A DNA stretch of 64,000 bases, from NCBI GenBank assembly GCA_947494995.1, contig CANLWY010000003.1, positions 1 to 64,000 of the forward strand, read 5' to 3'. The translations under genes were made by a program, and so were the position numbers. Below, one piece after another: positions 1 through 64,000 of the stretch (the first letter of the stretch is position 1; each line of letters opens with the position of its first letter). Origin of the DNA: an uncultured Campylobacterales bacterium (lineage in GTDB: Bacteria > Campylobacterota > Campylobacteria > Campylobacterales > Arcobacteraceae). The notes under the pieces are model-generated. The model saw nothing but the letters and a program-made list of their open reading frames with translations. It did no database searches and was not told where the DNA came from.

Positions 1-95
1 TCTAGGTGGTCTGTTTGTCTCTCTAATTCATTCTCTATGATATCAAATATCTCTTTATCTGCACTCTCTAAGTTTGCCTTGCTTATGTAGCTCAT
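1..95 (-). CDS. glyA: Serine hydroxymethyltransferase, N-terminal fragment (runs off window)
   Basis: Only the first 31 codons are inside the window. The reverse strand reads MSYISKANLESADKEIFD and continues, which matches the usual N-terminus of the PLP enzyme that interconverts serine and glycine and supplies one-carbon units. The ATG at 93-95 is preceded by AGGAG six bases upstream, a good ribosome binding site. It lies 19 bases downstream of lysS in the same direction, so it is probably the third gene of a cvpA-lysS-glyA transcript; lysS-glyA adjacency is known from Campylobacter. The catalytic lysine lies outside the window, so the call rests on the N-terminus and the context. Confidence 0.82.
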   Translation of the reverse strand, partial: MSYISKANLESADKEIFDIIENELERQTDHL

Positions 96-114
96 TGTTT
101 CTCCTAAGTTTTAC

Positions 115-1641
115 TTATTTTTCTTCGTCTTCATCTTCATGAAGGTTTATTTCATTTTTAATTGGTTTCATTGCTGGGAATAATAATACATCTCTAATAG
201 AGTGTTGGTTAGTTAGCATCATTACAAGTCTATCTATACCAATTCCTTGACCAGCAGTTGGTGCCATACCATATGATAAGGCATTTACAAAGTCTTCATC
301 CATCTCGTGAGCTTCATCATCTCCTCCAGACTCTTTTGCTTCCATTTGACCTTCAAATCTTTCAAGTTGATCAAGTGGATCATTAAGTTCTGAGAATGCA
401 TTTGCAATCTCTTTACCTGCTATAAATAGCTCAAATCTATCTGTTAAGTGTGGTTTCTCATCACTTCTTCTAGCAAGTGGAGAGATTTCAACTGGGTACT
501 CTGTAATAAATGTTGGATTAATTAGTTTATCTTCAACATACTCGTCAAATAATTCACCTTGAAGTTGACCTAAGTTCATTTTTTCATTTACATCAATATT
601 ATTAGCTTTTAAATATGCAATAATTTTATCTTTATCTTCTGTTACATCTGCTGGAACACCTCCAATAGTTGTAAGAGATTCAATTAATGGAATTTCAGAA
701 AACTTAGTAAAATCAATTTCTAAATCCCCATAAGGTAAAGTTGTTGGTAATTCTAAATGTTCAAATAGGTATTCAAAATACTCTTTAGTAAGCTCAATTA
801 AATCTTTATATGTTTTATATGCCCAATAGAACTCAATAGAAGTAAACTCAGGGTTATGCGTAGCATCCATACCTTCATTTCTAAAGCATCTATTTATTTC
901 AAATACAGCTTCAAATCCACCAACAATACATCTTTTTAAGTATAACTCAGGTGCAATTCTTAAGTATCTATCAATACTTAAAGCATTGTGGTGAGTAACA
1001 AATGGTTTTGCATTTGCTCCACCTGCAATAGGGTGCATCATTGGAGTCTCAACTTCTAAAAAACCTTTGTTTTCAAAAAATCTTCTAGTTAAAGAGATTA
1101 CTTTTGATCTAATATGAAAAGTTTTTCTAACTTCAGAATTCATAATTAGGTCTAAGTATCTTTGTCTATATCTTAGCTCTTTATCAGTAATTCCATGGAA
1201 TTTTTCAGGTAGTGGAGAAATTGCTTTTGTTAATACTTTTAATCCATCAACGTGAAGTGACAATTCACCTTTTCCTGTAATAAAAGGATATCCACTTACT
1301 TCAATAATATCACCAACTTCAATTGTTTTTTTGAAAGTTTCATTATAAAAACCTTCTGGTAAATTATCTCTTGCTACATAAATTTGTAGGATACCACTTT
1401 CATCTTCTATCTTAAGAAAAGATGCTTTTCCCATAAGTCTAAAAAATTTAATTCTTCCTGCAACTGTATAATTTCTATTTTCATCTCTTTTCTCTTCTGT
1501 TTGGAAAAGATCACTATTTACATTTAGGTATTTTGAAATTGTTGTATTTCTTGCACTATCATTTGAATAAGGATTTATTCCTTTTTCTCTTAATAGATTT
1601 GCTTTATCTATTCTTTGCTGTATATATTTGTTCTCAAACAA
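115..1641 (-). CDS. lysS: Lysyl-tRNA synthetase, class II
   Basis: Charges tRNA-Lys in the cytoplasm. The 508-residue length is typical. An N-terminal OB-fold anticodon-binding domain (about residues 55-150, with [19 protein letters not shown]) is followed by the class II catalytic core. Motif 2 is seen as [20 protein letters not shown] and motif 3 near the C-terminus as [12 protein letters not shown]. The C-terminus is an acidic tail. It starts only two bases after the cvpA stop codon, so the two are translationally close and almost surely cotranscribed. In Campylobacter jejuni the fur gene sits between these two; here there is no room for it. Confidence 0.97.
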
Positions 1642-1643
1642 TA

Positions 1644-2447
1644 TTAATTTCCTTTATTAATTTCTTCTGTCATTTTAGAAGCTTCATCTTTAATAGCTTC
1701 TTCTGTTTTTTCTAATTCTTCTTGTGTTAAGTTTGAAGTCTCTTTTATAGAGTCTGCTATTTCTTCAACTTTTTCATTTACTGCTTTTTTCACTGTATCT
1801 ACTACAATTGTTCCTGATTGTACTGTAGTTTGTTTTATCTCTTTTACTGTATCAGATACTTCTTTTGAGAAACTCTTCTTTTCTATTAAGTCAGGATCTT
1901 CTTCAATAACATCTTCTTTTTTAGTAGGTGCAACTTTCTCTTCAACTTTTTTTGCTAATTCAATAAAATCAATCTTTGCAATATTTGAACCTATATCAAG
2001 TAGTATTGGAAAAGTTACTGCTCCTCCTACATGTTTAGTTAATAAACTTTTAAATGAATTTACTTGAAAAAGAAGGAAAATAGTAATAGAGAAAATTAAA
2101 AATATTTTTGCTGTACCAAAAATAAATCCCATAATTCTATCAAATATACCAAGTCCACTTGCAGAGAATATTTTACTAATAATAATCCCAATTACATAAA
2201 GTACTGCCCAAAAAGCTACAAGTCCAATAATAAGACCAACTATATTTATTGTTGCTTGGTTTTCTAAAGCTAGAATTGGAGCAATCTCTTTTCCTATTTC
2301 AGGAGCAAGTCTTGTACCAACAAAGATACCTCCCACTATACCAGCAAGTGCAAAAACTTCTTTTATGAAGCCTCTTAAAATCCCTTTTAACCCAAGTAAG
2401 ACACTTAAACTTACGATTACAATGTCAAAAATATGTAAATTTTGCAT
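1644..2447 (-). CDS. CvpA family inner-membrane protein
   Basis: A 267-residue protein whose first 160 residues carry about four hydrophobic helices, with the CvpA-type opening ([19 protein letters not shown]) and the GxLRGF segment ([16 protein letters not shown]). The family was named for colicin V production, but its real role is unsettled (cell envelope or stress). The last 100 residues are highly charged, rich in Glu and Lys and probably helical, an extension longer than the family core. It is the first gene of the operon with lysS and glyA. ATG is preceded by AAAGG (reverse strand). Confidence 0.85.
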
Positions 2448-2473
2448 ATAAATCCTTTATATAATATGGCGCA

Positions 2474-2479
2474 ATTATA
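2474..2479 (-). promoter_or_regulatory. -10 element of the cvpA-lysS-glyA operon
   Basis: The reverse strand reads TATAAT followed at once by TGCGCC, 27 bases upstream of the cvpA ATG. There is no convincing -35 hexamer, only an A/T-rich stretch, which is common in Campylobacterota sigma-70 promoters. The GC-rich discriminator in otherwise AT-rich DNA recurs at several growth-related promoters in this window. Confidence 0.6.
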
Positions 2480-2502
2480 TCGAAGGTTTTCAAAATTAAA
2501 GT

Positions 2503-4716
2503 TTAATGGCTATTTTTATTATCTTTTTGTTGATTTAATTTAATTATAAAGTTAATTCCATTATGTTTTTCATTCTCAAATTCAAAAGAACAATTTTTTA
2601 CTTTTAGTGAACAATTCATGTGTTTTGTTAGTATTTCTTGTGTCATATAAAGTCCTATTCCTGTACCTAAACTTTGATGTTTTGTAGTAAAATAAGGTTC
2701 AAATATTTTGTGAATAATTTTTTCATCAATACCTAATGCACTATCTTTTATAGATAGTGAATCTTCTTCATAGTTAATTATTATTAATCTTTTTGTTTTT
2801 ACATTTTTAGAATTAAAAGCATCAATTGAATTATTAAGTATATTTAGAATTGATTGTTGAAATTCATTTTTAAATCCAAAAAATTCTAACTTATCATTTA
2901 TATTAATAATAACTTTAATATTGTCATGTTTTAACTTATCTTTTAATAGAGCTAAGTTCTCTGAAATTGAATCTTTTATTGAAAATAGTTGTTTATCTTT
3001 ATCTTGTTTGAAAAAGTTTTTAAAGTCTTCAATTGTTTGAGATAAATATTGAGAGTTATTTAATATAAATTCACAAGAATCTGCTATTTCTTCTTGAGTT
3101 AAAACATTTAATTCTCTTCGAAGTTGCATACCACTTGCTGCTGTTGATATAGAACTTAAAGGTTGTCTCCACTGGTGTGCAATATTACTTAACATTTCTC
3201 CCATTGCTGCCATTTTATTTTGTTGGAAAAGTAGTCTATCTTTTTCTTTACTTTTAGATATTTCAAGTAAGACTTTTTCTTCAAGAGATTCATTTAGTTG
3301 TTTTAGTTCTTTTGTCTTTGTGTCAACTAAGAGTTCAAGATTGTCATTTAAAGATTTTAATTTTTCATTTTGTTCCATTTCATGACTAATATCTGTAAGT
3401 GTAACAATTATATACGGGTCATTTTCTCCAGCAAACTGTGTTAAAGTTACATTAAGTACAAAATGATGAAGTATATTGTTTTTTTCTATTGCTGCTTTAA
3501 ATTTTTTATTTGGATTATCTAGAATATATTCAGCCCAGTTCCTTCCATCATAATCTATATTTGTTACATAATCACTATCATTTATATCTTTAAAAGTTTC
3601 ACATACACAAGCATAATCTTTTTTAAACTCTTTCAAAGATGAATATATGTCAAAAAATTCAAGTAATTGTCGATTTGCATTTTTTAAATTTCTCCCATCA
3701 GTAATTAAAATTATATTTTTTTGAGAATCAAGAATTGTTTGATTCTTTTTTTCTTGAAGTTTTATTTTTTTTAAATAAAAAAAGTAGTTTATTGCAGTAA
3801 ATAAAATAGCAAAAATAATAATTGAAAAAAAGACATAAAATAAAGAGTTCTTTTTAAATATTTTTATACTACTTATATCAATATCTTTTATTTTTTTTGC
3901 TAAAAACACATATCCTATGGTTTTTTTATCTAATTCAATTATTTCATATGTTGTCAATAGATTTTCATTAATTACAGTATAATTTTTTGTTTTAAGTAGT
4001 TCTTCCAAACCTTCTTTTTCAATTAGTTCAATAAGATAATCTTTAGCATTTAAATTTGCAATATAATAGTCTCCTAGAAATTTTTTTGTAAATGGATATT
4101 TGATTTTATTTTTGTATTTTTTATGTGCAAAGATTACAGAATCAACCCTATCAAGCTCTAAAATTCTTGAAATAGAGTTAAAGTGAGTTATAACTTCAAA
4201 GATACCAAGTAGTTCTCCTTTATGAAAAATAGGAACCATTGATTTAAATGTCATGTCATATCTTCCAACACTAATAGAGGTTTGTACTTGTTTTTCTTTT
4301 AGGATATTTACAACATCTGGTCTAAAAGTTAATGAATCTTTGCTATCTTTAGTCCAACTTCTATAAAAACTTTTCCCTTCTTTGTCTAATATTTGAAACC
4401 AGACATTTTTAAATTCTGTTTTTTTTCTAAGTTCTAAAGAGAAAGTTTGAAGGTTTATATTTGAGTTGTTGTTTGAGAGTAGTGCTTTTTTAAGATTGGT
4501 ATCTTTTGCTGCTAGAATTGCTACTGCTAAAGTTGCATTTTTTTTATCTTTTATTAAAGTAGAAAGATTTTTTTTCATATGAGTTGTTATTGTTTGATAT
4601 TTTTGTCTAAGTTGGGATTTTTCTTCTTTTTTTATGTAGTGGTTGGAAATATTATATATTATAGATGATATAAGAACAAATAATAATGTTTTTATAGTGA
4701 AGTTTTTAATGCTCAT
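2503..4716 (-). CDS. Membrane sensor histidine kinase with periplasmic Cache-like domain and PAS region
   Basis: A 737-residue orphan kinase. Transmembrane helix 1 is at about residues 8-26 and helix 2 at about 291-313, enclosing a 260-residue extracytoplasmic sensor that looks like a double Cache domain (VWFQILDKEGKSFYRS, then a GIFEVITHFN segment). A PAS-like region (about 325-445) and a coiled coil (about 445-505) lead to the phosphoacceptor H-box AHQWRQPL with His514, of the HisKA type common in Campylobacterota. The ATPase domain has an N-box (LNILNNSIDAF) and a GTGIGLYMTQ G2 box; the G1 box reads DSALGI instead of the usual DxGxG. No response regulator is adjacent, so signal and partner are unknown. 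It is divergent from ispG. Confidence 0.9.
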   Translation of the reverse strand: MSIKNFTIKTLLFVLISSIIYNISNHYIKKEEKSQLRQKYQTITTHMKKNLSTLIKDKKNATLAVAILAAKDTNLKKALLSNNNSNINLQTFSLELRKKTEFKNVWFQILDKEGKSFYRSWTKDSKDSLTFRPDVVNILKEKQVQTSISVGRYDMTFKSMVPIFHKGELLGIFEVITHFNSISRILELDRVDSVIFAHKKYKNKIKYPFTKKFLGDYYIANLNAKDYLIELIEKEGLEELLKTKNYTVINENLLTTYEIIELDKKTIGYVFLAKKIKDIDISSIKIFKKNSLFYVFFSIIIFAILFTAINYFFYLKKIKLQEKKNQTILDSQKNIILITDGRNLKNANRQLLEFFDIYSSLKEFKKDYACVCETFKDINDSDYVTNIDYDGRNWAEYILDNPNKKFKAAIEKNNILHHFVLNVTLTQFAGENDPYIIVTLTDISHEMEQNEKLKSLNDNLELLVDTKTKELKQLNESLEEKVLLEISKSKEKDRLLFQQNKMAAMGEMLSNIAHQWRQPLSSISTAASGMQLRRELNVLTQEEIADSCEFILNNSQYLSQTIEDFKNFFKQDKDKQLFSIKDSISENLALLKDKLKHDNIKVIININDKLEFFGFKNEFQQSILNILNNSIDAFNSKNVKTKRLIIINYEEDSLSIKDSALGIDEKIIHKIFEPYFTTKHQSLGTGIGLYMTQEILTKHMNCSLKVKNCSFEFENEKHNGINFIIKLNQQKDNKNSH

Positions 4717-4856
4717 ACTATTCCCTCGTACTTGAGATAGTAAAATTATAAGATAATTTTATTTACTTTTACATAAAAATAGAAAATTATTTTTAAAAAA
4801 AGTAAAGTGTAAAAAATTAATTAATTTTTTTTTACTCTTTATTAAACTTTTTTGGA

Positions 4857-4862
4857 TAAAAT
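4857..4862 (+). promoter_or_regulatory. -10 element of ispG, almost abutting the start codon
   Basis: GGATAAAATTCGCAG precedes the ATG at 4872. Taking TAAAAT (4857-4862) as the -10 element puts the transcription start about 4869-4871, leaving a leader of three bases or fewer. No Shine-Dalgarno sequence is seen, which suggests a leaderless mRNA. Confidence 0.5.
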
Positions 4863-4871
4863 TCGCAGATT

Positions 4872-5939
4872 ATGAATAATGTAAAAAGATACCCAACTAA
4901 AAAAATATATGTAGGTGATGTTGCAATTGGTGGAGATGCTCCAATTTCAGTCCAATCTATGACTTATAGCAAAACTTCTGATGTAAAGGCAACAGTTGAA
5001 CAAATAAAGGCTTTACATTTTGCTGGAGCTGATATTGTAAGAGTTGCTGTACCAGATATGGCAGCAGCAAATGCATTAAAAGAGATAAAAGCACAAACTT
5101 CTTTACCCTTAGTTGCTGATATTCACTTTAACCACAAACTTGCTTTAATCGCAGCAGAGTCTGTAGATTGTATCAGATTAAATCCTGGAAATATTGGAAA
5201 TAAACAAAGAGTGGCGGAAGTTGTAAAAGCTTGCAAAGAGAGAAATTTACCGATTAGAATTGGAGTAAATTGTGGTTCTTTAGAAAAAGAGTTTGAGAAT
5301 AAATATGGACAAACTCCTAAAGGAATGGTTGAAAGTGCTGATTATAATATTAAATATCTAGAAGATTTAGGTTTTGAAGATATTAAAATTTCTCTAAAAG
5401 CTTCTGACGTTCAAAGAACAGTTGAAGCCTATAGAATGTTAAGACCAATGAATAATTATCCTTTTCATTTAGGTGTTACTGAAGCAGGAACACTTTTTCA
5501 TTCTACTATAAAATCTTCAATAGCACTTGGAAGTCTGTTGCTTGATGGTATCGGAGATACTATGAGAATTTCAATTACAGGTGAGCTTGAAAAAGAGATT
5601 GAAGTAGGTCGAGCTATTTTAAAAGATGCTGGACTTACAAAAGAAGGTTTAAATATTATCTCTTGTCCCACTTGTGGAAGAATTGAAGCTGATTTAGTAT
5701 CTGCTGTTGCAGAAGTTGAAGAGAAAACAAAACATATTAAAACACCTTTAAATGTATCTGTAATGGGATGTGTTGTAAATGCTTTAGGTGAAGCAAAATC
5801 AGCTGATGTTGCAATTGCATACGGAAAGGGAACAGGGCTTATAATTAAAAAAGGTGAAACAATAGCTAAACTTCCAACAGATAAACTTTTAGATAGATTT
5901 TTGCAAGAAGTAGAAGAAGAAGCTAAAAAAACTGATTAG
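4872..5939 (+). CDS. ispG: 4-hydroxy-3-methylbut-2-en-1-yl diphosphate synthase (IspG/GcpE)
   Basis: Penultimate step of the MEP isoprenoid pathway: reductive ring opening of MEcPP to HMBPP by a [4Fe-4S] enzyme. The 355-residue length matches the one-domain bacterial form. The cluster ligands are visible in SCPTCGR (Cys265, Cys268) and [10 protein letters not shown] (Cys300), with the fourth ligand Glu307. The N-terminal TIM-barrel opening ([17 protein letters not shown]) is canonical and fixes the start at the first ATG. There is no ribosome binding site upstream; see the promoter entry. It is a single gene, followed by dnaB with its own promoter. Confidence 0.97.
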
Positions 5940-5986
5940 TTCTTTTGAATTAAGTCAGGTTAACTTGAAGATAAATACTATTTAGA

Positions 5987-5992
5987 TATAAT
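5987..5992 (+). promoter_or_regulatory. -10 element of dnaB
   Basis: TATAAT followed by CCTTGCC, 27 bases before the dnaB ATG. A good ribosome binding site (GGAG, about 6011-6014) lies between them. Confidence 0.55.
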
Positions 5993-6019
5993 CCTTGCCT
6001 TAATTAATTTGGAGAATCA

Positions 6020-7459
6020 ATGGATAGTGTATATAGTATAAATATTGAAAGAGCAGTTCTAAGTTCAATACTTTTTAACCCAGAGGAAATAGAAGACGTA
6101 TTAGGTATATTAAAGCCAAAAGACTTTTATCTTCCTGCTCATCAGAAAATTTTTGAGGTAATGGTTAATCTCCACCAAGGTGATATGCCTATAGATGAAG
6201 AGTTTATTAGAAAAAGAATTGATTCAAAAGAAGTTGATGACTCTATCCTTCTTGAAATTCTATCAGCAAACCCAATCACAAATACTATTGCTTATGTACG
6301 TGAAATTAAAGATGGTTCTGTAAAAAGAGAGTTAACTACTCTTGCTACTACTATTAAAAAAGTCTCTTTAGAAGATGAAGTAACAGCCAATGATGCTTTA
6401 GATGTTGTTCAAGGTGAACTATATAAAATCTCAACTGATAGTGCTACTTCTGAATTAAAAGAGATGGAAGATATTACAGGAGATACTCTTTCTTATATTA
6501 AAAAAATGAAAGAGATGGGGAATAAACACTTAATTGGTGAAACAACAGGTTTTTATGATTTAGATAAAAGAACTACAGGTTTCAATGAAGGTGATTTAAT
6601 AATTATTGCAGCAAGACCTGCAATGGGTAAAACAGCTTTGGTTTTAAATATGGCACTAAAAAATGTAGAAGCAGGAAAAGGGGTTATATTCTTTTCTTTA
6701 GAAATGCCTGCTGAGCAACTTATGTTAAGAATGCTAGCTGCAAAAACATCTATACCTTTACAAAATCTTAGAAAAGGTGATATGGACGATAACCAATGGT
6801 CAAATTTAACGGCTGCTTTTGAAGATTTAAATACAAAAAAACTTTTTGTTGATGATGGTGGTTCAGTTAATATTAATCAGTTAAGAGCAAGAGTTAGAAA
6901 ATTAGCTCAAAATGAAGATAATAAAATTTCACTTGTTATTATTGATTATCTTCAACTTATGCAAGGTGTAGGAAATAAAGATAGACACCAAGAAGTTTCT
7001 GATATCTCAAGGGGTCTAAAAATGCTTGCACGGGAGATGAAAATCCCTATTATCGCACTTTCACAGTTAAATAGGGGACTTGAAAATAGACCAGATAAAA
7101 GACCAATGTTATCAGACTTAAGAGAGTCTGGGGCTATTGAACAGGATGCTGATATTATTATGTTTGTATATAGAGATGATGTATATAAAGAGAGAGATGA
7201 AGCAAGAAAAGAGAAAGAAGCAAAAGATAAAGGTGAAGAGTATAAATCTACATTCGTAAATAAACCAGTAGAAGAAGCAGAAGTAATAATTGGTAAACAA
7301 AGAAATGGACCAATTGGAACAGTAAAACTTGATTTTCAGAAACAATTAACTAGATTTATTGATAAAGAGAATGCGAATGATGCTCCAATTGAAGTAGTTT
7401 TTGAATCAATTGCAGATACATCAAAAGAGACTCAAATAGACGTACCAGATATATTATAA
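6020..7459 (+). CDS. dnaB: Replicative DNA helicase DnaB
   Basis: Hexameric 5'-3' helicase of the replisome, loaded at the origin. The N-terminal DnaB domain (about residues 5-105) contains the usual ERAVLSSILFNPEEIEDVL opening, and the RecA-like C-terminal domain carries the Walker A motif ARPAMGKTAL (about residues 198-207) and Walker B LVIIDYLQLM. The arginine-finger region ends in KQRNGPIGTVKL. A Lys/Glu-rich insert of about 30 residues lies before that (about 385-415). The 479-residue length is normal. ATG is six bases after GGAG. It stands alone between ispG and the pilin gene. Confidence 0.97.
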   Translation: MDSVYSINIERAVLSSILFNPEEIEDVLGILKPKDFYLPAHQKIFEVMVNLHQGDMPIDEEFIRKRIDSKEVDDSILLEILSANPITNTIAYVREIKDGSVKRELTTLATTIKKVSLEDEVTANDALDVVQGELYKISTDSATSELKEMEDITGDTLSYIKKMKEMGNKHLIGETTGFYDLDKRTTGFNEGDLIIIAARPAMGKTALVLNMALKNVEAGKGVIFFSLEMPAEQLMLRMLAAKTSIPLQNLRKGDMDDNQWSNLTAAFEDLNTKKLFVDDGGSVNINQLRARVRKLAQNEDNKISLVIIDYLQLMQGVGNKDRHQEVSDISRGLKMLAREMKIPIIALSQLNRGLENRPDKRPMLSDLRESGAIEQDADIIMFVYRDDVYKERDEARKEKEAKDKGEEYKSTFVNKPVEEAEVIIGKQRNGPIGTVKLDFQKQLTRFIDKENANDAPIEVVFESIADTSKETQIDVPDIL

Positions 7460-7541
7460 AATAACTAATAAATTTATTTATTATTATAATTTAAGAAACC
7501 TAATACTATAATTCATAAAATTATTTATAAGGAATAAAATT

Positions 7542-7931
7542 ATGAAAAAAGGTTTCTCTCTTCTAGAGCTTATTTTTGCTATTGTTGTCATTGGTATTAT
7601 TGCATCTTTTGCAATACCAAAATATATGAATACAAGAGATTCTGCTTTAGCTTCAACTATTCAACGAGATATAGTAAACGCTACAACTTCCATACAAAGT
7701 CACTATTTAGTAAATAGAAGGGTTAATAAAATATCTGATGCCATTACCCTAAATGAAAAAAACTGGCTAATAACTGATACGAAAATTACATTTAATGATG
7801 GTTCAAATGCTTGTATAGAGTTGGAAGTTAAAACAGATGTTATTTCAATTACTGTTACTAGTACAGCAGGAGATGTATGTGAGGCTCTAGATGATATTGG
7901 AGTAAAAACACAAGATATTGATTTAATTTAA
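7542..7931 (+). CDS. Type IV pilin-like / pseudopilin protein
   Basis: A 129-residue protein with a class III (prepilin) signal: a short basic leader MKKG, cleavage before Phe5, then FSLLELIFAIVVIGIIASFA, with the conserved Glu five residues into the mature protein. Two cysteines (Cys91, Cys113) could form the C-terminal disulfide loop typical of minor pilins and pseudopilins. It should be processed by a prepilin peptidase and assembled in the inner membrane for type IV pilus or type II secretion-like machinery. No other pilus gene is nearby, so the machine it serves cannot be told. ATG is preceded by AAGGA. Confidence 0.85.
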   Translation: MKKGFSLLELIFAIVVIGIIASFAIPKYMNTRDSALASTIQRDIVNATTSIQSHYLVNRRVNKISDAITLNEKNWLITDTKITFNDGSNACIELEVKTDVISITVTSTAGDVCEALDDIGVKTQDIDLI

Positions 7932-7973
7932 TTTTGCTACAATGCATCTATAAAATAATAGAAGGTTTTATAG

Positions 7974-8498
7974 ATGCAAAAAGCAATTTTCCTAGATAGA
8001 GATGGTGTAATAAATGTTGAGAAAGATTATACCTACAAAATAGAAGAGTTTGAGTTTATTGATGGACTTTTTCCTTCTCTACAGTACTTACAAAAATTGG
8101 GTTACAAACTTTTTATAATTACAAATCAATCAGGCATAGCTAGAGGATATTATAGTATTGATGATTTTAATACTCTTACTTCATGGATGCAAGAAGAGTT
8201 TGCTAAAAACTCTATTGAAATTTCTCAAATTGAATTTTGTCCCCATGGTCCAAATGATGACTGCCTTTGCCGTAAACCAAAGACAGGAATGATAGATAAT
8301 ATTTTAAAAAATCATGAAATTGACTTAACGAAATCATGGTTGATCGGTGATAAAAATGCTGATATCCAGTGTGCCAAAAATGCCAATATAAAGAATTCTA
8401 TTCAAGTTAAATCTGGACATAAATTTGATGAAAAAGCTTCTTTTGCTGATTTTGTATGTGATAGTATTAAAGATATTAAAAATATTATAAATGAGTAA
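7974..8498 (+). CDS. gmhB: D-glycero-D-manno-heptose 1,7-bisphosphate 7-phosphatase
   Basis: HAD-superfamily phosphatase of the ADP-heptose pathway for LPS core. The nucleophile and acid/base aspartates are in FLDRDGVIN (Asp8 and Asp10), the TNQSG motif follows, and the zinc-binding loop typical of GmhB is present as CPHGPNDDCLCRKP. The late HAD motif is IGDKNADIQ. The 174-residue length fits. Its pathway partner hldA lies about 4 kb downstream rather than adjacent. A TACAAT box about 37 bases upstream is a likely -10. A GAAGG ribosome binding site precedes the ATG. Confidence 0.93.
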   Translation: MQKAIFLDRDGVINVEKDYTYKIEEFEFIDGLFPSLQYLQKLGYKLFIITNQSGIARGYYSIDDFNTLTSWMQEEFAKNSIEISQIEFCPHGPNDDCLCRKPKTGMIDNILKNHEIDLTKSWLIGDKNADIQCAKNANIKNSIQVKSGHKFDEKASFADFVCDSIKDIKNIINE

Positions 8499-8518
8499 TT
8501 ATTATGCAATCATAATAA
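8499..8518. repeat. Inverted repeat between gmhB and apt
   Basis: TTATTATG, loop CAAT, CATAATAA: a perfect 8-base stem beginning right after the gmhB stop codon. It could be a weak terminator, but a T tract is lacking. Confidence 0.4.
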
Positions 8519-8577
8519 ATATTTAGCTAAAATATTTAGCCTTATGATAGATGAAATTAAAAAGAAAGAAGAAGTTT

Positions 8578-9120
8578 ATGAGCTTAAGTCAAGCAGATAG
8601 AAAATTAATTGAAAATTCCATTAGAGATATAAAAGATTTCCCAAAAGAAGGAATCGTATTTAAAGATATTACAACACTATTAAATAATAAAGTAGCATAT
8701 CAAACATTGATGAATCATTTAGAAGATAGATACAAATCTTATAATTTAGATTATGTAGCTGGAATTGATTCAAGAGGTTTTATTTTTGGAGCAGCCTTAG
8801 CTGACAGATTGGGTATAGGCTTTGTTCCTGTAAGAAAAAAAGGAAAACTTCCTGCAACAACAGTATGTGAAAAGTATGAATTAGAGTATGGTTATGATGA
8901 AGTTGAAATTCATCTTGATGCATTTCCAAAGAAAAACCCTAGAGTACTTTTAATTGATGATTTATTAGCAACGGGTGGGACAGCAAATGCAGCATCAAAG
9001 CTTATTAAGCATGTTAACGCAGATTTAGTTGAGGTATGTTTTTTACTTAATTTAACATTTTTAAATGGTGCAAAAAAAGTAAAAGAGCATGCACCTATTT
9101 ATTCAATTTTAGAAATTTAA
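8578..9120 (+). CDS. apt: Adenine phosphoribosyltransferase
   Basis: Purine salvage: adenine plus PRPP gives AMP. The PRPP-binding loop is [14 protein letters not shown], preceded by the FKDITTLL and [13 protein letters not shown] segments typical of Apt. I chose the ATG at 8578 ([10 protein letters not shown]) because GAAGAAG sits just upstream; an in-frame ATG at 8551 would add nine basic residues but has no ribosome binding site. This gives 180 residues, the usual size. trpB follows after 11 bases. Confidence 0.95.
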
Positions 9121-9131
9121 AAAGAAGAGAA

Positions 9132-10346
9132 ATGAAAGAAGAATTTTATATACCAAAACCATCAAGTTTTGACCCAGATGTAAATGGTCATTTTGGAGAA
9201 TTTGGGGGTAGATATGTTCCTGAAACTTTAATGCCAATTTTAAAAGAGCTTGAAGAAAATTATAAAAAATATAGATTTGATAAAGAGTTTTGGACAGAAG
9301 TAAATAGTCTATTAAAAGATTATGTAGGAAGACAAACTCCTTTATATTTTGCTCAAAGTATTTCAGAGGAAATTGGTGCAAAAGTTTATTTAAAAAGAGA
9401 AGATTTAAATCATACAGGAGCACATAAAGTAAATAATGTAATTGCTCAAGGATTATTAGCCAAGAAACTTGGAAAAACAAAGGTAATTGCAGAAACTGGT
9501 GCAGGACAACACGGTGTTGCAACGGCAACTATTGCTGCTCTTCTTGGTTTAGAATGTACAGTTTTCATGGGTGCAAAAGATGTTGAAAGACAAGAACTTA
9601 ATGTATTTAGGATGAAACTTTTGGGAGCTAAAGTAATTGCTGTTCAAAGTGGTTCTAAAACTTTAAAAGATGCAATGAATGATGCTATTAGATACTGGGT
9701 GACAAATGCAAGAGATACTTTTTATATAATTGGTACAGTTGCAGGTCCTCATCCTTATCCTGTAATGGTTAGAGATTTCCAAGCAATTATTGGTTGGGAA
9801 GCTAGAGCTCAATTTTTAGAAAAAGAAGAAAAACTACCAGATTATGTACTTGCGTGTATTGGTGGTGGTTCAAATGCCATTGGTATGTTTTCTCATTTTT
9901 TAGAAGATAAAGATACTACTTGTATTGGTATAGAAGCTGGTGGATTAGGACTTGATACAGATAAACATGGATGTTCTTTAGAAAAAGGAAGTCCTGGTGT
10001 TTTACATGGTCAATGTTCATATTTACTTCAAGATGAAGATGGACAGGTTTTAGAAGCACACTCAATTTCAGCTGGACTTGATTATCCAGGAATAGGACCT
10101 GAACACTCATTTCATAAAGATAATAAAACAGTTGAATATGATTCAATAACAGACAAAGAAGCTTTAGATGCTTTTGTTTGGTTATCACAAAAAGAGGGAA
10201 TAATCCCAGCTTTTGAATCTTCACATGCTGTTGCATATCTTAAAAAAGCACAAGATAAATTAAAAGGTAAAACTGTAGTGATTTGTTTATCCGGTCGTGG
10301 TGATAAAGATATGGTTCAAGCAAGAGATATTTTACATTTTGATTAG
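9132..10346 (+). CDS. trpB: Tryptophan synthase beta chain
   Basis: PLP enzyme joining indole and serine. At 404 residues it is the standard TrpB1 form that pairs with TrpA. The PLP lysine is Lys99 in HTGAHKVNN, the phosphate loop is GGGSNAIG, and the N-terminus has the family [11 protein letters not shown] motif. No other trp gene is nearby, so TrpA and the remaining pathway must be encoded elsewhere. It sits 11 bases after apt, with AGAAGAGA as a weak ribosome binding site, and dedA follows after 8 bases. Confidence 0.97.
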
Positions 10347-10354
10347 GAAATTTT

Positions 10355-11035
10355 ATGTTTGCTAAATTACAAAATCATTCCGGAAAAATACTTTTTCTAG
10401 CTGTATTATTTTTTATTACATTTTTAGGTTATAACCTTTATCAAGCACCCGTAGAAGGTTTTGAAAATAAATTTATTTATCTTTTGCAAACATATGGATA
10501 TATAATCTTATTTGCTTGGAGTATTTTAGAGGGTGAATTAGGTTTAATTATGGCTGGACTTATGACCCACGAAGGTTCAATGAATCTTTATATGGCAATT
10601 TTTGTTGCTGGTATTGGTGGTTTTGTAGGAGATCAGATATATTTTTACACAGGACGATTTAATAAGTCTTATGTTCATAAAAACTTTAAAGGTCAAAGAA
10701 GAAAGTTTGCATTAGCTCATCTATTGTTAGTTAAATATGGATGGCCTATTATTTTTGTTCAAAGATATATGTATGGAATGAGAACTATTATTCCAATATC
10801 AATAGGACTTACTAGATATAGTGCAAAGACTTTTGCCTTTATTAATCTTATTTCAGCATGGTGTTGGGCTGCAATTACAATTGTTCCTACATGGTATTTT
10901 GGTGAAGAGATTTTAGAAGTACTTAAGTGGGCAAAAGAACATTGGTATTACGCTGCTCCATTTGGAGTTTTAATTGGAGGTAGTATTTTATATTATTTCC
11001 ATAAAGTTACTAAGAAGAAAGAAAGAGGAGAGTAA
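10355..11035 (+). CDS. DedA family (SNARE-associated/VTT domain) membrane protein
   Basis: A 226-residue multi-spanning inner-membrane protein. A first helix is at about 13-31. The DedA core follows, with the conserved acidic segment (LEGELGLIMAGLMTHEG), the GDQIYFYTGRF motif and the FVQRYMYGMRTIIPISIGL motif. DedA/VTT proteins are thought to act as flippases for undecaprenyl phosphate or phosphatidylethanolamine; the substrate here is unknown. The C-terminus is basic (KVTKKKERGE). GGAAA precedes the ATG; pepA follows after one base. Confidence 0.9.
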   Translation: MFAKLQNHSGKILFLAVLFFITFLGYNLYQAPVEGFENKFIYLLQTYGYIILFAWSILEGELGLIMAGLMTHEGSMNLYMAIFVAGIGGFVGDQIYFYTGRFNKSYVHKNFKGQRRKFALAHLLLVKYGWPIIFVQRYMYGMRTIIPISIGLTRYSAKTFAFINLISAWCWAAITIVPTWYFGEEILEVLKWAKEHWYYAAPFGVLIGGSILYYFHKVTKKKERGE

Positions 11036-11036
11036 T

Positions 11037-12443
11037 TTGAAAATTAATTTAGTTGAAAGTGATTTTGAAAAACTAAAATCAGAATTAGAAATAATAATTA
11101 CAGATGATATTGAAAATACAAAAGATAAAGATATTTTAGAAAGTTTAGGTTTTGAAGAAAAAGATGAATCGGTGATTTTACTACCAGAGATTGGGAGAAT
11201 CTATGTAGGCTGTGAAGATTGTGATTATGAATCAATTGCCATTGCAATTTCAACAGCAATTAAAAAATTTAATTCTACAAAATTTAAAAGTGCAAAAATC
11301 AATTTACAAGAATTAAATTTAAAAGCTTTAGTTGAAGGAACTATTCTTGGTTCTTATAGTTTTGATAATTATAAATCAAATAAGAAAAAGAAAACAAAAC
11401 AAGAATTAAATATTTGTGTTGAAAAAATCACTGAAGAGTTAGAGAATACATTTAACATATCAAAAGAGATTGCAAAAGCAGTAAATAAAACAAGAGATAT
11501 GGTAAATACAGCACCAGCAGATTTCTATCCTGAGATAATGGCTAATATTGCAAAAAAAATAGCAAAAGAGTCAAACTTGGATTGTAAAATAAAAGGTGAA
11601 GAGTATTTAGAAAAGAATGGAATGAATGCAATGTTAAATGTGGGTAGGGCTTCTGTAAATGAGTCTAAACTTATTCATTTAACTTATAAACCTAAAAATG
11701 CTAAGAAAAAAGTTGTTCTTGTAGGGAAAGGTTTAACTTATGATTCAGGTGGTTTATCTTTAAAGCCAGCAGACTTTATGGTTACTATGAAATGTGATAA
11801 AAGTGGTGGATGTGCTGTTTTAGGAATAATGAGTGCCGTTGCTAAGTTAGACTTACCAATTGAGATTCATGGTATAGTAGGTGCAGTTGAGAATATGATA
11901 GGTGGAGATGCTTATAAGCCTGATGATATTTTAGTGGCAAAAAATGGTAAGACTATTGAAGTAAGAAATACTGATGCAGAAGGAAGACTTGTTCTTGCTG
12001 ATTGTTTATGTTATGCTCAAGATGAGATTGAGGGTATTGATTACATCTTTGATTATGCAACTTTAACAGGTGCTTGTGTTGTTGGTGTTGGTCAATATAC
12101 AAGTGGTATAATGGGTAATAGTGCTAGTTTAAAAAGAGAAGTTGTTTCACATGCTTTAGAGTCTGGAGAATATGCAACTTCATTACCTTTTAATAGATTT
12201 TTAAGAAAAACAATAAAATCAGAAATTGCAGATATTAGCAATTTAGCAAATACTAGATATGGAGGAGCCTTAACTGCTGGACTATTTTTAGACAATTTTA
12301 TTTATGAAGAGAACAAAGATAAATGGATTCATCATGATATTGCAGGACCTGCATATGTTGAAAAACCTTGGGGATATAATCCATATGGAGCAAGTGGTGC
12401 TGGAGTTAGAATGACTCTAGAGTTTTTAAAAAATATTAAATAA
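11037..12443 (+). CDS. pepA: Leucyl aminopeptidase (cytosol aminopeptidase, M17)
   Basis: Two-metal hexameric aminopeptidase that trims N-terminal residues. The catalytic M17 signature NTDAEGRLVLADCL is intact, as is the metal-binding GKGLTYDSGG segment and the lysine in KSGGCAVLG. I place the start at TTG 11037, right behind AGAGGAGAG at the end of dedA, giving MKINLVESDF and 468 residues; an upstream in-frame ATG would overlap dedA by 62 bases and add a tail not expected for the family. The N-terminal 150 residues are divergent, as usual. Confidence 0.95.
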   Translation: MKINLVESDFEKLKSELEIIITDDIENTKDKDILESLGFEEKDESVILLPEIGRIYVGCEDCDYESIAIAISTAIKKFNSTKFKSAKINLQELNLKALVEGTILGSYSFDNYKSNKKKKTKQELNICVEKITEELENTFNISKEIAKAVNKTRDMVNTAPADFYPEIMANIAKKIAKESNLDCKIKGEEYLEKNGMNAMLNVGRASVNESKLIHLTYKPKNAKKKVVLVGKGLTYDSGGLSLKPADFMVTMKCDKSGGCAVLGIMSAVAKLDLPIEIHGIVGAVENMIGGDAYKPDDILVAKNGKTIEVRNTDAEGRLVLADCLCYAQDEIEGIDYIFDYATLTGACVVGVGQYTSGIMGNSASLKREVVSHALESGEYATSLPFNRFLRKTIKSEIADISNLANTRYGGALTAGLFLDNFIYEENKDKWIHHDIAGPAYVEKPWGYNPYGASGAGVRMTLEFLKNIK

Positions 12444-12465
12444 AAATTTAAATTTAGGATGTGAG

Positions 12466-13461
12466 ATGATTAAAACAGATGTGAAACCAAAAGTATTAGT
12501 AATTGGTGATTTAATGATAGATGCCTATTTAGTTGGGAATTGTAATAGAGTTGCTCTTGATGCACCAGTTGCTGTAATGGATATTGAAGACGAAATTGAT
12601 GTTTTAGGTGGAGCAGGAAATGTTATTAGAAATTTAAGTTCTTTAGGTGCAAAAGTTTCTGTAATGTCTGTTGTTGGAAATGATGATAATGCAAAACTTC
12701 TAAAACATATGTTAGATGAGTTAGAAACAAAATCTTTTCTTTTAGAGCAAAAAGGAAGAAAAACATCTAAAAAAACAAGACTTATGTCAAATAATCAACA
12801 AGTTTTTAGATTTGATCATGAAAGTACAAATAATATATCTTTTGACAATGTTAAAAAACTTTATTCTAAACTTCAAGAAAAAATCAAAGCATATGATGTG
12901 ATTTTATTAGCAGATTATGGTAAAGGTGTATTAACAAATGATTTTACTCAAAAAATTATTACTTATGCAAATAAACATAATGTTAAGACAATAGTTGATC
13001 CATTTGGGAATGATTATTCTAAATATGAAGGCGCATATTTAATTATTCCTAATAAAAGTGAAGCTGCAAGTGCAACTGATATAGATATTGATAATAACGA
13101 CAGACTTTTAGATGCTTTAAAAGAGATGAAGAAAAAGTATAAAACACAAGAGTCTATTATTACACTTTCAGAAGAGGGAGTTGCTGTATTAAACTCAAAT
13201 GATAAGTTATCAGTTCTTCCAACTGTTCCTTTAGAAGTGTATGATATTACAGGAGCTGGGGATACTTTACTAGCTTCTATGGGGTATGCTCTTGCAGGGA
13301 ATAATGAGATAATTAGTTCTGTAGAGTTTGCAAATCTAGCAACAGGAGTTGTATTAAGAAAAGCAGGAACATCAACTGTATCAATAGATGAAATCCAATC
13401 TGATCAAACTTATTTAGATAGGAAGATAATTGAAACACATCTAAGTTGTCAAGTAAAATAA
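12466..13461 (+). CDS. hldA: D-glycero-beta-D-manno-heptose-7-phosphate kinase (stand-alone HldE kinase domain)
   Basis: PfkB/ribokinase-fold kinase of the ADP-heptose pathway. It has the N-terminal GDLMIDAYLVG, the GGAGNVIRN glycine motif and the C-terminal PfkB signature DITGAGDTLLA with the catalytic Asp. It ends at residue 331, so the adenylyltransferase domain found in fused HldE is absent and must be encoded separately. Pathway partner gmhB is 4 kb upstream. It lies 22 bases after pepA and is followed directly by a hairpin terminator, so it closes this run of plus-strand genes. Confidence 0.92.
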   Translation: MIKTDVKPKVLVIGDLMIDAYLVGNCNRVALDAPVAVMDIEDEIDVLGGAGNVIRNLSSLGAKVSVMSVVGNDDNAKLLKHMLDELETKSFLLEQKGRKTSKKTRLMSNNQQVFRFDHESTNNISFDNVKKLYSKLQEKIKAYDVILLADYGKGVLTNDFTQKIITYANKHNVKTIVDPFGNDYSKYEGAYLIIPNKSEAASATDIDIDNNDRLLDALKEMKKKYKTQESIITLSEEGVAVLNSNDKLSVLPTVPLEVYDITGAGDTLLASMGYALAGNNEIISSVEFANLATGVVLRKAGTSTVSIDEIQSDQTYLDRKIIETHLSCQVK

Positions 13462-13488
13462 AGAAGAGAGGCTTTTCTCTTCTTTTTG
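13461..13488 (+). terminator. Rho-independent terminator after hldA
   Basis: Inverted repeat AAGAAGAG (13461-13468) and CTCTTCTT (13477-13484), extended by one more A-T pair, loop around AGGCTTT, then a run of Ts. It begins on the last base of the hldA stop codon. Confidence 0.85.
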
Positions 13489-13638
13489 AAATGTAACATT
13501 TGTTTTATACCTTATTAAATTATTAATAGCTATAATTTAAACTATGAAAATCATATTAATATTACTAAAACTTTCAACTCTTTTATATAAATATTAAAAA
13601 TGTATTTAGATTAAAAAATAATAGTTTAAGGAGAAAAA

Positions 13639-14322
13639 ATGGAGAAAAGATATTCTGTTTTGTATGCAGAGGATGATGTAAGTGTTAGAAAAAATTATGT
13701 TCTTTACTTAGAGAATTATTTTTCAGATATTTATGAGGCAGATGATGGAAAAGAGGCTTTAACTATCTATAAAGATAAAAAGCCTGATGTTTTACTACTT
13801 GATATAACAATGCCAGAAATAAATGGATTAGAAGTTGCTAAAACAATTAGAAAAACAGATGAAGACACCCCAATTATTGTGTTAAGTGCACATTCAAATA
13901 AAGAGTATTTATTTGAAGCAGTTAAATTAAACTTGGTTGATTATTTAATAAAACCTATAAATAGAAATGAGTTTAAAAGTGTTATTGAATCTACATTAGA
14001 AAGAATAGATAAATCAAAAGTATCTGATGAAGATGAAAAAGTATATGTTTCAAGAACATGTTATTGGGACAAGACTAAAAGATTGTTTTTCTATAGAAGT
14101 AAAATTGTTGATTTAACAAAGAATGAAAGAATACTATTTGAACTTTTATTAAATAATAAAAATCAAATTGTAAAACCTCTTCAAATTTCAGAATATGTTT
14201 GGGATAATGACAGTGATGTAAATGATGCAAGTATTAGAAACCTTGTTAAAAGACTAAGAAAGAAGTTACCTGTTGATATTATCCAAAGTATTTATGGTAG
14301 TGGATATATCTTGAATTATTAG
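13639..14322 (+). CDS. OmpR/PhoB-type response regulator
   Basis: A 227-residue two-domain regulator. The receiver domain (residues 5-120) has the acidic pocket EDD (residues 11-13), phosphoacceptor Asp55 in LLLDITMPE, Ser83 and Lys105 in LIKPI. The C-terminal winged helix (about 135-227) ends in the typical QSIYGSGYIL hairpin. No kinase is next to it; the orphan kinase at 2.5-4.7 kb is a possible but unproven partner. AAGGAGAAAAA precedes the ATG. It is a single gene with about 150 bases of AT-rich upstream DNA after the hldA terminator. Confidence 0.92.
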   Translation: MEKRYSVLYAEDDVSVRKNYVLYLENYFSDIYEADDGKEALTIYKDKKPDVLLLDITMPEINGLEVAKTIRKTDEDTPIIVLSAHSNKEYLFEAVKLNLVDYLIKPINRNEFKSVIESTLERIDKSKVSDEDEKVYVSRTCYWDKTKRLFFYRSKIVDLTKNERILFELLLNNKNQIVKPLQISEYVWDNDSDVNDASIRNLVKRLRKKLPVDIIQSIYGSGYILNY

Positions 14323-14346
14323 TTTGAATCTTAATTAAAATTTGAG

Positions 14347-14352
14347 TATAAT
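14347..14352 (+). promoter_or_regulatory. -10 element of ychF with GC discriminator
   Basis: TATAAT followed directly by CGCGC, 32 bases before the ychF ATG. The same arrangement occurs upstream of aspS and, slightly changed, rpsJ and cvpA. Confidence 0.65.
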
Positions 14353-14384
14353 CGCGCATTAAAAATATAATAAAAAGGTTATAA

Positions 14385-15488
14385 ATGGGATTAGGTGTAG
14401 GTATAGTAGGACTTCCTAATGTTGGTAAATCAACAACATTCAACGCGTTAACGAAAGCACAAAATGCAGAAGCACAAAATTATCCTTTCTGTACAATTGA
14501 ACCAAATAAAGCAGTTGTACCAGTTCCTGATAAGAGATTAGATGAGTTAGCAAAAATTGTTGACCCTGATAAGATTCAACACTCAACAATTGATTTTGTT
14601 GATATTGCAGGACTTGTAAGAGGAGCTTCAAAAGGTGAAGGTTTAGGTAATCAATTTTTATCAAATATTAGAGAAGTTGAAGTGATTTTACATATGGTAA
14701 GATGTTTTGATGATGGAAATGTTACTCACGTTGAGGGAGATGTTAATCCAATTAGAGATATTGAAATTATTGAAACTGAACTTATCTATGCTGATATTAC
14801 TCAATGTGAAAAGAAAGTTGAAAAATTAAAAAAACAATCAAAAGGTTCAAAGGAAGCAGCTTCAATGTTAGTTGTTGCACAAGCTTTACTTAAACATTTA
14901 GAAGAGTTACAACCTGTTAAAACTTTTGATGATATTGAAAATGAATTATTTATTTTAATGGATAAAGAATTAAGATTCTTATCAAATAAAGATGTGATTT
15001 ATGGTGCAAATATGGATGAAGATTCTTTAATGGAAGGTACAAATGAATATGTTGAGATTTTAAAATCTCATGCAGAGTCTGTAAATGCAGATGTTATTAC
15101 ACTTTGTGCAAAGATTGAAGAAGAATTAGTTGGTATGGATGATGATGAAGCCAAAGAACTTCTGACTGACTTAGGTGTTGAGGAATCAGGATTAGAACAG
15201 ATTATTCATAAGGCATTTGATAAATTAGGTTTACAATCTTATTTTACAGCTGGGAAAATGGAAGTTAGAGCTTGGACTATTAAGAAAGAAACAAAAGCAC
15301 CTCAAGCAGCAGCAGTGATTCATAATGATTTTGAAAAAGGGTTTATTAAAGCTGAGGTTATCTCTTATGAAGACTTTGTATCATTTGGTGGAGAATCAAA
15401 GTGTAAAGAAGCAGGTAAACTAAGACTTGAAGGAAAAGATTACGTTGTTCAAGACGGAGATGTAATGCACTTTAGGTTTAATACATAA
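14385..15488 (+). CDS. ychF: Redox-regulated ATPase YchF (Obg-family GTPase fold)
   Basis: Ribosome-associated P-loop protein of the Obg family that prefers ATP. The G1 loop is GLPNVGKST (about residues 9-17), followed by the family NYPFCTIEPN segment and DIAGLVRGASKGEGLGNQFL (G3 and switch region). A coiled-coil insertion and a C-terminal TGS domain (ending in VQDGDVMHFRF) complete the 367 residues. AAAAGG precedes the ATG. It has its own promoter just upstream. Confidence 0.96.
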   Translation: MGLGVGIVGLPNVGKSTTFNALTKAQNAEAQNYPFCTIEPNKAVVPVPDKRLDELAKIVDPDKIQHSTIDFVDIAGLVRGASKGEGLGNQFLSNIREVEVILHMVRCFDDGNVTHVEGDVNPIRDIEIIETELIYADITQCEKKVEKLKKQSKGSKEAASMLVVAQALLKHLEELQPVKTFDDIENELFILMDKELRFLSNKDVIYGANMDEDSLMEGTNEYVEILKSHAESVNADVITLCAKIEEELVGMDDDEAKELLTDLGVEESGLEQIIHKAFDKLGLQSYFTAGKMEVRAWTIKKETKAPQAAAVIHNDFEKGFIKAEVISYEDFVSFGGESKCKEAGKLRLEGKDYVVQDGDVMHFRFNT

Positions 15489-15541
15489 TATAATAAAACA
15501 TTTGATATAATTTGTTATTATTTTGCAATAGGAGTTTTATA

Positions 15542-16360
15542 GTGAACGAAAATATTATTGAAAAAATTGAGTCTTTACCTCCATTACCAAAGACTATAAT
15601 TGAAATAGAAGAGTTTAGACAACAAAGTGAAAAAGAAGCTTATGAATTATTAAAAATAGTAGAAAAAGATGCTCTTATTGTATCTACTCTTTTAAAAGTA
15701 TCTAATTCAGCTATGTTTGGATTTAGAAGTAAAGTTGAATCTGCAAGCAAAGCTATTAATCTTTTAGGAATTAATTTTACTATTTCTATTGCAATTGGAG
15801 GGACAGTTCAAAATCTTTTAAAAACAAACCTATCTCCTTATAGAATAAATAGTGATGATTTTATGAGAGCTTCAAATTTAGCAACAACTCTTACCTCTAT
15901 GTGGATAAGTAAAGTTTCTTTTGATTTAAAAGAAGAGTTAGTATTACCCTCTCTTTTACAAGAAGCAGGAAAATTCATTTTAGCTGATGTAATTGAAAGC
16001 GATGGAAAAACAGAAGAATTTCAAGAATTAATTGCTTCAGGAAAAACTTTAGCAGAAGCAGAAAAAGAAATTACGGGGATGACAACTTCGGAAATTACTT
16101 CAAAGATTTTCAAGTATTGGAAATTAAGTGATAACTTAATCAATGTTATTGAGTTTGTAGATGATATTGAAAAATGTGATGACAAATATAAAGAGCAAAC
16201 AGAAATACTTGATGTTATCAAGACAATTTGTAATGTAACTGATGCTTTTAGTGAAGAGAATATTCAAAAGGGAATTGCAAAAGCAAAACAATATAATTTA
16301 GATGTAAAAAATCTTGAAGCTGCTATTGAGAAGTTAGAAGATAGACTTTTAGATGAGTAA
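15542..16360 (+). CDS. HDOD domain protein
   Basis: HDOD domain (about residues 8-205), an HD-related fold without the catalytic HD pair, used in bacterial signalling with chemotaxis and c-di-GMP proteins. The opening IESLPPLPKTIIEIE and the segment ASKAINLLGINFTISIA are typical. I chose GTG 15542, nine bases after AGGAG, giving 272 residues; an in-frame ATG at 15512 has no ribosome binding site. It converges on the degenerate GGDEF protein across a perfect 20-base palindrome. Target unknown. Confidence 0.85.
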   Translation: MNENIIEKIESLPPLPKTIIEIEEFRQQSEKEAYELLKIVEKDALIVSTLLKVSNSAMFGFRSKVESASKAINLLGINFTISIAIGGTVQNLLKTNLSPYRINSDDFMRASNLATTLTSMWISKVSFDLKEELVLPSLLQEAGKFILADVIESDGKTEEFQELIASGKTLAEAEKEITGMTTSEITSKIFKYWKLSDNLINVIEFVDDIEKCDDKYKEQTEILDVIKTICNVTDAFSEENIQKGIAKAKQYNLDVKNLEAAIEKLEDRLLDE

Positions 16361-16380
16361 TTAAGACTTTAAAGTCTTAA
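16361..16380. terminator. Perfect 20-base palindrome between convergent genes
   Basis: TTAAGACTTTAAAGTCTTAA fills the whole gap between the HDOD gene and the convergent 800-residue protein. It can form a hairpin on both strands and may end both transcripts, though it lacks a clear T tract. Confidence 0.5.
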
Positions 16381-18783
16381 TTATTTAAACTCATAATATC
16401 TTTCTTCACTACTATGAGCTAGACTCATTGTATGTGAAGATTTCTCTAGAATGTTTTCCTTATTACCCCATGAAACTGAAATTGTTAATAAAGGTTCAAT
16501 AGTATTTTCTTTATAGCTTATTTTAATCTCTTTAATTTTCTCAATTATTGATTTGTAATCTTCATCCTTGTTTAGTATGAAAGCAAGTTTAGGACCATAA
16601 AACCTATATAGTTCGACAAAACTATTAATTTGTTTAGCATAACTTTTAAAGAGTTCATTTACTTTTTTATAACCATATCTTCTATTAAGTTCTAACATAT
16701 TATTTATATAAAGTTCAATTATAATAAACTCTTCATCATCTTTTTTTATAAGTTCTGTTCGAAGTTTATCTATATTGTATAATTCTGTTACAGGATCAAT
16801 ATAAATAGGAATACTTTTAATATAACTGATAATTAAGTTGATGATATTTTGTTTAATGTAATCTTTATTGCTTTCAAAGATGTTTTCAAAAATTTGTTTA
16901 TATACAATTGAATATGCCATTTTTAATGTATATCCATCAATTAGAGGAATATCTATTCTTTCATATCCTAAATCAATAAGTGAACACTCTTTTTCACATA
17001 AACCTTTAACTGATGAAAAAGCAAGTCCATGAAAAATATCTACAGAAATAAAATTTTCAATATGTTTATTTAACAAATCATCATTTAAACTATCATCTGT
17101 AAAAATTTCAGTGATTATATTAGAAAGTTTTTGATTTATCTTATATTTTAAGTTAATCTCTTGCTCTTTAAAAAATTTAACAAGTCTTTTTTGTCCAATT
17201 TCAACACATTTTGCATCTGAAACAACAAGGTTTTCTAGTTCCATATTCATAATGTATCTTTTCCCATGGTTTAACAAAATATCTCTATTTAAATTTGAGT
17301 ATTCATTTTCTAAAAGCTCTTTACCATTTATACTTACGTAATCAAAATAGAATAGCTTTGATTTTTCAATAGAATTGAAATCTTCATAGAATGAATAGTA
17401 TACAGATAATGATAGATATATTTTAGAATAAGTTGACATCAAATGAGATGCAACTTTATTTTTTCCAATATATTTAATAATATCATTAATTAAACTATCG
17501 TCTATTTTTTTGTCATGAGCATATGTAAATTTGTTTATAATTACATCACAAACATTAAGTTTGTAAAACTCATGGTAATCGTTATTGAACTTTCCAAGTG
17601 AAATTAGTATTTTTAAAACTTCTATTAATTTAGAATCCTCAATATCTGATGAGAATAGTACAAGAGAATGTATTATATGCATATTCGAGCTGTTAAAATC
17701 AGGTTTTTTTAAAAAATCATCTATAATAGAATGATAGTTGTCATTTTGAATAAAACCATTATATATGTAACTATAATTTTTAAGAAGTTCATTTTTAAAT
17801 TCTTTAACACTATTGATTAATGGAAAACCACTATGTGTAATTACTTCTTTATATAAAATAAATATCTCTTCAAATTTATTTAGCTGATTATATTCATCAT
17901 AATCATAAGTTGTTTCAAGTTTATAGATTAGTGTAGATAATAGTGTTGTAACTGAGTTTAAAAATATTTTATAATACTCTTCTATATTCGGTTCTGCTCC
18001 AAATCCAGTGTTTTTAGAAAGTTGGTATCCATCACAAATTTTTTCAAAGTTAAATTTAAATTCATCTATTAAATATTGGGCATCTTTATTTGTTGCATTT
18101 ATATAAGGTATATGAGAGTAATAGAAAAGAAGTTTTCCTAAAATATTGTTTAGAGTATTTATTTGTGTCTCTTCTAATTGAATATTAAACTTTACGATAT
18201 TTATAGTTTCACTAATGGTATCGACTATAGGATTTATTGTTTTTTTTCTTAGAACATCTGTTGAATTAATTGTACATAATTCATTTACAACTTCTATTAA
18301 TACAATATATTGATTGAAGGTTATTAAAAAATCTTCTTCATCTATTTTTTTTAATTCTTTTAATCTTTCTTCAAATTCTCTAAAAAGAAGTCTTAATTGT
18401 TCTAAGTTATATAGGTTATAACTTTCAAATATTTCAAATTTTTTTCCAAATGAGAGCAAGTTTACTATAGTAATAACTTCTTTAAAAACTATAGTTGCTG
18501 TATTAGATAAAATGTTTGTCATTTTTTCTTTGATTACTAACAGTAAATAGATCTTAAAATTTTTATTTGTGATAAGTTCTTGAATTATGTCATTAGGAAT
18601 AGTTTTATTTTCAATATATAAATCACTTATATAGTCAATAAGAGATTGATAGTCATCTTGTAGATTATATAAAAAAGAGGTTTGGGTACTTATTTCATAT
18701 TTATTTAAAAGGGTTTGAACTACTAAATCTTCGCCTTCCATATCTAAATAATTAGATGCATCATTTTTCTCAAATATAAACAT
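16381..18783 (-). CDS. Large signalling protein with degenerate C-terminal GGDEF domain
   Basis: An 800-residue soluble protein. Residues 1 to about 655 are alpha-helical and not assignable by eye to a family. The last 140 residues look like a GGDEF domain: DPVTELYNIDKLRTEL resembles the DxLTGLxNR opening, there is a central IIELYINNMLELNRRYG in place of DIDxFKxxND, and the end MSLAHSSEERYYEF resembles the terminal AlyxAK..GRN. The GGDEF signature itself is replaced by YGPKLAF, so diguanylate cyclase activity is very unlikely. It may act as a GTP or c-di-GMP sensor or a scaffold. Start ATG is at 18783; TAGGA is upstream. Confidence 0.7.
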   Translation of the reverse strand: MFIFEKNDASNYLDMEGEDLVVQTLLNKYEISTQTSFLYNLQDDYQSLIDYISDLYIENKTIPNDIIQELITNKNFKIYLLLVIKEKMTNILSNTATIVFKEVITIVNLLSFGKKFEIFESYNLYNLEQLRLLFREFEERLKELKKIDEEDFLITFNQYIVLIEVVNELCTINSTDVLRKKTINPIVDTISETINIVKFNIQLEETQINTLNNILGKLLFYYSHIPYINATNKDAQYLIDEFKFNFEKICDGYQLSKNTGFGAEPNIEEYYKIFLNSVTTLLSTLIYKLETTYDYDEYNQLNKFEEIFILYKEVITHSGFPLINSVKEFKNELLKNYSYIYNGFIQNDNYHSIIDDFLKKPDFNSSNMHIIHSLVLFSSDIEDSKLIEVLKILISLGKFNNDYHEFYKLNVCDVIINKFTYAHDKKIDDSLINDIIKYIGKNKVASHLMSTYSKIYLSLSVYYSFYEDFNSIEKSKLFYFDYVSINGKELLENEYSNLNRDILLNHGKRYIMNMELENLVVSDAKCVEIGQKRLVKFFKEQEINLKYKINQKLSNIITEIFTDDSLNDDLLNKHIENFISVDIFHGLAFSSVKGLCEKECSLIDLGYERIDIPLIDGYTLKMAYSIVYKQIFENIFESNKDYIKQNIINLIISYIKSIPIYIDPVTELYNIDKLRTELIKKDDEEFIIIELYINNMLELNRRYGYKKVNELFKSYAKQINSFVELYRFYGPKLAFILNKDEDYKSIIEKIKEIKISYKENTIEPLLTISVSWGNKENILEKSSHTMSLAHSSEERYYEFK

Positions 18784-18827
18784 AATAAATCCTAGAATAA
18801 AATATTACTATTATATAATTTCTAAAC

Positions 18828-19445
18828 TTATAAGCCTTGAAGAATTATAGACCATAAATACTCTATCTCATCATCTTCAAAAGAAATAAGAGTTTTTTCT
18901 TTAAATAGTTCTTCAATTTTTTTAAATTCAAAGGGTTTACTATAGGTACAATTTGGATGAACAGGCATAAAACCTCTTACTAAAGAAATCTCATTAGTAA
19001 TTTCTTGTTCACATAAAAGACAATGAAAGTCAGAATGAAGTCTTCCCTCTTGATTTAGTAGTTTTAAATAACTTTTGCAAATTGCACGTTTGGGATTTTG
19101 TTTTATCATCTTATGAGCTAGTTTATCTAGAAGTTTGAAATAAAAATCATCTATCTCTTCTACATCTTTTAAATGAGGATAAAAAAGTTTAATAAATCTT
19201 TGCCAACAATAGAGTTTCTCACTATCAAAAATCCATTGAAAACCAAGTTGCATAACATCTTTTAGTCTAGGGATTGAGCTTTTTAGGTTTGTTTCTAATT
19301 CAAAATCAATTTTATAACCAATATTTATATTAGAGTGTCTAGCCCCATAAAATCTATATGTAGTGTAAACGTGATTTTCAGTTAAAATTGAGACAATTAA
19401 GTCATCTTCTTTAACTGCTTTGATATCTATTATGTAGCCTTGCAT
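18828..19445 (-). CDS. recO: DNA repair protein RecO (epsilon type)
   Basis: Recombination mediator of the RecFOR pathway. At 205 residues it is the short RecO typical of Campylobacterota. It starts with the OB-fold (MQGYIIDIKAVKEDDLIVSI), has a helical middle, and carries a cysteine cluster CLLCEQE with a later HPNC that may bind zinc. Sequence conservation is low across the family, so the call rests on the N-terminal OB pattern, the Cys motif and the size. Confidence 0.85.
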   Translation of the reverse strand: MQGYIIDIKAVKEDDLIVSILTENHVYTTYRFYGARHSNINIGYKIDFELETNLKSSIPRLKDVMQLGFQWIFDSEKLYCWQRFIKLFYPHLKDVEEIDDFYFKLLDKLAHKMIKQNPKRAICKSYLKLLNQEGRLHSDFHCLLCEQEITNEISLVRGFMPVHPNCTYSKPFEFKKIEELFKEKTLISFEDDEIEYLWSIILQGL

Positions 19446-19563
19446 TAAACTTTCTATTTAAAAAATTTGAAAAAAAATTATAACAAATTAAAAATAGAAA
19501 CTTGCTTCAAATAAAACTTATGGTAAACTATTGTCATAATTTATTTTACTAAAGGGAAAATTT

Positions 19564-19884
19564 ATGGAGTTCACTAACATTAGTATTGCTAAAGAGGCAA
19601 ATATTTTATATGGTGGAAATATTACAAGTAGAAGTATTACTTTTGAAGATGGTAGTAAAAAGACACTAGGTATTATGTTAGAAGGTGAGTATGAATTAAA
19701 TACTGTAAATAAGGCAATTATTGATATTAACTCAGGCGTTTTAGAAGTAATGTTACCAGCAGAAGATTGGGTTGAATATGTAGCTCCTGCAAGTATTCAA
19801 ATTGCTCAAAACTCAAAATATAAATTAAGAGTTAGCTCACTTGTTGATTATTGCTGCTCTTTTGAAAAAGCAAAATACAAATAA
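19564..19884 (+). CDS. ppnP: Pyrimidine/purine nucleoside phosphorylase PpnP (DUF1255, cupin)
   Basis: A 106-residue single-domain cupin that phosphorolyses nucleosides to base and ribose 1-phosphate. Family marks are EANILYGGNITSRSITFEDG near the N-terminus, KTLGIMLEGEYE, and the C-terminal VDYCCSF. AAAGGG precedes the ATG by several bases. It is monocistronic, followed by two hairpins. Confidence 0.92.
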   Translation: MEFTNISIAKEANILYGGNITSRSITFEDGSKKTLGIMLEGEYELNTVNKAIIDINSGVLEVMLPAEDWVEYVAPASIQIAQNSKYKLRVSSLVDYCCSFEKAKYK

Positions 19885-19911
19885 AAGATAAGGAGTTTAA
19901 CTCTTTATCTT
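19885..19911 (+). terminator. Hairpin directly after ppnP
   Basis: AAGATAAGGAG (19885-19895), loop TTTAA, CTCTTTATCTT (19901-19911), one G-U pair. It follows the stop codon directly, with a T-rich stretch about 10 bases later. Confidence 0.6.
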
Positions 19912-20017
19912 AAAACTCTAATTTTTTGTTTCTACTCTTAAATAAAGTCTATTTTTTTATAAATCTTGTTAAATTTTTATTTTATATTGTTCTTGAAATT
20001 TTAATGATAGTTAAAAA

Positions 20018-20048
20018 AAGGTAAAAGCTTTTTGCTTTTACCTTCTTT
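20018..20048. terminator. Bidirectional terminator between ppnP and superoxide reductase gene
   Basis: AAGGTAAAAGC (20018-20028), loop of five Ts, GCTTTTACCTT (20034-20044), with As before and Ts after, as expected for a terminator serving both strands. Confidence 0.8.
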
Positions 20049-20068
20049 AATAAGTTAGTATATATAAA

Positions 20069-20455
20069 TTATGCTTCTACAGCAACAGTAACAGGAGTTG
20101 ATTCCCAGATACCATGCTTAGTACAGTAACCATGAGCTACTAAGTTTAATTTTTTACTAGTTGGGATAATAGTAAATGTTGTAGTATTGTGTGCTTTAAC
20201 ATTTCCTAGAGTTCCTGGTACATATGTAGCTTTTGCTAATAATGTTTCTGCGTTAAATAAAGAAACAGATTCAATGAAGTGATCAAAATCATCTGGATGA
20301 GTATATTCGTTACCCATTTTTACAGTTACTTCAAATGGCTCACCTTGCTTTGCAGTTTCTGCACAGTGGATAAATGGTGAGTGTCTATCAATTAAATCTT
20401 TTTTTGCTTCTCTTTCAACAGTATCGATATCAACATATTTGTTAATTTTTGGCAT
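20069..20455 (-). CDS. Superoxide reductase (neelaredoxin / class II desulfoferrodoxin type)
   Basis: A 128-residue one-iron superoxide reductase that turns superoxide into hydrogen peroxide without making oxygen, fitting a microaerophile. The iron ligands of the Fe(His)4Cys site are visible: His25 (RHSP), His53 and His59 (HPDDFDHF), and Cys111 and His114 (YCTKHG). The lysine that usually precedes the first histidine (EKH) is replaced by arginine (DRH). The N-terminal desulforedoxin domain of class I enzymes is absent. AGGAG lies upstream of the ATG. It is divergent from thiL across an inverted repeat. Confidence 0.92.
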   Translation of the reverse strand: MPKINKYVDIDTVEREAKKDLIDRHSPFIHCAETAKQGEPFEVTVKMGNEYTHPDDFDHFIESVSLFNAETLLAKATYVPGTLGNVKAHNTTTFTIIPTSKKLNLVAHGYCTKHGIWESTPVTVAVEA

Positions 20456-20487
20456 GTGTGTGTTCTCCTAATTTAAATTGTGGCCGT

Positions 20488-20493
20488 ATTATA
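20488..20493 (-). promoter_or_regulatory. -10 element of the superoxide reductase gene
   Basis: The reverse strand reads TATAAT followed by ACGGCC, 32 bases upstream of the ATG. The inverted repeat at 20513-20535 lies about 20 bases further upstream. Confidence 0.55.
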
Positions 20494-20512
20494 TCTAAAA
20501 ACTGTTAAAGAG

Positions 20513-20535
20513 TTTAGGATAATTTTTATCCTAAA
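20513..20535. promoter_or_regulatory. Inverted repeat, possible operator between superoxide reductase and thiL
   Basis: TTTAGGATAA, three Ts, TTATCCTAAA: a perfect 10-base dyad in a divergent promoter region. It sits upstream of the superoxide reductase -10 element and about 45 bases upstream of the thiL -10. No regulator gene is adjacent. Confidence 0.45.
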
Positions 20536-20579
20536 TAGAGTTTTTAAGTTAACAATCAGAAAACAAAGTACTTTTATGG

Positions 20580-20585
20580 TACTAT
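20580..20585 (+). promoter_or_regulatory. -10 element of thiL, seven bases before the start codon
   Basis: TACTAT followed by TCGCGTT and then the ATG at 20593. With normal spacing transcription would begin at or next to the A of the ATG. No Shine-Dalgarno sequence exists upstream, so the message is probably leaderless. Confidence 0.5.
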
Positions 20586-20592
20586 TCGCGTT

Positions 20593-21426
20593 ATGAGTAA
20601 AGAGAATAAAGAAGATTTTTTTATAAAGCAGTTTAATAAAAATTCAAAAATCATTGGTGATGATGGGGCTGTTATAGGCGAGTTTGTATATAGTAATGAT
20701 GCTTTTTTTGAAAATGTACATTTTAAAAAAGAGTGGTTTTCTTTAAAACAGATTGCTAGAAAAGCAATGCTTGTTAATATTTCAGATGCAATAGCAATGA
20801 ATGCAAAACCAAGATATGCTCTTTTAACTGTTGCTATTCCAAAAGAGTATTCTAAAAAAGATATAAAAGAATTAGCTTCAGGCTTTTTAAATGTTGCTAA
20901 AGAGTATGGAATTGAGATAATTGGTGGAGATACTATTTCAAATTCAAAACTTGATATTTCTGTGACAATTATTTCAAAAACTAAAAATGCAATACTTAGA
21001 AGTGGAATTAAAAAAGATGACTATTTATGTTTTACAGGTGATTTAGGAACTTGTAAAAAAGATTTAGAAACACTATTAAATGGTGGAAAAATTTCAAAAA
21101 AGTCAAAATTTATTGAGCCTAAATTAAATGGAAACTTCTTTTTTGAAGCTTCAAAATATGTGAGTGCTTCTATGGATATTTCTGATGGACTCTTTTTTGA
21201 ATTAGAAAGAATGTCTAAGCAAAGTAAAAAAGGCTTTGAATTTTTTTATGATATTCCTAATAATATAGGTTGTTCTGGAGAAGAGTACGAGCTTCTTTTT
21301 TCATTCTCTAAAAAAGATAGAATTAAAATAGAAAAAATAGCTAAAAAACATGGTGTAAAACTAAATATATTTGCAAAAGCAATAAAAGGTAAATATAGAT
21401 GTACTTGTAGAAGTCATCATTTTTAA
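20593..21426 (+). CDS. thiL: Thiamine-monophosphate kinase
   Basis: Phosphorylates thiamine monophosphate to the active cofactor. The PurM-like fold is shown by GDDGAVIG, then SNDAFFENVHFKKEWFSL, NISDAIAMNAKP, IIGGDTISNS and SMDISDGL, which carry the metal- and nucleotide-binding aspartates. At 277 residues it is somewhat shorter than the roughly 320 residues of the E. coli enzyme, as usual in this phylum. It lacks a ribosome binding site. truD follows after 21 bases. Confidence 0.92.
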   Translation: MSKENKEDFFIKQFNKNSKIIGDDGAVIGEFVYSNDAFFENVHFKKEWFSLKQIARKAMLVNISDAIAMNAKPRYALLTVAIPKEYSKKDIKELASGFLNVAKEYGIEIIGGDTISNSKLDISVTIISKTKNAILRSGIKKDDYLCFTGDLGTCKKDLETLLNGGKISKKSKFIEPKLNGNFFFEASKYVSASMDISDGLFFELERMSKQSKKGFEFFYDIPNNIGCSGEEYELLFSFSKKDRIKIEKIAKKHGVKLNIFAKAIKGKYRCTCRSHHF

Positions 21427-21447
21427 TATAACAAAAGGTAAAAAACA

Positions 21448-22512
21448 TTGGATAAATTACAAAGATATTTAAATCATTCAAAAATTGATGTTCTTTTTAA
21501 ACAAAATAGAGATGATTTTGTTGTAACAGAGGTTCCACTTTATGAATTTTCAGGTGAAGGTGAACATCTTATTATAAAGTTTAGAAAAAAAGATTTAACA
21601 ACTTGGGATGCAGTTCAAGTTTTTTCAGAACAACTTGGATGTAAAAGTAGAGATATTGGATATGCAGGATTAAAAGATAAAAATGCAATGACAATGCAAC
21701 ATATTTCTGTTCCAAAGTCATGTGAAGAGAAATTAGAAAAATTTAGTCATGAAAATATTAAGATACTTGAAACTACAAAACATAATAATAAAGTTAGAGT
21801 AGGGCATTTAAAAGGAAATAAATTTTTTATTAGACTTAAAAGAGTTACTCCTTTAGATGCAAAAAAAATTGAAGAAGCAGTTTCAAAAATTGCAACTTTT
21901 GGAATGCCAAACTATTTTGGATTTCAAAGATTTGGAATTGAGGGAAATAACTATAAAAAAGGTGAAGCAATCGTAAAAGGAGAGCTTAAAGAGAAGAATA
22001 GAAAATTAAAACAGATGTATGTAAATGCTTATCAAAGTTTTCTTTTTAATTCTTGGCTTTCAAAAAGAATTGAAATATCTAAATTGATTGATGCCTTTGA
22101 AGCAAAAGAGATTTATGAAAAATTAAATCTACCTCTTGATGTGGTTAAACAGATGAAAAAGCAAGCTCATCCTTTAAAGATAATGAGTGGAGACTTAATG
22201 AGTCATTATCCTTATGGAAGAATTTTTCATGTAGAAAACATGGAAGAAGAATCAGAAAAGTTTTTTAAACTTGATAGAGTTCCAACTGGTCTTTTATGTG
22301 GTAAGAGAGTAAAAAAATCTGAAGGTTTAGCACAAGAGCTTGAAAAAGAGTTTGATGTTCAAATGAAAGAAGATGGAGCTAGAAGATTTGCTTGGGTATT
22401 TCCTCAAGAGATTGAAACAAACTATAAAGAAGATAAGAATTGGATGGAATTACAATTTTATCTTCCCAAAGGTTCTTATGCAACAGAATTTATAGCGGAA
22501 GTTATTCACTAA
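21448..22512 (+). CDS. truD: tRNA pseudouridine(13) synthase TruD
   Basis: Makes pseudouridine 13 in tRNA-Glu. The catalytic aspartate is Asp77 in GYAGLKDKNAMT. Other TruD marks are PNYFGFQRFGIEGNNY and the QSFLFNSWLSKR segment. The start is TTG 21448, preceded by AAAAGG; this gives 354 residues, a normal length. It shares the transcript of thiL by spacing. Confidence 0.95.
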   Translation: MDKLQRYLNHSKIDVLFKQNRDDFVVTEVPLYEFSGEGEHLIIKFRKKDLTTWDAVQVFSEQLGCKSRDIGYAGLKDKNAMTMQHISVPKSCEEKLEKFSHENIKILETTKHNNKVRVGHLKGNKFFIRLKRVTPLDAKKIEEAVSKIATFGMPNYFGFQRFGIEGNNYKKGEAIVKGELKEKNRKLKQMYVNAYQSFLFNSWLSKRIEISKLIDAFEAKEIYEKLNLPLDVVKQMKKQAHPLKIMSGDLMSHYPYGRIFHVENMEEESEKFFKLDRVPTGLLCGKRVKKSEGLAQELEKEFDVQMKEDGARRFAWVFPQEIETNYKEDKNWMELQFYLPKGSYATEFIAEVIH

Positions 22513-22602
22513 AGAAAAATACTATAAATTCATACTTCATTTTGTTATTTACTTAAGTTAAAATAGGTTAAACTATTTCAAGATGTAATTTAAGGAAAAA
22601 AT

Positions 22603-22959
22603 ATGACATACGAAGAGTTGATTAGAGAGCTTTGTGATGTAATAAAAGAGTCAGAAATGAATTCTATTACAATTTATGAGAACCTAGAAAAAATTGGAGA
22701 TACATTAAATAATCTTGATATTCCAATACATGAATCAAATAAAATTGAAGAGGTGATTTCTAGCTCTTTTGGACTTTTACAACATCAGGATTTACATAGA
22801 CAAAAGATAGAAAGAGTTGTAAATTATGTTTGTGAAAAAAACAATATAGATTCAAGTTCTTATAATATTGCAGATTCAGCTAAATCTATATCAAAGGGTG
22901 ATGTGGAAGACTCTTTATCAGAAGATGAATTAGAGGCTTTAATTAAAAGTATGACTTAA
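22603..22959 (+). CDS. Small CheZ-like protein with FliM-like C-terminal peptide
   Basis: A 118-residue helical, acidic protein. Residues 56-76 read FGLLQHQDLHRQKIERVVNYV, holding the D-x-x-x-Q pattern (Asp63, Gln67) inside QD....Q.I.RV, which resembles the active-site helix QDLTGQVIK of the CheY phosphatase CheZ. The C-terminal tail LSEDELEALIKSM (105-117) resembles the LSQDEIDALL peptide by which FliM, and in analogous form CheZ, bind CheY-P. The rest of the long CheZ four-helix bundle is missing. It converges on a chemoreceptor gene. I infer a role in CheY-P dephosphorylation or binding; this is unproven. TAAGGA precedes the ATG. Confidence 0.6.
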   Translation: MTYEELIRELCDVIKESEMNSITIYENLEKIGDTLNNLDIPIHESNKIEEVISSSFGLLQHQDLHRQKIERVVNYVCEKNNIDSSSYNIADSAKSISKGDVEDSLSEDELEALIKSMT

Positions 22960-22962
22960 TTT

Positions 22963-22994
22963 AAATAAAAAGGAAAAATTCCTTTTTATTTTTT
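22963..22994. terminator. Bidirectional terminator between the CheZ-like gene and the chemoreceptor
   Basis: AAATAAAAAGGAA (22963-22975), loop AAA, TTCCTTTTTATTT (22979-22991): a perfect 13-base stem with Ts following. The chemoreceptor stop codon lies inside the stem. Confidence 0.85.
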
Positions 22995-25172
22995 ACATAC
23001 ATCTTTTTTCAATGCATTTAATGTACCAAATATTCTAAGTGCTTCAATTTCTACACTTTTGGCTTTTTTATTTATTACCTCATTATTTTCTTTACTTGCA
23101 TTTGTATCGACTAACTCTTGTAGATTTTTATGTAAGTTTTCATTTAGTTTTCTAACATCATCAATTGAATTCATATTTGCATTTGGATTTGTCTCTATAT
23201 AGTTTGTAATCCAAGCTTCAAGTGAGTTGTTTTTTGAAACATGCCATGCTTCATAGTTTCCTAATCTTGAATAAACTTCATCTTTAAGTCTTAGTACATC
23301 AACTTTAAGTTTTGCTGTATCATAAACTAAATCAACATTACATACTTCTTCTCTTGCATCTTGTAAGAAATCTGCTCTAGCAGCAGCTGTTACAAGAGAG
23401 CTTGACATATCAGCAATTTGTGTAGACATAGTAGAAATCTGATTTGCAACTTGTGCATTTTGTTGTGTTGCTTGATCTAAAGTACTAACTGCATCATTGA
23501 TTTGAGTGATACCTCTTTCTTGTTCTTTTGAAGCAGTTGCTACATATTCAATTTTTTCAATTGTAGAATTGATATTAGAATTTAATTCATCATAACCTGA
23601 TATCATATCATCTGATATTTTTTTACCATCATTCGCTTTACTTGTTGCTTTTTCAACAATTTCTTTTATCTCTTTAGCTGCTTCAGCAGATCTAGATGCA
23701 AGATTTCTTACTTCTTGTGCAACAACAGCAAATCCTTTACCTGCTTCTCCAGCTGTGGCAGCTTCAACTGCTGCATTAAGAGATAGAATATTTGTTTGGA
23801 AAGCAATTTGGTCAATAACTTCAATTGCTTCATTTATTGAGCTTACTTCATTGTTAATATGATCCATTGCAACAGCAGTCCTGTTAGCAAGTGTTTGTCC
23901 ATTATTTGCTGATTGTGTTACTTGCTCTGCAAGTTTTGCCATTTCTGTTGAGGCTTTAGTATTCCCTTGTATATTTGCAGTAATTTGTTCTAAAGCTGCA
24001 GCAGTCTCTTCTAAAGAAGCTGCTTGTTGATTTGAAGATGTAGATAGATTATTTGAAGCAGTTGAAAGAGTTTGTGTGTTTTTTTCTAAAGAATCCCCTG
24101 TATTCATAATCATGGCTAAGATTTCTGATGTATTATTTCCTACAAGTTTAATACCAGCAGTTAATGAACCTAAGTCTCCATAAATACCTTTGTCATCAAT
24201 TTTGTAGTCAAATTTTGATTCAGAATAGTTTCTTAATGTAATATTGATTTTGTCTAAAGTCTCTTTTGTACTAATTATCATTGTATTTAGTTTATTTTTT
24301 AAATCTTCAACATAAGGATTTGCTGCTGTTGATTTTACTTGATAAACATAGAAACCATTTCCTGTTTTTTCTAAAATATCATTTGCCTCTTCTATAACTT
24401 TTTCATCTTGTTTCAAGCCTTCATTTACTTTATCCATATATTTATTGAATAGAGTTGCAACTTCACATATTTCATCTTTAGAAGTTACTTCAAGTTTAAT
24501 ATTTGAATCATTTGAGTTTAATAGATTTTCAAATCCTTCTTTCAAGTTATTAATAGGACTTGTAGCTCTTTTTACAATTATAAAGATTAAACCAATTGTA
24601 ATCCAACCAAATATTGTAGATAGAAGTAAGATTTCAACTACTAAATCAGAAATTCTTTCATCAGATTCATCAAGAGAAAATGTTAAGTCCATTACTCCAA
24701 TAACATCACCCTCTGCTTGATTAGCATGACATAAAAGACAGTCTTTATGCGCAATCATAGGTTTAATCATTCTAAGATTATGACCATTATCATTATCTGT
24801 TTCAATAAGTTGGTCTTTTTTTGTTTTGAATGAGTAAATAATATCTTTGTCTTTTGTAAATTTAGTCCCCGGAGAATACATATCAATAAGAGGTTGACTC
24901 TTTGCAATATTTAAGTTTTTTACACCTTTTATTTCACTGGCTTCTTTTTCAGCTTTTTTAATTTGTACAGGGTCTCCTGTGCTCATAGCATTTCTTAGAC
25001 TTTGAAACATTGCTGAGTTTAGCATTTCTAGATTGTCTTTTGTTACAGTAATTGAGTCATCTTTTACTTGCTGTGTTGTAATGTATGTTACTATTAAACT
25101 AGAAGTTGACATTAACAGAAATAAAGAAAAGATGATCTTGTTACTTATTTTTTTTGTTATTAAATCAAGCAT
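22986..25172 (-). CDS. Methyl-accepting chemotaxis protein with periplasmic CxxCH heme motif
   Basis: A 728-residue transducer. Transmembrane helices are at about 12-32 and 176-200. The periplasmic domain between them carries [19 protein letters not shown] with Cys145, Cys148 and His149, a c-type heme motif of the kind found in DUF3365/Tll0287-like sensor domains, so it may sense redox state, oxygen or NO. A HAMP region follows, then the signalling domain with the conserved hairpin [20 protein letters not shown]. The last 110 residues ([16 protein letters not shown] onward) resemble a CZB zinc-binding domain, but the usual His and Cys ligands look replaced. It is divergent from ruvA. Confidence 0.9.
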
Positions 25173-25269
25173 AATTATTTACCCCATGGATTAAGTTGAA
25201 TTATTATATAATCTAATCTATTTATTATTAATTAAAAACTAAATATATATTGAAATTTGTGAGAAAAGT

Positions 25270-25833
25270 ATGATTGTAGGCATTTTAGGAACAATAGAAA
25301 AAAAAGAACCGACGTTATTAAATGTCAATGTTAATGGAATTATATACGAAATCTTTGTTTCTGTAAATTGTAGTTCAAAAATTATTGATGACAAAATCAA
25401 GTTATTTACAACTCACATTATTAGAGAAGACTCACAAACCTTATATGGCTTTTTAGATCCAAATGAAAAGAAACTTTTTGACACGGTTATAAAGATAAAT
25501 GGTGTAGGGCCTAAAGTTGCACTTGCAATTTGTTCTACTTTTACTCCAAGCTCTTTCTCTCAAATTGTTAGTGCAAATGATGTATCGATGTTAAAAAGAG
25601 TTCCTGGTATTGGACCAAAAGGTGCAAGTAGGATTTTAGTAGAACTTTCAGGCTTCATTATTGATGGTGAAGAAGAAGGTATAGAAGGAAGTGCTTCTTC
25701 AACTCTTGAAGCTTCCTTAGCCTTAGAGTCTTTAGGATTTAAAAAAGATATTGTATCAAAAGTTTTAAAAAGCTGTAAAGCTACAAATACAAGTGACCTT
25801 GTTCGTGAGGCACTTAAACAATTACAAAAATAG
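25270..25833 (+). CDS. ruvA: Holliday junction branch migration protein RuvA
   Basis: Tetrameric Holliday-junction binding subunit of the RuvAB motor. The 187 residues show the N-terminal OB-fold ([17 protein letters not shown]), two helix-hairpin-helix motifs ([12 protein letters not shown] and [12 protein letters not shown]) and a C-terminal domain III ([11 protein letters not shown]) that contacts RuvB. A TATAAT box at 25208-25213 is a possible promoter. It heads the ruvA-ddl-hydrolase-murF-HIT cluster, known from other Campylobacterota. Confidence 0.96.
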
Positions 25834-25860
25834 ATTTATATATAACAACAGGAGAATGAT

Positions 25861-26895
25861 TTGAAAATAGGTATTGTTTTTGGTGGAAAATCTTATGAAC
25901 ATGAGATTTCAATAGTAAGTGCTATTTCTATGAAAGATGTTTTAAAAGATGAATTAGTTTATATTTTTTTAGATCAAGATAGAGAGTTTTATCATATTCC
26001 AACTAATACAATTAAATCAAAGCTATTTAGCTCTGGTGAATATAAAAAGTGTGATACGTTAACCCTAAAGAAAGATGGTTTTGTAAAAAAAGCTATGTTT
26101 GGAGAAAAATCATTAGATGTGGATGTTTTTTTAAATATTACCCATGGTGGTGATGGAGAAGATGGATTAATTGCTTCACTTTTTGAATTTAACAATCTTC
26201 CATACATAGGACCTAGAAAAGGTGCATGTTCTGTTGCTTTTAATAAATTTTTAACAAAAGGTTATGCCCAAAGTGCAGGGGTTAAAACAATTCAATATAA
26301 ATATTATACAAAAGAAGACCCTGTAAATGTAGTTCAATTTCCTGTTATTATTAAGCCTGTTACTTTAGGAAGTTCTATTGGTGTATCAATTGTTAAAACA
26401 CAAGAAGAATTAGAGTATGCATTAGATGTTGCTTTTGAGTTTGATGATGCAATAATTATAGAGCCATTTATTGCTGGAATTAAAGAGTATAATCTAGCAG
26501 GTACTAAGATAAATGGTGAATTTGTATTCTCAATTATTGAAGAGCCACAAAAAGCTGAGTTCTTAGATTTTGATAAAAAGTATTTAGATTTTGCTAGAAC
26601 ATCAACTGCTTTGAAAGCTGATTTATCACCTCAAATGCAAGAAAAAGTAAAAGAGAGTTTCAAAAAAGTATATAATAATACTTTTGAAGGCTCTTTAATT
26701 AGATGTGATTTATTTATTCAAGATGAAGAAGTATATTTAAATGAAATTAATCCGATCCCTGGTTCTATGGCAAACTATCTGTTTGAGGACTTTAATTCAG
26801 TATTAACTTCATTGGCTAAATCTTTACCAAAAGAAAAAGATATTAAAATTACATATGAGTATGTAAATAAAATTCAAGCATCTAAGGGTAAATAA
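25861..26895 (+). CDS. ddl: D-alanine--D-alanine ligase
   Basis: ATP-grasp ligase making the D-Ala-D-Ala dipeptide for peptidoglycan. The N-terminus KIGIVFGGKSYEHEISIVSA is diagnostic. The ATP-grasp core has VIIKPVTLGSSIGVSIV, and the metal-binding end is LNEINPIPGSMANYL. TTG start at 25861, nine bases after AGGAG. At 344 residues it is normal. The gene supplying D-Ala, alr, is in this window at 60-61 kb, and murF, which uses the dipeptide, is two genes downstream. Confidence 0.96.
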   Translation: MKIGIVFGGKSYEHEISIVSAISMKDVLKDELVYIFLDQDREFYHIPTNTIKSKLFSSGEYKKCDTLTLKKDGFVKKAMFGEKSLDVDVFLNITHGGDGEDGLIASLFEFNNLPYIGPRKGACSVAFNKFLTKGYAQSAGVKTIQYKYYTKEDPVNVVQFPVIIKPVTLGSSIGVSIVKTQEELEYALDVAFEFDDAIIIEPFIAGIKEYNLAGTKINGEFVFSIIEEPQKAEFLDFDKKYLDFARTSTALKADLSPQMQEKVKESFKKVYNNTFEGSLIRCDLFIQDEEVYLNEINPIPGSMANYLFEDFNSVLTSLAKSLPKEKDIKITYEYVNKIQASKGK

Positions 26896-26896
26896 T

Positions 26897-27619
26897 TTGG
26901 CTTTAAAGAGTATTATTTGTGATGATAGTAAAAGCTTTGATATTTCATATACAGTTTGGAATCCAAAACAAAAACAAGATATAGTTTTTTTACATGGTTG
27001 GGGCTCAAATAAAGAGATAATGAAACAAGCTTTTTCTCCTTTTTTAAAAGATTATAGACATATATATATTGATATGCCAGGTTTTGGTAAAAGTTCAAAT
27101 GAATACGTACTTACTACTAAAGAATATGCAAAAACCATAGAACATTTTCTAAAAATTATTAGCTCAAATACAGTTGCTATTGTAGGACACTCTTTTGGGG
27201 GTAAAGTAGCAACTCTTATAAATCCAGAAAATCTCATTTTGCTTAGTACAGCGGGAATAATAGAAGAGAAACCTTTTGAGGTGAAACTAAAAATTACTAT
27301 GGCAAAAATTTTCAACTCTTTAGGTCTTGGAAAAATTACAAAAATGTTTAGAAGTAAAGATGTCAATAAGATGAATGAAGAAATGTATGCAACTTTTAAA
27401 AATGTTGTAGATGAAGATTTTACTCAAAACTTTAAATCTTATGAAAAAAATGCTATGATTTTTTGGGGGGAAAAGGATACTGCAACAACTTTACCTTCTG
27501 GAAAAAAGATAAATAGTTTGATCAAAAATAGTAGTTTTGAATCATATAAGTCTGATCACTACTTTTTTTTACAACATGCAGAAGATATTGCAAAAAAAAT
27601 TGAAGATGGAATTAAATAA
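26897..27619 (+). CDS. Alpha/beta-hydrolase fold protein
   Basis: A 240-residue hydrolase with an oxyanion-hole motif HGWG (33-36), the nucleophile elbow GHSFGG (Ser99), an acidic residue in WGEKDTAT and a histidine in SDHYFFLQHAEDI. Start is TTG 26897, one base after the ddl stop, and it overlaps murF by one base (TAATG), so it is translationally embedded between two wall-precursor genes. A link to peptidoglycan or lipid metabolism is inferred from position only; the substrate is unknown. Confidence 0.82.
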   Translation: MALKSIICDDSKSFDISYTVWNPKQKQDIVFLHGWGSNKEIMKQAFSPFLKDYRHIYIDMPGFGKSSNEYVLTTKEYAKTIEHFLKIISSNTVAIVGHSFGGKVATLINPENLILLSTAGIIEEKPFEVKLKITMAKIFNSLGLGKITKMFRSKDVNKMNEEMYATFKNVVDEDFTQNFKSYEKNAMIFWGEKDTATTLPSGKKINSLIKNSSFESYKSDHYFFLQHAEDIAKKIEDGIK

Positions 27620-29055
27620 TGGAATATTTTAATATTTTTACACATATTATTATGATAATGGCTTTAGGTTGGTATTTGATTACAAATCTACAATGGTATA
27701 ACTATAGGTTAGAAAGAGTAGTCTTAAAACATCATAAATGGCAATGGCACATAACTTATTTTCTTGCACCAATTGTTTTATTTTATCTATTGCCTGATAT
27801 CTATTTTTCTATATATTTTTATTTACTTTATTTGACTAGTTTCATCTTATGGAATAGAAAACTTGATAAGCCATTGGTTTTAACTGGACGTGTTAAAAGG
27901 TTTTTAGCAATACTTCTATTTACTAATTTTGCTATTATTTCTCTTTGCTTAGCTTCTGAAGTTTGTCATGCTACAGCAATTTTTATTCCTTTATTTATTG
28001 CATATGGAATTTCATATCTTTTAGAGAAAATGTTCTTTGCCTCATTTAAACATAAAGCAAAACAAAGACTTGAAACTGTTCCTGGCTTAAAAACAATTGC
28101 AATTACTGCATCATATGGAAAAACATCAATTAAAAACTATCTTTATCAAGTATTAAAAGGAAAATATAAAGTATATAAAACTCCAAGGTCTGTAAATACT
28201 ATTGGAGGGATTGTATTAGATGTAAATAGAGATTTACCTCTTGATACTCAGATTTATATTGCAGAAGCAGGAGCTAGAGAGAAGGGTGATATTGCAGAGA
28301 TTACTCACTTTTTGGAACCAGAATATTGTATTTTAGGAAGTGTTGGAGAACAACATATAGAGTATTTTAAAACCTTAGATAATATTATTCATACAAAAAT
28401 GGAAATTCTTCAATCTCCAAAGATGAAAAGAGGTTTTGTTCATGAATCAGTTCCTATGAAGGAGTATGATACTATCACAAAATTTCCTGATAATCTAAAT
28501 GTAACAATGTCAAACCTTGATGGAATTTGGTTTGATATTATTATAAATGGTAAACAAGAACATTTCCATGCGCCAATCCTTGGAAGTTTCAATGCCATAA
28601 ACTTAACAGCTGTTGTGTTAGTAGCCCATGAACTTGGTATGAGTATTGATGAGATAAAAATTGCTCTAAAAGATTTACCTCAAGTAGAACATAGACTACA
28701 AAAAATTGAAGCAGGTGGAAAGATTATTGTAGATGATAGTTTTAATGGAAACTTAGAAGGTATGCTTGAAGCAATCAATATTTGTACAAATCATGAAGGA
28801 CGAAAGGTAATAGTTACACCTGGATTAGTTGAATCAACTTCTGAGGCAAATATTTTACTTGCAAATGAGATAAACGATAAGTTTGATTATGCGATTATTA
28901 CGGGAAGTTTAAATACTCATCTTTTAAGTGCAAATATTGATGAAAATAAACTATTTATATTAAAAGATAAATCAAACTTACAAGATACTTTAGCTGAAAA
29001 AACAAAAGCAGGAGATTTAATCCTTTTTGCAAATGATGCACCAAACTTTATATAG
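27619..29055 (+). CDS. murF: MurF: UDP-MurNAc-tripeptide--D-alanyl-D-alanine ligase with N-terminal membrane domain
   Basis: Adds D-Ala-D-Ala to the UDP-MurNAc tripeptide, the last cytoplasmic step of the monomer. The Mur-ligase ATP loop is ITASYGKTS (about 162-170), followed by KTPRSVNTIGG and the EAGAREKGDI metal-binding segment. The C-terminal Rossmann domain is present. Unlike E. coli MurF, the first 140 residues form about four hydrophobic segments, which would anchor the enzyme at the membrane near MraY; the pattern is seen in other Campylobacterota. The usual MurF substrate-binding N-terminal domain appears to be missing or replaced. ATG overlaps the hydrolase stop. Confidence 0.88.
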   Translation: MEYFNIFTHIIMIMALGWYLITNLQWYNYRLERVVLKHHKWQWHITYFLAPIVLFYLLPDIYFSIYFYLLYLTSFILWNRKLDKPLVLTGRVKRFLAILLFTNFAIISLCLASEVCHATAIFIPLFIAYGISYLLEKMFFASFKHKAKQRLETVPGLKTIAITASYGKTSIKNYLYQVLKGKYKVYKTPRSVNTIGGIVLDVNRDLPLDTQIYIAEAGAREKGDIAEITHFLEPEYCILGSVGEQHIEYFKTLDNIIHTKMEILQSPKMKRGFVHESVPMKEYDTITKFPDNLNVTMSNLDGIWFDIIINGKQEHFHAPILGSFNAINLTAVVLVAHELGMSIDEIKIALKDLPQVEHRLQKIEAGGKIIVDDSFNGNLEGMLEAINICTNHEGRKVIVTPGLVESTSEANILLANEINDKFDYAIITGSLNTHLLSANIDENKLFILKDKSNLQDTLAEKTKAGDLILFANDAPNFI

Positions 29056-29075
29056 AAATAAAAGAAGGAATTGAA

Positions 29076-29567
29076 GTGGAAAGATTATATGCTCCTTGGA
29101 GATTTGAATACGTAACAGAAGAAAGAATTGAAGGTTGTGTATTTTGTCATATTTATAATAATCCTTCAGATGATGAAAAGTTAGGAGTTCTTTTTAGAGA
29201 TAAGAATTGTTATGTTGTTATGAATAAGTATCCTTATTCACCAGGACATATGATGATAATACCTAATATTCATACAGATAAAATAGAAGAACTTGATGAT
29301 GAAGTTTGGTTAGAGATGTCATTAAGAGTGAAACAAGCAACTAAAATGTTAAAAGAAGTATTAAATGCCGAAGGTGTAAATATAGGTATGAATTTAAGTA
29401 AAGCAGCTGGTGCTGGAATTGCTGAACATGTTCATTATCATGTACTTCCTCGTTGGCTTGGAGATACAAATTTTATCAGTTCTATTGGAAATGTTAGAGT
29501 TTATCCTGTAGATTTTGATAAAATATATGAAACACTTAAAGAGAATTCTTCAAAATACTTTATTTAA
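29076..29567 (+). CDS. HIT family nucleotide hydrolase
   Basis: A 163-residue histidine-triad protein. The triad motif is AEHVHYHVLPRW (His-x-His-x-His), and CVFCHIYNNP near the N-terminus resembles the Cys-x-x-Cys zinc site of Fhit-like and Ap4A hydrolases. Expected to hydrolyse diadenosine polyphosphates or AMP conjugates. GTG start at 29076 follows AGAAGGAA. It ends the ruvA-ddl-murF cluster. Confidence 0.9.
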   Translation: MERLYAPWRFEYVTEERIEGCVFCHIYNNPSDDEKLGVLFRDKNCYVVMNKYPYSPGHMMIIPNIHTDKIEELDDEVWLEMSLRVKQATKMLKEVLNAEGVNIGMNLSKAAGAGIAEHVHYHVLPRWLGDTNFISSIGNVRVYPVDFDKIYETLKENSSKYFI

Positions 29568-29641
29568 AAAAATATCTTTAGAAACTTTATAAAAATAAAA
29601 ACCATAAATAGTATCATACGCAAAATAGAAAGGATGTACTA

Positions 29642-30886
29642 ATGAAAAAAGATGTAATAATCATTGGTGGTGGAATAGTAGGATTAATGACTGCTTATTT
29701 TTTACAAAAAAGTGGAAGAGAAGTAACCGTTATTGATGAAGGAGATATTACTAACTCTACATCATTTGGAAATGCTGGACTTTTATCAGCTTTTGATAAA
29801 ACCCCTTTATCTTATCCTGGTGTTGTAACTAACACTTTAAAACTAATGCTTAAAAATCAATCTCCTGCTATAGTACATCCAACTTTAGATATGAATCTTT
29901 ATAAATGGCTTTTAAAGTTTGTACTTAGTGCAAATGAAAAGCGTACTAAAAAAACAATGATGCTTTTTGAAAAATATGGTGAAATATCTATTGATCTATA
30001 TAAAGAGATGATAAAAGATGATAATCTAGATTTTGATTTTCATCATAATGGAATGTTGTCAGTTTTTACAGAAGAGAAAACATATGAAGAGAAGCTAAAA
30101 AAATATAACTATGTAGATAAAGATAGATTTAAAATATTAGAACAAAATGAGATAAAAGAGTATCTTCCAAGTGCTACTGATAAAATAAAAGGAGCAATGC
30201 TTTTTAAGAAAAATGCCCACTATGATTCTAAAAGGGTAATGTGTGAATTAAAAAGACACCTTGAAGAGTCTGGTGTTGAGTTTATATTAAATGAAAAGAT
30301 AGAACATATAAGTTTTAAAGATGACAAAGTAAAGTATATCCTATCAGAAAATAGAAACTTCTATGAAGCAGAACATTTTATAATGTCAACAGGTTATCAA
30401 ACACTACTTGCAGATATAAGAAAAAAACCTCTAATGATGACACCTGCAAAAGGTTATAGTATCACTTTTGAAATGCCAAAAGAGTTACAACCCAAAACAT
30501 CAACACTATTTAATGATCTTTTCATAGTATATACTCCTAGACGTGACAATGTAAGACTTACTTCAAAACTAGAACTAGGAAGTGAAGATACAAGAGTAGT
30601 ACAAAAACAAATAGATAGTATTAAGAAAAACTTCTTTGAATATAATATAGACTTTGAAATGAAAAACGAAGTAACATGGACAGGCTTTAGACCACTAACA
30701 CCAAATGACATTCCACTAATAGGAAGAGATGAACAATATAAAAACCTAACATACGCCATGGGACTAGGATGGCTAGGAATGACCTTCGCCCCAGCAATAG
30801 GAAATATCATCACAGATTTAGTAGTAAATGATAAGTCTAATGCAAAATCAGATGATATATTACTGTTTTCTGGTTTTTATCAATAA
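29642..30886 (+). CDS. FAD-dependent D-amino acid dehydrogenase-like oxidoreductase
   Basis: A 414-residue DAO/DadA family protein. The FAD dinucleotide fold is DVIIIGGGIVGLMTAYFL at the N-terminus, and the late FAD contacts are TWTGFRPLTPNDIPLIGR and GLGWLGMTFAPAIG, typical of DadA. It would oxidise a D-amino or imino acid and pass electrons to the quinone pool; the substrate is not readable. AAAGGATG is upstream of the ATG. Its 3' end overlaps the convergent TetR gene by 27 bases. Confidence 0.85.
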   Translation: MKKDVIIIGGGIVGLMTAYFLQKSGREVTVIDEGDITNSTSFGNAGLLSAFDKTPLSYPGVVTNTLKLMLKNQSPAIVHPTLDMNLYKWLLKFVLSANEKRTKKTMMLFEKYGEISIDLYKEMIKDDNLDFDFHHNGMLSVFTEEKTYEEKLKKYNYVDKDRFKILEQNEIKEYLPSATDKIKGAMLFKKNAHYDSKRVMCELKRHLEESGVEFILNEKIEHISFKDDKVKYILSENRNFYEAEHFIMSTGYQTLLADIRKKPLMMTPAKGYSITFEMPKELQPKTSTLFNDLFIVYTPRRDNVRLTSKLELGSEDTRVVQKQIDSIKKNFFEYNIDFEMKNEVTWTGFRPLTPNDIPLIGRDEQYKNLTYAMGLGWLGMTFAPAIGNIITDLVVNDKSNAKSDDILLFSGFYQ

Positions 30887-31510
30887 TCTTTTCCCTTTTG
30901 AAGTAAGGTTAGGATAAATCATAAACTCAAAAAAAACTTCTTTTGCTTCCTCTATAGACTCTTTTGTTACATCCCCAGTAGTAGAAGTAAAAGTTTGCCA
31001 ATAAGAAGCAATAAACCAATTTAACTTAGCTCTTTTTTCTATATTCTCTTTAACAGAGGATATTAGAATCTCTTCTTTTAATAAAAACTCTAAAGTACCT
31101 TGTATCTGCTTTATTCTTTTTTCTTGATTTTTTACAAAAAGCTCTTTTAACTCTTTATTTGAAGCCATAAGTACTATAGAGTCTCTTAGTAAGAAACGAT
31201 ACTCATAAAAAAGAATACCAATCATGTCAAAGTTTTTATGTAGTTGTTCTATAGGGTTAGATGATATTTGTAATATATCAAAGCTCTTTTGTGAAGAGTA
31301 AACTTCTGATAGGTCTTTGTATAGACTTAAAACTATCTCTTCTTTGTTTTTAAAGTGATAATATAAATTACCAGGAGAAATACCTGCTTCTTTTGCAATA
31401 TGATTTGTAGTTATTGTTGAAGTGTCATGTTCATTAAACAGTTTTAAGGCACACTGTTTTATTTTTTCTTTTGTATTTATTTTCTTTTTTATCATAGTGT
31501 ATAGTAACAT
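30860..31510 (-). CDS. TetR/AcrR family transcriptional regulator
   Basis: A repressor-type regulator of up to 216 residues. The DNA-binding helix-turn-helix is STITTNHIAKEAGISPGNLYYHF (about residues 31-53), the rest is the helical ligand-binding domain. The start is uncertain: ATG 31510 or the in-frame ATG 31495 (MIKKKINTKE), neither with a strong ribosome binding site. It is divergent from the DinB-like gene, and a perfect 20-base palindrome lies in the shared promoter, a likely operator for autoregulation and control of the neighbour. Confidence 0.9.
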   Translation of the reverse strand: MLLYTMIKKKINTKEKIKQCALKLFNEHDTSTITTNHIAKEAGISPGNLYYHFKNKEEIVLSLYKDLSEVYSSQKSFDILQISSNPIEQLHKNFDMIGILFYEYRFLLRDSIVLMASNKELKELFVKNQEKRIKQIQGTLEFLLKEEILISSVKENIEKRAKLNWFIASYWQTFTSTTGDVTKESIEEAKEVFFEFMIYPNLTSKGKRLLIKTRKQ

Positions 31511-31531
31511 ATTAGAGCTTTTACTTTAATA

Positions 31532-31551
31532 TTTAGAGTAATTACTCTAAA
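31532..31551. promoter_or_regulatory. Perfect 20-base palindrome, likely TetR operator
   Basis: TTTAGAGTAATTACTCTAAA lies between the divergent TetR gene and the DinB-like gene, 22 bases upstream of the TetR start and centred near -40 relative to the expected start of the DinB-like transcript. Confidence 0.75.
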
Positions 31552-31568
31552 ATTAAGTTTTTATATTT

Positions 31569-31574
31569 TATAAT
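31569..31574 (+). promoter_or_regulatory. -10 element of the DinB-like gene
   Basis: TATAAT 23 bases before the ATG, with AAAAGGAG between them. The palindrome at 31532-31551 would overlap the matching -35 region. Confidence 0.6.
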
Positions 31575-31597
31575 GAAAATAAATAAAAGGAGTTATT

Positions 31598-32164
31598 ATG
31601 AAAAATGCAAAAGCAGGAGCTGGACTACCAAGTTTTGAAAGACTATTTATAAAACATATGTTAATACCCCTTTCAAGAGTTTTTTTTGGTTGGAATAACT
31701 CTTTAAAGTTACTAAAAAAAGAAGTAAAGTTAATAAGTGATTTAATAAAAGAAATACCAGAAGAAAAATTACAAAAGAGAGTAGAAATTAATAGAGTTTT
31801 TGGAATTGAAGAACATAGTAAAGATTATTCGATAAATATGGCACTTGAACATTTGACTATAGTTACTGGTGCTATGATGTTTGTTATAGATACCTTATCT
31901 AAAGAACAAGCTATAGATAAGGAGATAAAAATAGAAGATGTAAAACCTTCATTAAATACGAATGATGAAAATGAAAAGTTCTTTTTAACTATGAATAAAT
32001 ATTTTTCATTTATTGAAAATCATCCTAAGAATATATCAAAGACAACTAAGGCTCATCCTTGGTTTGTAGAGTTCAACAATAAAGATTGGGCAACTTTTAC
32101 TTTTATTCATACTTTTGTTCATAGACGACAAATTCAAGCTATTATAAAAGGCTTAGATTATTAA
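31598..32164 (+). CDS. Putative DinB-like four-helix protein
   Basis: A 188-residue protein with helix-rich composition. Two histidine-bearing segments, ALEHLTIVTGAM (about 83-94) and the C-terminal FIHTFVHRRQIQAI, match the placing of metal ligands in DinB/YfiT-like enzymes, many of which are thiol-dependent transferases. The family call is by pattern only. It is divergent from a TetR gene with a palindrome between them, so it is likely induced by the TetR ligand, and may modify or detoxify that compound. AAAAGGAG precedes the ATG. Confidence 0.6.
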   Translation: MKNAKAGAGLPSFERLFIKHMLIPLSRVFFGWNNSLKLLKKEVKLISDLIKEIPEEKLQKRVEINRVFGIEEHSKDYSINMALEHLTIVTGAMMFVIDTLSKEQAIDKEIKIEDVKPSLNTNDENEKFFLTMNKYFSFIENHPKNISKTTKAHPWFVEFNNKDWATFTFIHTFVHRRQIQAIIKGLDY

Positions 32165-32203
32165 CAATCTTGTACAATAAATAAAATCTAAAAAAGGGAT
32201 TAG

Positions 32204-32731
32204 ATGTTATTTAATAAAAATTGTACTATTGCAAAATTAGGTGAGAAAGTTTTAAGACAAAAAGCAAAAAAAGTAAAAGATATAAACTCAAAAGAGATAA
32301 ATGCTATTATTGAAAAGATGATTTATTGTGTTAAAAAAAGTAAAGGAGTAGGTTTAGCTGCTCCACAAATCTTTGAATCCTATCAAATCCTTGTAATATC
32401 ATCTCATCCAAATGAGCGATATCCAAATGCTCCACTTATGGAAAATGAAGTTTTAATAAACCCCAAAATCATTTCTAAATCAAAAGAAAAAGAAAAAGGA
32501 ATGGAAGGTTGTTTATCAATTCCTGGTATAAGAGCGCAAGTCTCAAGATATAAAAAAATAGAAGTTGAATATACTTCTAGAAAAGGAACTCTAAAAAGAG
32601 TAGTTTTTGAGGATTTTATTGCTAGAATATTTCAACATGAATATGACCATTTAAAAGGAAAAGTATATTTAGATAGGGTAAAAGACAATAAAGATATAGT
32701 CTCAGAAGAGGTCTATCTTAAAATGATTTAG
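32204..32731 (+). CDS. def: Peptide deformylase
   Basis: Removes the formyl group from nascent proteins. The three motifs are intact: GVGLAAPQ, EGCLSIPG (metal-binding Cys) and QHEYDHLKG (two metal-binding His and the catalytic Glu). Length is 175 residues. AAAAAGGGATTAG precedes the ATG. It overlaps the convergent hypothetical gene by four bases. The map gene for the next processing step is in the ribosomal operon. Confidence 0.94.
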   Translation: MLFNKNCTIAKLGEKVLRQKAKKVKDINSKEINAIIEKMIYCVKKSKGVGLAAPQIFESYQILVISSHPNERYPNAPLMENEVLINPKIISKSKEKEKGMEGCLSIPGIRAQVSRYKKIEVEYTSRKGTLKRVVFEDFIARIFQHEYDHLKGKVYLDRVKDNKDIVSEEVYLKMI

Positions 32732-33240
32732 TTTCTTAAGTTTTGAGTATAAGCTTGAAGTTGTTCATTTACTTCAGGTGTTTGTGTTTCTTGATTTATT
32801 CTATCCATAATAGAAGCATATTGTGATAGTTCTATTTCTCCGTTTGAATTACCTTTCACAGATTCAATTAATGCTGAGGTTAAGTCTTGAATAGATTGAT
32901 TTTTTGGGTCATTACTTGAAAAAGATTCATTTGAGTTTAAAGGTATATTTATACCAAGTTCTTCTAAAGCATTTGAAAAACCTTCTCTTGAAATACTTCC
33001 TTCTTTTAAGTCATCAAAAATAGAAACAATATCTTCTTGTAGTTCTTGAAGTTCAACACTCTCTTGAGGAATAGGATTTATTGCCACAGCTGTAGCTGTT
33101 GCTTCAACTCCATTTATGGTATTTACTGAAAGAGACTCTCCTTCACTACCATTATTTGCATTGTTTATTGCAATATTATCTGCAGATATATCATATGGTT
33201 CATATGCTGAATATATCGAATCTACAGGTGCTATTTGCAT
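32728..33240 (-). CDS. Hypothetical acidic protein with EF-hand-like segment
   Basis: Family not recognised. The start at ATG 33240 (MQIAPVDSIYSAY) follows AAAAGGAG; an in-frame ATG eight codons upstream would cover that ribosome binding site and is unlikely. The resulting 170 residues have no signal peptide or membrane segment, are low in Cys and rich in Glu, Asn and Ser. Residues around GNSNGEIELSQY resemble a degenerate EF-hand loop, paired with an earlier DLKEGSISREGF helix-loop-helix. Small proteins of this style occur near Campylobacterota flagellar or surface genes, but nothing here fixes the role. Confidence 0.7.
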   Translation of the reverse strand: MQIAPVDSIYSAYEPYDISADNIAINNANNGSEGESLSVNTINGVEATATAVAINPIPQESVELQELQEDIVSIFDDLKEGSISREGFSNALEELGINIPLNSNESFSSNDPKNQSIQDLTSALIESVKGNSNGEIELSQYASIMDRINQETQTPEVNEQLQAYTQNLRN

Positions 33241-33358
33241 GATAAACTCCTTTTCATATCTCAATTATACCATAATATTTTAAATAAAATAGAGTATTTA
33301 AACAAAATAATATTTTCAAATGATATACTTTATTTAAAAAATTTTATTAGGAATATGG

Positions 33359-33709
33359 ATGATTATTAGAAAAGTAGTAAATGAAAAAATGAGTAGAATA
33401 GTAGAGTATAATGGAACAGTTTATTTTGCAGGAATTGTATCTGATGATAAAGAGTTAGATATAAAAGTTCAAGTAAGACGTGCTTTAGAAATTGCAGATG
33501 AAAGATTTAAAGAAGCTGGAACTGATAAATCTAAACTTCTAAGAGTAGAGATATTTTTAAAAGATATTTATAGAGATTTTGAGGCTTTTAATGAAGTTTA
33601 TAAAGAGTGGATTCCCCAAGATGATAAAGCAGCTAGATCTTGTGTACAAGCAAATATGGCAAGTCATAATACTTTAGTAGAGTTAGTAATCACAGCTGCT
33701 AAATATTAA
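33359..33709 (+). CDS. RidA family (YjgF/UK114) deaminase-like protein
   Basis: A 116-residue trimeric RidA-fold protein, a group that hydrolyses reactive enamine/imine intermediates. The family pattern GTVYFAGIVSD, VRRALEIADERF, LRVEIFLKDIYRDFEAFNEVY and the terminal VELVITA are present, with an Arg in RSCVQANM at the usual active-site position. The end of the last strand lacks the common VEIE acidic residue spacing, so it may belong to a Rid subgroup other than RidA itself. AGGAA precedes the ATG. Confidence 0.85.
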   Translation: MIIRKVVNEKMSRIVEYNGTVYFAGIVSDDKELDIKVQVRRALEIADERFKEAGTDKSKLLRVEIFLKDIYRDFEAFNEVYKEWIPQDDKAARSCVQANMASHNTLVELVITAAKY

Positions 33710-33713
33710 TCAA

Positions 33714-33737
33714 AAGAGAAGTAGCTTTACTTCTCTT
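33714..33737. terminator. Hairpin between RidA-like gene and convergent FAD protein
   Basis: AAGAGAAGTA (33714-33723), loop GCTT, TACTTCTCTT (33728-33737): a perfect 10-base stem five bases after the RidA-family stop. The stop codon of the opposite gene lies in the hairpin. Flanking T tracts are weak. Confidence 0.65.
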
Positions 33738-35010
33738 GCAAAATATCATTTGCCGCTCTAATCCCAGAGGCCCAAGCCGCTGTAATACCTCTTGATGTTC
33801 CTGCTCCATCTCCTATTATGTAGTATCCTTCTTTTACCATAAAGTTTTTATTTAAAAACTGCGGTTTATTTGAGTAAGTTTTTATTTCTGGATAATAAAG
33901 TATTGTTGATGGATGTAATACTCCTGGAACTATAGAATCAAGCTTCTTAAGTGCACTCCAAATATCCCTTAAAATTTTTGCAGGCATACTAAGTGATAAA
34001 TCAGCAGCAACAGCGTTTGAAAGTGTTGCTTTAAAATCATATAGATCATCATCAAAAGTCTCTTTTTTACTTCTTTGACCTAATCTAAAATCTCCGACTC
34101 TTTGTTTAATAACTGAACCACCAGAAAGTTGCATTACCATCTCACCTAAGATTTTACCAAACTGTTGACCACTTACAACAGGTTCAGTTAATCTAATAGT
34201 TTTTAACATTGCAAAGTTAACTAGATTGTTTGCTTTTTTTTCTTTTGATAAAGAGTGTCCATTTACAGAGTAATAGCCTTTGTATTTTTCTCTTACTATA
34301 TGAGCGCATCCTGAGTTTGTACAAAAAGTTCTAACTTTATTTGGAAATAGAATTTTAGGGTCATAGTAGTCTTTTACAATAGAGTAGTTTTCTTCTTTCA
34401 TCTCTACTCTTATCCCAATATCTACTACATTGTCTTTATATGTAACTCCTAGTTTATCCATCTGCTCTTGCATCCAGTCATAATCAGCTCGACCAGGACC
34501 AAGTATAATATTATCAAAAGCAATTATCTCATCATTTGCTAATATCATCTCTTTTTTGTTAGCAACTAGTTCTTTAACTTCAGTTTCAAGTGCTACTGTC
34601 ACATTCATATCTTTTAGTTGTTTTATTAAACCTTTAATCAGTTCACCAGATTTGTCAGTTCCAACATGAGCTTGGTCAATTGCTAATATATCTACATTAA
34701 GTTTTTTGGCTCTTTTTACATATTTTTCTATGTCGAGCCTTTTTTCCATTTTAGGTTTGAGGTGTTCTTTTACTTCTTCCAGTAAAATCTTAGCTTCCTC
34801 TTCTTCCCAGTGTTCTAAAGGAAATCCTACTGGATATGTATAGTTCTGTTTACAGTCGTTCCTAAGACCTCCTGAACTAATCTTTTTCTTTTCAATTAAA
34901 AGTACAGATTTATTTGAGTTTTCTGCTACTTTGAAAGCCGCACCTAGTCCAGCAGGTCCAGAACCTACGATAATAACATCATAGTATGAGTTTAGTTTTA
35001 AATTTTCCAT
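33727..35010 (-). CDS. NAD(P)/FAD-dependent oxidoreductase of unknown substrate
   Basis: A 427-residue flavoprotein resembling the COG2509 group of uncharacterised FAD dehydrogenases. The N-terminal dinucleotide fold is YDVIIVGSGPAGLGAAFKVAE, and the C-terminal FAD motif is YIIGDGAGTSRGITAAWASG. A central segment has FCTNSGCAHIVREKY with two cysteines five residues apart, and GHSLSKEKKANN. No partner gene identifies the substrate. It is followed on the same strand only by the upstream small genes at 35.0-35.7 kb, separated by about 30 bases. Confidence 0.82.
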   Translation of the reverse strand: MENLKLNSYYDVIIVGSGPAGLGAAFKVAENSNKSVLLIEKKKISSGGLRNDCKQNYTYPVGFPLEHWEEEEAKILLEEVKEHLKPKMEKRLDIEKYVKRAKKLNVDILAIDQAHVGTDKSGELIKGLIKQLKDMNVTVALETEVKELVANKKEMILANDEIIAFDNIILGPGRADYDWMQEQMDKLGVTYKDNVVDIGIRVEMKEENYSIVKDYYDPKILFPNKVRTFCTNSGCAHIVREKYKGYYSVNGHSLSKEKKANNLVNFAMLKTIRLTEPVVSGQQFGKILGEMVMQLSGGSVIKQRVGDFRLGQRSKKETFDDDLYDFKATLSNAVAADLSLSMPAKILRDIWSALKKLDSIVPGVLHPSTILYYPEIKTYSNKPQFLNKNFMVKEGYYIIGDGAGTSRGITAAWASGIRAANDILQEK

Positions 35011-35041
35011 AGGAAAAGTATATCAAATTTATAGTGTCTTT

Positions 35042-35308
35042 TTAGTGACTTTTACTCTCTTCTATAAGATTTAAAACTCTTTGATATATTTCATTTGCTT
35101 CATCATCATTCATTTTATCTTCATTGATAGCTAAAACAATATTTTCTAGTTCTACTAAAAAAGACTCCATATCTCTAATTGCTTCCATATCATCTTCTTG
35201 TGCTTCATTGTTCTCAATAAGTTTATTTAAGTCTTCTAAATAAGCTTCTACTTCCGGTATCATAGTTTCATTAACTATTTCTAATAAATTTTCTTTTATT
35301 TCATTCAT
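35042..35308 (-). CDS. Hypothetical small acidic helical protein
   Basis: An 88-residue protein, strongly acidic (rich in Glu, Asp, Asn) and predicted by eye to be almost all helix with heptad-like Leu/Ile spacing. No Cys, His or membrane segment. AAGGAT stands seven bases before the ATG, so it is probably translated. It lies 9 bases downstream of the next hypothetical gene and 31 bases before the FAD protein, so the three may share a transcript. Family not recognised. Confidence 0.65.
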   Translation of the reverse strand: MNEIKENLLEIVNETMIPEVEAYLEDLNKLIENNEAQEDDMEAIRDMESFLVELENIVLAINEDKMNDDEANEIYQRVLNLIEESKSH

Positions 35309-35317
35309 TGTTTATCC

Positions 35318-35734
35318 TTAAAATACAAAAGAGATGTCTATTATACTAATATGGTATATTTGTACTTTAACACCTTCAGAATCTAAAATAGAGTACTTAA
35401 TTGTTAAATCACCTGGGTTTTCTAATTCTGGGTTCTCTAAAACAAAGTTTGAGTATTTATCATAATCAATAAGAGAATAAACAAATTGTGCTTTTTTCTT
35501 AAATTCGTTATTATCTATATATAAGTCAAAAACTTCTTTTTGTGTTTCCTTATCATATTTATTAATAAAGTTCTTTTTATATAGTTCTTCAATCAACTCT
35601 TGTTTACTAAACTTATCACTATCGTATAAATAGTAATCTTCAGCTAAAATTGATTCTAGTTCTTTACTAATTTCAAAATGGTTATATTTTTTATATCCAT
35701 TATCTTCTGATATAAAATGCGTTTTTTCTATCAT
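35318..35734 (-). CDS. Hypothetical protein
   Basis: A 138-residue protein from ATG 35734 (MIEKTHFISEDN), which follows AAAAGG; a TTG seven codons upstream is the alternative start. It is rich in Tyr, Asp, Glu and Lys, with no signal peptide and no recognised domain. The end has a beta-rich pattern (DLTIKYSILDSEGVKVQIYHISII). It borders the methylase relic, and may be part of the same laterally acquired patch, but nothing proves this. Confidence 0.6.
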   Translation of the reverse strand: MIEKTHFISEDNGYKKYNHFEISKELESILAEDYYLYDSDKFSKQELIEELYKKNFINKYDKETQKEVFDLYIDNNEFKKKAQFVYSLIDYDKYSNFVLENPELENPGDLTIKYSILDSEGVKVQIYHISIIDISFVF

Positions 35735-35800
35735 ATTGCCAATCCTTTTATTCAATGTGATATTAACTATTTTATCGTTAATCTGAGCTAAATTAAATAG

Positions 35801-36078
35801 ATTGATATTTATAATAAAGAAGATACATTCTTTTATATAGACTCTCTATATTTAAACATAGAATCATATTATAAGAATACAGGAGGATTTGGATTAAAAG
35901 AGCATGGAGAATTAGCAGAACTGTTGTCAAATATAAAAGGCAGATTCTTACTCTTTTATAATGGTAGTGAGGTTGTATAGGAATTGTATAAACAAGTAAA
36001 GAGAGATATAAGATGGAGAAAAAAGTTAAAGATGTTTTTATTAGTAACTATATAAATGGAGTAGAAGTTATGAAATAG
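35801..36078 (+). pseudogene. Relic of a Dam-family (D12 class) DNA adenine methyltransferase
   Basis: The frame starting at 35804 reads DIYNKEDTFFYIDSLYLNIE followed by SYYKNTGGFGLKEHGELAEL and LLSNIKGRFLLFYNGSEVV, stopping at 35978-35980. This is the region around catalytic motif IV of D12-class adenine methylases, where DTFFYIDPPY is expected; here DPPY has become DSLY. After the stop, further pieces in shifted frames (ELYKQVKRDIRW, then KVKDVFISNYINGVEVMK ending at 36078) match the expected C-terminal end. The N-terminal half with the AdoMet motif is gone. It is clearly inactive: at least one stop, a frameshift, a lost catalytic motif and truncation. Confidence 0.75.
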
Positions 36079-36298
36079 TATCTGGAGTGTTAACAAAGTT
36101 TTAGTTTTGTTTGTAAAAGCAAGTAACTTATATGTATTGATGTAATATAAAACAAGTAAAGAATATATATTGAAAGTTTGTTCATATAAAAAAGATTGGA
36201 AAACTTGCATTTTACTTAATATATATTCCTTTTTGATATACTTATCCTTTTTAAAAGGATAAAATATTTACAAATAAACGCTACAAATACCATAACTC
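36079..36298. other. Non-coding AT-rich stretch before the S10 promoter
   Basis: Apart from the inverted repeat at 36242-36262 I see no gene or RNA here. Part of it may be further decayed sequence from the methylase relic. An 84-codon reading frame on the minus strand covers it, but has no ribosome binding site and overlaps the relic. Confidence 0.6.
36242..36262. repeat. 21-base perfect inverted repeat upstream of the S10 promoter
   Basis: TTATCCTTTT, one T, AAAAGGATAA. It ends 36 bases before the -35 box of the rpsJ promoter. It could be an operator or the remnant terminator of the decayed gene. Confidence 0.5.
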
Positions 36299-36327
36299 TT
36301 GACATTTAATTAAATTTAAGTTATAAT
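36299..36327 (+). promoter_or_regulatory. Consensus sigma-70 promoter of the S10-spc operon
   Basis: TTGACA (36299-36304), a 17-base spacer, TATAAT (36322-36327): both hexamers and the spacing match the ideal consensus, which is rare in Campylobacterota where the -35 box is usually absent. The discriminator is CCGCGTCC. Transcription should start near 36334, leaving about 60 bases of leader. Confidence 0.85.
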
Positions 36328-36333
36328 CCGCGT

Positions 36334-36373
36334 CCACTAAATGTGGTTAGAGTGCTTTTATGGTACGTCTAAC
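36334..36373 (+). promoter_or_regulatory. Structured leader of the S10-spc operon
   Basis: The predicted 5' end folds as CCAC-TAAAT-GTGG (36334-36346) and then as GTTAGA...TCTAAC (36346-36373), with inner pairs GTGC/GTAC around a bulge. The hairpins sit at the very start of the message, ahead of AAAGGA and the rpsJ ATG. By analogy with ribosomal-protein leaders it may bind a regulatory r-protein; that is inference. Confidence 0.5.
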
Positions 36374-36393
36374 GAGTTCTTTAAAGGAAAAAC

Positions 36394-36708
36394 ATGGAAA
36401 AAATTAGATTAAAGCTTAAAGCTTACGATCATAGAGTTTTAGACAGAAGTGTTGCTTCAATTGTTGAAGCTGTTAAAAGAACTGGTGCTGAGTTGAGAGG
36501 TCCTATTCCTCTTCCAACAAAGATCAGAAAGTATACGGTTCTTAAAGGTCCTCACGTAAACAAAGATTCGAGAGAGCAATTCGAAATCAGAGTACACGCT
36601 AGAATGATTGATATCATTGCAGCAACTCCTGATACAGTTGATTCATTAATGAAACTTGACTTAGCTCCTGAAGTTGATGTTGAAGTTAGATCAATGGGTC
36701 AAGAATAA
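36394..36708 (+). CDS. rpsJ: 30S ribosomal protein S10
   Basis: Small-subunit head protein, also NusE in antitermination. The 104 residues start with [17 protein letters not shown] and contain the family [20 protein letters not shown]. First gene of the 23-gene operon; AAAGGA precedes the ATG, and rplC follows after 17 bases. Confidence 0.98.
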
Positions 36709-36725
36709 AAAGAAAGGGTAATTAG

Positions 36726-37301
36726 ATGGAATTTATCGTAGAAAAAATCGGTATGAGTAGAACTGTTTCAGTTCCTGCAACACCTGTTACACTTTTAAAA
36801 GTTCTTGAAACTAAAGTTTGTGACGTAAATGAGGGTGTGGCACTTTGTTCATATAGCTCTGGGAAGAAATTCAACAAAGCTATTGAAGGTCAACAAAAGA
36901 AATATGGTTTAAGTAAAGAGTTTAATAGATTTGCAACATTAACTGTAGCAAATACTGAAGCTGGTGACTTAGATGTTTCTGTTTTAGCTGAAGCTGCTGT
37001 TTTAAGATCAACTTTTAAAACTAAAGGTAGAGGTTTTCAAGGTGGAGTTAAAAGATGGAACTTCGCTGGTGGTAGAGCATCACACGGACACAGAATGGGT
37101 AGAAGAACAGGTTCTATTGGTAACTGTGAGTGGCCAGGTAGAGTAATGCCAGGTAAGAAAATGCCAGGACAATACGGAAATACAAATGTATCTGTAAAAA
37201 ATGATGTAGTTTCATTTGACGCAGAAACTGGTATATTAGTTGTAAAAGGTTCAGTTTCTGGATCAAATGGTAGATTAGGAAGAGTAAGGATTGCTAAATG
37301 A
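36726..37301 (+). CDS. rplC: 50S ribosomal protein L3
   Basis: Early-assembling 23S rRNA binder near the peptidyl transferase centre. The 191 residues include the conserved [13 protein letters not shown] and [12 protein letters not shown] segments of the central loop. AAGGGTAATTAG precedes the ATG. It overlaps rplD by four bases (ATGA), indicating translational coupling. Confidence 0.98.
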
Positions 37302-37882
37302 GTACAGTAGTTAACACAAATGAGTTACCAGAGTCTTTCAAAGACATTAACTCACATAACTTATATCTTTATGTAAAATCATACTTAGCTGCTCAAAGAG
37401 CAAATACTGCTAGAGTAAAAAACAGAACAGAAGTTAGCGGTGGTGGTAAAAAACCTAAAGCTCAAAAAGGTTCTGGTGGTGCTAGATGGGGTTCTAAGAG
37501 ATCACCTTTATTTGTAGGTGGTGGACAAATTTTTGGACCAACTAAAAGAAACTACAACCAAAAAATTAATAAAAAGCAAAAAGCATTAGCATTAAATTTT
37601 GCTATTAACGCTCAAGCTGAAAAAGGTTCTTTATTTGTAGCTGATTCAATTAAAGTTGAATCTGGTAAGACTAAAGATGCGGTTTCAATTATTAATGAAT
37701 TAAACCAAAGAGATACTCTTGTTATTGTTGATACAATTGATGAGAAAACTTACTTAGCGTTTAGAAACATTAAAAATTGTTACATGATTGAAAAACAAGA
37801 GATTAATGCATACATTGTAGCTGCATATCACTCAGTGCTTGTTGAAAAATCAGTACTTGAATCATTAACAAAAGAGGCGTAA
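37298..37882 (+). CDS. rplD: 50S ribosomal protein L4
   Basis: 23S rRNA-binding protein whose extended loop lines the exit tunnel; in E. coli L4 also represses its own operon. The 194 residues contain the loop motif [20 protein letters not shown] and [16 protein letters not shown]. Start overlaps the rplC stop. Whether L4 binds the hairpin leader upstream of rpsJ is an open question. Confidence 0.97.
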
Positions 37883-37883
37883 G

Positions 37884-38165
37884 ATGGCAGATATTACAGA
37901 TATTAAAGCAATATTATATACAGAAAAGACAATCGAGCTTCAAGAAAACGGTGTAATCGTTGTTCAAACTAGTCCAAGAATGACTAAAAACGGTTTAAAA
38001 GAAGTATTTAAAGAGTATTTCGGAGTAACTCCATTAAAAGTTAACTCTTTAAGACAAAACGGTAAAGTTAAAAGATTTAGAGGAAGACCTGGAAAAAGAC
38101 CAGACTTCAAAAAGTTTTATGTAACATTACCAGAAGACGCAGAAATTGCGAACTTATCAGCTTAA
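37884..38165 (+). CDS. rplW: 50S ribosomal protein L23
   Basis: Tunnel-exit protein that docks trigger factor and SRP. 93 residues with [20 protein letters not shown] and the basic [18 protein letters not shown] loop. Begins one base after the rplD stop; rplB follows after 11 bases with AAGGAG. Confidence 0.97.
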
Positions 38166-38176
38166 GGAGATTATAG

Positions 38177-39004
38177 ATGGCAATTAAAAAATTTAGACCA
38201 ATAACTCCTGCTAGAAGATTCATGTCTGTTATGGATACTTCTGATATTACTTCAAAACCAACAGTTAGATCTTTACTTGTAAAAGTTAAAGCAAATGCTG
38301 GTAGAAATAATAACGGTAGAATTACTTCTAGACACAAAGAAGCAGGTGTTAAGAAATTATATAGAATTATTGATTTCAAAAGAAACAAATTTGGTGTTGA
38401 GGGAACAGTATCAACTATTGAGTACGACCCATATAGAAACTGTAGAATTTGTTTAGTTACTTATGCAGATGGAGATAAAAGATATATCTTACAACCTTCT
38501 GGATTAAAAGTTGGTGATAAAGTACAAGCAGCTGAGTCTGGACTTGATATCTTACCAGGTAACGCAATGAGACTTATCAACATCCCTGTTGGTACAATGG
38601 TTCATAACATTGAGATGAAACCAGGTAAAGGTGGACAAATTGCAAGATCTGCTGGTGGATATGCTCAAATCATGGGTAGAGAAGACAAATATGTAATTAT
38701 GAGACTTCCTTCTGGTGAAATGAGAAAAATCTTAGGTGTATGTATTGCAACTGTAGGTATCGTTGGAAACGAAGACTTCTCTAACATGGTTGTTGGAAAA
38801 GCTGGTAGACAAAGACACTTAGGTAAAAGACCTCAAACTAGAGGTTCTGCGATGAACCCTATTGATCACCCACACGGTGGTGGTGAAGGTAAAACTAACT
38901 CGGGTAGACACCCAGTTACTCCATGGGGTATGCCAACTAAAGGTTATAAAACTAGAAAGAAAAAAGCTAGTGATAAATTAATCATTTCAAGAAGAAAGAA
39001 GTAA
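38177..39004 (+). CDS. rplB: 50S ribosomal protein L2
   Basis: Essential for subunit joining and peptidyl transfer. The 275 residues carry the conserved [15 protein letters not shown] loop with the functionally important histidine, and the [14 protein letters not shown] segment. AAGGAG precedes the ATG. Operon order rplW-rplB-rpsS is standard. Confidence 0.98.
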
Positions 39005-39013
39005 GGGTTTAAG

Positions 39014-39289
39014 ATGGCAAGATCAATAAAAAAAGGTCCATTTGTAGACGCACACTTAATGAAGAAAGTTATCAAAGCTGTAGAAGCTAATGATAAGAAA
39101 CCAATTAAAACTTGGTCTAGAAGATCAATGGTTTTACCTGATATGATTGGTTTAACATTTAATGTGCATAACGGTAGAAACTTTGTACCAGTAAATATTA
39201 CAGAAAATCATGTTGGATACAAGTTAGGTGAATTTGCTCCAACTAGAACTTTTAAAGGGCACAAAGGTTCTGTGCAAAGAAAGGTGTAA
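39014..39289 (+). CDS. rpsS: 30S ribosomal protein S19
   Basis: Head protein contacting S13 and the A-site tRNA region. The 91 residues begin [14 protein letters not shown] and end in [18 protein letters not shown], both canonical. Its stop codon overlaps the first of two ATGs of rplV. Confidence 0.98.
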
Positions 39290-39291
39290 TG

Positions 39292-39624
39292 ATGGGTAAA
39301 GCAATATTAAAATTTATTAGACTTTCTCCTACAAAAGCTAGACTTATTGCAAGAGAAGTTCAAGGTATGAACGCTGAGTATGCAATCGCATCATTAGAAT
39401 TTACTCCTAACAAAGCTGCTGGAGTTATCTCTAAAGTTATCGCATCAGCTGTAGCAAATGCTGGTTTAGAGCCAGAAGATGCTGTTATTACATCTGCTAG
39501 AGTAGATAAAGGTCCAGTTCTAAAAAGATTCACTCCAAGAGCAAGAGGTAGTGCATCACCAAAACATAAACCAACTGCGCATATCATGATTGAAGTTGCT
39601 GCTGCATCAGAAGGAGACAAGTAA
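39292..39624 (+). CDS. rplV: 50S ribosomal protein L22
   Basis: Lines the exit tunnel with L4; contains [19 protein letters not shown] and the hairpin end [20 protein letters not shown]. Two adjacent ATGs (39289 and 39292) are possible; AAAGG at 39280-39284 is better spaced for 39292, giving 110 residues. Overlaps rpsC by one base. Confidence 0.97.
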
Positions 39625-40325
39625 TGGGTCAAAAAGTTAATCCAATAGGTTTAAGATTAGGTATCAATAGAAACTGGGAATCTAGATGGTTTCCAAAATT
39701 CTCTAACATGCCTGCAAACGTTGCTGAAGATGACAAAATCAGAAAATACGTTAAGAAAGAGCTTTACTATGCTGGTGTTGCTCAAACTATCGTAGAAAGA
39801 ACTGCAAAGAAAGTAAGAGTTACTATCGTTGCTGCTAGACCTGGTATCATCATTGGTAAAAAAGGTGCAGACGTTGAGAAACTTAAAAACAATCTTTCTG
39901 CATTAGTTGGTAAAGAAATCGCAGTTAACATTAAAGAAGAGAGAAAGCCTCAACTTTCTGGTCAATTAGCTGCTGAGAATGTTGCTCAACAATTAGAAAG
40001 AAGAGTTGCATTTAGAAGAGCTATGAAAAGAGTTATGCAAAATGCTCTTAAATCTGGTGCAAAAGGTATTAAAGTATCTGTTTCTGGTAGACTTGGTGGA
40101 GCTGAAATGGCTAGAACTGAGTGGTACTTAGAAGGTAGAGTTCCTTTACATACTTTAAGAGCTAGAATTGATTACGGTTTCGCTGAAGCTCACACAACTT
40201 ATGGTTGTATTGGTATTAAAGTTTGGATCTTCAAAGGTGAGGTACTTGCAAAAGGTATCCCAACTGAAAAAGACACAGCTTCAAAACCACAAAAAAGAAG
40301 ACCACAAAAGAGAAGAGGTAAGTAA
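39624..40325 (+). CDS. rpsC: 30S ribosomal protein S3
   Basis: Forms the mRNA entry helicase site with S4 and S5. The 233 residues show the N-terminal [20 protein letters not shown], a KH domain with [15 protein letters not shown], and the C-terminal [20 protein letters not shown]. The tail is very basic ([13 protein letters not shown]). Confidence 0.98.
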
Positions 40326-40327
40326 TT

Positions 40328-40753
40328 ATGTTAATGCCTAAAAGAATGAAATATAGAAAATACCAAAAAGGTAGAAATAGAGGTAAGGCTTCTAGAGGTA
40401 ACTCTCTAGCTTACGGTGAAATTGGTATTAAAGCTGTTGAGCACGGAAGAATTGATTCAAGACAAATCGAAGCTGCCAGAATTGCTATGACTAGAAAAGT
40501 TAAAAGACAAGCAAAAGTATGGATTATGGTATTCCCTGATAAGCCTCTTACTGCTAAACCATTAGAAACAAGAATGGGTAAAGGTAAAGGTGCTATTGAC
40601 AAATGGGTTATGAATATCAAGCCAGGTAGAATTTGTTTCGAGATGGCAGGTGTTGATGAAGCGCTTTCTAGAGAAGCTTTAGCTCTAGCGCAACATAAAT
40701 TACCATTTAAAACAAAAATTGTAACAAGAGATAGCGAAAATGATTTATTCTGA
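40328..40753 (+). CDS. rplP: 50S ribosomal protein L16
   Basis: Organises the A-site side of the large subunit. 141 residues beginning [19 protein letters not shown], with GYRG-type core replaced by [14 protein letters not shown] and the conserved [13 protein letters not shown]. Overlaps rpmC by 14 bases, which suggests tight translational coupling. Confidence 0.97.
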
Positions 40754-40931
40754 TTTAAAAGATAAGAGTTTAGAAGAACTAAACACGTTATTAAAAGAGA
40801 AAAAGGTGCTTCTTTTTGAATTAAAAGCTAAGCTAAAAACTATGCAGTTAACTAATACATCTGAATTAAAAGTTGCGAAAAAAGATATCGCACAAATTCA
40901 AACAGCTATTACTGCAGCAAAAGCTAACTAA
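40740..40931 (+). CDS. rpmC: 50S ribosomal protein L29
   Basis: Small tunnel-exit protein made of two helices; 63 residues with [19 protein letters not shown] and [18 protein letters not shown], matching the family. The start lies inside the end of rplP. Confidence 0.95.
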
Positions 40932-40942
40932 GGATCCAAAGT

Positions 40943-41197
40943 ATGAGTACACATAAAAGAGAGATTCAAGGTGTAGTGGTAAAAAAATCAGGTGATAAAA
41001 CTGCTTCTGTATTAGTTACAAGACAAGTTATTCACCCAAGATATCACAAGACTGTAAAAAGATTTAAGAAATATTTAGTTCATGATGAAAGAAATGAGTT
41101 AAACGTTGGTGACACTGTTGTTGCTATTGAGTGTAGACCATTATCAAAAACTAAATCTTTTAGATTAAAGACAATTGTAGCTACAGGAGTTAAATAA
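40943..41197 (+). CDS. rpsQ: 30S ribosomal protein S17
   Basis: Primary 16S rRNA binder with an OB-fold; 84 residues with [20 protein letters not shown] and [20 protein letters not shown] precedes the ATG by a few bases. It overlaps the rplN ATG by one base. Confidence 0.97.
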
Positions 41198-41565
41198 TGA
41201 TTCAAAGTTTTACTAGATTAAACGTAGCTGATAACACTGGTGCAAAAGAGATCATGTGTATCAAAGTTCTTGGTGGATCTAAGAGAAGATATGCTTCTGT
41301 TGGTGACGTTATTGTTGCTTCAGTTAAGAAAGCTTTACCAACTGGTAAAGTTAAAAAAGGTGCTGTTGTTAAGGCTGTTGTTGTTAGAACTCATAAAGAA
41401 GTTCAAAGAGAAAATGGTTCTTTAATCAGATTCGACGATAACGCTGCAGTAATCCTTGATGCAAAAAAAGAACCAATTGGAACAAGAATTTTTGGACCTG
41501 TAGCTAGAGAAGTTAGATACTCAGGTTTCATGAAAATTGTTTCACTTGCTCCGGAGGTATTATAA
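41197..41565 (+). CDS. rplN: 50S ribosomal protein L14
   Basis: Interface protein of the large subunit. 122 residues from [20 protein letters not shown] to [18 protein letters not shown], full family length. The end contains CCGGAGGT, which is the ribosome binding site of rplX. Confidence 0.98.
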
Positions 41566-41566
41566 T

Positions 41567-41806
41567 ATGGCTGTTAAATTAAAGATTAAAAAAGGTGATA
41601 CTGTAAAAATTATCGCTGGTGATGACAAAGGTAAAACTGGTGAAGTTTTAGCTGTTATCCCATCTAAAGCACAAGTAATCGTTAAAGATTGTAAAGTTGC
41701 TAAAAAAACAGTTAAACCTGATCAAGAGAAAAACCCAGAAGGTGGTTTTGTAAACAAAGAGATGCCTATTGATATCTCAAATGTAGCAAAAGTAGAAGGT
41801 GAGTAA
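41567..41806 (+). CDS. rplX: 50S ribosomal protein L24
   Basis: Assembly initiator protein with a KOW motif ([20 protein letters not shown]). The ATG at 41567 ([10 protein letters not shown]) follows GGAGG and gives 79 residues; an earlier in-frame ATG inside rplN would add ten unrelated residues and is rejected. rplE starts two bases after the stop. Confidence 0.96.
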
Positions 41807-41807
41807 G

Positions 41808-42356
41808 ATGGCAGCAAGATTATTTGAAAGATATAACTCAGAAATCAAACCAGCTTTAGAGTCAGAGTTCCCAAAAAACAAAATGTTAACTGCAAGGTTA
41901 GACAAAGTTGTTATCTCTGTAGGTGCTGGTGAAGCTATGAAAGATAGTAAATTAATGCAAAACATTCAAGATACTATCTCTTTAATTGCTGGTCAAAAAG
42001 CAGTTAAAGTAATTGCTAAGAAATCAGTTGCTGGTTTTAAAGTAAGAGAAGCAATGCCTGTAGGTGTTAAAGTTACTTTAAGAGGTGAGCAAATGTACAC
42101 TTTCTTAGATAAACTTTGTTCAATCGCATTACCAAGAGTAAAGGACTTTAGAGGTCTAAATAGAAATGGTTTTGATGGTAGAGGAAACTTCAACTTTGGA
42201 TTAGATGAGCAATTAATGTTCCCAGAAGTTGTATATGACAACATCATTAAAACACACGGTATGAATATTTCAATTTCAACAACAGCTGATAATGATCAAG
42301 AAGCATTTAGATTATTAGAGCTTGTTGGAGTACCATTTACTAAAGGAAGAGCGTAA
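41808..42356 (+). CDS. rplE: 50S ribosomal protein L5
   Basis: 5S rRNA-binding protein of the central protuberance. From ATG 41808 ([17 protein letters not shown]) it has 182 residues; GAAGG lies eight bases upstream. An in-frame GTG three codons earlier would overlap rplX. Family segments [14 protein letters not shown] and [15 protein letters not shown] are present. Confidence 0.96.
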
Positions 42357-42541
42357 TGGCAAAGAAATCTATGATTGCAAAACAAAAGAGAACTCCTAAG
42401 TTCTCTTCTAGAGCATATACAAGATGTTCAGTATGTGGTAGACCACATTCAGTTTATAGAGATTTCGGTCTTTGTAGAGTTTGTTTAAGAAAAATGGCTA
42501 ACGAGGGATTACTTCCTGGCGTTAAAAAATCTAGTTGGTAG
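42356..42541 (+). CDS. rpsZ: 30S ribosomal protein S14, zinc-binding type Z
   Basis: Short S14 of 61 residues with a complete zinc ribbon: Cys24 and Cys27 ([16 protein letters not shown]), Cys40 and Cys43 (CRVC). This is the zinc-dependent form; a zinc-free paralogue, if any, is not in the window. ATG overlaps the rplE stop. Confidence 0.97.
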
Positions 42542-42555
42542 GAGAATAAAAAGCT

Positions 42556-42954
42556 ATGATGAATGATATAATCGCAGATGCTTTAACAAGAATTAGAAAT
42601 GCTGCAATGAGAAAATTAGAAGTTGCAACATTATTACATTCTAATACAGTAGTTGGTGTTTTAAACGTATTACAACAAAAAGAGTACATAGAATCTTTTA
42701 AGGTAATTGATGGTGAGAATAACAAGAAAACTATTCAAGTTACACTTAAATATGATGATAATGAAAACTCAGTAATTAATGAAATTAAAAGAGTTTCTAC
42801 ACCAGGAAGAAGAGTTTATAAAAACGCTTCTGAAATAAAATCTTTCAAAAACGGATATGGTACAATCATTGTTTCTACAAACAAAGGTGTAATCGCTAAC
42901 GATGAAGCACACGCTGCTAACGTTGGTGGTGAAGTACTATGTACAGTATGGTAG
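42556..42954 (+). CDS. rpsH: 30S ribosomal protein S8
   Basis: Central-domain 16S rRNA binder and, in E. coli, the repressor of the spc operon. 132 residues with [18 protein letters not shown] and the C-terminal [20 protein letters not shown]. Two adjacent ATGs exist; GGAG at 42541 favours the first. Confidence 0.97.
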
Positions 42955-42963
42955 GAGAGTGTA

Positions 42964-43497
42964 ATGTCTAGAATTGGAAAAAAACCTATCGCAATCCCTT
43001 CAGGGATTGAAGTATCAGTAAATGGTACAGTAATTGATGTAAAAAAAGGTAATAAAACTTCTTCTGTTGAAACACATGGAAGAGTTTCTGTTGAAATTGC
43101 TGATAACAATGTAGTTTTAGGAAAAGTTGGAGAAACTAAAGAATCTCAAGCTTTCTGGGGAACTTATAGAGCATTATTAAATAACGCTATTGAAGGTTTA
43201 GATAAAGGTTTTCAAAAATCTTTAGAAATCAATGGTGTTGGTTATAGAGCTGCTGTTAAAGGTAAAGTTTTAGAACTACAATTAGGATACTCTCACCCAA
43301 TCAATTATGAAATTGCTGAGGGATTAGAGATTTCAGTTGAGAAAAACATTATTCACGTAAAAGGTGCTGACAAACAACAAGTTGGTCAAGCTGCTGCAAT
43401 TATTAGAGGCTACAGAAAACCAGAACCATATAAAGGTAAAGGTGTTAAGTATACTGACGAGCATATCGTTAGAAAAGCCGGTAAAACTGCTAAGTAA
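42964..43497 (+). CDS. rplF: 50S ribosomal protein L6
   Basis: Binds near the sarcin-ricin loop. 177 residues with [18 protein letters not shown] and the C-terminal signature [30 protein letters not shown] precedes the ATG. Confidence 0.98.
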
Positions 43498-43508
43498 GGT
43501 GTGAAAAA

Positions 43509-43868
43509 ATGAGTAGAGCAAAAGATATAGCAAAAAAGAACTCTTTAAGAGCAATCAGAAAAAGAAGAGTTAGAGGAAATATCAGCGGTACTGCTGAAAC
43601 ACCAAGAGTAACAGTATTTAAATCAAACAGATATTTATCTGCACAAGCAATTAATGATGTTGATGGTGTTACTTTAGCATCGGTTAATTCTAAAGCATTA
43701 GGATTAAGCGCTAACAAAGAAAATGCAGTAAAAGTAGCAGTTACTTTCGCTGAAAACTTAAAAGCTGCTGGTGTTGAAACAGTAGTATTTGATAGAAATG
43801 GATACCTTTATCATGGTGTTGTTGCAGCTTTCGCTGACGCACTAAGAGATAATGGTATCAAATTATAA
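43509..43868 (+). CDS. rplR: 50S ribosomal protein L18
   Basis: 5S rRNA-binding protein; 119 residues with [40 protein letters not shown] and the end [20 protein letters not shown]. Preceded by AAGGTGTG. Confidence 0.97.
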
Positions 43869-43877
43869 GGGTTAATG

Positions 43878-44321
43878 ATGGCAGCAGTAAATAGAGAAGA
43901 TTTTCAAGAAGCAATCGTTAAAATCGGAAGAGTAACAAAAGTTGTAAAGGGTGGTAGAAGATTCAGATTTACAGCTTTAGTTGTTGTTGGAGATAAAAAC
44001 GGTACAGTTGGATTTGGTACAGGTAAAGCTAAAGAGGTTCCTGATGCAATTAAGAAAGCTTTAGATGACGCATTCAAGTCTTTAGTAAAAGTTAATATTC
44101 ATGGTACTACAATTGCACATGATATTGAGCATAAATATAACGCAAGTAAAATTCTTTTAAAACCAGCATCTGAAGGTACAGGACTTATCGCAGGTGGTGC
44201 GGCAAGACCAGTTCTTGAGCTTTCTGGAGTTAAAGATATTATTGCAAAATCTTTAGGTTCAAATAATCCAAACAACCTTGTACAAGCTACAGTAGAAGCA
44301 TTAGCAAGAATTAAAGGATAA
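43878..44321 (+). CDS. rpsE: 30S ribosomal protein S5
   Basis: Fidelity and mRNA entry protein. 147 residues from the second of two adjacent ATGs (better spaced from AAGGG). The double-stranded RNA-binding-like domain is [20 protein letters not shown] and the S5 C-terminal domain includes [19 protein letters not shown]. rplO follows after four bases; there is no rpmD gene between them. Confidence 0.97.
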
Positions 44322-44325
44322 TTAG

Positions 44326-44724
44326 ATGGCATTAGATAATTTACAACCAGCAACTGGTAGTACAAAAAATACTAAAAGAGTTGGTAGAGGTCAAGGTTCA
44401 GGAATGGGTAAGACTTCTACAAGAGGTAATAAAGGTCAAAAATCTAGATCAGGATACAAAATTAAAAGAGGTTTCGAAGGTGGTCAACAGCCATTACAAA
44501 AGAGACTTCCAAAAGTTGGATTCTTTTCAAGAGTTGCAAAACCTTATTCGATTAATGTAGATAAAGTTAAGCAAGTTGCTGAGCTTGAAGAAATTACAGT
44601 TGAAACTATTAAATCTGTGTATAAACTTTCTAGAAGGGTTACAAAGGTTAAATTAGTTGGATCAACTGCAAAAGATTTAGTATCTAAGATTAAAGACGAA
44701 AACGTAACAACTACTGGAAACTAA
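44326..44724 (+). CDS. rplO: 50S ribosomal protein L15
   Basis: Late assembly protein with the glycine/arginine-rich N-terminal extension [20 protein letters not shown] and [20 protein letters not shown]. At 132 residues it is slightly shorter than the E. coli protein. secY follows two bases after the stop. Confidence 0.97.
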
Positions 44725-44726
44725 TT

Positions 44727-45989
44727 ATGAGTAAAGATCTAATAAATAAGATTCTTATTACATTAGGTTTCATTTTACTTTACAGGTTACTGGCATACGT
44801 GCCAGTACCTGGAGTAAATATAGACGTAGTTAAAGAATTCTTCGATTCAAATGCAAATAATGCATTAGGTCTTGTAAATATGTTTAGTGGTAATGCAGTT
44901 GAAAGACTGTCTATTATTTCACTAGGTATTATGCCTTATATTACAGCTTCAATTATTATGGAGCTTCTAGCCGCAACTTTCCCTGCACTTGGTAAAATGA
45001 AAAAAGAACGAGATGGTATGCAAAAATATATGCAAATCATCAGATACACAACAATTGTAATTACACTTATTCAGTCTATTGGTGTATCAATGGGTCTTAA
45101 TTCACTAACTGGTCAAAACGGACAAAGCGCAATTTCAATAGATATGGATACATTTATAGCGGTATCTTCTATTTCTATGTTAACTGGTACAATGCTTCTT
45201 ATGTGGATTGGTGAACAAATCACACAAAAAGGTATTGGTAATGGTATTTCATTAATTATCTTCGCTGGTATTGTTTCTGCAATTCCAAGTGCAATTGGTG
45301 GTACTGTTGATTTAGTTAACAATGGACAAATGAATTTCTTAACTGTAATTGCTATTTTAGTTATTATTTTAGCAACAGTTGGAGCTATTATTTATGTTGA
45401 ATTAGGTGAAAGAAGGGTTCCTGTATCTTACTCAAGAAAAGTAATGATGCAAAACCAAAAGAAAAGAGTTATGAATTATATTCCTATTAAGGTAAACTTA
45501 TCAGGTGTAATTCCAGCAATTTTCGCATCTGCAATTTTAATGTTCCCTGCTACTGTATTACAAGGTAGTCAAAATGAATATTTATTAGTTGTTGCAGATT
45601 ACTTAAGTCCTACATCATATACATTTAATGTATTTATGTTTTTATTTGTAGTTTTCTTTGCATTCTTTTATGCATCAATTACTTTTAATGCAAAAGATAT
45701 TTCAGAAAACTTAAAAAAACAAGGTGGATTTATTCCAGGTGTTAGACCAGGAGCAAGTACAGCTGAGTTTTTAAATGAAACAGCAAGTAGATTAACTTTC
45801 TGGGGAGCTACTTACTTAGGTCTTATTTCAACTGTTCCATGGCTTTTAGTAAAAGCAATGGGAGTACCTTTCTATTTTGGAGGGGTTGCAGTACTTATTG
45901 TTGTACAAGTTGCAATTGATACAATGAGAAAAATCGAAGCACAACAGTACATGAATAAATATGATACATTAAGTGCAGTTGGGCTATAA
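44727..45989 (+). CDS. secY: Preprotein translocase subunit SecY
   Basis: Channel of the Sec translocon, 420 residues with ten transmembrane helices. Helix 1 includes ILITLGFILLYRLLAYVPVP, then GVNIDVVKEFF; the plug and MFSGNAVERLSIISLGIMPY segment follow, and the cytoplasmic loop QKKRVMNYIPIKVNLSGVIP and GFIPGVRPG loop contact SecA and the ribosome. Coupled by position to rplO, the standard end of the spc operon. Confidence 0.98.
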   Translation: MSKDLINKILITLGFILLYRLLAYVPVPGVNIDVVKEFFDSNANNALGLVNMFSGNAVERLSIISLGIMPYITASIIMELLAATFPALGKMKKERDGMQKYMQIIRYTTIVITLIQSIGVSMGLNSLTGQNGQSAISIDMDTFIAVSSISMLTGTMLLMWIGEQITQKGIGNGISLIIFAGIVSAIPSAIGGTVDLVNNGQMNFLTVIAILVIILATVGAIIYVELGERRVPVSYSRKVMMQNQKKRVMNYIPIKVNLSGVIPAIFASAILMFPATVLQGSQNEYLLVVADYLSPTSYTFNVFMFLFVVFFAFFYASITFNAKDISENLKKQGGFIPGVRPGASTAEFLNETASRLTFWGATYLGLISTVPWLLVKAMGVPFYFGGVAVLIVVQVAIDTMRKIEAQQYMNKYDTLSAVGL

Positions 45990-45995
45990 AAGCTT

Positions 45996-46760
45996 ATGGC
46001 TATTCCTTTAAGAAAACCTAACGAAATTCAAAAACTTCGCACAGCCGGACAGGCTGTTGCGAAGACTTTAAAATATCTTCAAGAAAATGTAAAAGCTGGA
46101 ATGACTTTAAAAGAAGTTGATGCAATGGGTGAAGCCTATTTGCGTAACTTAGGTGCTAGACCATCTTTTAAAGGATTATATGGATTCCCAGCCGCAGTAT
46201 GTACTTCATTAAATGAAGTAATTATTCATGGTATTCCTACAGATGTTGTACTTAAAGAGGGTGATATTTTAGGTCTTGATATAGGTAGTGAAATTGATGG
46301 TTGGTATGGTGATGCAGCAATTACTATGCCTATAGGACAAATATCAAAAGAAGATGAAGAATTAATTGCTTGTTCTAAAGATGCTTTGTATCATGCTATT
46401 GATATTATTCACGAGGGTATGAGATTTAAAGAGCTTTCAAAAGCGATTGAAAATTTTATCGTTGATAGAGGTTATCAACCATTAGTAAGATTTTGTGGTC
46501 ATGGAATAGGTAAAAAACCCCATGGTGAACCAGAAATTCCAAACTATGTTGATGCACCAAATATTAAGTCTGGTCCAAAAATTAAAAACGGAATGGTATT
46601 TTGTTTAGAGCCTATGATTTGTCAACAGGGACGAGAACCAGTTATTTTAGATAATGAGTGGGATGTTGTTTCTGAAGATGGATTTAGAGGTAGTCATTAT
46701 GAGCATACAGTTGCTGTTATTGATGGAAAAGCAGTTATTTTAAGTCAAGTAGAAGAGTAA
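45996..46760 (+). CDS. map: Methionine aminopeptidase, type I
   Basis: Removes the initiator methionine after peptide deformylase has acted. The five metal ligands are recognisable: Asp residues in [16 protein letters not shown], His in CGHGIG, Glu in CLEPM and Glu in YEHTVAV. 254 residues, single domain. Start is the ATG six bases after secY, with AAAAGC as a poor ribosome binding site, so translation may be coupled to secY. Confidence 0.97.
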
Positions 46761-46773
46761 ACTAGGAGAAAAA

Positions 46774-46992
46774 GTGGCAAAAGATGATGTAATTGTAATT
46801 GATGGTAAAGTAATTGAAGCTTTACCAAATGCAATGTTTAGAGTTGAATTAGATAATGGTCATGTGGTATTATGTCATATCTCAGGAAAAATGAGAATGC
46901 ACTACATTAAAATTTTACCAGGTGATAAAGTAAAGGTAGAAATTACTCCTTATTCATTAGATAAGGGTAGAATTACTCACAGATATAAATAA
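46774..46992 (+). CDS. infA: Translation initiation factor IF-1
   Basis: 72-residue OB-fold factor that blocks the A site during initiation. The sequence runs [20 protein letters not shown] to [20 protein letters not shown]. Start is GTG 46774 after AGGAG. It is the last gene of the S10-spc operon here; a strong terminator follows at once, and rpmJ and rpsM, which often come next, are absent. Confidence 0.97.
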
Positions 46993-46999
46993 TCTTTAG

Positions 47000-47036
47000 G
47001 AAGATAATATAATTACTATATTATCTTCTTCTTTTT
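47000..47036 (+). terminator. Strong rho-independent terminator of the S10-spc operon
   Basis: GAAGATAATATA (47000-47011), loop ATTAC, TATATTATCTTC (47017-47028): a perfect 12-base stem, extendable by two more pairs, then TTCTTTTTT. It lies eight bases after the infA stop. Confidence 0.9.
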
Positions 47037-47043
47037 TCTATGA

Positions 47044-47049
47044 TATAAT
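47044..47049 (+). promoter_or_regulatory. -10 element of the diguanylate cyclase gene
   Basis: TATAAT 29 bases before the ATG at 47079, directly after the operon terminator. No clear -35 box or ribosome binding site. Confidence 0.5.
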
Positions 47050-47078
47050 GTGTAAAATATTCTTAAAGTACATATTAT

Positions 47079-48335
47079 ATGAAAGACATAAACCAATTAG
47101 TAGAAACTGCATTAAAAAACCTTAAAGACAAAAATCTATTAGCAACTCCTGAAAACTATGAAAGAGAGTTTTATAAATTAAGTAGAAAACATGAACTTCT
47201 TGTTGAAGAAAGAGTAGAGTTTGATGATATTAAAGAGTCTCTATGTAAAAGTGAGAGAAAAAAACTCAATTCTAAAAAAGAATCATATAAAGAGCTATCT
47301 CGGATATTAAAACAAAGAGTTGATGAGGATGAAATAAAGTATTTTTTATCAAATCTTTCTTATTTTATGTCTCCATCTTTATATAAAGAGTTAAAAATAG
47401 AAATTGATGAAATATGTAAAGAACTTTCATTAAATCCAAATGATCTGTTTGATAGTGAAACATCAAGAAATTTAAGACGTTATAATGATTTAAGAATTAA
47501 AAAAGATAAACTTGTTTTCAATGAAAAGAGCAATGATGTTAAAAAATTAATTATTTTTTTAGGTAAGCTACTTAAAAAAATAATTAAAGAAAATAGTTTA
47601 ACTATGGATAGAGTATTAGATTTAAAAGATGAAATAAAAACAATTGAGTTATCAAATTCTTCTTCAAAACACATGGCAATATTACATGAAAAACTAATTA
47701 AAGGAATAGAGTCTTTTGAAAAAGTGCTTAAAAAAAGTAATAAAAAGATTTTAACATCAAAAGAAGATAACAATTCTTTATATATGGAGATTGAAAAATT
47801 AAAAGAGAATTTAGATAAAGCAGAAGAAGAAAAGTCAATAGACTTTTTAACCGGGGTTCTTACAAGACGTGCATACTCTATAGAAGTTGAAAGAGTTGAA
47901 AATGAATATAGTATTTTTGATACAAAGTATGCAATTGTTTTTTATGATATAGATCATTTTAAGAAGGTTAATGACTGTTACGGACATGATTGTGGTGATA
48001 AGGTTTTAGCTACATTTGCTTCAATATTAAATAAACTTACGCGTAGTGAAGATGTTATTTCAAGATATGGTGGTGAAGAGTTCATTTGTATTATTCATTA
48101 TAAAAATATAATTGAAGTTAAAAACTATTTAAAAAGAGTAAGAAATATAGTAAGTAATAATAAGTTTGTATATAAGGACATAAAACTTGATATTCAATTT
48201 TCTGCGGGGGTTGCTTTTAGAAATATCTATACTTCCTATGAAGATACTATAAAAAGTGCAGATAAACTACTTTATAAAGCTAAATATGATGGTAGAAATA
48301 TGATTATTTTGGATAATGGAGATATCATAAAATAG
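47079..48335 (+). CDS. Diguanylate cyclase (GGDEF domain, intact)
   Basis: A 418-residue soluble protein. Residues 1 to about 240 are helical and charged, ending in a coiled coil that would promote dimers. The catalytic domain (about 255-415) starts SIDFLTGVLTRRAYSIEVER, has FYDIDHFKKVNDCYGHDCGD and the intact signature RYGGEEF. An inhibitory-site RxxD (RSED) lies five residues before GGEEF, so product feedback inhibition is likely. It ends in KADKLLYKAKYDGRN-like sequence (SADKLLYKAKYDGRNM). No membrane segment and no known sensor domain is seen at the N-terminus. Confidence 0.93.
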   Translation: MKDINQLVETALKNLKDKNLLATPENYEREFYKLSRKHELLVEERVEFDDIKESLCKSERKKLNSKKESYKELSRILKQRVDEDEIKYFLSNLSYFMSPSLYKELKIEIDEICKELSLNPNDLFDSETSRNLRRYNDLRIKKDKLVFNEKSNDVKKLIIFLGKLLKKIIKENSLTMDRVLDLKDEIKTIELSNSSSKHMAILHEKLIKGIESFEKVLKKSNKKILTSKEDNNSLYMEIEKLKENLDKAEEEKSIDFLTGVLTRRAYSIEVERVENEYSIFDTKYAIVFYDIDHFKKVNDCYGHDCGDKVLATFASILNKLTRSEDVISRYGGEEFICIIHYKNIIEVKNYLKRVRNIVSNNKFVYKDIKLDIQFSAGVAFRNIYTSYEDTIKSADKLLYKAKYDGRNMIILDNGDIIK

Positions 48336-48341
48336 ACAAAA

Positions 48342-48398
48342 TTATGGAGACTACTAATAAACTATGCCGCGCGTTAGTTAATTAGTTAAACTCCATAA
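48342..48398. other. 57-base nested stem-loop with GC-rich loop
   Basis: Outer stem TTATGGAG (48342-48349) with CTCCATAA (48391-48398); inner stem ACTAAT-A-AACTA (48353-48364) with TAGTT-A-ATTAGT (48375-48386), one A-A mismatch; loop TGCCGCGCGT. The stretch fills the gap between the convergent diguanylate cyclase and HTH genes. It lacks a T tract, so it is not a typical terminator. Confidence 0.55.
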
Positions 48399-48409
48399 CT
48401 TTAGCTACT

Positions 48410-48622
48410 TTAGGAAACTCTTGTTTTTGTCAAATCAATTTCACTTTCGATAAATCTTTTTTGCTCAATCATAAATTCTAAGTGTTTTTTTAAAAGTTCT
48501 CTATCTTTATATGATTCAATAATAAATTCATAGAGCTTCGGTCTATTTTTTTTCCAATTATGAAGTGTTGTTTTATTTACTTCTAAATCAGCTTCTAGTT
48601 TTCTAAAACTTGGTGATGTCAT
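48410..48622 (-). CDS. Small putative helix-turn-helix DNA-binding protein
   Basis: 70 residues. FRKLEADLEVNKTTLHNWKK reads as a helix-turn-helix (about residues 6-25), followed by NRPKLYEFI and a basic-acidic helix to the end; the pattern W-K-K-x-R-P-x-L-Y is common in small phage-like or toxin-antitoxin-type regulators. AAGGAAGAGAG precedes the ATG. It is divergent from the uracil-DNA glycosylase gene across three 42-bp-spaced repeats, which makes autoregulation through those sites likely. Function otherwise unknown. Confidence 0.65.
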   Translation of the reverse strand: MTSPSFRKLEADLEVNKTTLHNWKKNRPKLYEFIIESYKDRELLKKHLEFMIEQKRFIESEIDLTKTRVS

Positions 48623-48645
48623 CTCTCTTCCTTGTGTAAATTGTA

Positions 48646-48752
48646 TTGTACAAATAATTTAAACAAATGTCAATAATTATATCAAATATGTACAAATAAA
48701 TGGGACAAATTATTACAAAAGTAGTTTTTTTGTACAATTTCATATGACAAAA
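48646..48752. repeat. Three iteron-like repeats at 42-bp spacing in a divergent promoter
   Basis: Copies at 48646-48668, 48688-48710 and 48730-48752 share the core WTGTACAAWT and an ACAAAW element 17 bases from the copy start. Starts are 42 bp apart both times, four turns of B-DNA. The core is a TTGTACAA palindrome. Copy 1 overlaps a TACAAT that could serve as -10 box for the small HTH gene, and copy 3 runs into the start codon of the glycosylase gene. Confidence 0.75.
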
Positions 48753-49412
48753 GCAGTAAAAAATAGAATTTTATATCAATTAAACTTTTTAAAATCAATA
48801 GGTTATGATTATCATGAGGTGGTTAAAATATCCAATAAGGAGTTAAATAGTAGCTCTTTACCAAATGATATTAAAGAGTTAGAAAGTTTAGCTGAAAATT
48901 GCTATTTATGTGAACTGTCAAAATCAAGAAGAAATGTTCTTTTTGGTGAGGGTAATATAAATGCCTCATTAATGTTAATTGCTGATGAGCCAACTGCAAG
49001 TGAAGATGAATTAAAAAGTTTTTTCGTAGGAAAAACAGGAGAACAGCTTGTAAAGATGATAGAGAATGTACTTCCTTTGAAAAAGGAGGATGTATATATA
49101 ACAAATCTAGTTAAATGTAGAAGTTTAAATGGGATAAATGCTTCTCATTTTAGTTCTTGTAGTTCATATCTTTATAAGCAAATTGAACTTGTAAATCCAA
49201 AATTAATAGTTACTTTTGGAGAAAAAGTTTATCAATATTTATTAAATGATACATCAAGTTCCTTTAATCAAATAAGAGGACAACTTACAAGTTTTAGAAA
49301 CTATAGTGTAATTCCAACACATAGTGTGAGTTTTTTACTTAGAAACCCCTCTTCAAAAAAAGATACTTTTCAAGATATGTTAAAAATAAAATCTATTCTG
49401 GAGTCAAATTGA
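48744..49412 (+). CDS. Uracil-DNA glycosylase, [4Fe-4S] family 4-like
   Basis: 222 residues. Four cysteines fit the iron-sulfur pattern of family 4: Cys53 and Cys56 (NCYLC), Cys125 (VKCRS) and Cys139 (SSCSSYL). LSKSRRNVLFGEGNINASLM and the C-terminal LLRNPSSKKDTF are also typical. Motif 1, usually GEAPG, reads ADEPT, and the HPS motif reads HSVS, so substrate preference may differ. The first 45 residues are an extra N-terminal stretch. No ribosome binding site precedes the ATG. The downstream lipoprotein gene overlaps by four bases. Confidence 0.85.
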   Translation: MTKAVKNRILYQLNFLKSIGYDYHEVVKISNKELNSSSLPNDIKELESLAENCYLCELSKSRRNVLFGEGNINASLMLIADEPTASEDELKSFFVGKTGEQLVKMIENVLPLKKEDVYITNLVKCRSLNGINASHFSSCSSYLYKQIELVNPKLIVTFGEKVYQYLLNDTSSSFNQIRGQLTSFRNYSVIPTHSVSFLLRNPSSKKDTFQDMLKIKSILESN

Positions 49413-50518
49413 AAAATTTATTATTAGTATTAATCTCATTTTTTATATTTATAGGTTGTGGACCTAAAGAAGTTGTAATACCAAAAGATACTGGTGTAAA
49501 GCCAAAAGATCCTATCGTAAAACCTGAACCTACTGTTGTTGAACCAGAGATAGAACCTATTGTAGTCGAACCAGAACCTATAATTATTGAAGATGATGGA
49601 TTAAACAGGATTGCTGTTATTTATCCTTCAAAAATTGTAGGTAAATATGCAAAATCAACTTTAAGTACAATTAGTGCTTTTTTAATTTATAGTGATAAAA
49701 AGTTTGAAATAGAGACTTTTGATACTTATAATGAAGATGTAGAAAGTATTTTAAATCAAGTGAACCTATTAAATGAAAAAGGTTTCACAAAAGTAATTGC
49801 AATGTTTACACAAAATGGTTTTGAAACGTTAAATACTATTGAAGAAACTAAACAAGCAAGATTTTATTTTCCTTTAATAAATAAATCTGAAGTTTATACT
49901 GAAAATCCTAATTTTATTTTTGGAGGAATCTCTTATTCTAAACAGTTAGATCTTCTTCAAAACTTTTCTAATGATAGAAATACAATGTTTTATATAAAGT
50001 CATTTTTGGGAAATAAATTAAGAGAAAAGTATGAAAACTCATTTATGAATCCTGGAATAATAAAAGAGATAGAAAGAAAAACAAATAGATTTAAACATCT
50101 AATGGAAGATAAAAGGATGATAGGTAATACAATTATTTTAAATACTCCAATTGTAAAATCATCAATAATCATGTCTCAATTAACGGCTTATGAAGTTTAC
50201 CCTTCAAAAATTTTATCTACTCAATTAAACTATAATCCTCTGCTAGTAAAATTAACCCAACCAAGAGATAGAGAAAACTTTTTTGTTGCAAACTCTATAG
50301 ACGAAGTTGATGGTTTTATAGAAGATTATTCAAGACTTTTAGGAGCAAATATTACTTATAATTGGGTTGATTATTCTTCTTTAGTTGGAGTAAACTATTT
50401 ATTAAATGATAATGAATCTGAGTACATTAGAACACAAGTAATTGATAACCAAGTAGAGTATGAACCTAGTTTATATCAAGGTACTGCTTATGGTTTTCAA
50501 AAACTACTTATGAATTAA
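49409..50518 (+). CDS. Putative lipoprotein with periplasmic-binding-like domain
   Basis: 369 residues. The signal peptide ends in FIFIGC, giving a lipid-modified Cys17. Next comes a Pro/Glu/Val repeat linker of about 40 residues (VKPEPTVVEPEIEPIVVEPE), which could span the periplasm. The remaining 300 residues (NRIAVIYPSKIVGKYAKSTL onward) resemble a type I periplasmic-binding fold as found in LpoA-like and branched amino acid-binding proteins. That assignment is weak. TTG start follows GGAG and overlaps the glycosylase stop. Confidence 0.7.
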   Translation: MKNLLLVLISFFIFIGCGPKEVVIPKDTGVKPKDPIVKPEPTVVEPEIEPIVVEPEPIIIEDDGLNRIAVIYPSKIVGKYAKSTLSTISAFLIYSDKKFEIETFDTYNEDVESILNQVNLLNEKGFTKVIAMFTQNGFETLNTIEETKQARFYFPLINKSEVYTENPNFIFGGISYSKQLDLLQNFSNDRNTMFYIKSFLGNKLREKYENSFMNPGIIKEIERKTNRFKHLMEDKRMIGNTIILNTPIVKSSIIMSQLTAYEVYPSKILSTQLNYNPLLVKLTQPRDRENFFVANSIDEVDGFIEDYSRLLGANITYNWVDYSSLVGVNYLLNDNESEYIRTQVIDNQVEYEPSLYQGTAYGFQKLLMN

Positions 50519-50530
50519 GTAATTTTTAGA

Positions 50531-50536
50531 TATAAT
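50531..50536 (+). promoter_or_regulatory. -10 element of aspS with GC discriminator
   Basis: TATAAT followed directly by CGCG, 42 bases before the aspS start; the same arrangement as at ychF. Confidence 0.6.
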
Positions 50537-50578
50537 CGCGAATATTTAAATAAAAAGAAATAAAAGACGGAGTCAAAT

Positions 50579-52330
50579 TTGAGAACGCATTATTGTACAG
50601 ACGTAAACGAAAATAACATTGGTGAAACAGTAACTGTTGCTGGTTGGGTTAACAGTAGAAGAGATCACGGTGGAATTATATTTATAGATTTAAGAGATAA
50701 AGGTGGAATTGTTCAACTTGTAGCTGATCCAGCTGATTGTAAAGAAGCATTAGAAATTGCAGAAACTGTAAGAGACGAGTTTGTTTTAGTTGCAACTGGT
50801 AAAGTAAGAGCTAGAGGTGAAGGATTAGAAAACCCAAATTTAAAGACTGGTAAAATTGAAATTATTTTAGATAATCTTGTAATTGAAAATAAGTCTAAGC
50901 CAATGCCTTTTGATTTAAATGATGAAAAAGTAAATGATGAAATTAAGTTAAGAAATAGATTTTTAGAGTTAAGATCAGAAAAAATGTTTGATATTTTTCA
51001 ATTAAGATCTAAAGCTGCAATTCAAGTTAGAAATACACTTGATGAGTTAGGTTTCTTAGATGTTGAAACTCCAATTCTAACTAAATCTACTCCAGAGGGA
51101 GCTAGAGATTATTTAGTGCCATCAAGAGTTCATGGTGGTGAGTTTTATGCTCTTCCACAATCTCCACAGTTATTTAAACAGCTATTAATGGTATCTGGAT
51201 TTGATAAGTATTTCCAAATTGCAAAATGTTTTAGAGATGAAGATTTAAGAGCTGATAGACAACCTGAATTTACACAAATTGATGTTGAAATGTCTTTTTG
51301 TGACCAAGAAGATGTAATCAAAGTTGCTGAAAAATTAATTTATGATGTATTTACAAAATGTGGTAAAACAGTTCCTGAAACTTTCCCAAGAATGAAGTAT
51401 TGGGATGCAATGGAAACTTATGGTTCTGATAAACCTGATACAAGATTTGAAATGCCTCTTGTAGATGTAATTGATATCTTTGCAAATTCTACAAATGAAA
51501 TTTTTGCTGATATTGCAAAAGATAAAAAGAATAACAGAATCAAAGCACTTAAATGTCCAAATGGAGATAATATTTTCTCAAAAAGACAGATGAAAGGTTT
51601 TGAAGATTACGTAAGAAAATTTGGAGCTAAAGGTCTTGGTTACTTCCAAATGAAAGAAGAAGGTCTTAAAGGTCCTTTAACTAAATTCTTCTCTGAAACT
51701 GATTTAGAAGAGATTGTAAAAGTTACAGAACTTGAAGTTGGTGATGTAGTATTCTTTGGTGCAGGTGATAAAAAAACTGTATGGGATTATATGGGTAGAT
51801 TTAGACTTTATCTTGCAGAGACTATGGAAATTATTCCTGCTGATGCATATGAGTTCTTATGGGTTGTTGATTTCCCAATGTTCGAAGTTGAAGATGGAAA
51901 AATGAAAGCACTTCACCATCCATTTACAATGCCAAAATCATTAGAAGATACTTCTGATTTAGAGGCTATTGAATCAATCGCTTATGATATTGTATTAAAC
52001 GGTACTGAGCTTGGTGGTGGTTCAATTAGAATTCATAAAGAAGATATTCAAGCTAAAGTCTTTGATTTAATGGGTATCTCACAAGAAGAACAAAGAGAAA
52101 AATTTGGATTCTTACTTGATGCACTTCAATATGGAGCACCATCTCATGGTGGTTTTGCAATGGGTCTAGATAGAATGATTATGTTACTTGCTGGTACAGA
52201 TTCAATTAGAGATGTAATTGCATTCCCTAAAACTCAAAAAGCTCAATGTTTATTAACTCAAGCACCTTCTGAAGTTGATGCAGAACAATTAAAAGAGTTA
52301 AGTCTTAGAATTAGAAAAATCGAAGCTTAA
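50579..52330 (+). CDS. aspS: Aspartyl-tRNA synthetase (bacterial type)
   Basis: Class II synthetase of 583 residues, the bacterial form with a GAD insertion domain. The N-terminal OB-fold reads [20 protein letters not shown]; motif 2 is [20 protein letters not shown], and motif 3 is [20 protein letters not shown]. Such enzymes in organisms without AsnRS are often non-discriminating and also charge tRNA-Asn; this cannot be read here. TTG start at 50579 follows GGAG. Confidence 0.97.
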
Positions 52331-52358
52331 TAATTAATATCTATAAGGAGAGATGAAT

Positions 52359-53156
52359 ATGTATAAAACTCTATTCATATTATCTCTTCTTTTTTCTACT
52401 GCTTTTTCAAAGAGTATTATTACAGTAACTCATCCAGTACAAGAGTATTTTATAAAAAAAATTGCTGGAAATGAATTTTATATTAGAAGTGTATTTTCAA
52501 AGAGTCATGATTTTGAATTTTCTAACAAGAGGCTTATAAATAAATTATCAAGTTCTAAATACTATTTTGTTTTAAATCTTCCCGAAGAAGAAGAGATTTT
52601 GAAACTTTTCAAAAAGAAGAATAAAAAATTAAAAGTTATAGATATTACAAAAGGCATAGGAAATTTAAAACTTGAAAATGGAAAGATGAACCCTTTTGTA
52701 TGGATGGACCCTTTATTAGCAAGAGATTTTGCAAAGAGGATATATGAGCAGTTAGTTAAAATTCAGTTTTATAATCGGGCTTTTTTTAAAGAAAATTATG
52801 AACTTTTTTTAGATGAACTTGATACAATCTATTTAGAACTGAAAAAAAGAATAGATAATAGTAATCTATATGGTTTTTTTGCTTTTAACAATCAGTTAGA
52901 TTATTTTGCAAAAAGATATAGATTAGATATTTATCATAGAGAAAATAGAAGACTTCATATTAATGAAGTATCGAAAGTTATAAGATTTGTAAAGCGTGAG
53001 CATATAAAGCATATAATTATTGCAAAAGATAGTGATTATACCATTGCTCAGTCTTTTAGTGGTCATATTAATGGAAAGATTGTAGAAATTGATATATATG
53101 ATAGAAATTGGAAAATAAATATGTTTTCTCTAATAAGAGGGATTACGAATTTTTAG
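52359..53156 (+). CDS. ZnuA-like substrate-binding protein with degraded metal site
   Basis: Cluster A-I (ZnuA/TroA) solute-binding fold: a signal peptide (MYKTLFILSLLFSTAFSKS), ITVTHPVQEYFIKKIAGNEF, and KSHDFEF with His50. The next two expected ligands are gone: NPFVWMDP has Phe113 where DPHxW has His, and FAFNNQLDYFAKRYRL has Asn177 where a His is expected. There is no ABC permease or ATPase nearby. It either binds another ligand or has lost transport function. Start 52359 is chosen because AAGGAG is eight bases upstream; an ATG two codons earlier is too close. 265 residues. Confidence 0.8.
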   Translation: MYKTLFILSLLFSTAFSKSIITVTHPVQEYFIKKIAGNEFYIRSVFSKSHDFEFSNKRLINKLSSSKYYFVLNLPEEEEILKLFKKKNKKLKVIDITKGIGNLKLENGKMNPFVWMDPLLARDFAKRIYEQLVKIQFYNRAFFKENYELFLDELDTIYLELKKRIDNSNLYGFFAFNNQLDYFAKRYRLDIYHRENRRLHINEVSKVIRFVKREHIKHIIIAKDSDYTIAQSFSGHINGKIVEIDIYDRNWKINMFSLIRGITNF

Positions 53157-53233
53157 AACTATTTAGTAGTTTAAAAATTATATAAGAAGTTAAAGCTATT
53201 TGGGCAAAATTACGAAAAAATAAAAGAAGTTAA

Positions 53234-54964
53234 ATGTTTTTACCTACAACAAAAAAAGAGATGGAGTCCCTTGGTTGGGAACAGTGTGATGTAATTTTAG
53301 TAAGTGGAGATGCTTATATTGACTCTCCATTTATTGGCGTTGCAGTTGTTGGAAGAATACTTGAAGCTTTAGGCTTTAAAGTAGGAATTATAGGGCAACC
53401 AAATATAAAGAATGGAGATATTACAAGATTAGGTGAGCCTAAACTTTATTGGGGTGTTAGCGGTGGAAGTATTGATTCAATGGTTTCAAACTATACAGCA
53501 ACAAAAAAATTTAGAAACTCTGATGATTATACTCCTGGTGGAAAAAATGATAAAAGACCTGATAGGGCAACTCTTGTTTATACAAATTTAATAAGAAGAC
53601 ATTTTAAAAATACAGTACCAATTGTTTTAGGTGGTATAGAAGCTAGTTTAAGAAGAGTAACTCATTATGATTTTTGGACAAATAAATTAAGAAAACCAGT
53701 ATTATTTGATGCAAAAGCAGATTATCTTATTTATGGTATGGGAGAAATGGCAATAAGAGAGTTTTCATTAGCTTTAGCAAATGGTGAAGATCCTAAGAAG
53801 GTTAGAGGAGTTTGTTATATATCAAAAGAACCAGTTGATGATTATATTCAACTTCCATCTCATCAAGAGTGTTTAGATAACAAAGAGAAATATATTGATT
53901 TATTTGATCATTTTTACCAAAATAATGACCCAATAAATGCAAAAGGACTTTGTCAAAAAGTAGATACAAGGTATGCTATTCAAAATCCACCTTGTGATTA
54001 TTTAGATGAAAAAGAGATGGATGAAGTGGCTTCTTATAGTTTTGAAAGAGATTTGCATCCATATCATAAACCTGAAGGGAAAGTAAAGTGTTTAGAAACA
54101 GTAAAGTTTTCTATTCAAACACATCATGGATGTTGGGGAGAGTGTAACTTCTGTGCTATTGGAGTTCATCAAGGAAGAACAATACGAACAAGAAGTGAAA
54201 AGAATATTTTAGATGAAGCAAAACATTTTACAAAAATGAAAGACTTTAAAGGAATTATCTCTGATGTTGGAGGACCAACTGCAAATATGTATGGTTATGA
54301 GTGTGGGAAAAAGCTTAAAAAAGGTACCTGTGATGATATACGATGTGTTGATTTTGATAGACTTTGTAAGGTAATGAAAGTTGATCATAGCAGAAGTATT
54401 AACCTATTACGAGATATTAGAAAAGTTCCTGGTGTAAAAAAAGCTTTTGTTGCTTCAGGTTTACGATATGATTTTATTCCTGCAGATAAAAAACATGGAT
54501 ATACATATTTAAAAGAGTTAGTAGACCATCACATTTCAGGGCAAATGAAAGTGGCTCCTGAGCATACATCTGATAGGGTTTTAAAACTTATGGGAAAACC
54601 AGGAAAACAACCACTTATAGAGTTTAAAAAGATGTATGATAGATTAAATAAAGAAGCTGGAAAGAAGCAGTTCTTAACTTACTATTTAATTGCAGCACAT
54701 CCAGGATGTGAAGAAAAGGATATGCATGAGTTAAAACAGTTTACAACTCATGAGTTAAAAATGAATCCTGAGCAAGCTCAAGTATTCACTCCAACTCCTG
54801 GAACATACTCTGCTGTGATGTATTATACAGAAATGGATCCAGAGACTAGAAAACCAATTTTTGTTGAAAAAGATAGGGCAAGAAAAGAAAAACAAAAGAA
54901 TATAGTTATTGATAAAAAATATTATCAAAGAAGAAAAACAGCAGGCTCAGGAATGCAAAGTTAA
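53234..54964 (+). CDS. YgiQ family radical SAM protein (UPF0313)
   Basis: 576 residues, full length for YgiQ. The [4Fe-4S] cluster motif is CWGECNFC (Cys300, Cys304, Cys307), a C-x3-C-x2-C pattern, preceded by an N-terminal half with a B12-binding-like fold (LVSGDAYIDSPFIGVAVVGR). The family is widespread but its reaction is not known. C-terminal KTAGSGMQS tail is unstructured. The weak AGAAG precedes the ATG. Confidence 0.93.
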   Translation: MFLPTTKKEMESLGWEQCDVILVSGDAYIDSPFIGVAVVGRILEALGFKVGIIGQPNIKNGDITRLGEPKLYWGVSGGSIDSMVSNYTATKKFRNSDDYTPGGKNDKRPDRATLVYTNLIRRHFKNTVPIVLGGIEASLRRVTHYDFWTNKLRKPVLFDAKADYLIYGMGEMAIREFSLALANGEDPKKVRGVCYISKEPVDDYIQLPSHQECLDNKEKYIDLFDHFYQNNDPINAKGLCQKVDTRYAIQNPPCDYLDEKEMDEVASYSFERDLHPYHKPEGKVKCLETVKFSIQTHHGCWGECNFCAIGVHQGRTIRTRSEKNILDEAKHFTKMKDFKGIISDVGGPTANMYGYECGKKLKKGTCDDIRCVDFDRLCKVMKVDHSRSINLLRDIRKVPGVKKAFVASGLRYDFIPADKKHGYTYLKELVDHHISGQMKVAPEHTSDRVLKLMGKPGKQPLIEFKKMYDRLNKEAGKKQFLTYYLIAAHPGCEEKDMHELKQFTTHELKMNPEQAQVFTPTPGTYSAVMYYTEMDPETRKPIFVEKDRARKEKQKNIVIDKKYYQRRKTAGSGMQS

Positions 54965-54973
54965 AGGATAGAG

Positions 54974-55381
54974 ATGAAATACATATTTGTTTTTTTATTT
55001 TTACTTGTTTCATTAAATGCAAGTTCAAATAAATTTATTGAAAAAATGGCTTATGAAACAAACTATTTAGTAGCTTTAGAAAAAGCAAAAAAAGAGAATA
55101 AACAATTAATGATGGTAGGAAGTACAAAAAGCTGTCCTTGGTGTAGAAAAATGGAAAGGCAAACTTTAAGTAAAAATAATATTGCAAATTTTATTAAAGA
55201 GAATTTTATTGCATTATCTGTTGATCAAGAATTAAAAAACTATCCAGCAAAATATGAGATAAAAGTAGTTCCAAGTATCTTTTTTATTAATCCAAAAGAT
55301 GAGACAGTTATTTTAAAAGTCTTAGGTTATAAAAGTAAAAAAGAGTTCAAAAAAATTTTAGATAAGGTTAGTCTAAAATGA
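54974..55381 (+). CDS. Periplasmic thioredoxin-like protein (CPWC)
   Basis: 135 residues with a signal peptide (MKYIFVFLFLLVSLNASS) and a thioredoxin fold of the DUF255/thioredoxin_7 type: the active site is STKSCPWCRKMERQTL, and the cis-proline segment is VVPSIFFINPKD. Likely reduces or isomerises periplasmic disulfides. It follows ygiQ-like gene by nine bases and overlaps the next gene by four (ATGA), so those two are coupled. Confidence 0.88.
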   Translation: MKYIFVFLFLLVSLNASSNKFIEKMAYETNYLVALEKAKKENKQLMMVGSTKSCPWCRKMERQTLSKNNIANFIKENFIALSVDQELKNYPAKYEIKVVPSIFFINPKDETVILKVLGYKSKKEFKKILDKVSLK

Positions 55382-55818
55382 AAAAGCTAATACTATTACT
55401 TTTATCTTCAATATATCTTTTTGCAGTAACTCCTTTTTCTTTAGAGAATGTAAAAGAGTTAAATGTAAAAGTTTTAAATAAAAAAGAGATTATCTCAAAA
55501 GAGCTTGAAACTAGAATAGAGAAAAAGATAGAAGAAGAGCTTAAAAAACTTGGAATAAAAACTCAAACAGAAGATTATATTAACTTTACAATAACTATTA
55601 ATATTGATAAAATTAAAGATATAGATTTTGTAAGAACAGCTATTTCAATTAGTGAAGATGTAACAGCTTTAAGAGATAAAGAGTTAGTAAAGATGGCAAT
55701 CACATATAAAAAAGGTGATAGTTTTAAAGCTGAGAATATAGAAGAAGATATTTATGAGTCAATAGTTGAATATTTATTTGAAGATTTTGAAGAACAATAT
55801 AAAGAAGAGAATGAATAA
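55378..55818 (+). CDS. Hypothetical secreted protein
   Basis: 146 residues: a signal peptide (MKKLILLLLSSIYLFA), then a charged helical and strand-rich domain (LETRIEKKIEEELKKLGI, then NFTITINIDKIKDIDFVRTA), and an acidic tail. Cysteine-free in the mature part, so it is not an obvious redox partner of the upstream thioredoxin-like protein, although the four-base overlap implies coupled translation. Family not recognised. Confidence 0.75.
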   Translation: MKKLILLLLSSIYLFAVTPFSLENVKELNVKVLNKKEIISKELETRIEKKIEEELKKLGIKTQTEDYINFTITINIDKIKDIDFVRTAISISEDVTALRDKELVKMAITYKKGDSFKAENIEEDIYESIVEYLFEDFEEQYKEENE

Positions 55819-55860
55819 AAGTTTTACAGTTACTTATATAATTGTCTCATCAGAACTATA

Positions 55861-55894
55861 GAGAGATTTAGATAAAATCTCTCTCTTTTTTTTT
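55861..55894 (+). terminator. Rho-independent terminator before adk
   Basis: GAGAGATTT (55861-55869), loop AGATA plus one base, AAATCTCTC (55875-55883), then a run of nine Ts (55886-55894). It ends the ygiQ-thioredoxin-hypothetical transcript. Confidence 0.88.
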
Positions 55895-55922
55895 AAAGTA
55901 AAAGTAAATAAGGAAACTTAAA

Positions 55923-56492
55923 ATGAAAAAACTTTTTTTAATCATTGGAGCCCCAGGTTCTGGAAAAACTACTGATGCAGAATTAATTGCAGAAAGACAT
56001 AAAACAATTACACACTATTCAACAGGTGATATGTTAAGAGCAGAAATTGCAAGTGGTTCTCAAAGAGGTGTAGTTATTGACTCTTATGTTTCTAAAGGGA
56101 ATATTGTACCTATTGAGATTGTTATTGAAACAATTGTTGGTGCAATAAAAAAAGCTCCTACAGATGTTGTTATTATTGATGGATATCCAAGATCAATAGA
56201 ACAAATGACTGAATTAGATAAATATTTGAATAATGATGATGAAGTAAGATTGATAAATACTATTGAAGTTGAAGTTTCTGAGGAAGTTGCACGTGAGAGA
56301 GTACTAGGACGGGCAAGAGGAACTGATGATAATGTCGAAGTGTTTAATAATAGAATGAAAGTTTATACTGAACCATTAAAACAAATTCAAGAGTTTTATA
56401 CCAATAAAGAGCTTCTTAAAAAAATTAATGGAGAAAGAACAATTACAGAAATAGTTTCTGAAATGGATGAATTTATAAAATCTAGAGTCTAA
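55923..56492 (+). CDS. adk: Adenylate kinase
   Basis: ATP + AMP to 2 ADP. P-loop [18 protein letters not shown] at the N-terminus, the AMP-binding [15 protein letters not shown] and [12 protein letters not shown]. At 189 residues it is the short-lid form without a zinc finger: the LID reads [20 protein letters not shown] precedes the ATG. Confidence 0.96.
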
Positions 56493-56503
56493 ATTGTTAA
56501 TAA

Positions 56504-56543
56504 AATAAAAAGCGGATATTATTGTAGATATCTACTTTTTATT
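56504..56543 (+). terminator. Hairpin after adk
   Basis: AATAAAAAG (56504-56512) with CTTTTTATT (56535-56543), a CG/TA internal loop, then GATAT (56515-56519) with ATATC (56528-56532) and an eight-base loop. The T tract is within the descending arm, as in many AT-rich terminators. Confidence 0.6.
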
Positions 56544-56568
56544 AAACCTTATATCCTTAAAATAAAGC

Positions 56569-56598
56569 AAATAAATAACCATTAATGATTATTTATTT
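56569..56598. repeat. 30-base inverted repeat upstream of NIT-domain chemoreceptor
   Basis: AAATAAATAA, then CCATTAATGA, then TTATTTATTT; the centre CATTAATG is itself palindromic. It lies about 170 bases upstream of the chemoreceptor ATG in a 274-base intergenic region. No other gene or RNA is seen there. Confidence 0.5.
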
Positions 56599-56766
56599 AT
56601 TACTTAATGAAACAATTAGTGTTTTTCTTAGAGAAATAATATAGAGTTTCTATATCTACGTTGACAAAACTCCTTAAAATATAATAGTATTTAAAAAATC
56701 AGATATTAAATATATATTCATTAACTAAAATAATTTTTTAGTAAAACTTATTCAAAAGGATTAGAT

Positions 56767-59340
56767 ATGTTAAAAAAACTATCAATTAAATCAAAATTAA
56801 TAATGCTTGTAGTTTTTCCTACAATAATTATTGTTCTAGTTGCATTTAGATCCATTAATTCTGATTTAAATGATATTAATAAACTTTCTGATTTAAAAGT
56901 TGGAGTAACACTCTCTACCAAAATTTCTGCACTAGTCCATGAAACACAAAAAGAAAGAGGCATGACAGCAGGATATTTAGGAAGTAAAGGTAAAAAATTT
57001 GCTGATACTCTTCCTTCTCAAAGAGCATTAACCAATAGTAGATTAAAAGATTTGAAAAGTTTTCTATCTTTAAATAAAATAGAATCAATTAGTTCTGAAA
57101 TGTACAATTCTTTATCAGTTGCAATGCAAGATATTTCAAAAATAGAGAGTATAAGAAAACAAGTTACAGCTTTAAATATTACTACACCTAAGGCTATTGG
57201 TTTCTATACAAATATGAATACAAAGTATTTAGATGTTGTAATAGAAATCTCTAAAATTTCTATAAATCCTACAGTTACAAAACAGTTAGTTGCTTATTCA
57301 AATTTTTTATTAAGTAAAGAAAGAGCAGGTATTGAAAGAGCTGTTGGAACAAATACTTTAGCAAGAGATAATTTTGCTAGTGGAATGAAGATTAAACTTA
57401 ATAATTTAATCGCTGCACAAAACTCTTTTATGAACAATTTCTTAAAGTATTCTTCAAAAGATGCAGAAGCATTTTATAAAAAGACTTTAGTAGGCAAACA
57501 CGTTGATGAGGTAAATAAAATTAGAGATACTTTACTTTTCTCAACTTATAAACATGCCATTGTATCTGATATGAAAGAAATAGTAGGATATGGAGGCTTA
57601 ATACATAATTTTAAAAACTATGTAATAAGAGGAAAAGAGAAACACTCAAAAAAAGTAGAAACTTTATATCAAGATTTACTGAATAAAACTAAAGAGTATA
57701 GATCATTAGACGGGGTAACTCAAGAAGAACTTTCTTTATTGAATGATGTAGAAAAAGCTTTTTCTGCTTATCATAATGGCTTGCCAAAAGTTGTAAAGGC
57801 AGTTGAAGAGAATTTGACAGTTAAAGAACTAGATAAGCTTGTAAAAGTTAGTGATGGACCTGCTGTAAAAGCATTAAACAAATTAAATAATAGTTTATTT
57901 AGTGTAGAGTCAACTTATTGGTTTCAAACTATTACTAAAAAGATTAATTTACTTAAAAAGATAGATGATTATCTTGCTGAAGAGTTATTAATAACTATTA
58001 ATGAGCAATATAATACTTCAAATAGTAACTTTTATTTAGTTTTAGGATTAACAGTATTTGTTATTGTTTCACTTGTTTTATTTTCATTTATTATATTAAG
58101 AGGGATTACTCATTCATTAAAAGAGTTTAATGATGGACTATTAAATTTCTTTAAATATGTAAATAAAGAGAAAGATGAGGCTATTTTACTTAAAGATAAT
58201 GGTGGCGAAATAGGTGAAATGGCAAAAATTGTTAATAATAATATTGAAAAAGTAAAAGTAGGGGTTGAAGAGGAAAAAATTGTAATTGCTAAAACAATTG
58301 AAGTGTTAAAAGATTTTGAAGAGGGTGATTTATCAAAAAGGGTAAATTTAGATGTTTCTGATAAAGCTTTAAATGAATTGACATCTCTTCTTGATACAAT
58401 GGGAGATAATTTAGAAAGAAACATTCAAAATGTTTTAAAAGTCTTAGAAGAATATTCATCTTATAATTATTTAAATAAAGTTGATACTAGTTCATTAAAA
58501 GCACATTTAAGTAGATTAGGAACAGGAGTAAACAATCTTGGAGATGCTGTTACTGAAATGCTAGTTGACAATAAAAAAACGGGATTGACATTAGATTCCT
58601 CTTCAGATGTATTATTGTCAAATGTTAAAACTGTAAATGAATCTGCAAATCATGCAGCTGCATCATTAGAAGAGACTTCTGCTGCGCTTGAAGAGATTAC
58701 AAGTACAATTGTAAGTAACAATGAATCTATTAATTTAATGTCAAATTATGCAAAAGAATTAAATAGTAAAACATCGTTTGGGCAAGAACAAGCAAATAAA
58801 ACTATGCTTTCAATGGATGAAATAAACGAAGAAGTTTCGTTAATTAATGAATCAATTTCAGTAATTGATCAAATTGCTTTCCAGACAAATATATTATCAT
58901 TAAATGCAGCAGTGGAAGCTGCAACCGCAGGAGAAGCAGGAAAAGGGTTTGCAGTTGTTGCACAAGAGGTAAGAAACCTTGCATCAAGATCAGCAGAAGC
59001 AGCAAAAGAGATTAAAGATATTGTTGAGTCTGCAAATGAAAAAGCTTCTGATGGTAAACATATTGCGGAAAATATGATAAAAGGTTATAACGAGTTAAAT
59101 GAAAATATTGTAAAAACAATAGAGCTTATTAGTGGAGTTGAAACTTCATCAAGGGAGCAACAAGCGGGGATTCAACAAATAAATGATTCTGTTGCAAGTC
59201 AGGATAAACAGACTCAAAATATTGCAAATGCAGTTAGTGAAACTTATGATATTGCAATAAGTAACTCAGATATCTCTAAGAAAATTGTTCAAAATGCAGA
59301 TTCTAAAGAGTTTAGAGGTAAAAATGAGATTCATAAATAA
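56767..59340 (+). CDS. Methyl-accepting chemotaxis protein with NIT (nitrate/nitrite) sensor domain
   Basis: 857 residues. Transmembrane helix 1 is at about 12-28; helix 2 at about 421-444. The periplasmic domain between them begins with [20 protein letters not shown], the signature of NIT domains that sense nitrate, nitrite or related ligands, and continues with a helical bundle ([20 protein letters not shown]). A HAMP and linker follow, then the signalling domain with [20 protein letters not shown], near-identical to that in the first chemoreceptor. No terminal CheB/CheR pentapeptide is seen. AAAAGGA precedes the ATG. Confidence 0.92.
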
Positions 59341-59347
59341 GTAAAAC

Positions 59348-59374
59348 AAAGGGCTCTTCTTAGAGCCTTTTAAG
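59348..59374. terminator. Bidirectional terminator between chemoreceptor and Sel1 gene
   Basis: AAAGGGCTC (59348-59356), loop TTCTTA, GAGCCTTTT (59363-59371), one G-U pair. It separates two convergent genes; the stop codon of the Sel1-repeat gene overlaps it. Confidence 0.8.
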
Positions 59375-60032
59375 GTTTTGTATAAAAATTAAACTTCCAA
59401 CCTTTGTCTTTATCATATTTACTTAAATTAAAATCATTCCAGACTTTTTTGCATCTTTTATTTCCAAGTTCTAAACCTTTTTTTGCAAATTGATTAGCTC
59501 TTCCAAAGTTTGGAAAGACTCCTTTCCCACTAGCATACATAAGAGCTAAGTTACATTGCGCATCAATATAATCTTGTTTAGAGGCTCTTTCAAAATATTT
59601 AACAGCCATTTTGTAATCTTTTTCTACAACAATACCATTTACTAAAAATTGACCTATTATATTTTGAGATGGTGCATAACCAGCATTTGCTGATTTTATA
59701 AAAGTATTGTAAGCCTCTGTCAAGTTATAATAAGGTGATTTTTTAGATAAATATAACTTCCCTAAATAGAAAGATGATTTATGATGGTTTAGAGAACTTG
59801 CTTTTTTTAACAGTTCATAGGATTTTGTAAGGTTCTTCTGAATATATTTACCACTTGAATAGATTTGTGCAAGTCTTAACATAGAATCTACATCATTTTG
59901 TTTAGATAGAGTTTTGTACATACTTAGAGCCTTCATTACTCCATAATTCTCTTCTATCTCTTTTGCATCCTTATAAGTCATTGCATTTAAAGAACTAATT
60001 AGTATACTTGATGCAATGATTTTTTTTATCAT
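59370..60032 (-). CDS. Secreted Sel1-repeat (TPR-like) protein
   Basis: 220 residues: signal peptide ([19 protein letters not shown]), then four or five Sel1-like helical repeats of about 36 residues (for example [20 protein letters not shown] and [20 protein letters not shown] and [20 protein letters not shown]). Such proteins scaffold protein contacts in the periplasm. It overlaps the alr stop by four bases and so is coupled to it, but no functional link is known. Confidence 0.85.
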
Positions 60033-61051
60033 TTTATCTCTTTTTTAATAGTAGGAAGTAGGGTTGTTGTTATTTCATAGCTAATTGTATTGTGGATTTT
60101 TGCAAGTTTTTTAACATCATTAAAGATACAAACTTCATCATCTTCACAATCTATAGAGATATTATCCATTGAAACTCTTCCTAAAATTTCATATCCTTTT
60201 GGTGTTGTATATTTTGTTTCTCCGTTAAGTCTTAAAAAGCCATCTCCATATCCAACATCATATGTTGAAACTTTCATATCTTTTTTTGCTAAATATTTTC
60301 CACCATAGCCAACTTTTTGATTTTTTTTAATAGTTCGGGTTGAAATTTTACTAGCCCAAAGTGACATTACAGGTTTTAATTTTGGATTATCAAAAATGGT
60401 ATTTGTTTCAAGATACCCGTACTGTGCAATACCAACTCTTACTAGGTCTTCATCAAAATTCTTAAATCTAAATAAAGCAGACGAGTTAGCAGAATGAAAC
60501 TTAGGAATAGGTAAAAAAAGTTTTTCACATATTCCCATCACCTCTTTTTTTACTTGATTAAATAATGCTCTTTGCCAAAAGAAATCACATGTGAGTTCAT
60601 CAGCACTTTTATAGTGTGTTAGAACACCTGTAAGATTTAGTTTTTTTTCGTAGATACCATGAATAGCCTCTTCTAGCTCTTTTAAGCTAACTCCATTTCT
60701 ATGCATTCCTGTATCCACTTTTAGCTGAACATTCGTATTCTTGGGTAACTTTGCTATATCATCTAAACTGTTAATAACAATGTGAAAAGAATGTGAATAA
60801 CTCTTTTTTTTACTATCAGCTAGAATTAAGATTTGATCAAAAAATGTCTCAATGAGCTTTGCTTCCGCTACTGTCCTTACTACAGCATTTTTTATTCCAA
60901 ACTCTTTTGCCATACTAGAAATCTCTACTAATCCATGACCATATGCATTATCTTTTAATACAACTGCAACTTTTTCAATTGAACCTGCTTGTTCTGATAT
61001 GATTTTTAGATTGTGAAAATAATTAGATTTGTTTAAAATAATTTTTGCCAA
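60029..61051 (-). CDS. alr: Alanine racemase
   Basis: PLP enzyme making D-Ala for ddl and murF in this window. The PLP lysine lies in [16 protein letters not shown] (usual form VVKANAYGHG, with Asp for Ala here). The second-subunit tyrosine region is [12 protein letters not shown]. 340 residues, slightly short but complete. The reading frame ends at the start of the Sel1 gene. Confidence 0.94.
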
Positions 61052-61056
61052 AGAGT

Positions 61057-62886
61057 TTAGCCTTCTAAATTTTTAAAATATTCGAATAGAAGAATAGCAT
61101 CTTTTTCGTTTAGAACATCTTTTAATTCTTCTTTTTTTGCATTTTTAATATTTTCAAAAGAGCCAAAATAGAGTAGAAGTTTTTTTACTTTTGCTTCACC
61201 TATTCCTTTTATTTGAAGAAGTGAGATTTTTGTATCTTCTTTTCTTTTTTGTTTTTTATGAAATGTAATTGCAAATCTATGTGCTTCATCTCTTAGTCTT
61301 TGAATAAATTGTAGTCGTTTATCTGTAGGAAGAAGTTCAACTCTTTGAATAGTTTCTTCTTTTTCATAAAAAATGATATCTTTGGCACTACCTTTAGCTC
61401 TATGGGCTTTAAAATCAAGTTTCTCTTTAGCAATAGCAATAATGTCTAAGTTTACCCCAGAAGAGTTTCTAATATCAATGGCAAGTTTTAAAAGTGTCTC
61501 TCCCCCATCAATAACCCAAACATCTGGAGCAGGGTTTTTTTCAAAACTCTCTACTCTTCTTATAAGAGTCTCTTTCATTTGTGCATACTCATCTTTTGCT
61601 TCAAGGTTATAGTGTCTAAAATCAGATTTAATAAATTTCTCTTCCCAAGTAACCATAGCACCAACAGTTGCTTGTCCCATCATATGTGAGTTATCAAAAC
61701 ATTCAAATCTATTTGGTGTTTTATCAAGGTTAAATAGATTTTTTATTTCATCATATATAGAGGTGGTTTTAATAGTAGAGAGTCTTAGTAGTTCATTACA
61801 GTTATTTAAAGCTACTTGTATTATCTCTTTTTTCTTTCCTCTTTTTGGGGTTGTAATAGAGATAGTTTTAGAAAATTTTTTCTTTATAAATTCTTCAATA
61901 TCTTTTTTATCTTCTATTTCACTTGATATTAAAATTTCATCTGGAAGAACAGGAATGTCATTATCATAGTAGTTTATTATTGCTCTTTTGAAAGCTTCAT
62001 TTATATCAATAGTTATAACATCTGCATTTGGTTTTATATAGTCATGGTTACTCGATGCAAGTTTTCCATCTCTAAAAAACATTCTTACAAGAACAGCTTT
62101 ATTCTCTTTAGTCTCTATAGCAAATAAATCCAAGTTTTCATTTGTTGCTAAATCCATACCTGTTTGAATTTGAGATTTTTCTATTGTTTTTATTCTATCT
62201 CTTAATTTCATTGCCTCTTCAAATCTAAAATCTATACTATATTCTTCCATTTTAGATGTGAGTTTTGAGATTAGTTTGTTTTTATTATATATATAAGCTA
62301 ATGCTTCATCAATAAGTTTTGAATAGTCTTCTTTTGTAATTTTCCCTTCGCAAGGTGCATGGCATTTTTTAATTTGATAAAAAAGACAAGCCTCTTTTCC
62401 TTTTATACAAGATTTTTTTTGTACTAGTGGAACAATCTCATAAATTGAATCAAGAATATCTCTTGCTCCTGTAGAATAGGGACCAAAATATTTTATATTT
62501 TTCTCTTTTAATACTCGTCTAGTGATTTCAAGTCTAGGAAAATCTTCATCATGGTTTATATAGATATATGGATATGTTTTATCATCACGAAGAAGAATAT
62601 TATATTTAGGTTTAAGTTGTTTTATTAGAGAGTTTTCTAAGATTAATGCATCATGTTCATTTGGTACAACTATCCATTCACAGCTTACAACTTCACTAAC
62701 CATTTTATAAATTCTAGGACCTAATTTATCAGAAGGTTGTAGTTTAGGAGTAAATTTAAAGTAGGATTTAACTCTATTTTTTAAAACTTTTGCTTTTCCA
62801 ATATATAGTAATTTTCCATTTTTATCAAAGTATTGGTAAACACCAGCTTCATTAGGTAGTTGTTGTAGTTTTTCTTCCAAGTTCAT
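61057..62886 (-). CDS. uvrC: Excinuclease ABC subunit UvrC
   Basis: Makes both incisions in nucleotide excision repair. The 609 residues show the GIY-YIG domain (AGVYQYF...[14 protein letters not shown]) for the 3' cut, a UVR motif near residue 205 ([18 protein letters not shown]) for UvrB, the RNase H-like domain ([16 protein letters not shown] and [10 protein letters not shown]) for the 5' cut, and a C-terminal helix-hairpin-helix ([16 protein letters not shown]). It is five bases upstream of alr, same strand. Confidence 0.96.
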
Positions 62887-62945
62887 TTTGCAATGATATT
62901 TAAAAAAGGTTTTGATATAGTTTAAAAATTTTTTTAAGGAAATGG

Positions 62946-63632
62946 ATGCCAGGACGTTTAGCTATTTTTGATGATAAGTCTTTTAAGGAAGATACTTTAG
63001 AACTTATAAAAAATGATATGGTTCAATCTTTAAATATTAAATATAATATTCCTCCAACACTTCCAATCCCTGCACTTTTGAATAATGGTAATTATCTTTA
63101 TACTCATTTTGGATATTTACCTTCTTGGGCAAAAGATAAAAGCTCAATGAATATAAATGCAAGAAGTGAATCTATATTTGAGAAGATTACATTTAGAGAG
63201 TCTTACAAATTTAGACGTTGTATTATTCCTATAAATGGTTTTTATGAATGGGAAGTAGAAGACAAAGAAAAGATACCATATTTTGTAAAAGATATTAAGA
63301 ACGAATATTTAGCACTTGCAGGTATTTGGGATGAATGGTTTGATAGTGAATTAAATATGAATATAGTTACAGTTGCACTCATAACTTGTGATGCAAACGA
63401 GAAGTTAGGAAAAATACATCATCGTATGCCTGTGGTTTTAGAGAAACAAGATTTTGCCACTTGGCTTTATGGTGAGAATTTGAAGGATGTAAATAGTTTA
63501 TTTCAAATATACCCAAGTGAAAAGTTAGATATTTATGAAGTTACTGATGAGGTAAATAAGGTTTTATTTGATGAGAGAAAAGCAATTGAAAAAGTTGAGA
63601 AGAAGGACTTAGGACAGTTGTCTTTGTTTTAA
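62946..63632 (+). CDS. SRAP-domain protein (YedK/HMCES-like) without Cys2
   Basis: 228 residues. SRAP proteins bind abasic sites in single-stranded DNA through the N-terminal Cys2 of MCGR; here the start reads MPGRLAIF, with Pro2 instead. The other active-site elements are kept: [14 protein letters not shown] and HHRMPVVL. The catalytic DNA-crosslinking residue is therefore missing while the fold is conserved. TAAGGA lies five bases before the ATG; a second upstream ATG is out of frame. Divergent from uvrC, a repair gene. Confidence 0.85.
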
Positions 63633-64000
63633 AGTCCTAATAATCTTTTTATCTCTTTTTCTAACTCTTTAGGTTTTGTAATTGAACCATACCTTTCTAT
63701 AACTTTTCCATTTGGGTCAACTAAAAATTTTGTAAAGTTCCATTTAATACTCTGTGTTCCAGCAAATCCTCTTACTTCTTTTTTTAAATGTTTGTATAAA
63801 GGTATTGCATTTTCGCCATTTACATCAACTTTTTCAAACATATCAAAGTTTACACCATATGTTAAAGAACAAAACTCTTTAATCTCTTTATTTGTTCCAG
63901 GTTCTTGATTTGAAAATTGATTAGAAGGAAATCCTAAAATCATAAAGCCATCATCTTTATATTTATCATATAACTTTTCAAGTCCTTCATACTGTTTTGT
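63629..64000 (-). CDS. Glutathione peroxidase-like protein, C-terminal part (runs off window)
   Basis: The 124 visible residues start in frame at the window edge ([19 protein letters not shown]). [20 protein letters not shown] contains the conserved glutamine and asparagine region, and [20 protein letters not shown] the conserved tryptophan. The catalytic (seleno)cysteine segment lies beyond the window. It overlaps the SRAP gene end by four bases, convergent. Reduces peroxides using thiols. Confidence 0.9.

Follow-up and report, generated by a model that had tools for sequence, protein, structure and literature searches.

The 64-kb stretch of DNA analysed here (hereafter the window) belongs to the chromosome of an Arcobacteraceae-like family member. 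Within it, two genes that point away from each other flank an intergenic region carrying a set of regularly spaced repeats: on the minus strand, a 70-aa HTH gene (48410..48622, including the stop codon) whose product we predict to be an autoregulator, and on the plus strand, a gene for a 222-aa uracil-DNA glycosylase (UDG)-like protein (48744..49412). The HTH gene is neighboured in the window by a GGDEF gene, infA and the UDG-like gene, none of them a restriction or modification gene, and the wider chromosomal neighbourhood consists of ribosomal-protein, secY and infA genes. The repeats each bear the hexamer TGTACA, reading TTGTACAAAT at 48646, ATGTACAAAT at 48688 and TTGTACAATT at 48730, and each is followed at an equal offset by ACAAA, such that successive copies are spaced by 42 and 42 bp. 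To this extent the sequence agrees with a preliminary description of the locus, which had reported three cores at these positions, each with a second element. TGTACA alone is not enriched in the window (19 observed vs. about 15 expected). However, this is the sole case in the window of an equally spaced TGTACA triple (spacing 8-100), and when the window was dinucleotide-shuffled 400 times, no such triple arose. The equal 42-bp spacing of the three repeats is not chance. What the repeats represent is a separate matter, and comparative evidence argues for two palindromic operators (predicted) and one promoter as opposed to three equal iterons.

Aligned intergenic regions of orthologous loci yield an operator consensus in the form of a palindrome, TTTGTTCC-N7-GGAACAAA, in which the arms of the dyad are what had been described as the core (TGTACA) and second element (ACAAA) of each repeat. 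The first and second repeats correspond to the predicted operators O1 (48645..48667) and O2 (48687..48709). A matrix trained only on operators from loci outside the window's genus, and scanned over both strands of the 64 kb, ranks O2 first (25.5 bits) and O1 second (22.5 bits), with the third-ranked site reaching only 11.1 bits. The third repeat scores 5.8 bits and ranks 15th in the window, and the earlier view of three equivalent copies is accordingly not sustained. O1 is interwoven with the core promoter of the regulator's own gene. The -35 box of this promoter (TTGACA, 48668..48673, minus strand) is identified by its sigma-70 match and its conservation in orthologues, and the -10 box (TACAAT, 48645..48650, minus strand), whose TA..AT is kept in the O1 column profile, sits within the right arm of O1, as had been anticipated for one of the repeats. 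Together the two boxes match sigma-70 at 11 of 12 positions with a spacer of 17 nt. TTGAC(A/T) is kept at -35 in nearly all HTH orthologues and its start lies at an identical offset from O1 in 62/62 loci; O1 therefore fills the spacer of the HTH promoter, its centre at about -19 relative to the predicted transcription start. The right arm of O1 reads TGTACAAT because the -10 box also sits there, and for the same reason the conservation of O1 is in part conservation of the promoter. In many genomes of genus g11 this arm is changed to TATAAAAT, resulting in a lopsided dyad.

The distance between O1 and O2 is 42 bp in 51 of the 62 orthologues, 43 bp in 10 and 41 bp in one, and the phasing of four helical turns proposed for the window alone is thereby upheld across species. 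The distance from O2 to the -10 of the UDG-like gene is tighter than this, being constant in 59/62 loci, whereas that from the -10 to the ATG is more variable, taking its modal value in 45/62. Relative to the predicted transcription start of the UDG-like gene, O2 is centred at about -46. One locus (L018) lies on a contig that ends before any UDG-like gene would be reached; dyads 42 bp apart persist there upstream of the HTH gene, and a third full dyad, TGTTCCAATAATAAGAACA, follows O1 at 42 bp on its downstream side, which places it between the promoter and the start codon.

The third repeat is best read not as an operator but as the UDG-like gene's -10 box together with its start codon. The predicted promoter of this gene (48717..48738, plus strand) comprises AAAAGT, a T-tract and the -10 box TACAAT at 48733-48738. 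The TGTACAAT of the third copy is this -10 region, and its ACAAA falls in the conserved first codons of the gene, ATG ACA AAA (Met-Thr-Lys). Many relatives lacking the HTH gene hold TTTTTTTGTACAAT or TTTTTTGTAAAAT 5 nt before the UDG-like ATG, without O1 and O2. Moreover, on the phylogeny, a sign test shows no association between TGTACA at the UDG-like -10 and presence of the HTH gene (median p of 1), though seven supported independent pairs afford low power. Of the original claim regarding this copy, the overlap with the UDG start codon holds while the role as operator is not supported. In two loci, L105 (TGTACAAA) and L114 (GGAACAAA), the UDG-like gene is further off, yet a half-site persists at 42 bp from O2, hinting that some genomes may have a third site. 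With its -10 box about 5–6 nt before the ATG and no Shine-Dalgarno, the UDG-like gene has the kind of leaderless promoter known from Campylobacterota; in C. jejuni, nth and mutY, both DNA-repair genes, are among the leaderless genes (PMC3847290). We therefore predict a leaderless mRNA, with the difference that the start here is a prediction from sequence.

Of the 104 genomes covered by a family-wide search, 62 have the HTH gene, at 60–91% identity among orthologues, with Arcobacter, Aliarcobacter, Poseidonibacter and Malaciobacter as the named relatives that carry it. Wherever the HTH and UDG-like genes are found on one contig, they are divergent. Each of the 62 HTH-bearing loci has a site that scores 18 bits or more. 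HTH-less genomes lack the operator pair, and the regions upstream of UDG in 43 of them score at most 10.4 bits, all but one below 5. This maximum, in L127, overlaps the low end of genuine loci, since the weaker operator of the pair scores only 8–13 bits in a few of them (L004, L111, L014 and L017). A tree of the UDG protein requires the HTH gene to have been gained or lost seven times or more on supported branches, and the sites are missing each time the gene is. The preliminary description had staked its proposal on the repeats being conserved near orthologues of the HTH gene; a search beside those orthologues found the dyads conserved there and absent where the gene is lacking. Its assignment of the sites to the adjacent HTH protein, a prediction as regards binding, is likewise upheld by these comparisons. 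Four HTH-less genomes of the window's genus (L032, L034, L035 and L037) hold an (A/G)CAAAT half-site upstream of the UDG-like gene at the former O2 position, which is possibly a relic of a lost operator.

Exact matches to TGTTCCAWWWWTTKGWACA over the 104 genomes are few and occur mainly at the HTH promoter, though this is a strict consensus that the window's own O1 and O2 do not match exactly. The recurrent off-locus matches that were read fall in infB coding sequence, several of them in HTH-less genomes, and because off-locus consensus matches are mostly of this kind, a wider regulon is not claimed. This distribution suggests a predicted regulon of one intergenic region. A looser pattern search of the window's own genome, permitting three mismatches, was uninformative because the DNA is so A+T-rich, returning 2256 matches against 2383 in a reversed control.

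The HTH protein itself belongs to no Pfam or NCBIfam family, giving only sub-threshold matches in both, neither of which recognises an Xre/HTH_3-type domain in it. Similarly, a PDB profile search and Foldseek returned no confident structural homologue, and matches in PHROGs were not significant. The orthologues nonetheless share an invariant core, N-K-T-T-L-H-N-W, and an AlphaFold2 model (mean pLDDT 94.7) places helices at residues 6-13, 17-26 and 28-69, amounting to a compact HTH with a long third helix. This long helix suggests a dimer, and the protein probably dimerises through it. Distant small HTH relatives occur in Campylobacterota, and a scan of viral contigs gave one distant match of 25 residues, in the IMG/VR contig L219, which encodes a distant small HTH relative (TLYNWEKSRPKLYNFIM). 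The HTH family has mobile cousins. The orthologues themselves are chromosomal and occupy one fixed Arcobacteraceae locus, which lends no support to the phage-like regulator that had been envisaged.

A further conserved element is found on the 3' side of the HTH gene. About 10 nt past the stop codon lies a long hairpin (48333..48407, minus strand) with a conserved, GCGCG-type loop. Its outer stem consists of 17 pairs that are paired in 96% of cells of the alignment, 8 of the 17 changing on both sides, and its covariation score was matched by 0 of 500 shuffles; when the alignment was slid as a control, the paired fraction was only 33–49%. A covariance model built without the window's copy recovers the window hairpin (3.4e-5) and, across 20 genomes, finds the hairpin in 11/11 that bear the HTH gene and 0/9 that do not. 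There is one hairpin per genome, with the stronger match on the HTH strand; two second matches elsewhere are marginal (E about 0.03). An earlier search with a loop pattern, TCGCGCNNTTTAAAAAGT, was weak because its spacing misfit the window's genus, and is superseded by the covariance model. No Rfam family matches the hairpin, and a simple terminator scan detected no terminator of the T-run type there. One possibility is a terminator acting in both directions, another a 3'-derived RNA.

The product of the divergent gene has the UDG fold by Pfam (PF03167, 4.3e-26) but falls below NCBIfam cut-offs, scoring 115.1 vs. 125.3 for TIGR00758 and 123.5 vs. 250 for NF040953. Like the family 4 UDGs (UDGa) and UdgX, it has a C-x2-C and two later cysteines for the Fe-S cluster, as well as LLRNP after motif B, and the four cysteines are kept in all loci of the motif table; the observations on cysteines and motifs concern the window gene together with loci L001-L055 and L086-L138. 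Unlike those enzymes, in which motif A is GE(A/G)PG and motif B is HPS (as defined in PMC10359453), the window protein reads ADEPT and HSVS, respectively. In most of the family motif A is xDEP(S/T) or worse, and the HPS of motif B has given way to S(P/V/A)x in the majority while being retained in a minority; five out-group loci (L044-L048) are canonical in these motifs. The window's genome has a second UDG-superfamily gene elsewhere, as do most of the counted relatives. Because motifs A and B are changed and most counted genomes have this second gene, the link to uracil repair drawn in the preliminary description appears doubtful.

Taken together, we think it very probable that a local autoregulator is controlled from this intergenic region, with two operators and autorepression from O1. 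The HTH protein, likely as a dimer, would bind two palindromic operators whose centres are 42 bp apart. Given this spacing, bound dimers would sit on the same side of the helix, where cooperative binding could occur. Occupancy of O1, between the -35 and -10 boxes, would block RNA polymerase and so bring about negative autoregulation, and O2 would stabilise that occupancy from the same helix face. O2 probably acts on the UDG-like promoter as well, since the spacing between them is almost invariant. From its centre at about -46, it would modulate the divergent, predicted leaderless promoter either up or down, a position that fits activation as well as repression of the UDG-like gene.

It is this last point on which the most serious alternative turns. 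In an arrangement akin to that of lambda, protein bound at O2 would touch RNA polymerase and activate the UDG-like promoter while O1 represses the HTH gene. The UDG-like promoter has no -35 consensus, O2 is centred just upstream of where a -35 would be, and the O2 to -10 distance is rigid in 59/62 loci compared with the 51/62 and 45/62 given above for O1–O2 and -10 to ATG. Against this, HTH-less genomes keep the core of the UDG-like promoter without O2, so the promoter can presumably function by itself, and a rigid O2 spacing is compatible with repression too; we consider activation plausible but tentative, and would not favour it at present. A bolder reading, speculative and on balance rather unlikely, is of an Arcobacteraceae-unique and repeatedly lost cassette that combines phased operators, an HTH protein of an undescribed family and a covarying hairpin with a conserved loop. 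It would reciprocally switch two targets, its own gene and a leaderless UDG-like Fe-S protein that has altered motifs and a function other than ordinary uracil excision.

Distinctly unlikely, to our minds, is a three-site switch of the kind put forward in the preliminary description, in which the third copy (48730-48751) would be a weaker but true operator from which the protein directly blocks the UDG-like -10. Such a site would account for the exact 42-bp phase of this copy in the window and for the half-sites kept at phase in L105 and L114, and it is consistent with genus g11, where HTH-bearing genomes have TGTACA at this -10 and, of the HTH-less genomes that the UDG tree assigns to the genus, just one does. 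Yet the copy ranks poorly in the matrix scan, TGTACA does not track the HTH gene on the tree (within the low power of seven pairs), TGTACAAT is kept in HTH-less relatives and is missing from HTH-bearing genus g13, and the second arm is coding sequence, with variable arm spacing. Far less probable still is that the repeats are replication iterons or mark a plasmid or phage origin. Direct repeats with a 42-bp period, set in A+T-rich DNA and adjoining a small HTH gene, would suit an origin, but every unit forms a dyad located within a promoter, the gene neighbourhood in the window holds no initiator gene, and the locus is chromosomal, lying beside ribosomal-protein, secY and infA genes at the same place in many species. 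We regard this possibility as very nearly negligible.

Under the two-operator reading, an unclassified protein family gains a precise and testable predicted binding site along with a regulon that is apparently one intergenic region, and the count of operators is corrected from three to two. Two further features are newly flagged. One is the conserved RNA hairpin on the 3' side of the regulator gene; the other is that, across the family, a protein which would be annotated as a uracil-DNA glycosylase has altered catalytic motifs. Should O2 control the UDG-like gene, the locus would constitute a minimal two-promoter switch for which natural knock-outs are available for comparison.

Two known systems help to place this arrangement in context. 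In those governed by the controller (C) proteins of restriction-modification loci, the linked enzyme gene is downstream or divergent, and the operator sites are closer together than 42 bp. C proteins (for context, PMC6237814) resemble the predicted regulator here in being small HTH autoregulators with paired dyads in their own promoter and a linked enzyme gene. The HTH protein differs from them in having no restriction or modification neighbour, in the 42 bp between its operators, and in not being recognised as Xre/HTH_3 by Pfam. Lambda OR, the target of CI and Cro, has three operator sites at about 24 bp, whereas the present locus has two predicted sites at 42 bp, one regulator and a location that is not in a phage. 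What the two have in common is their design: helically phased operators, predicted ones in our case, that are common to two divergent promoters, with one operator placed inside a promoter.
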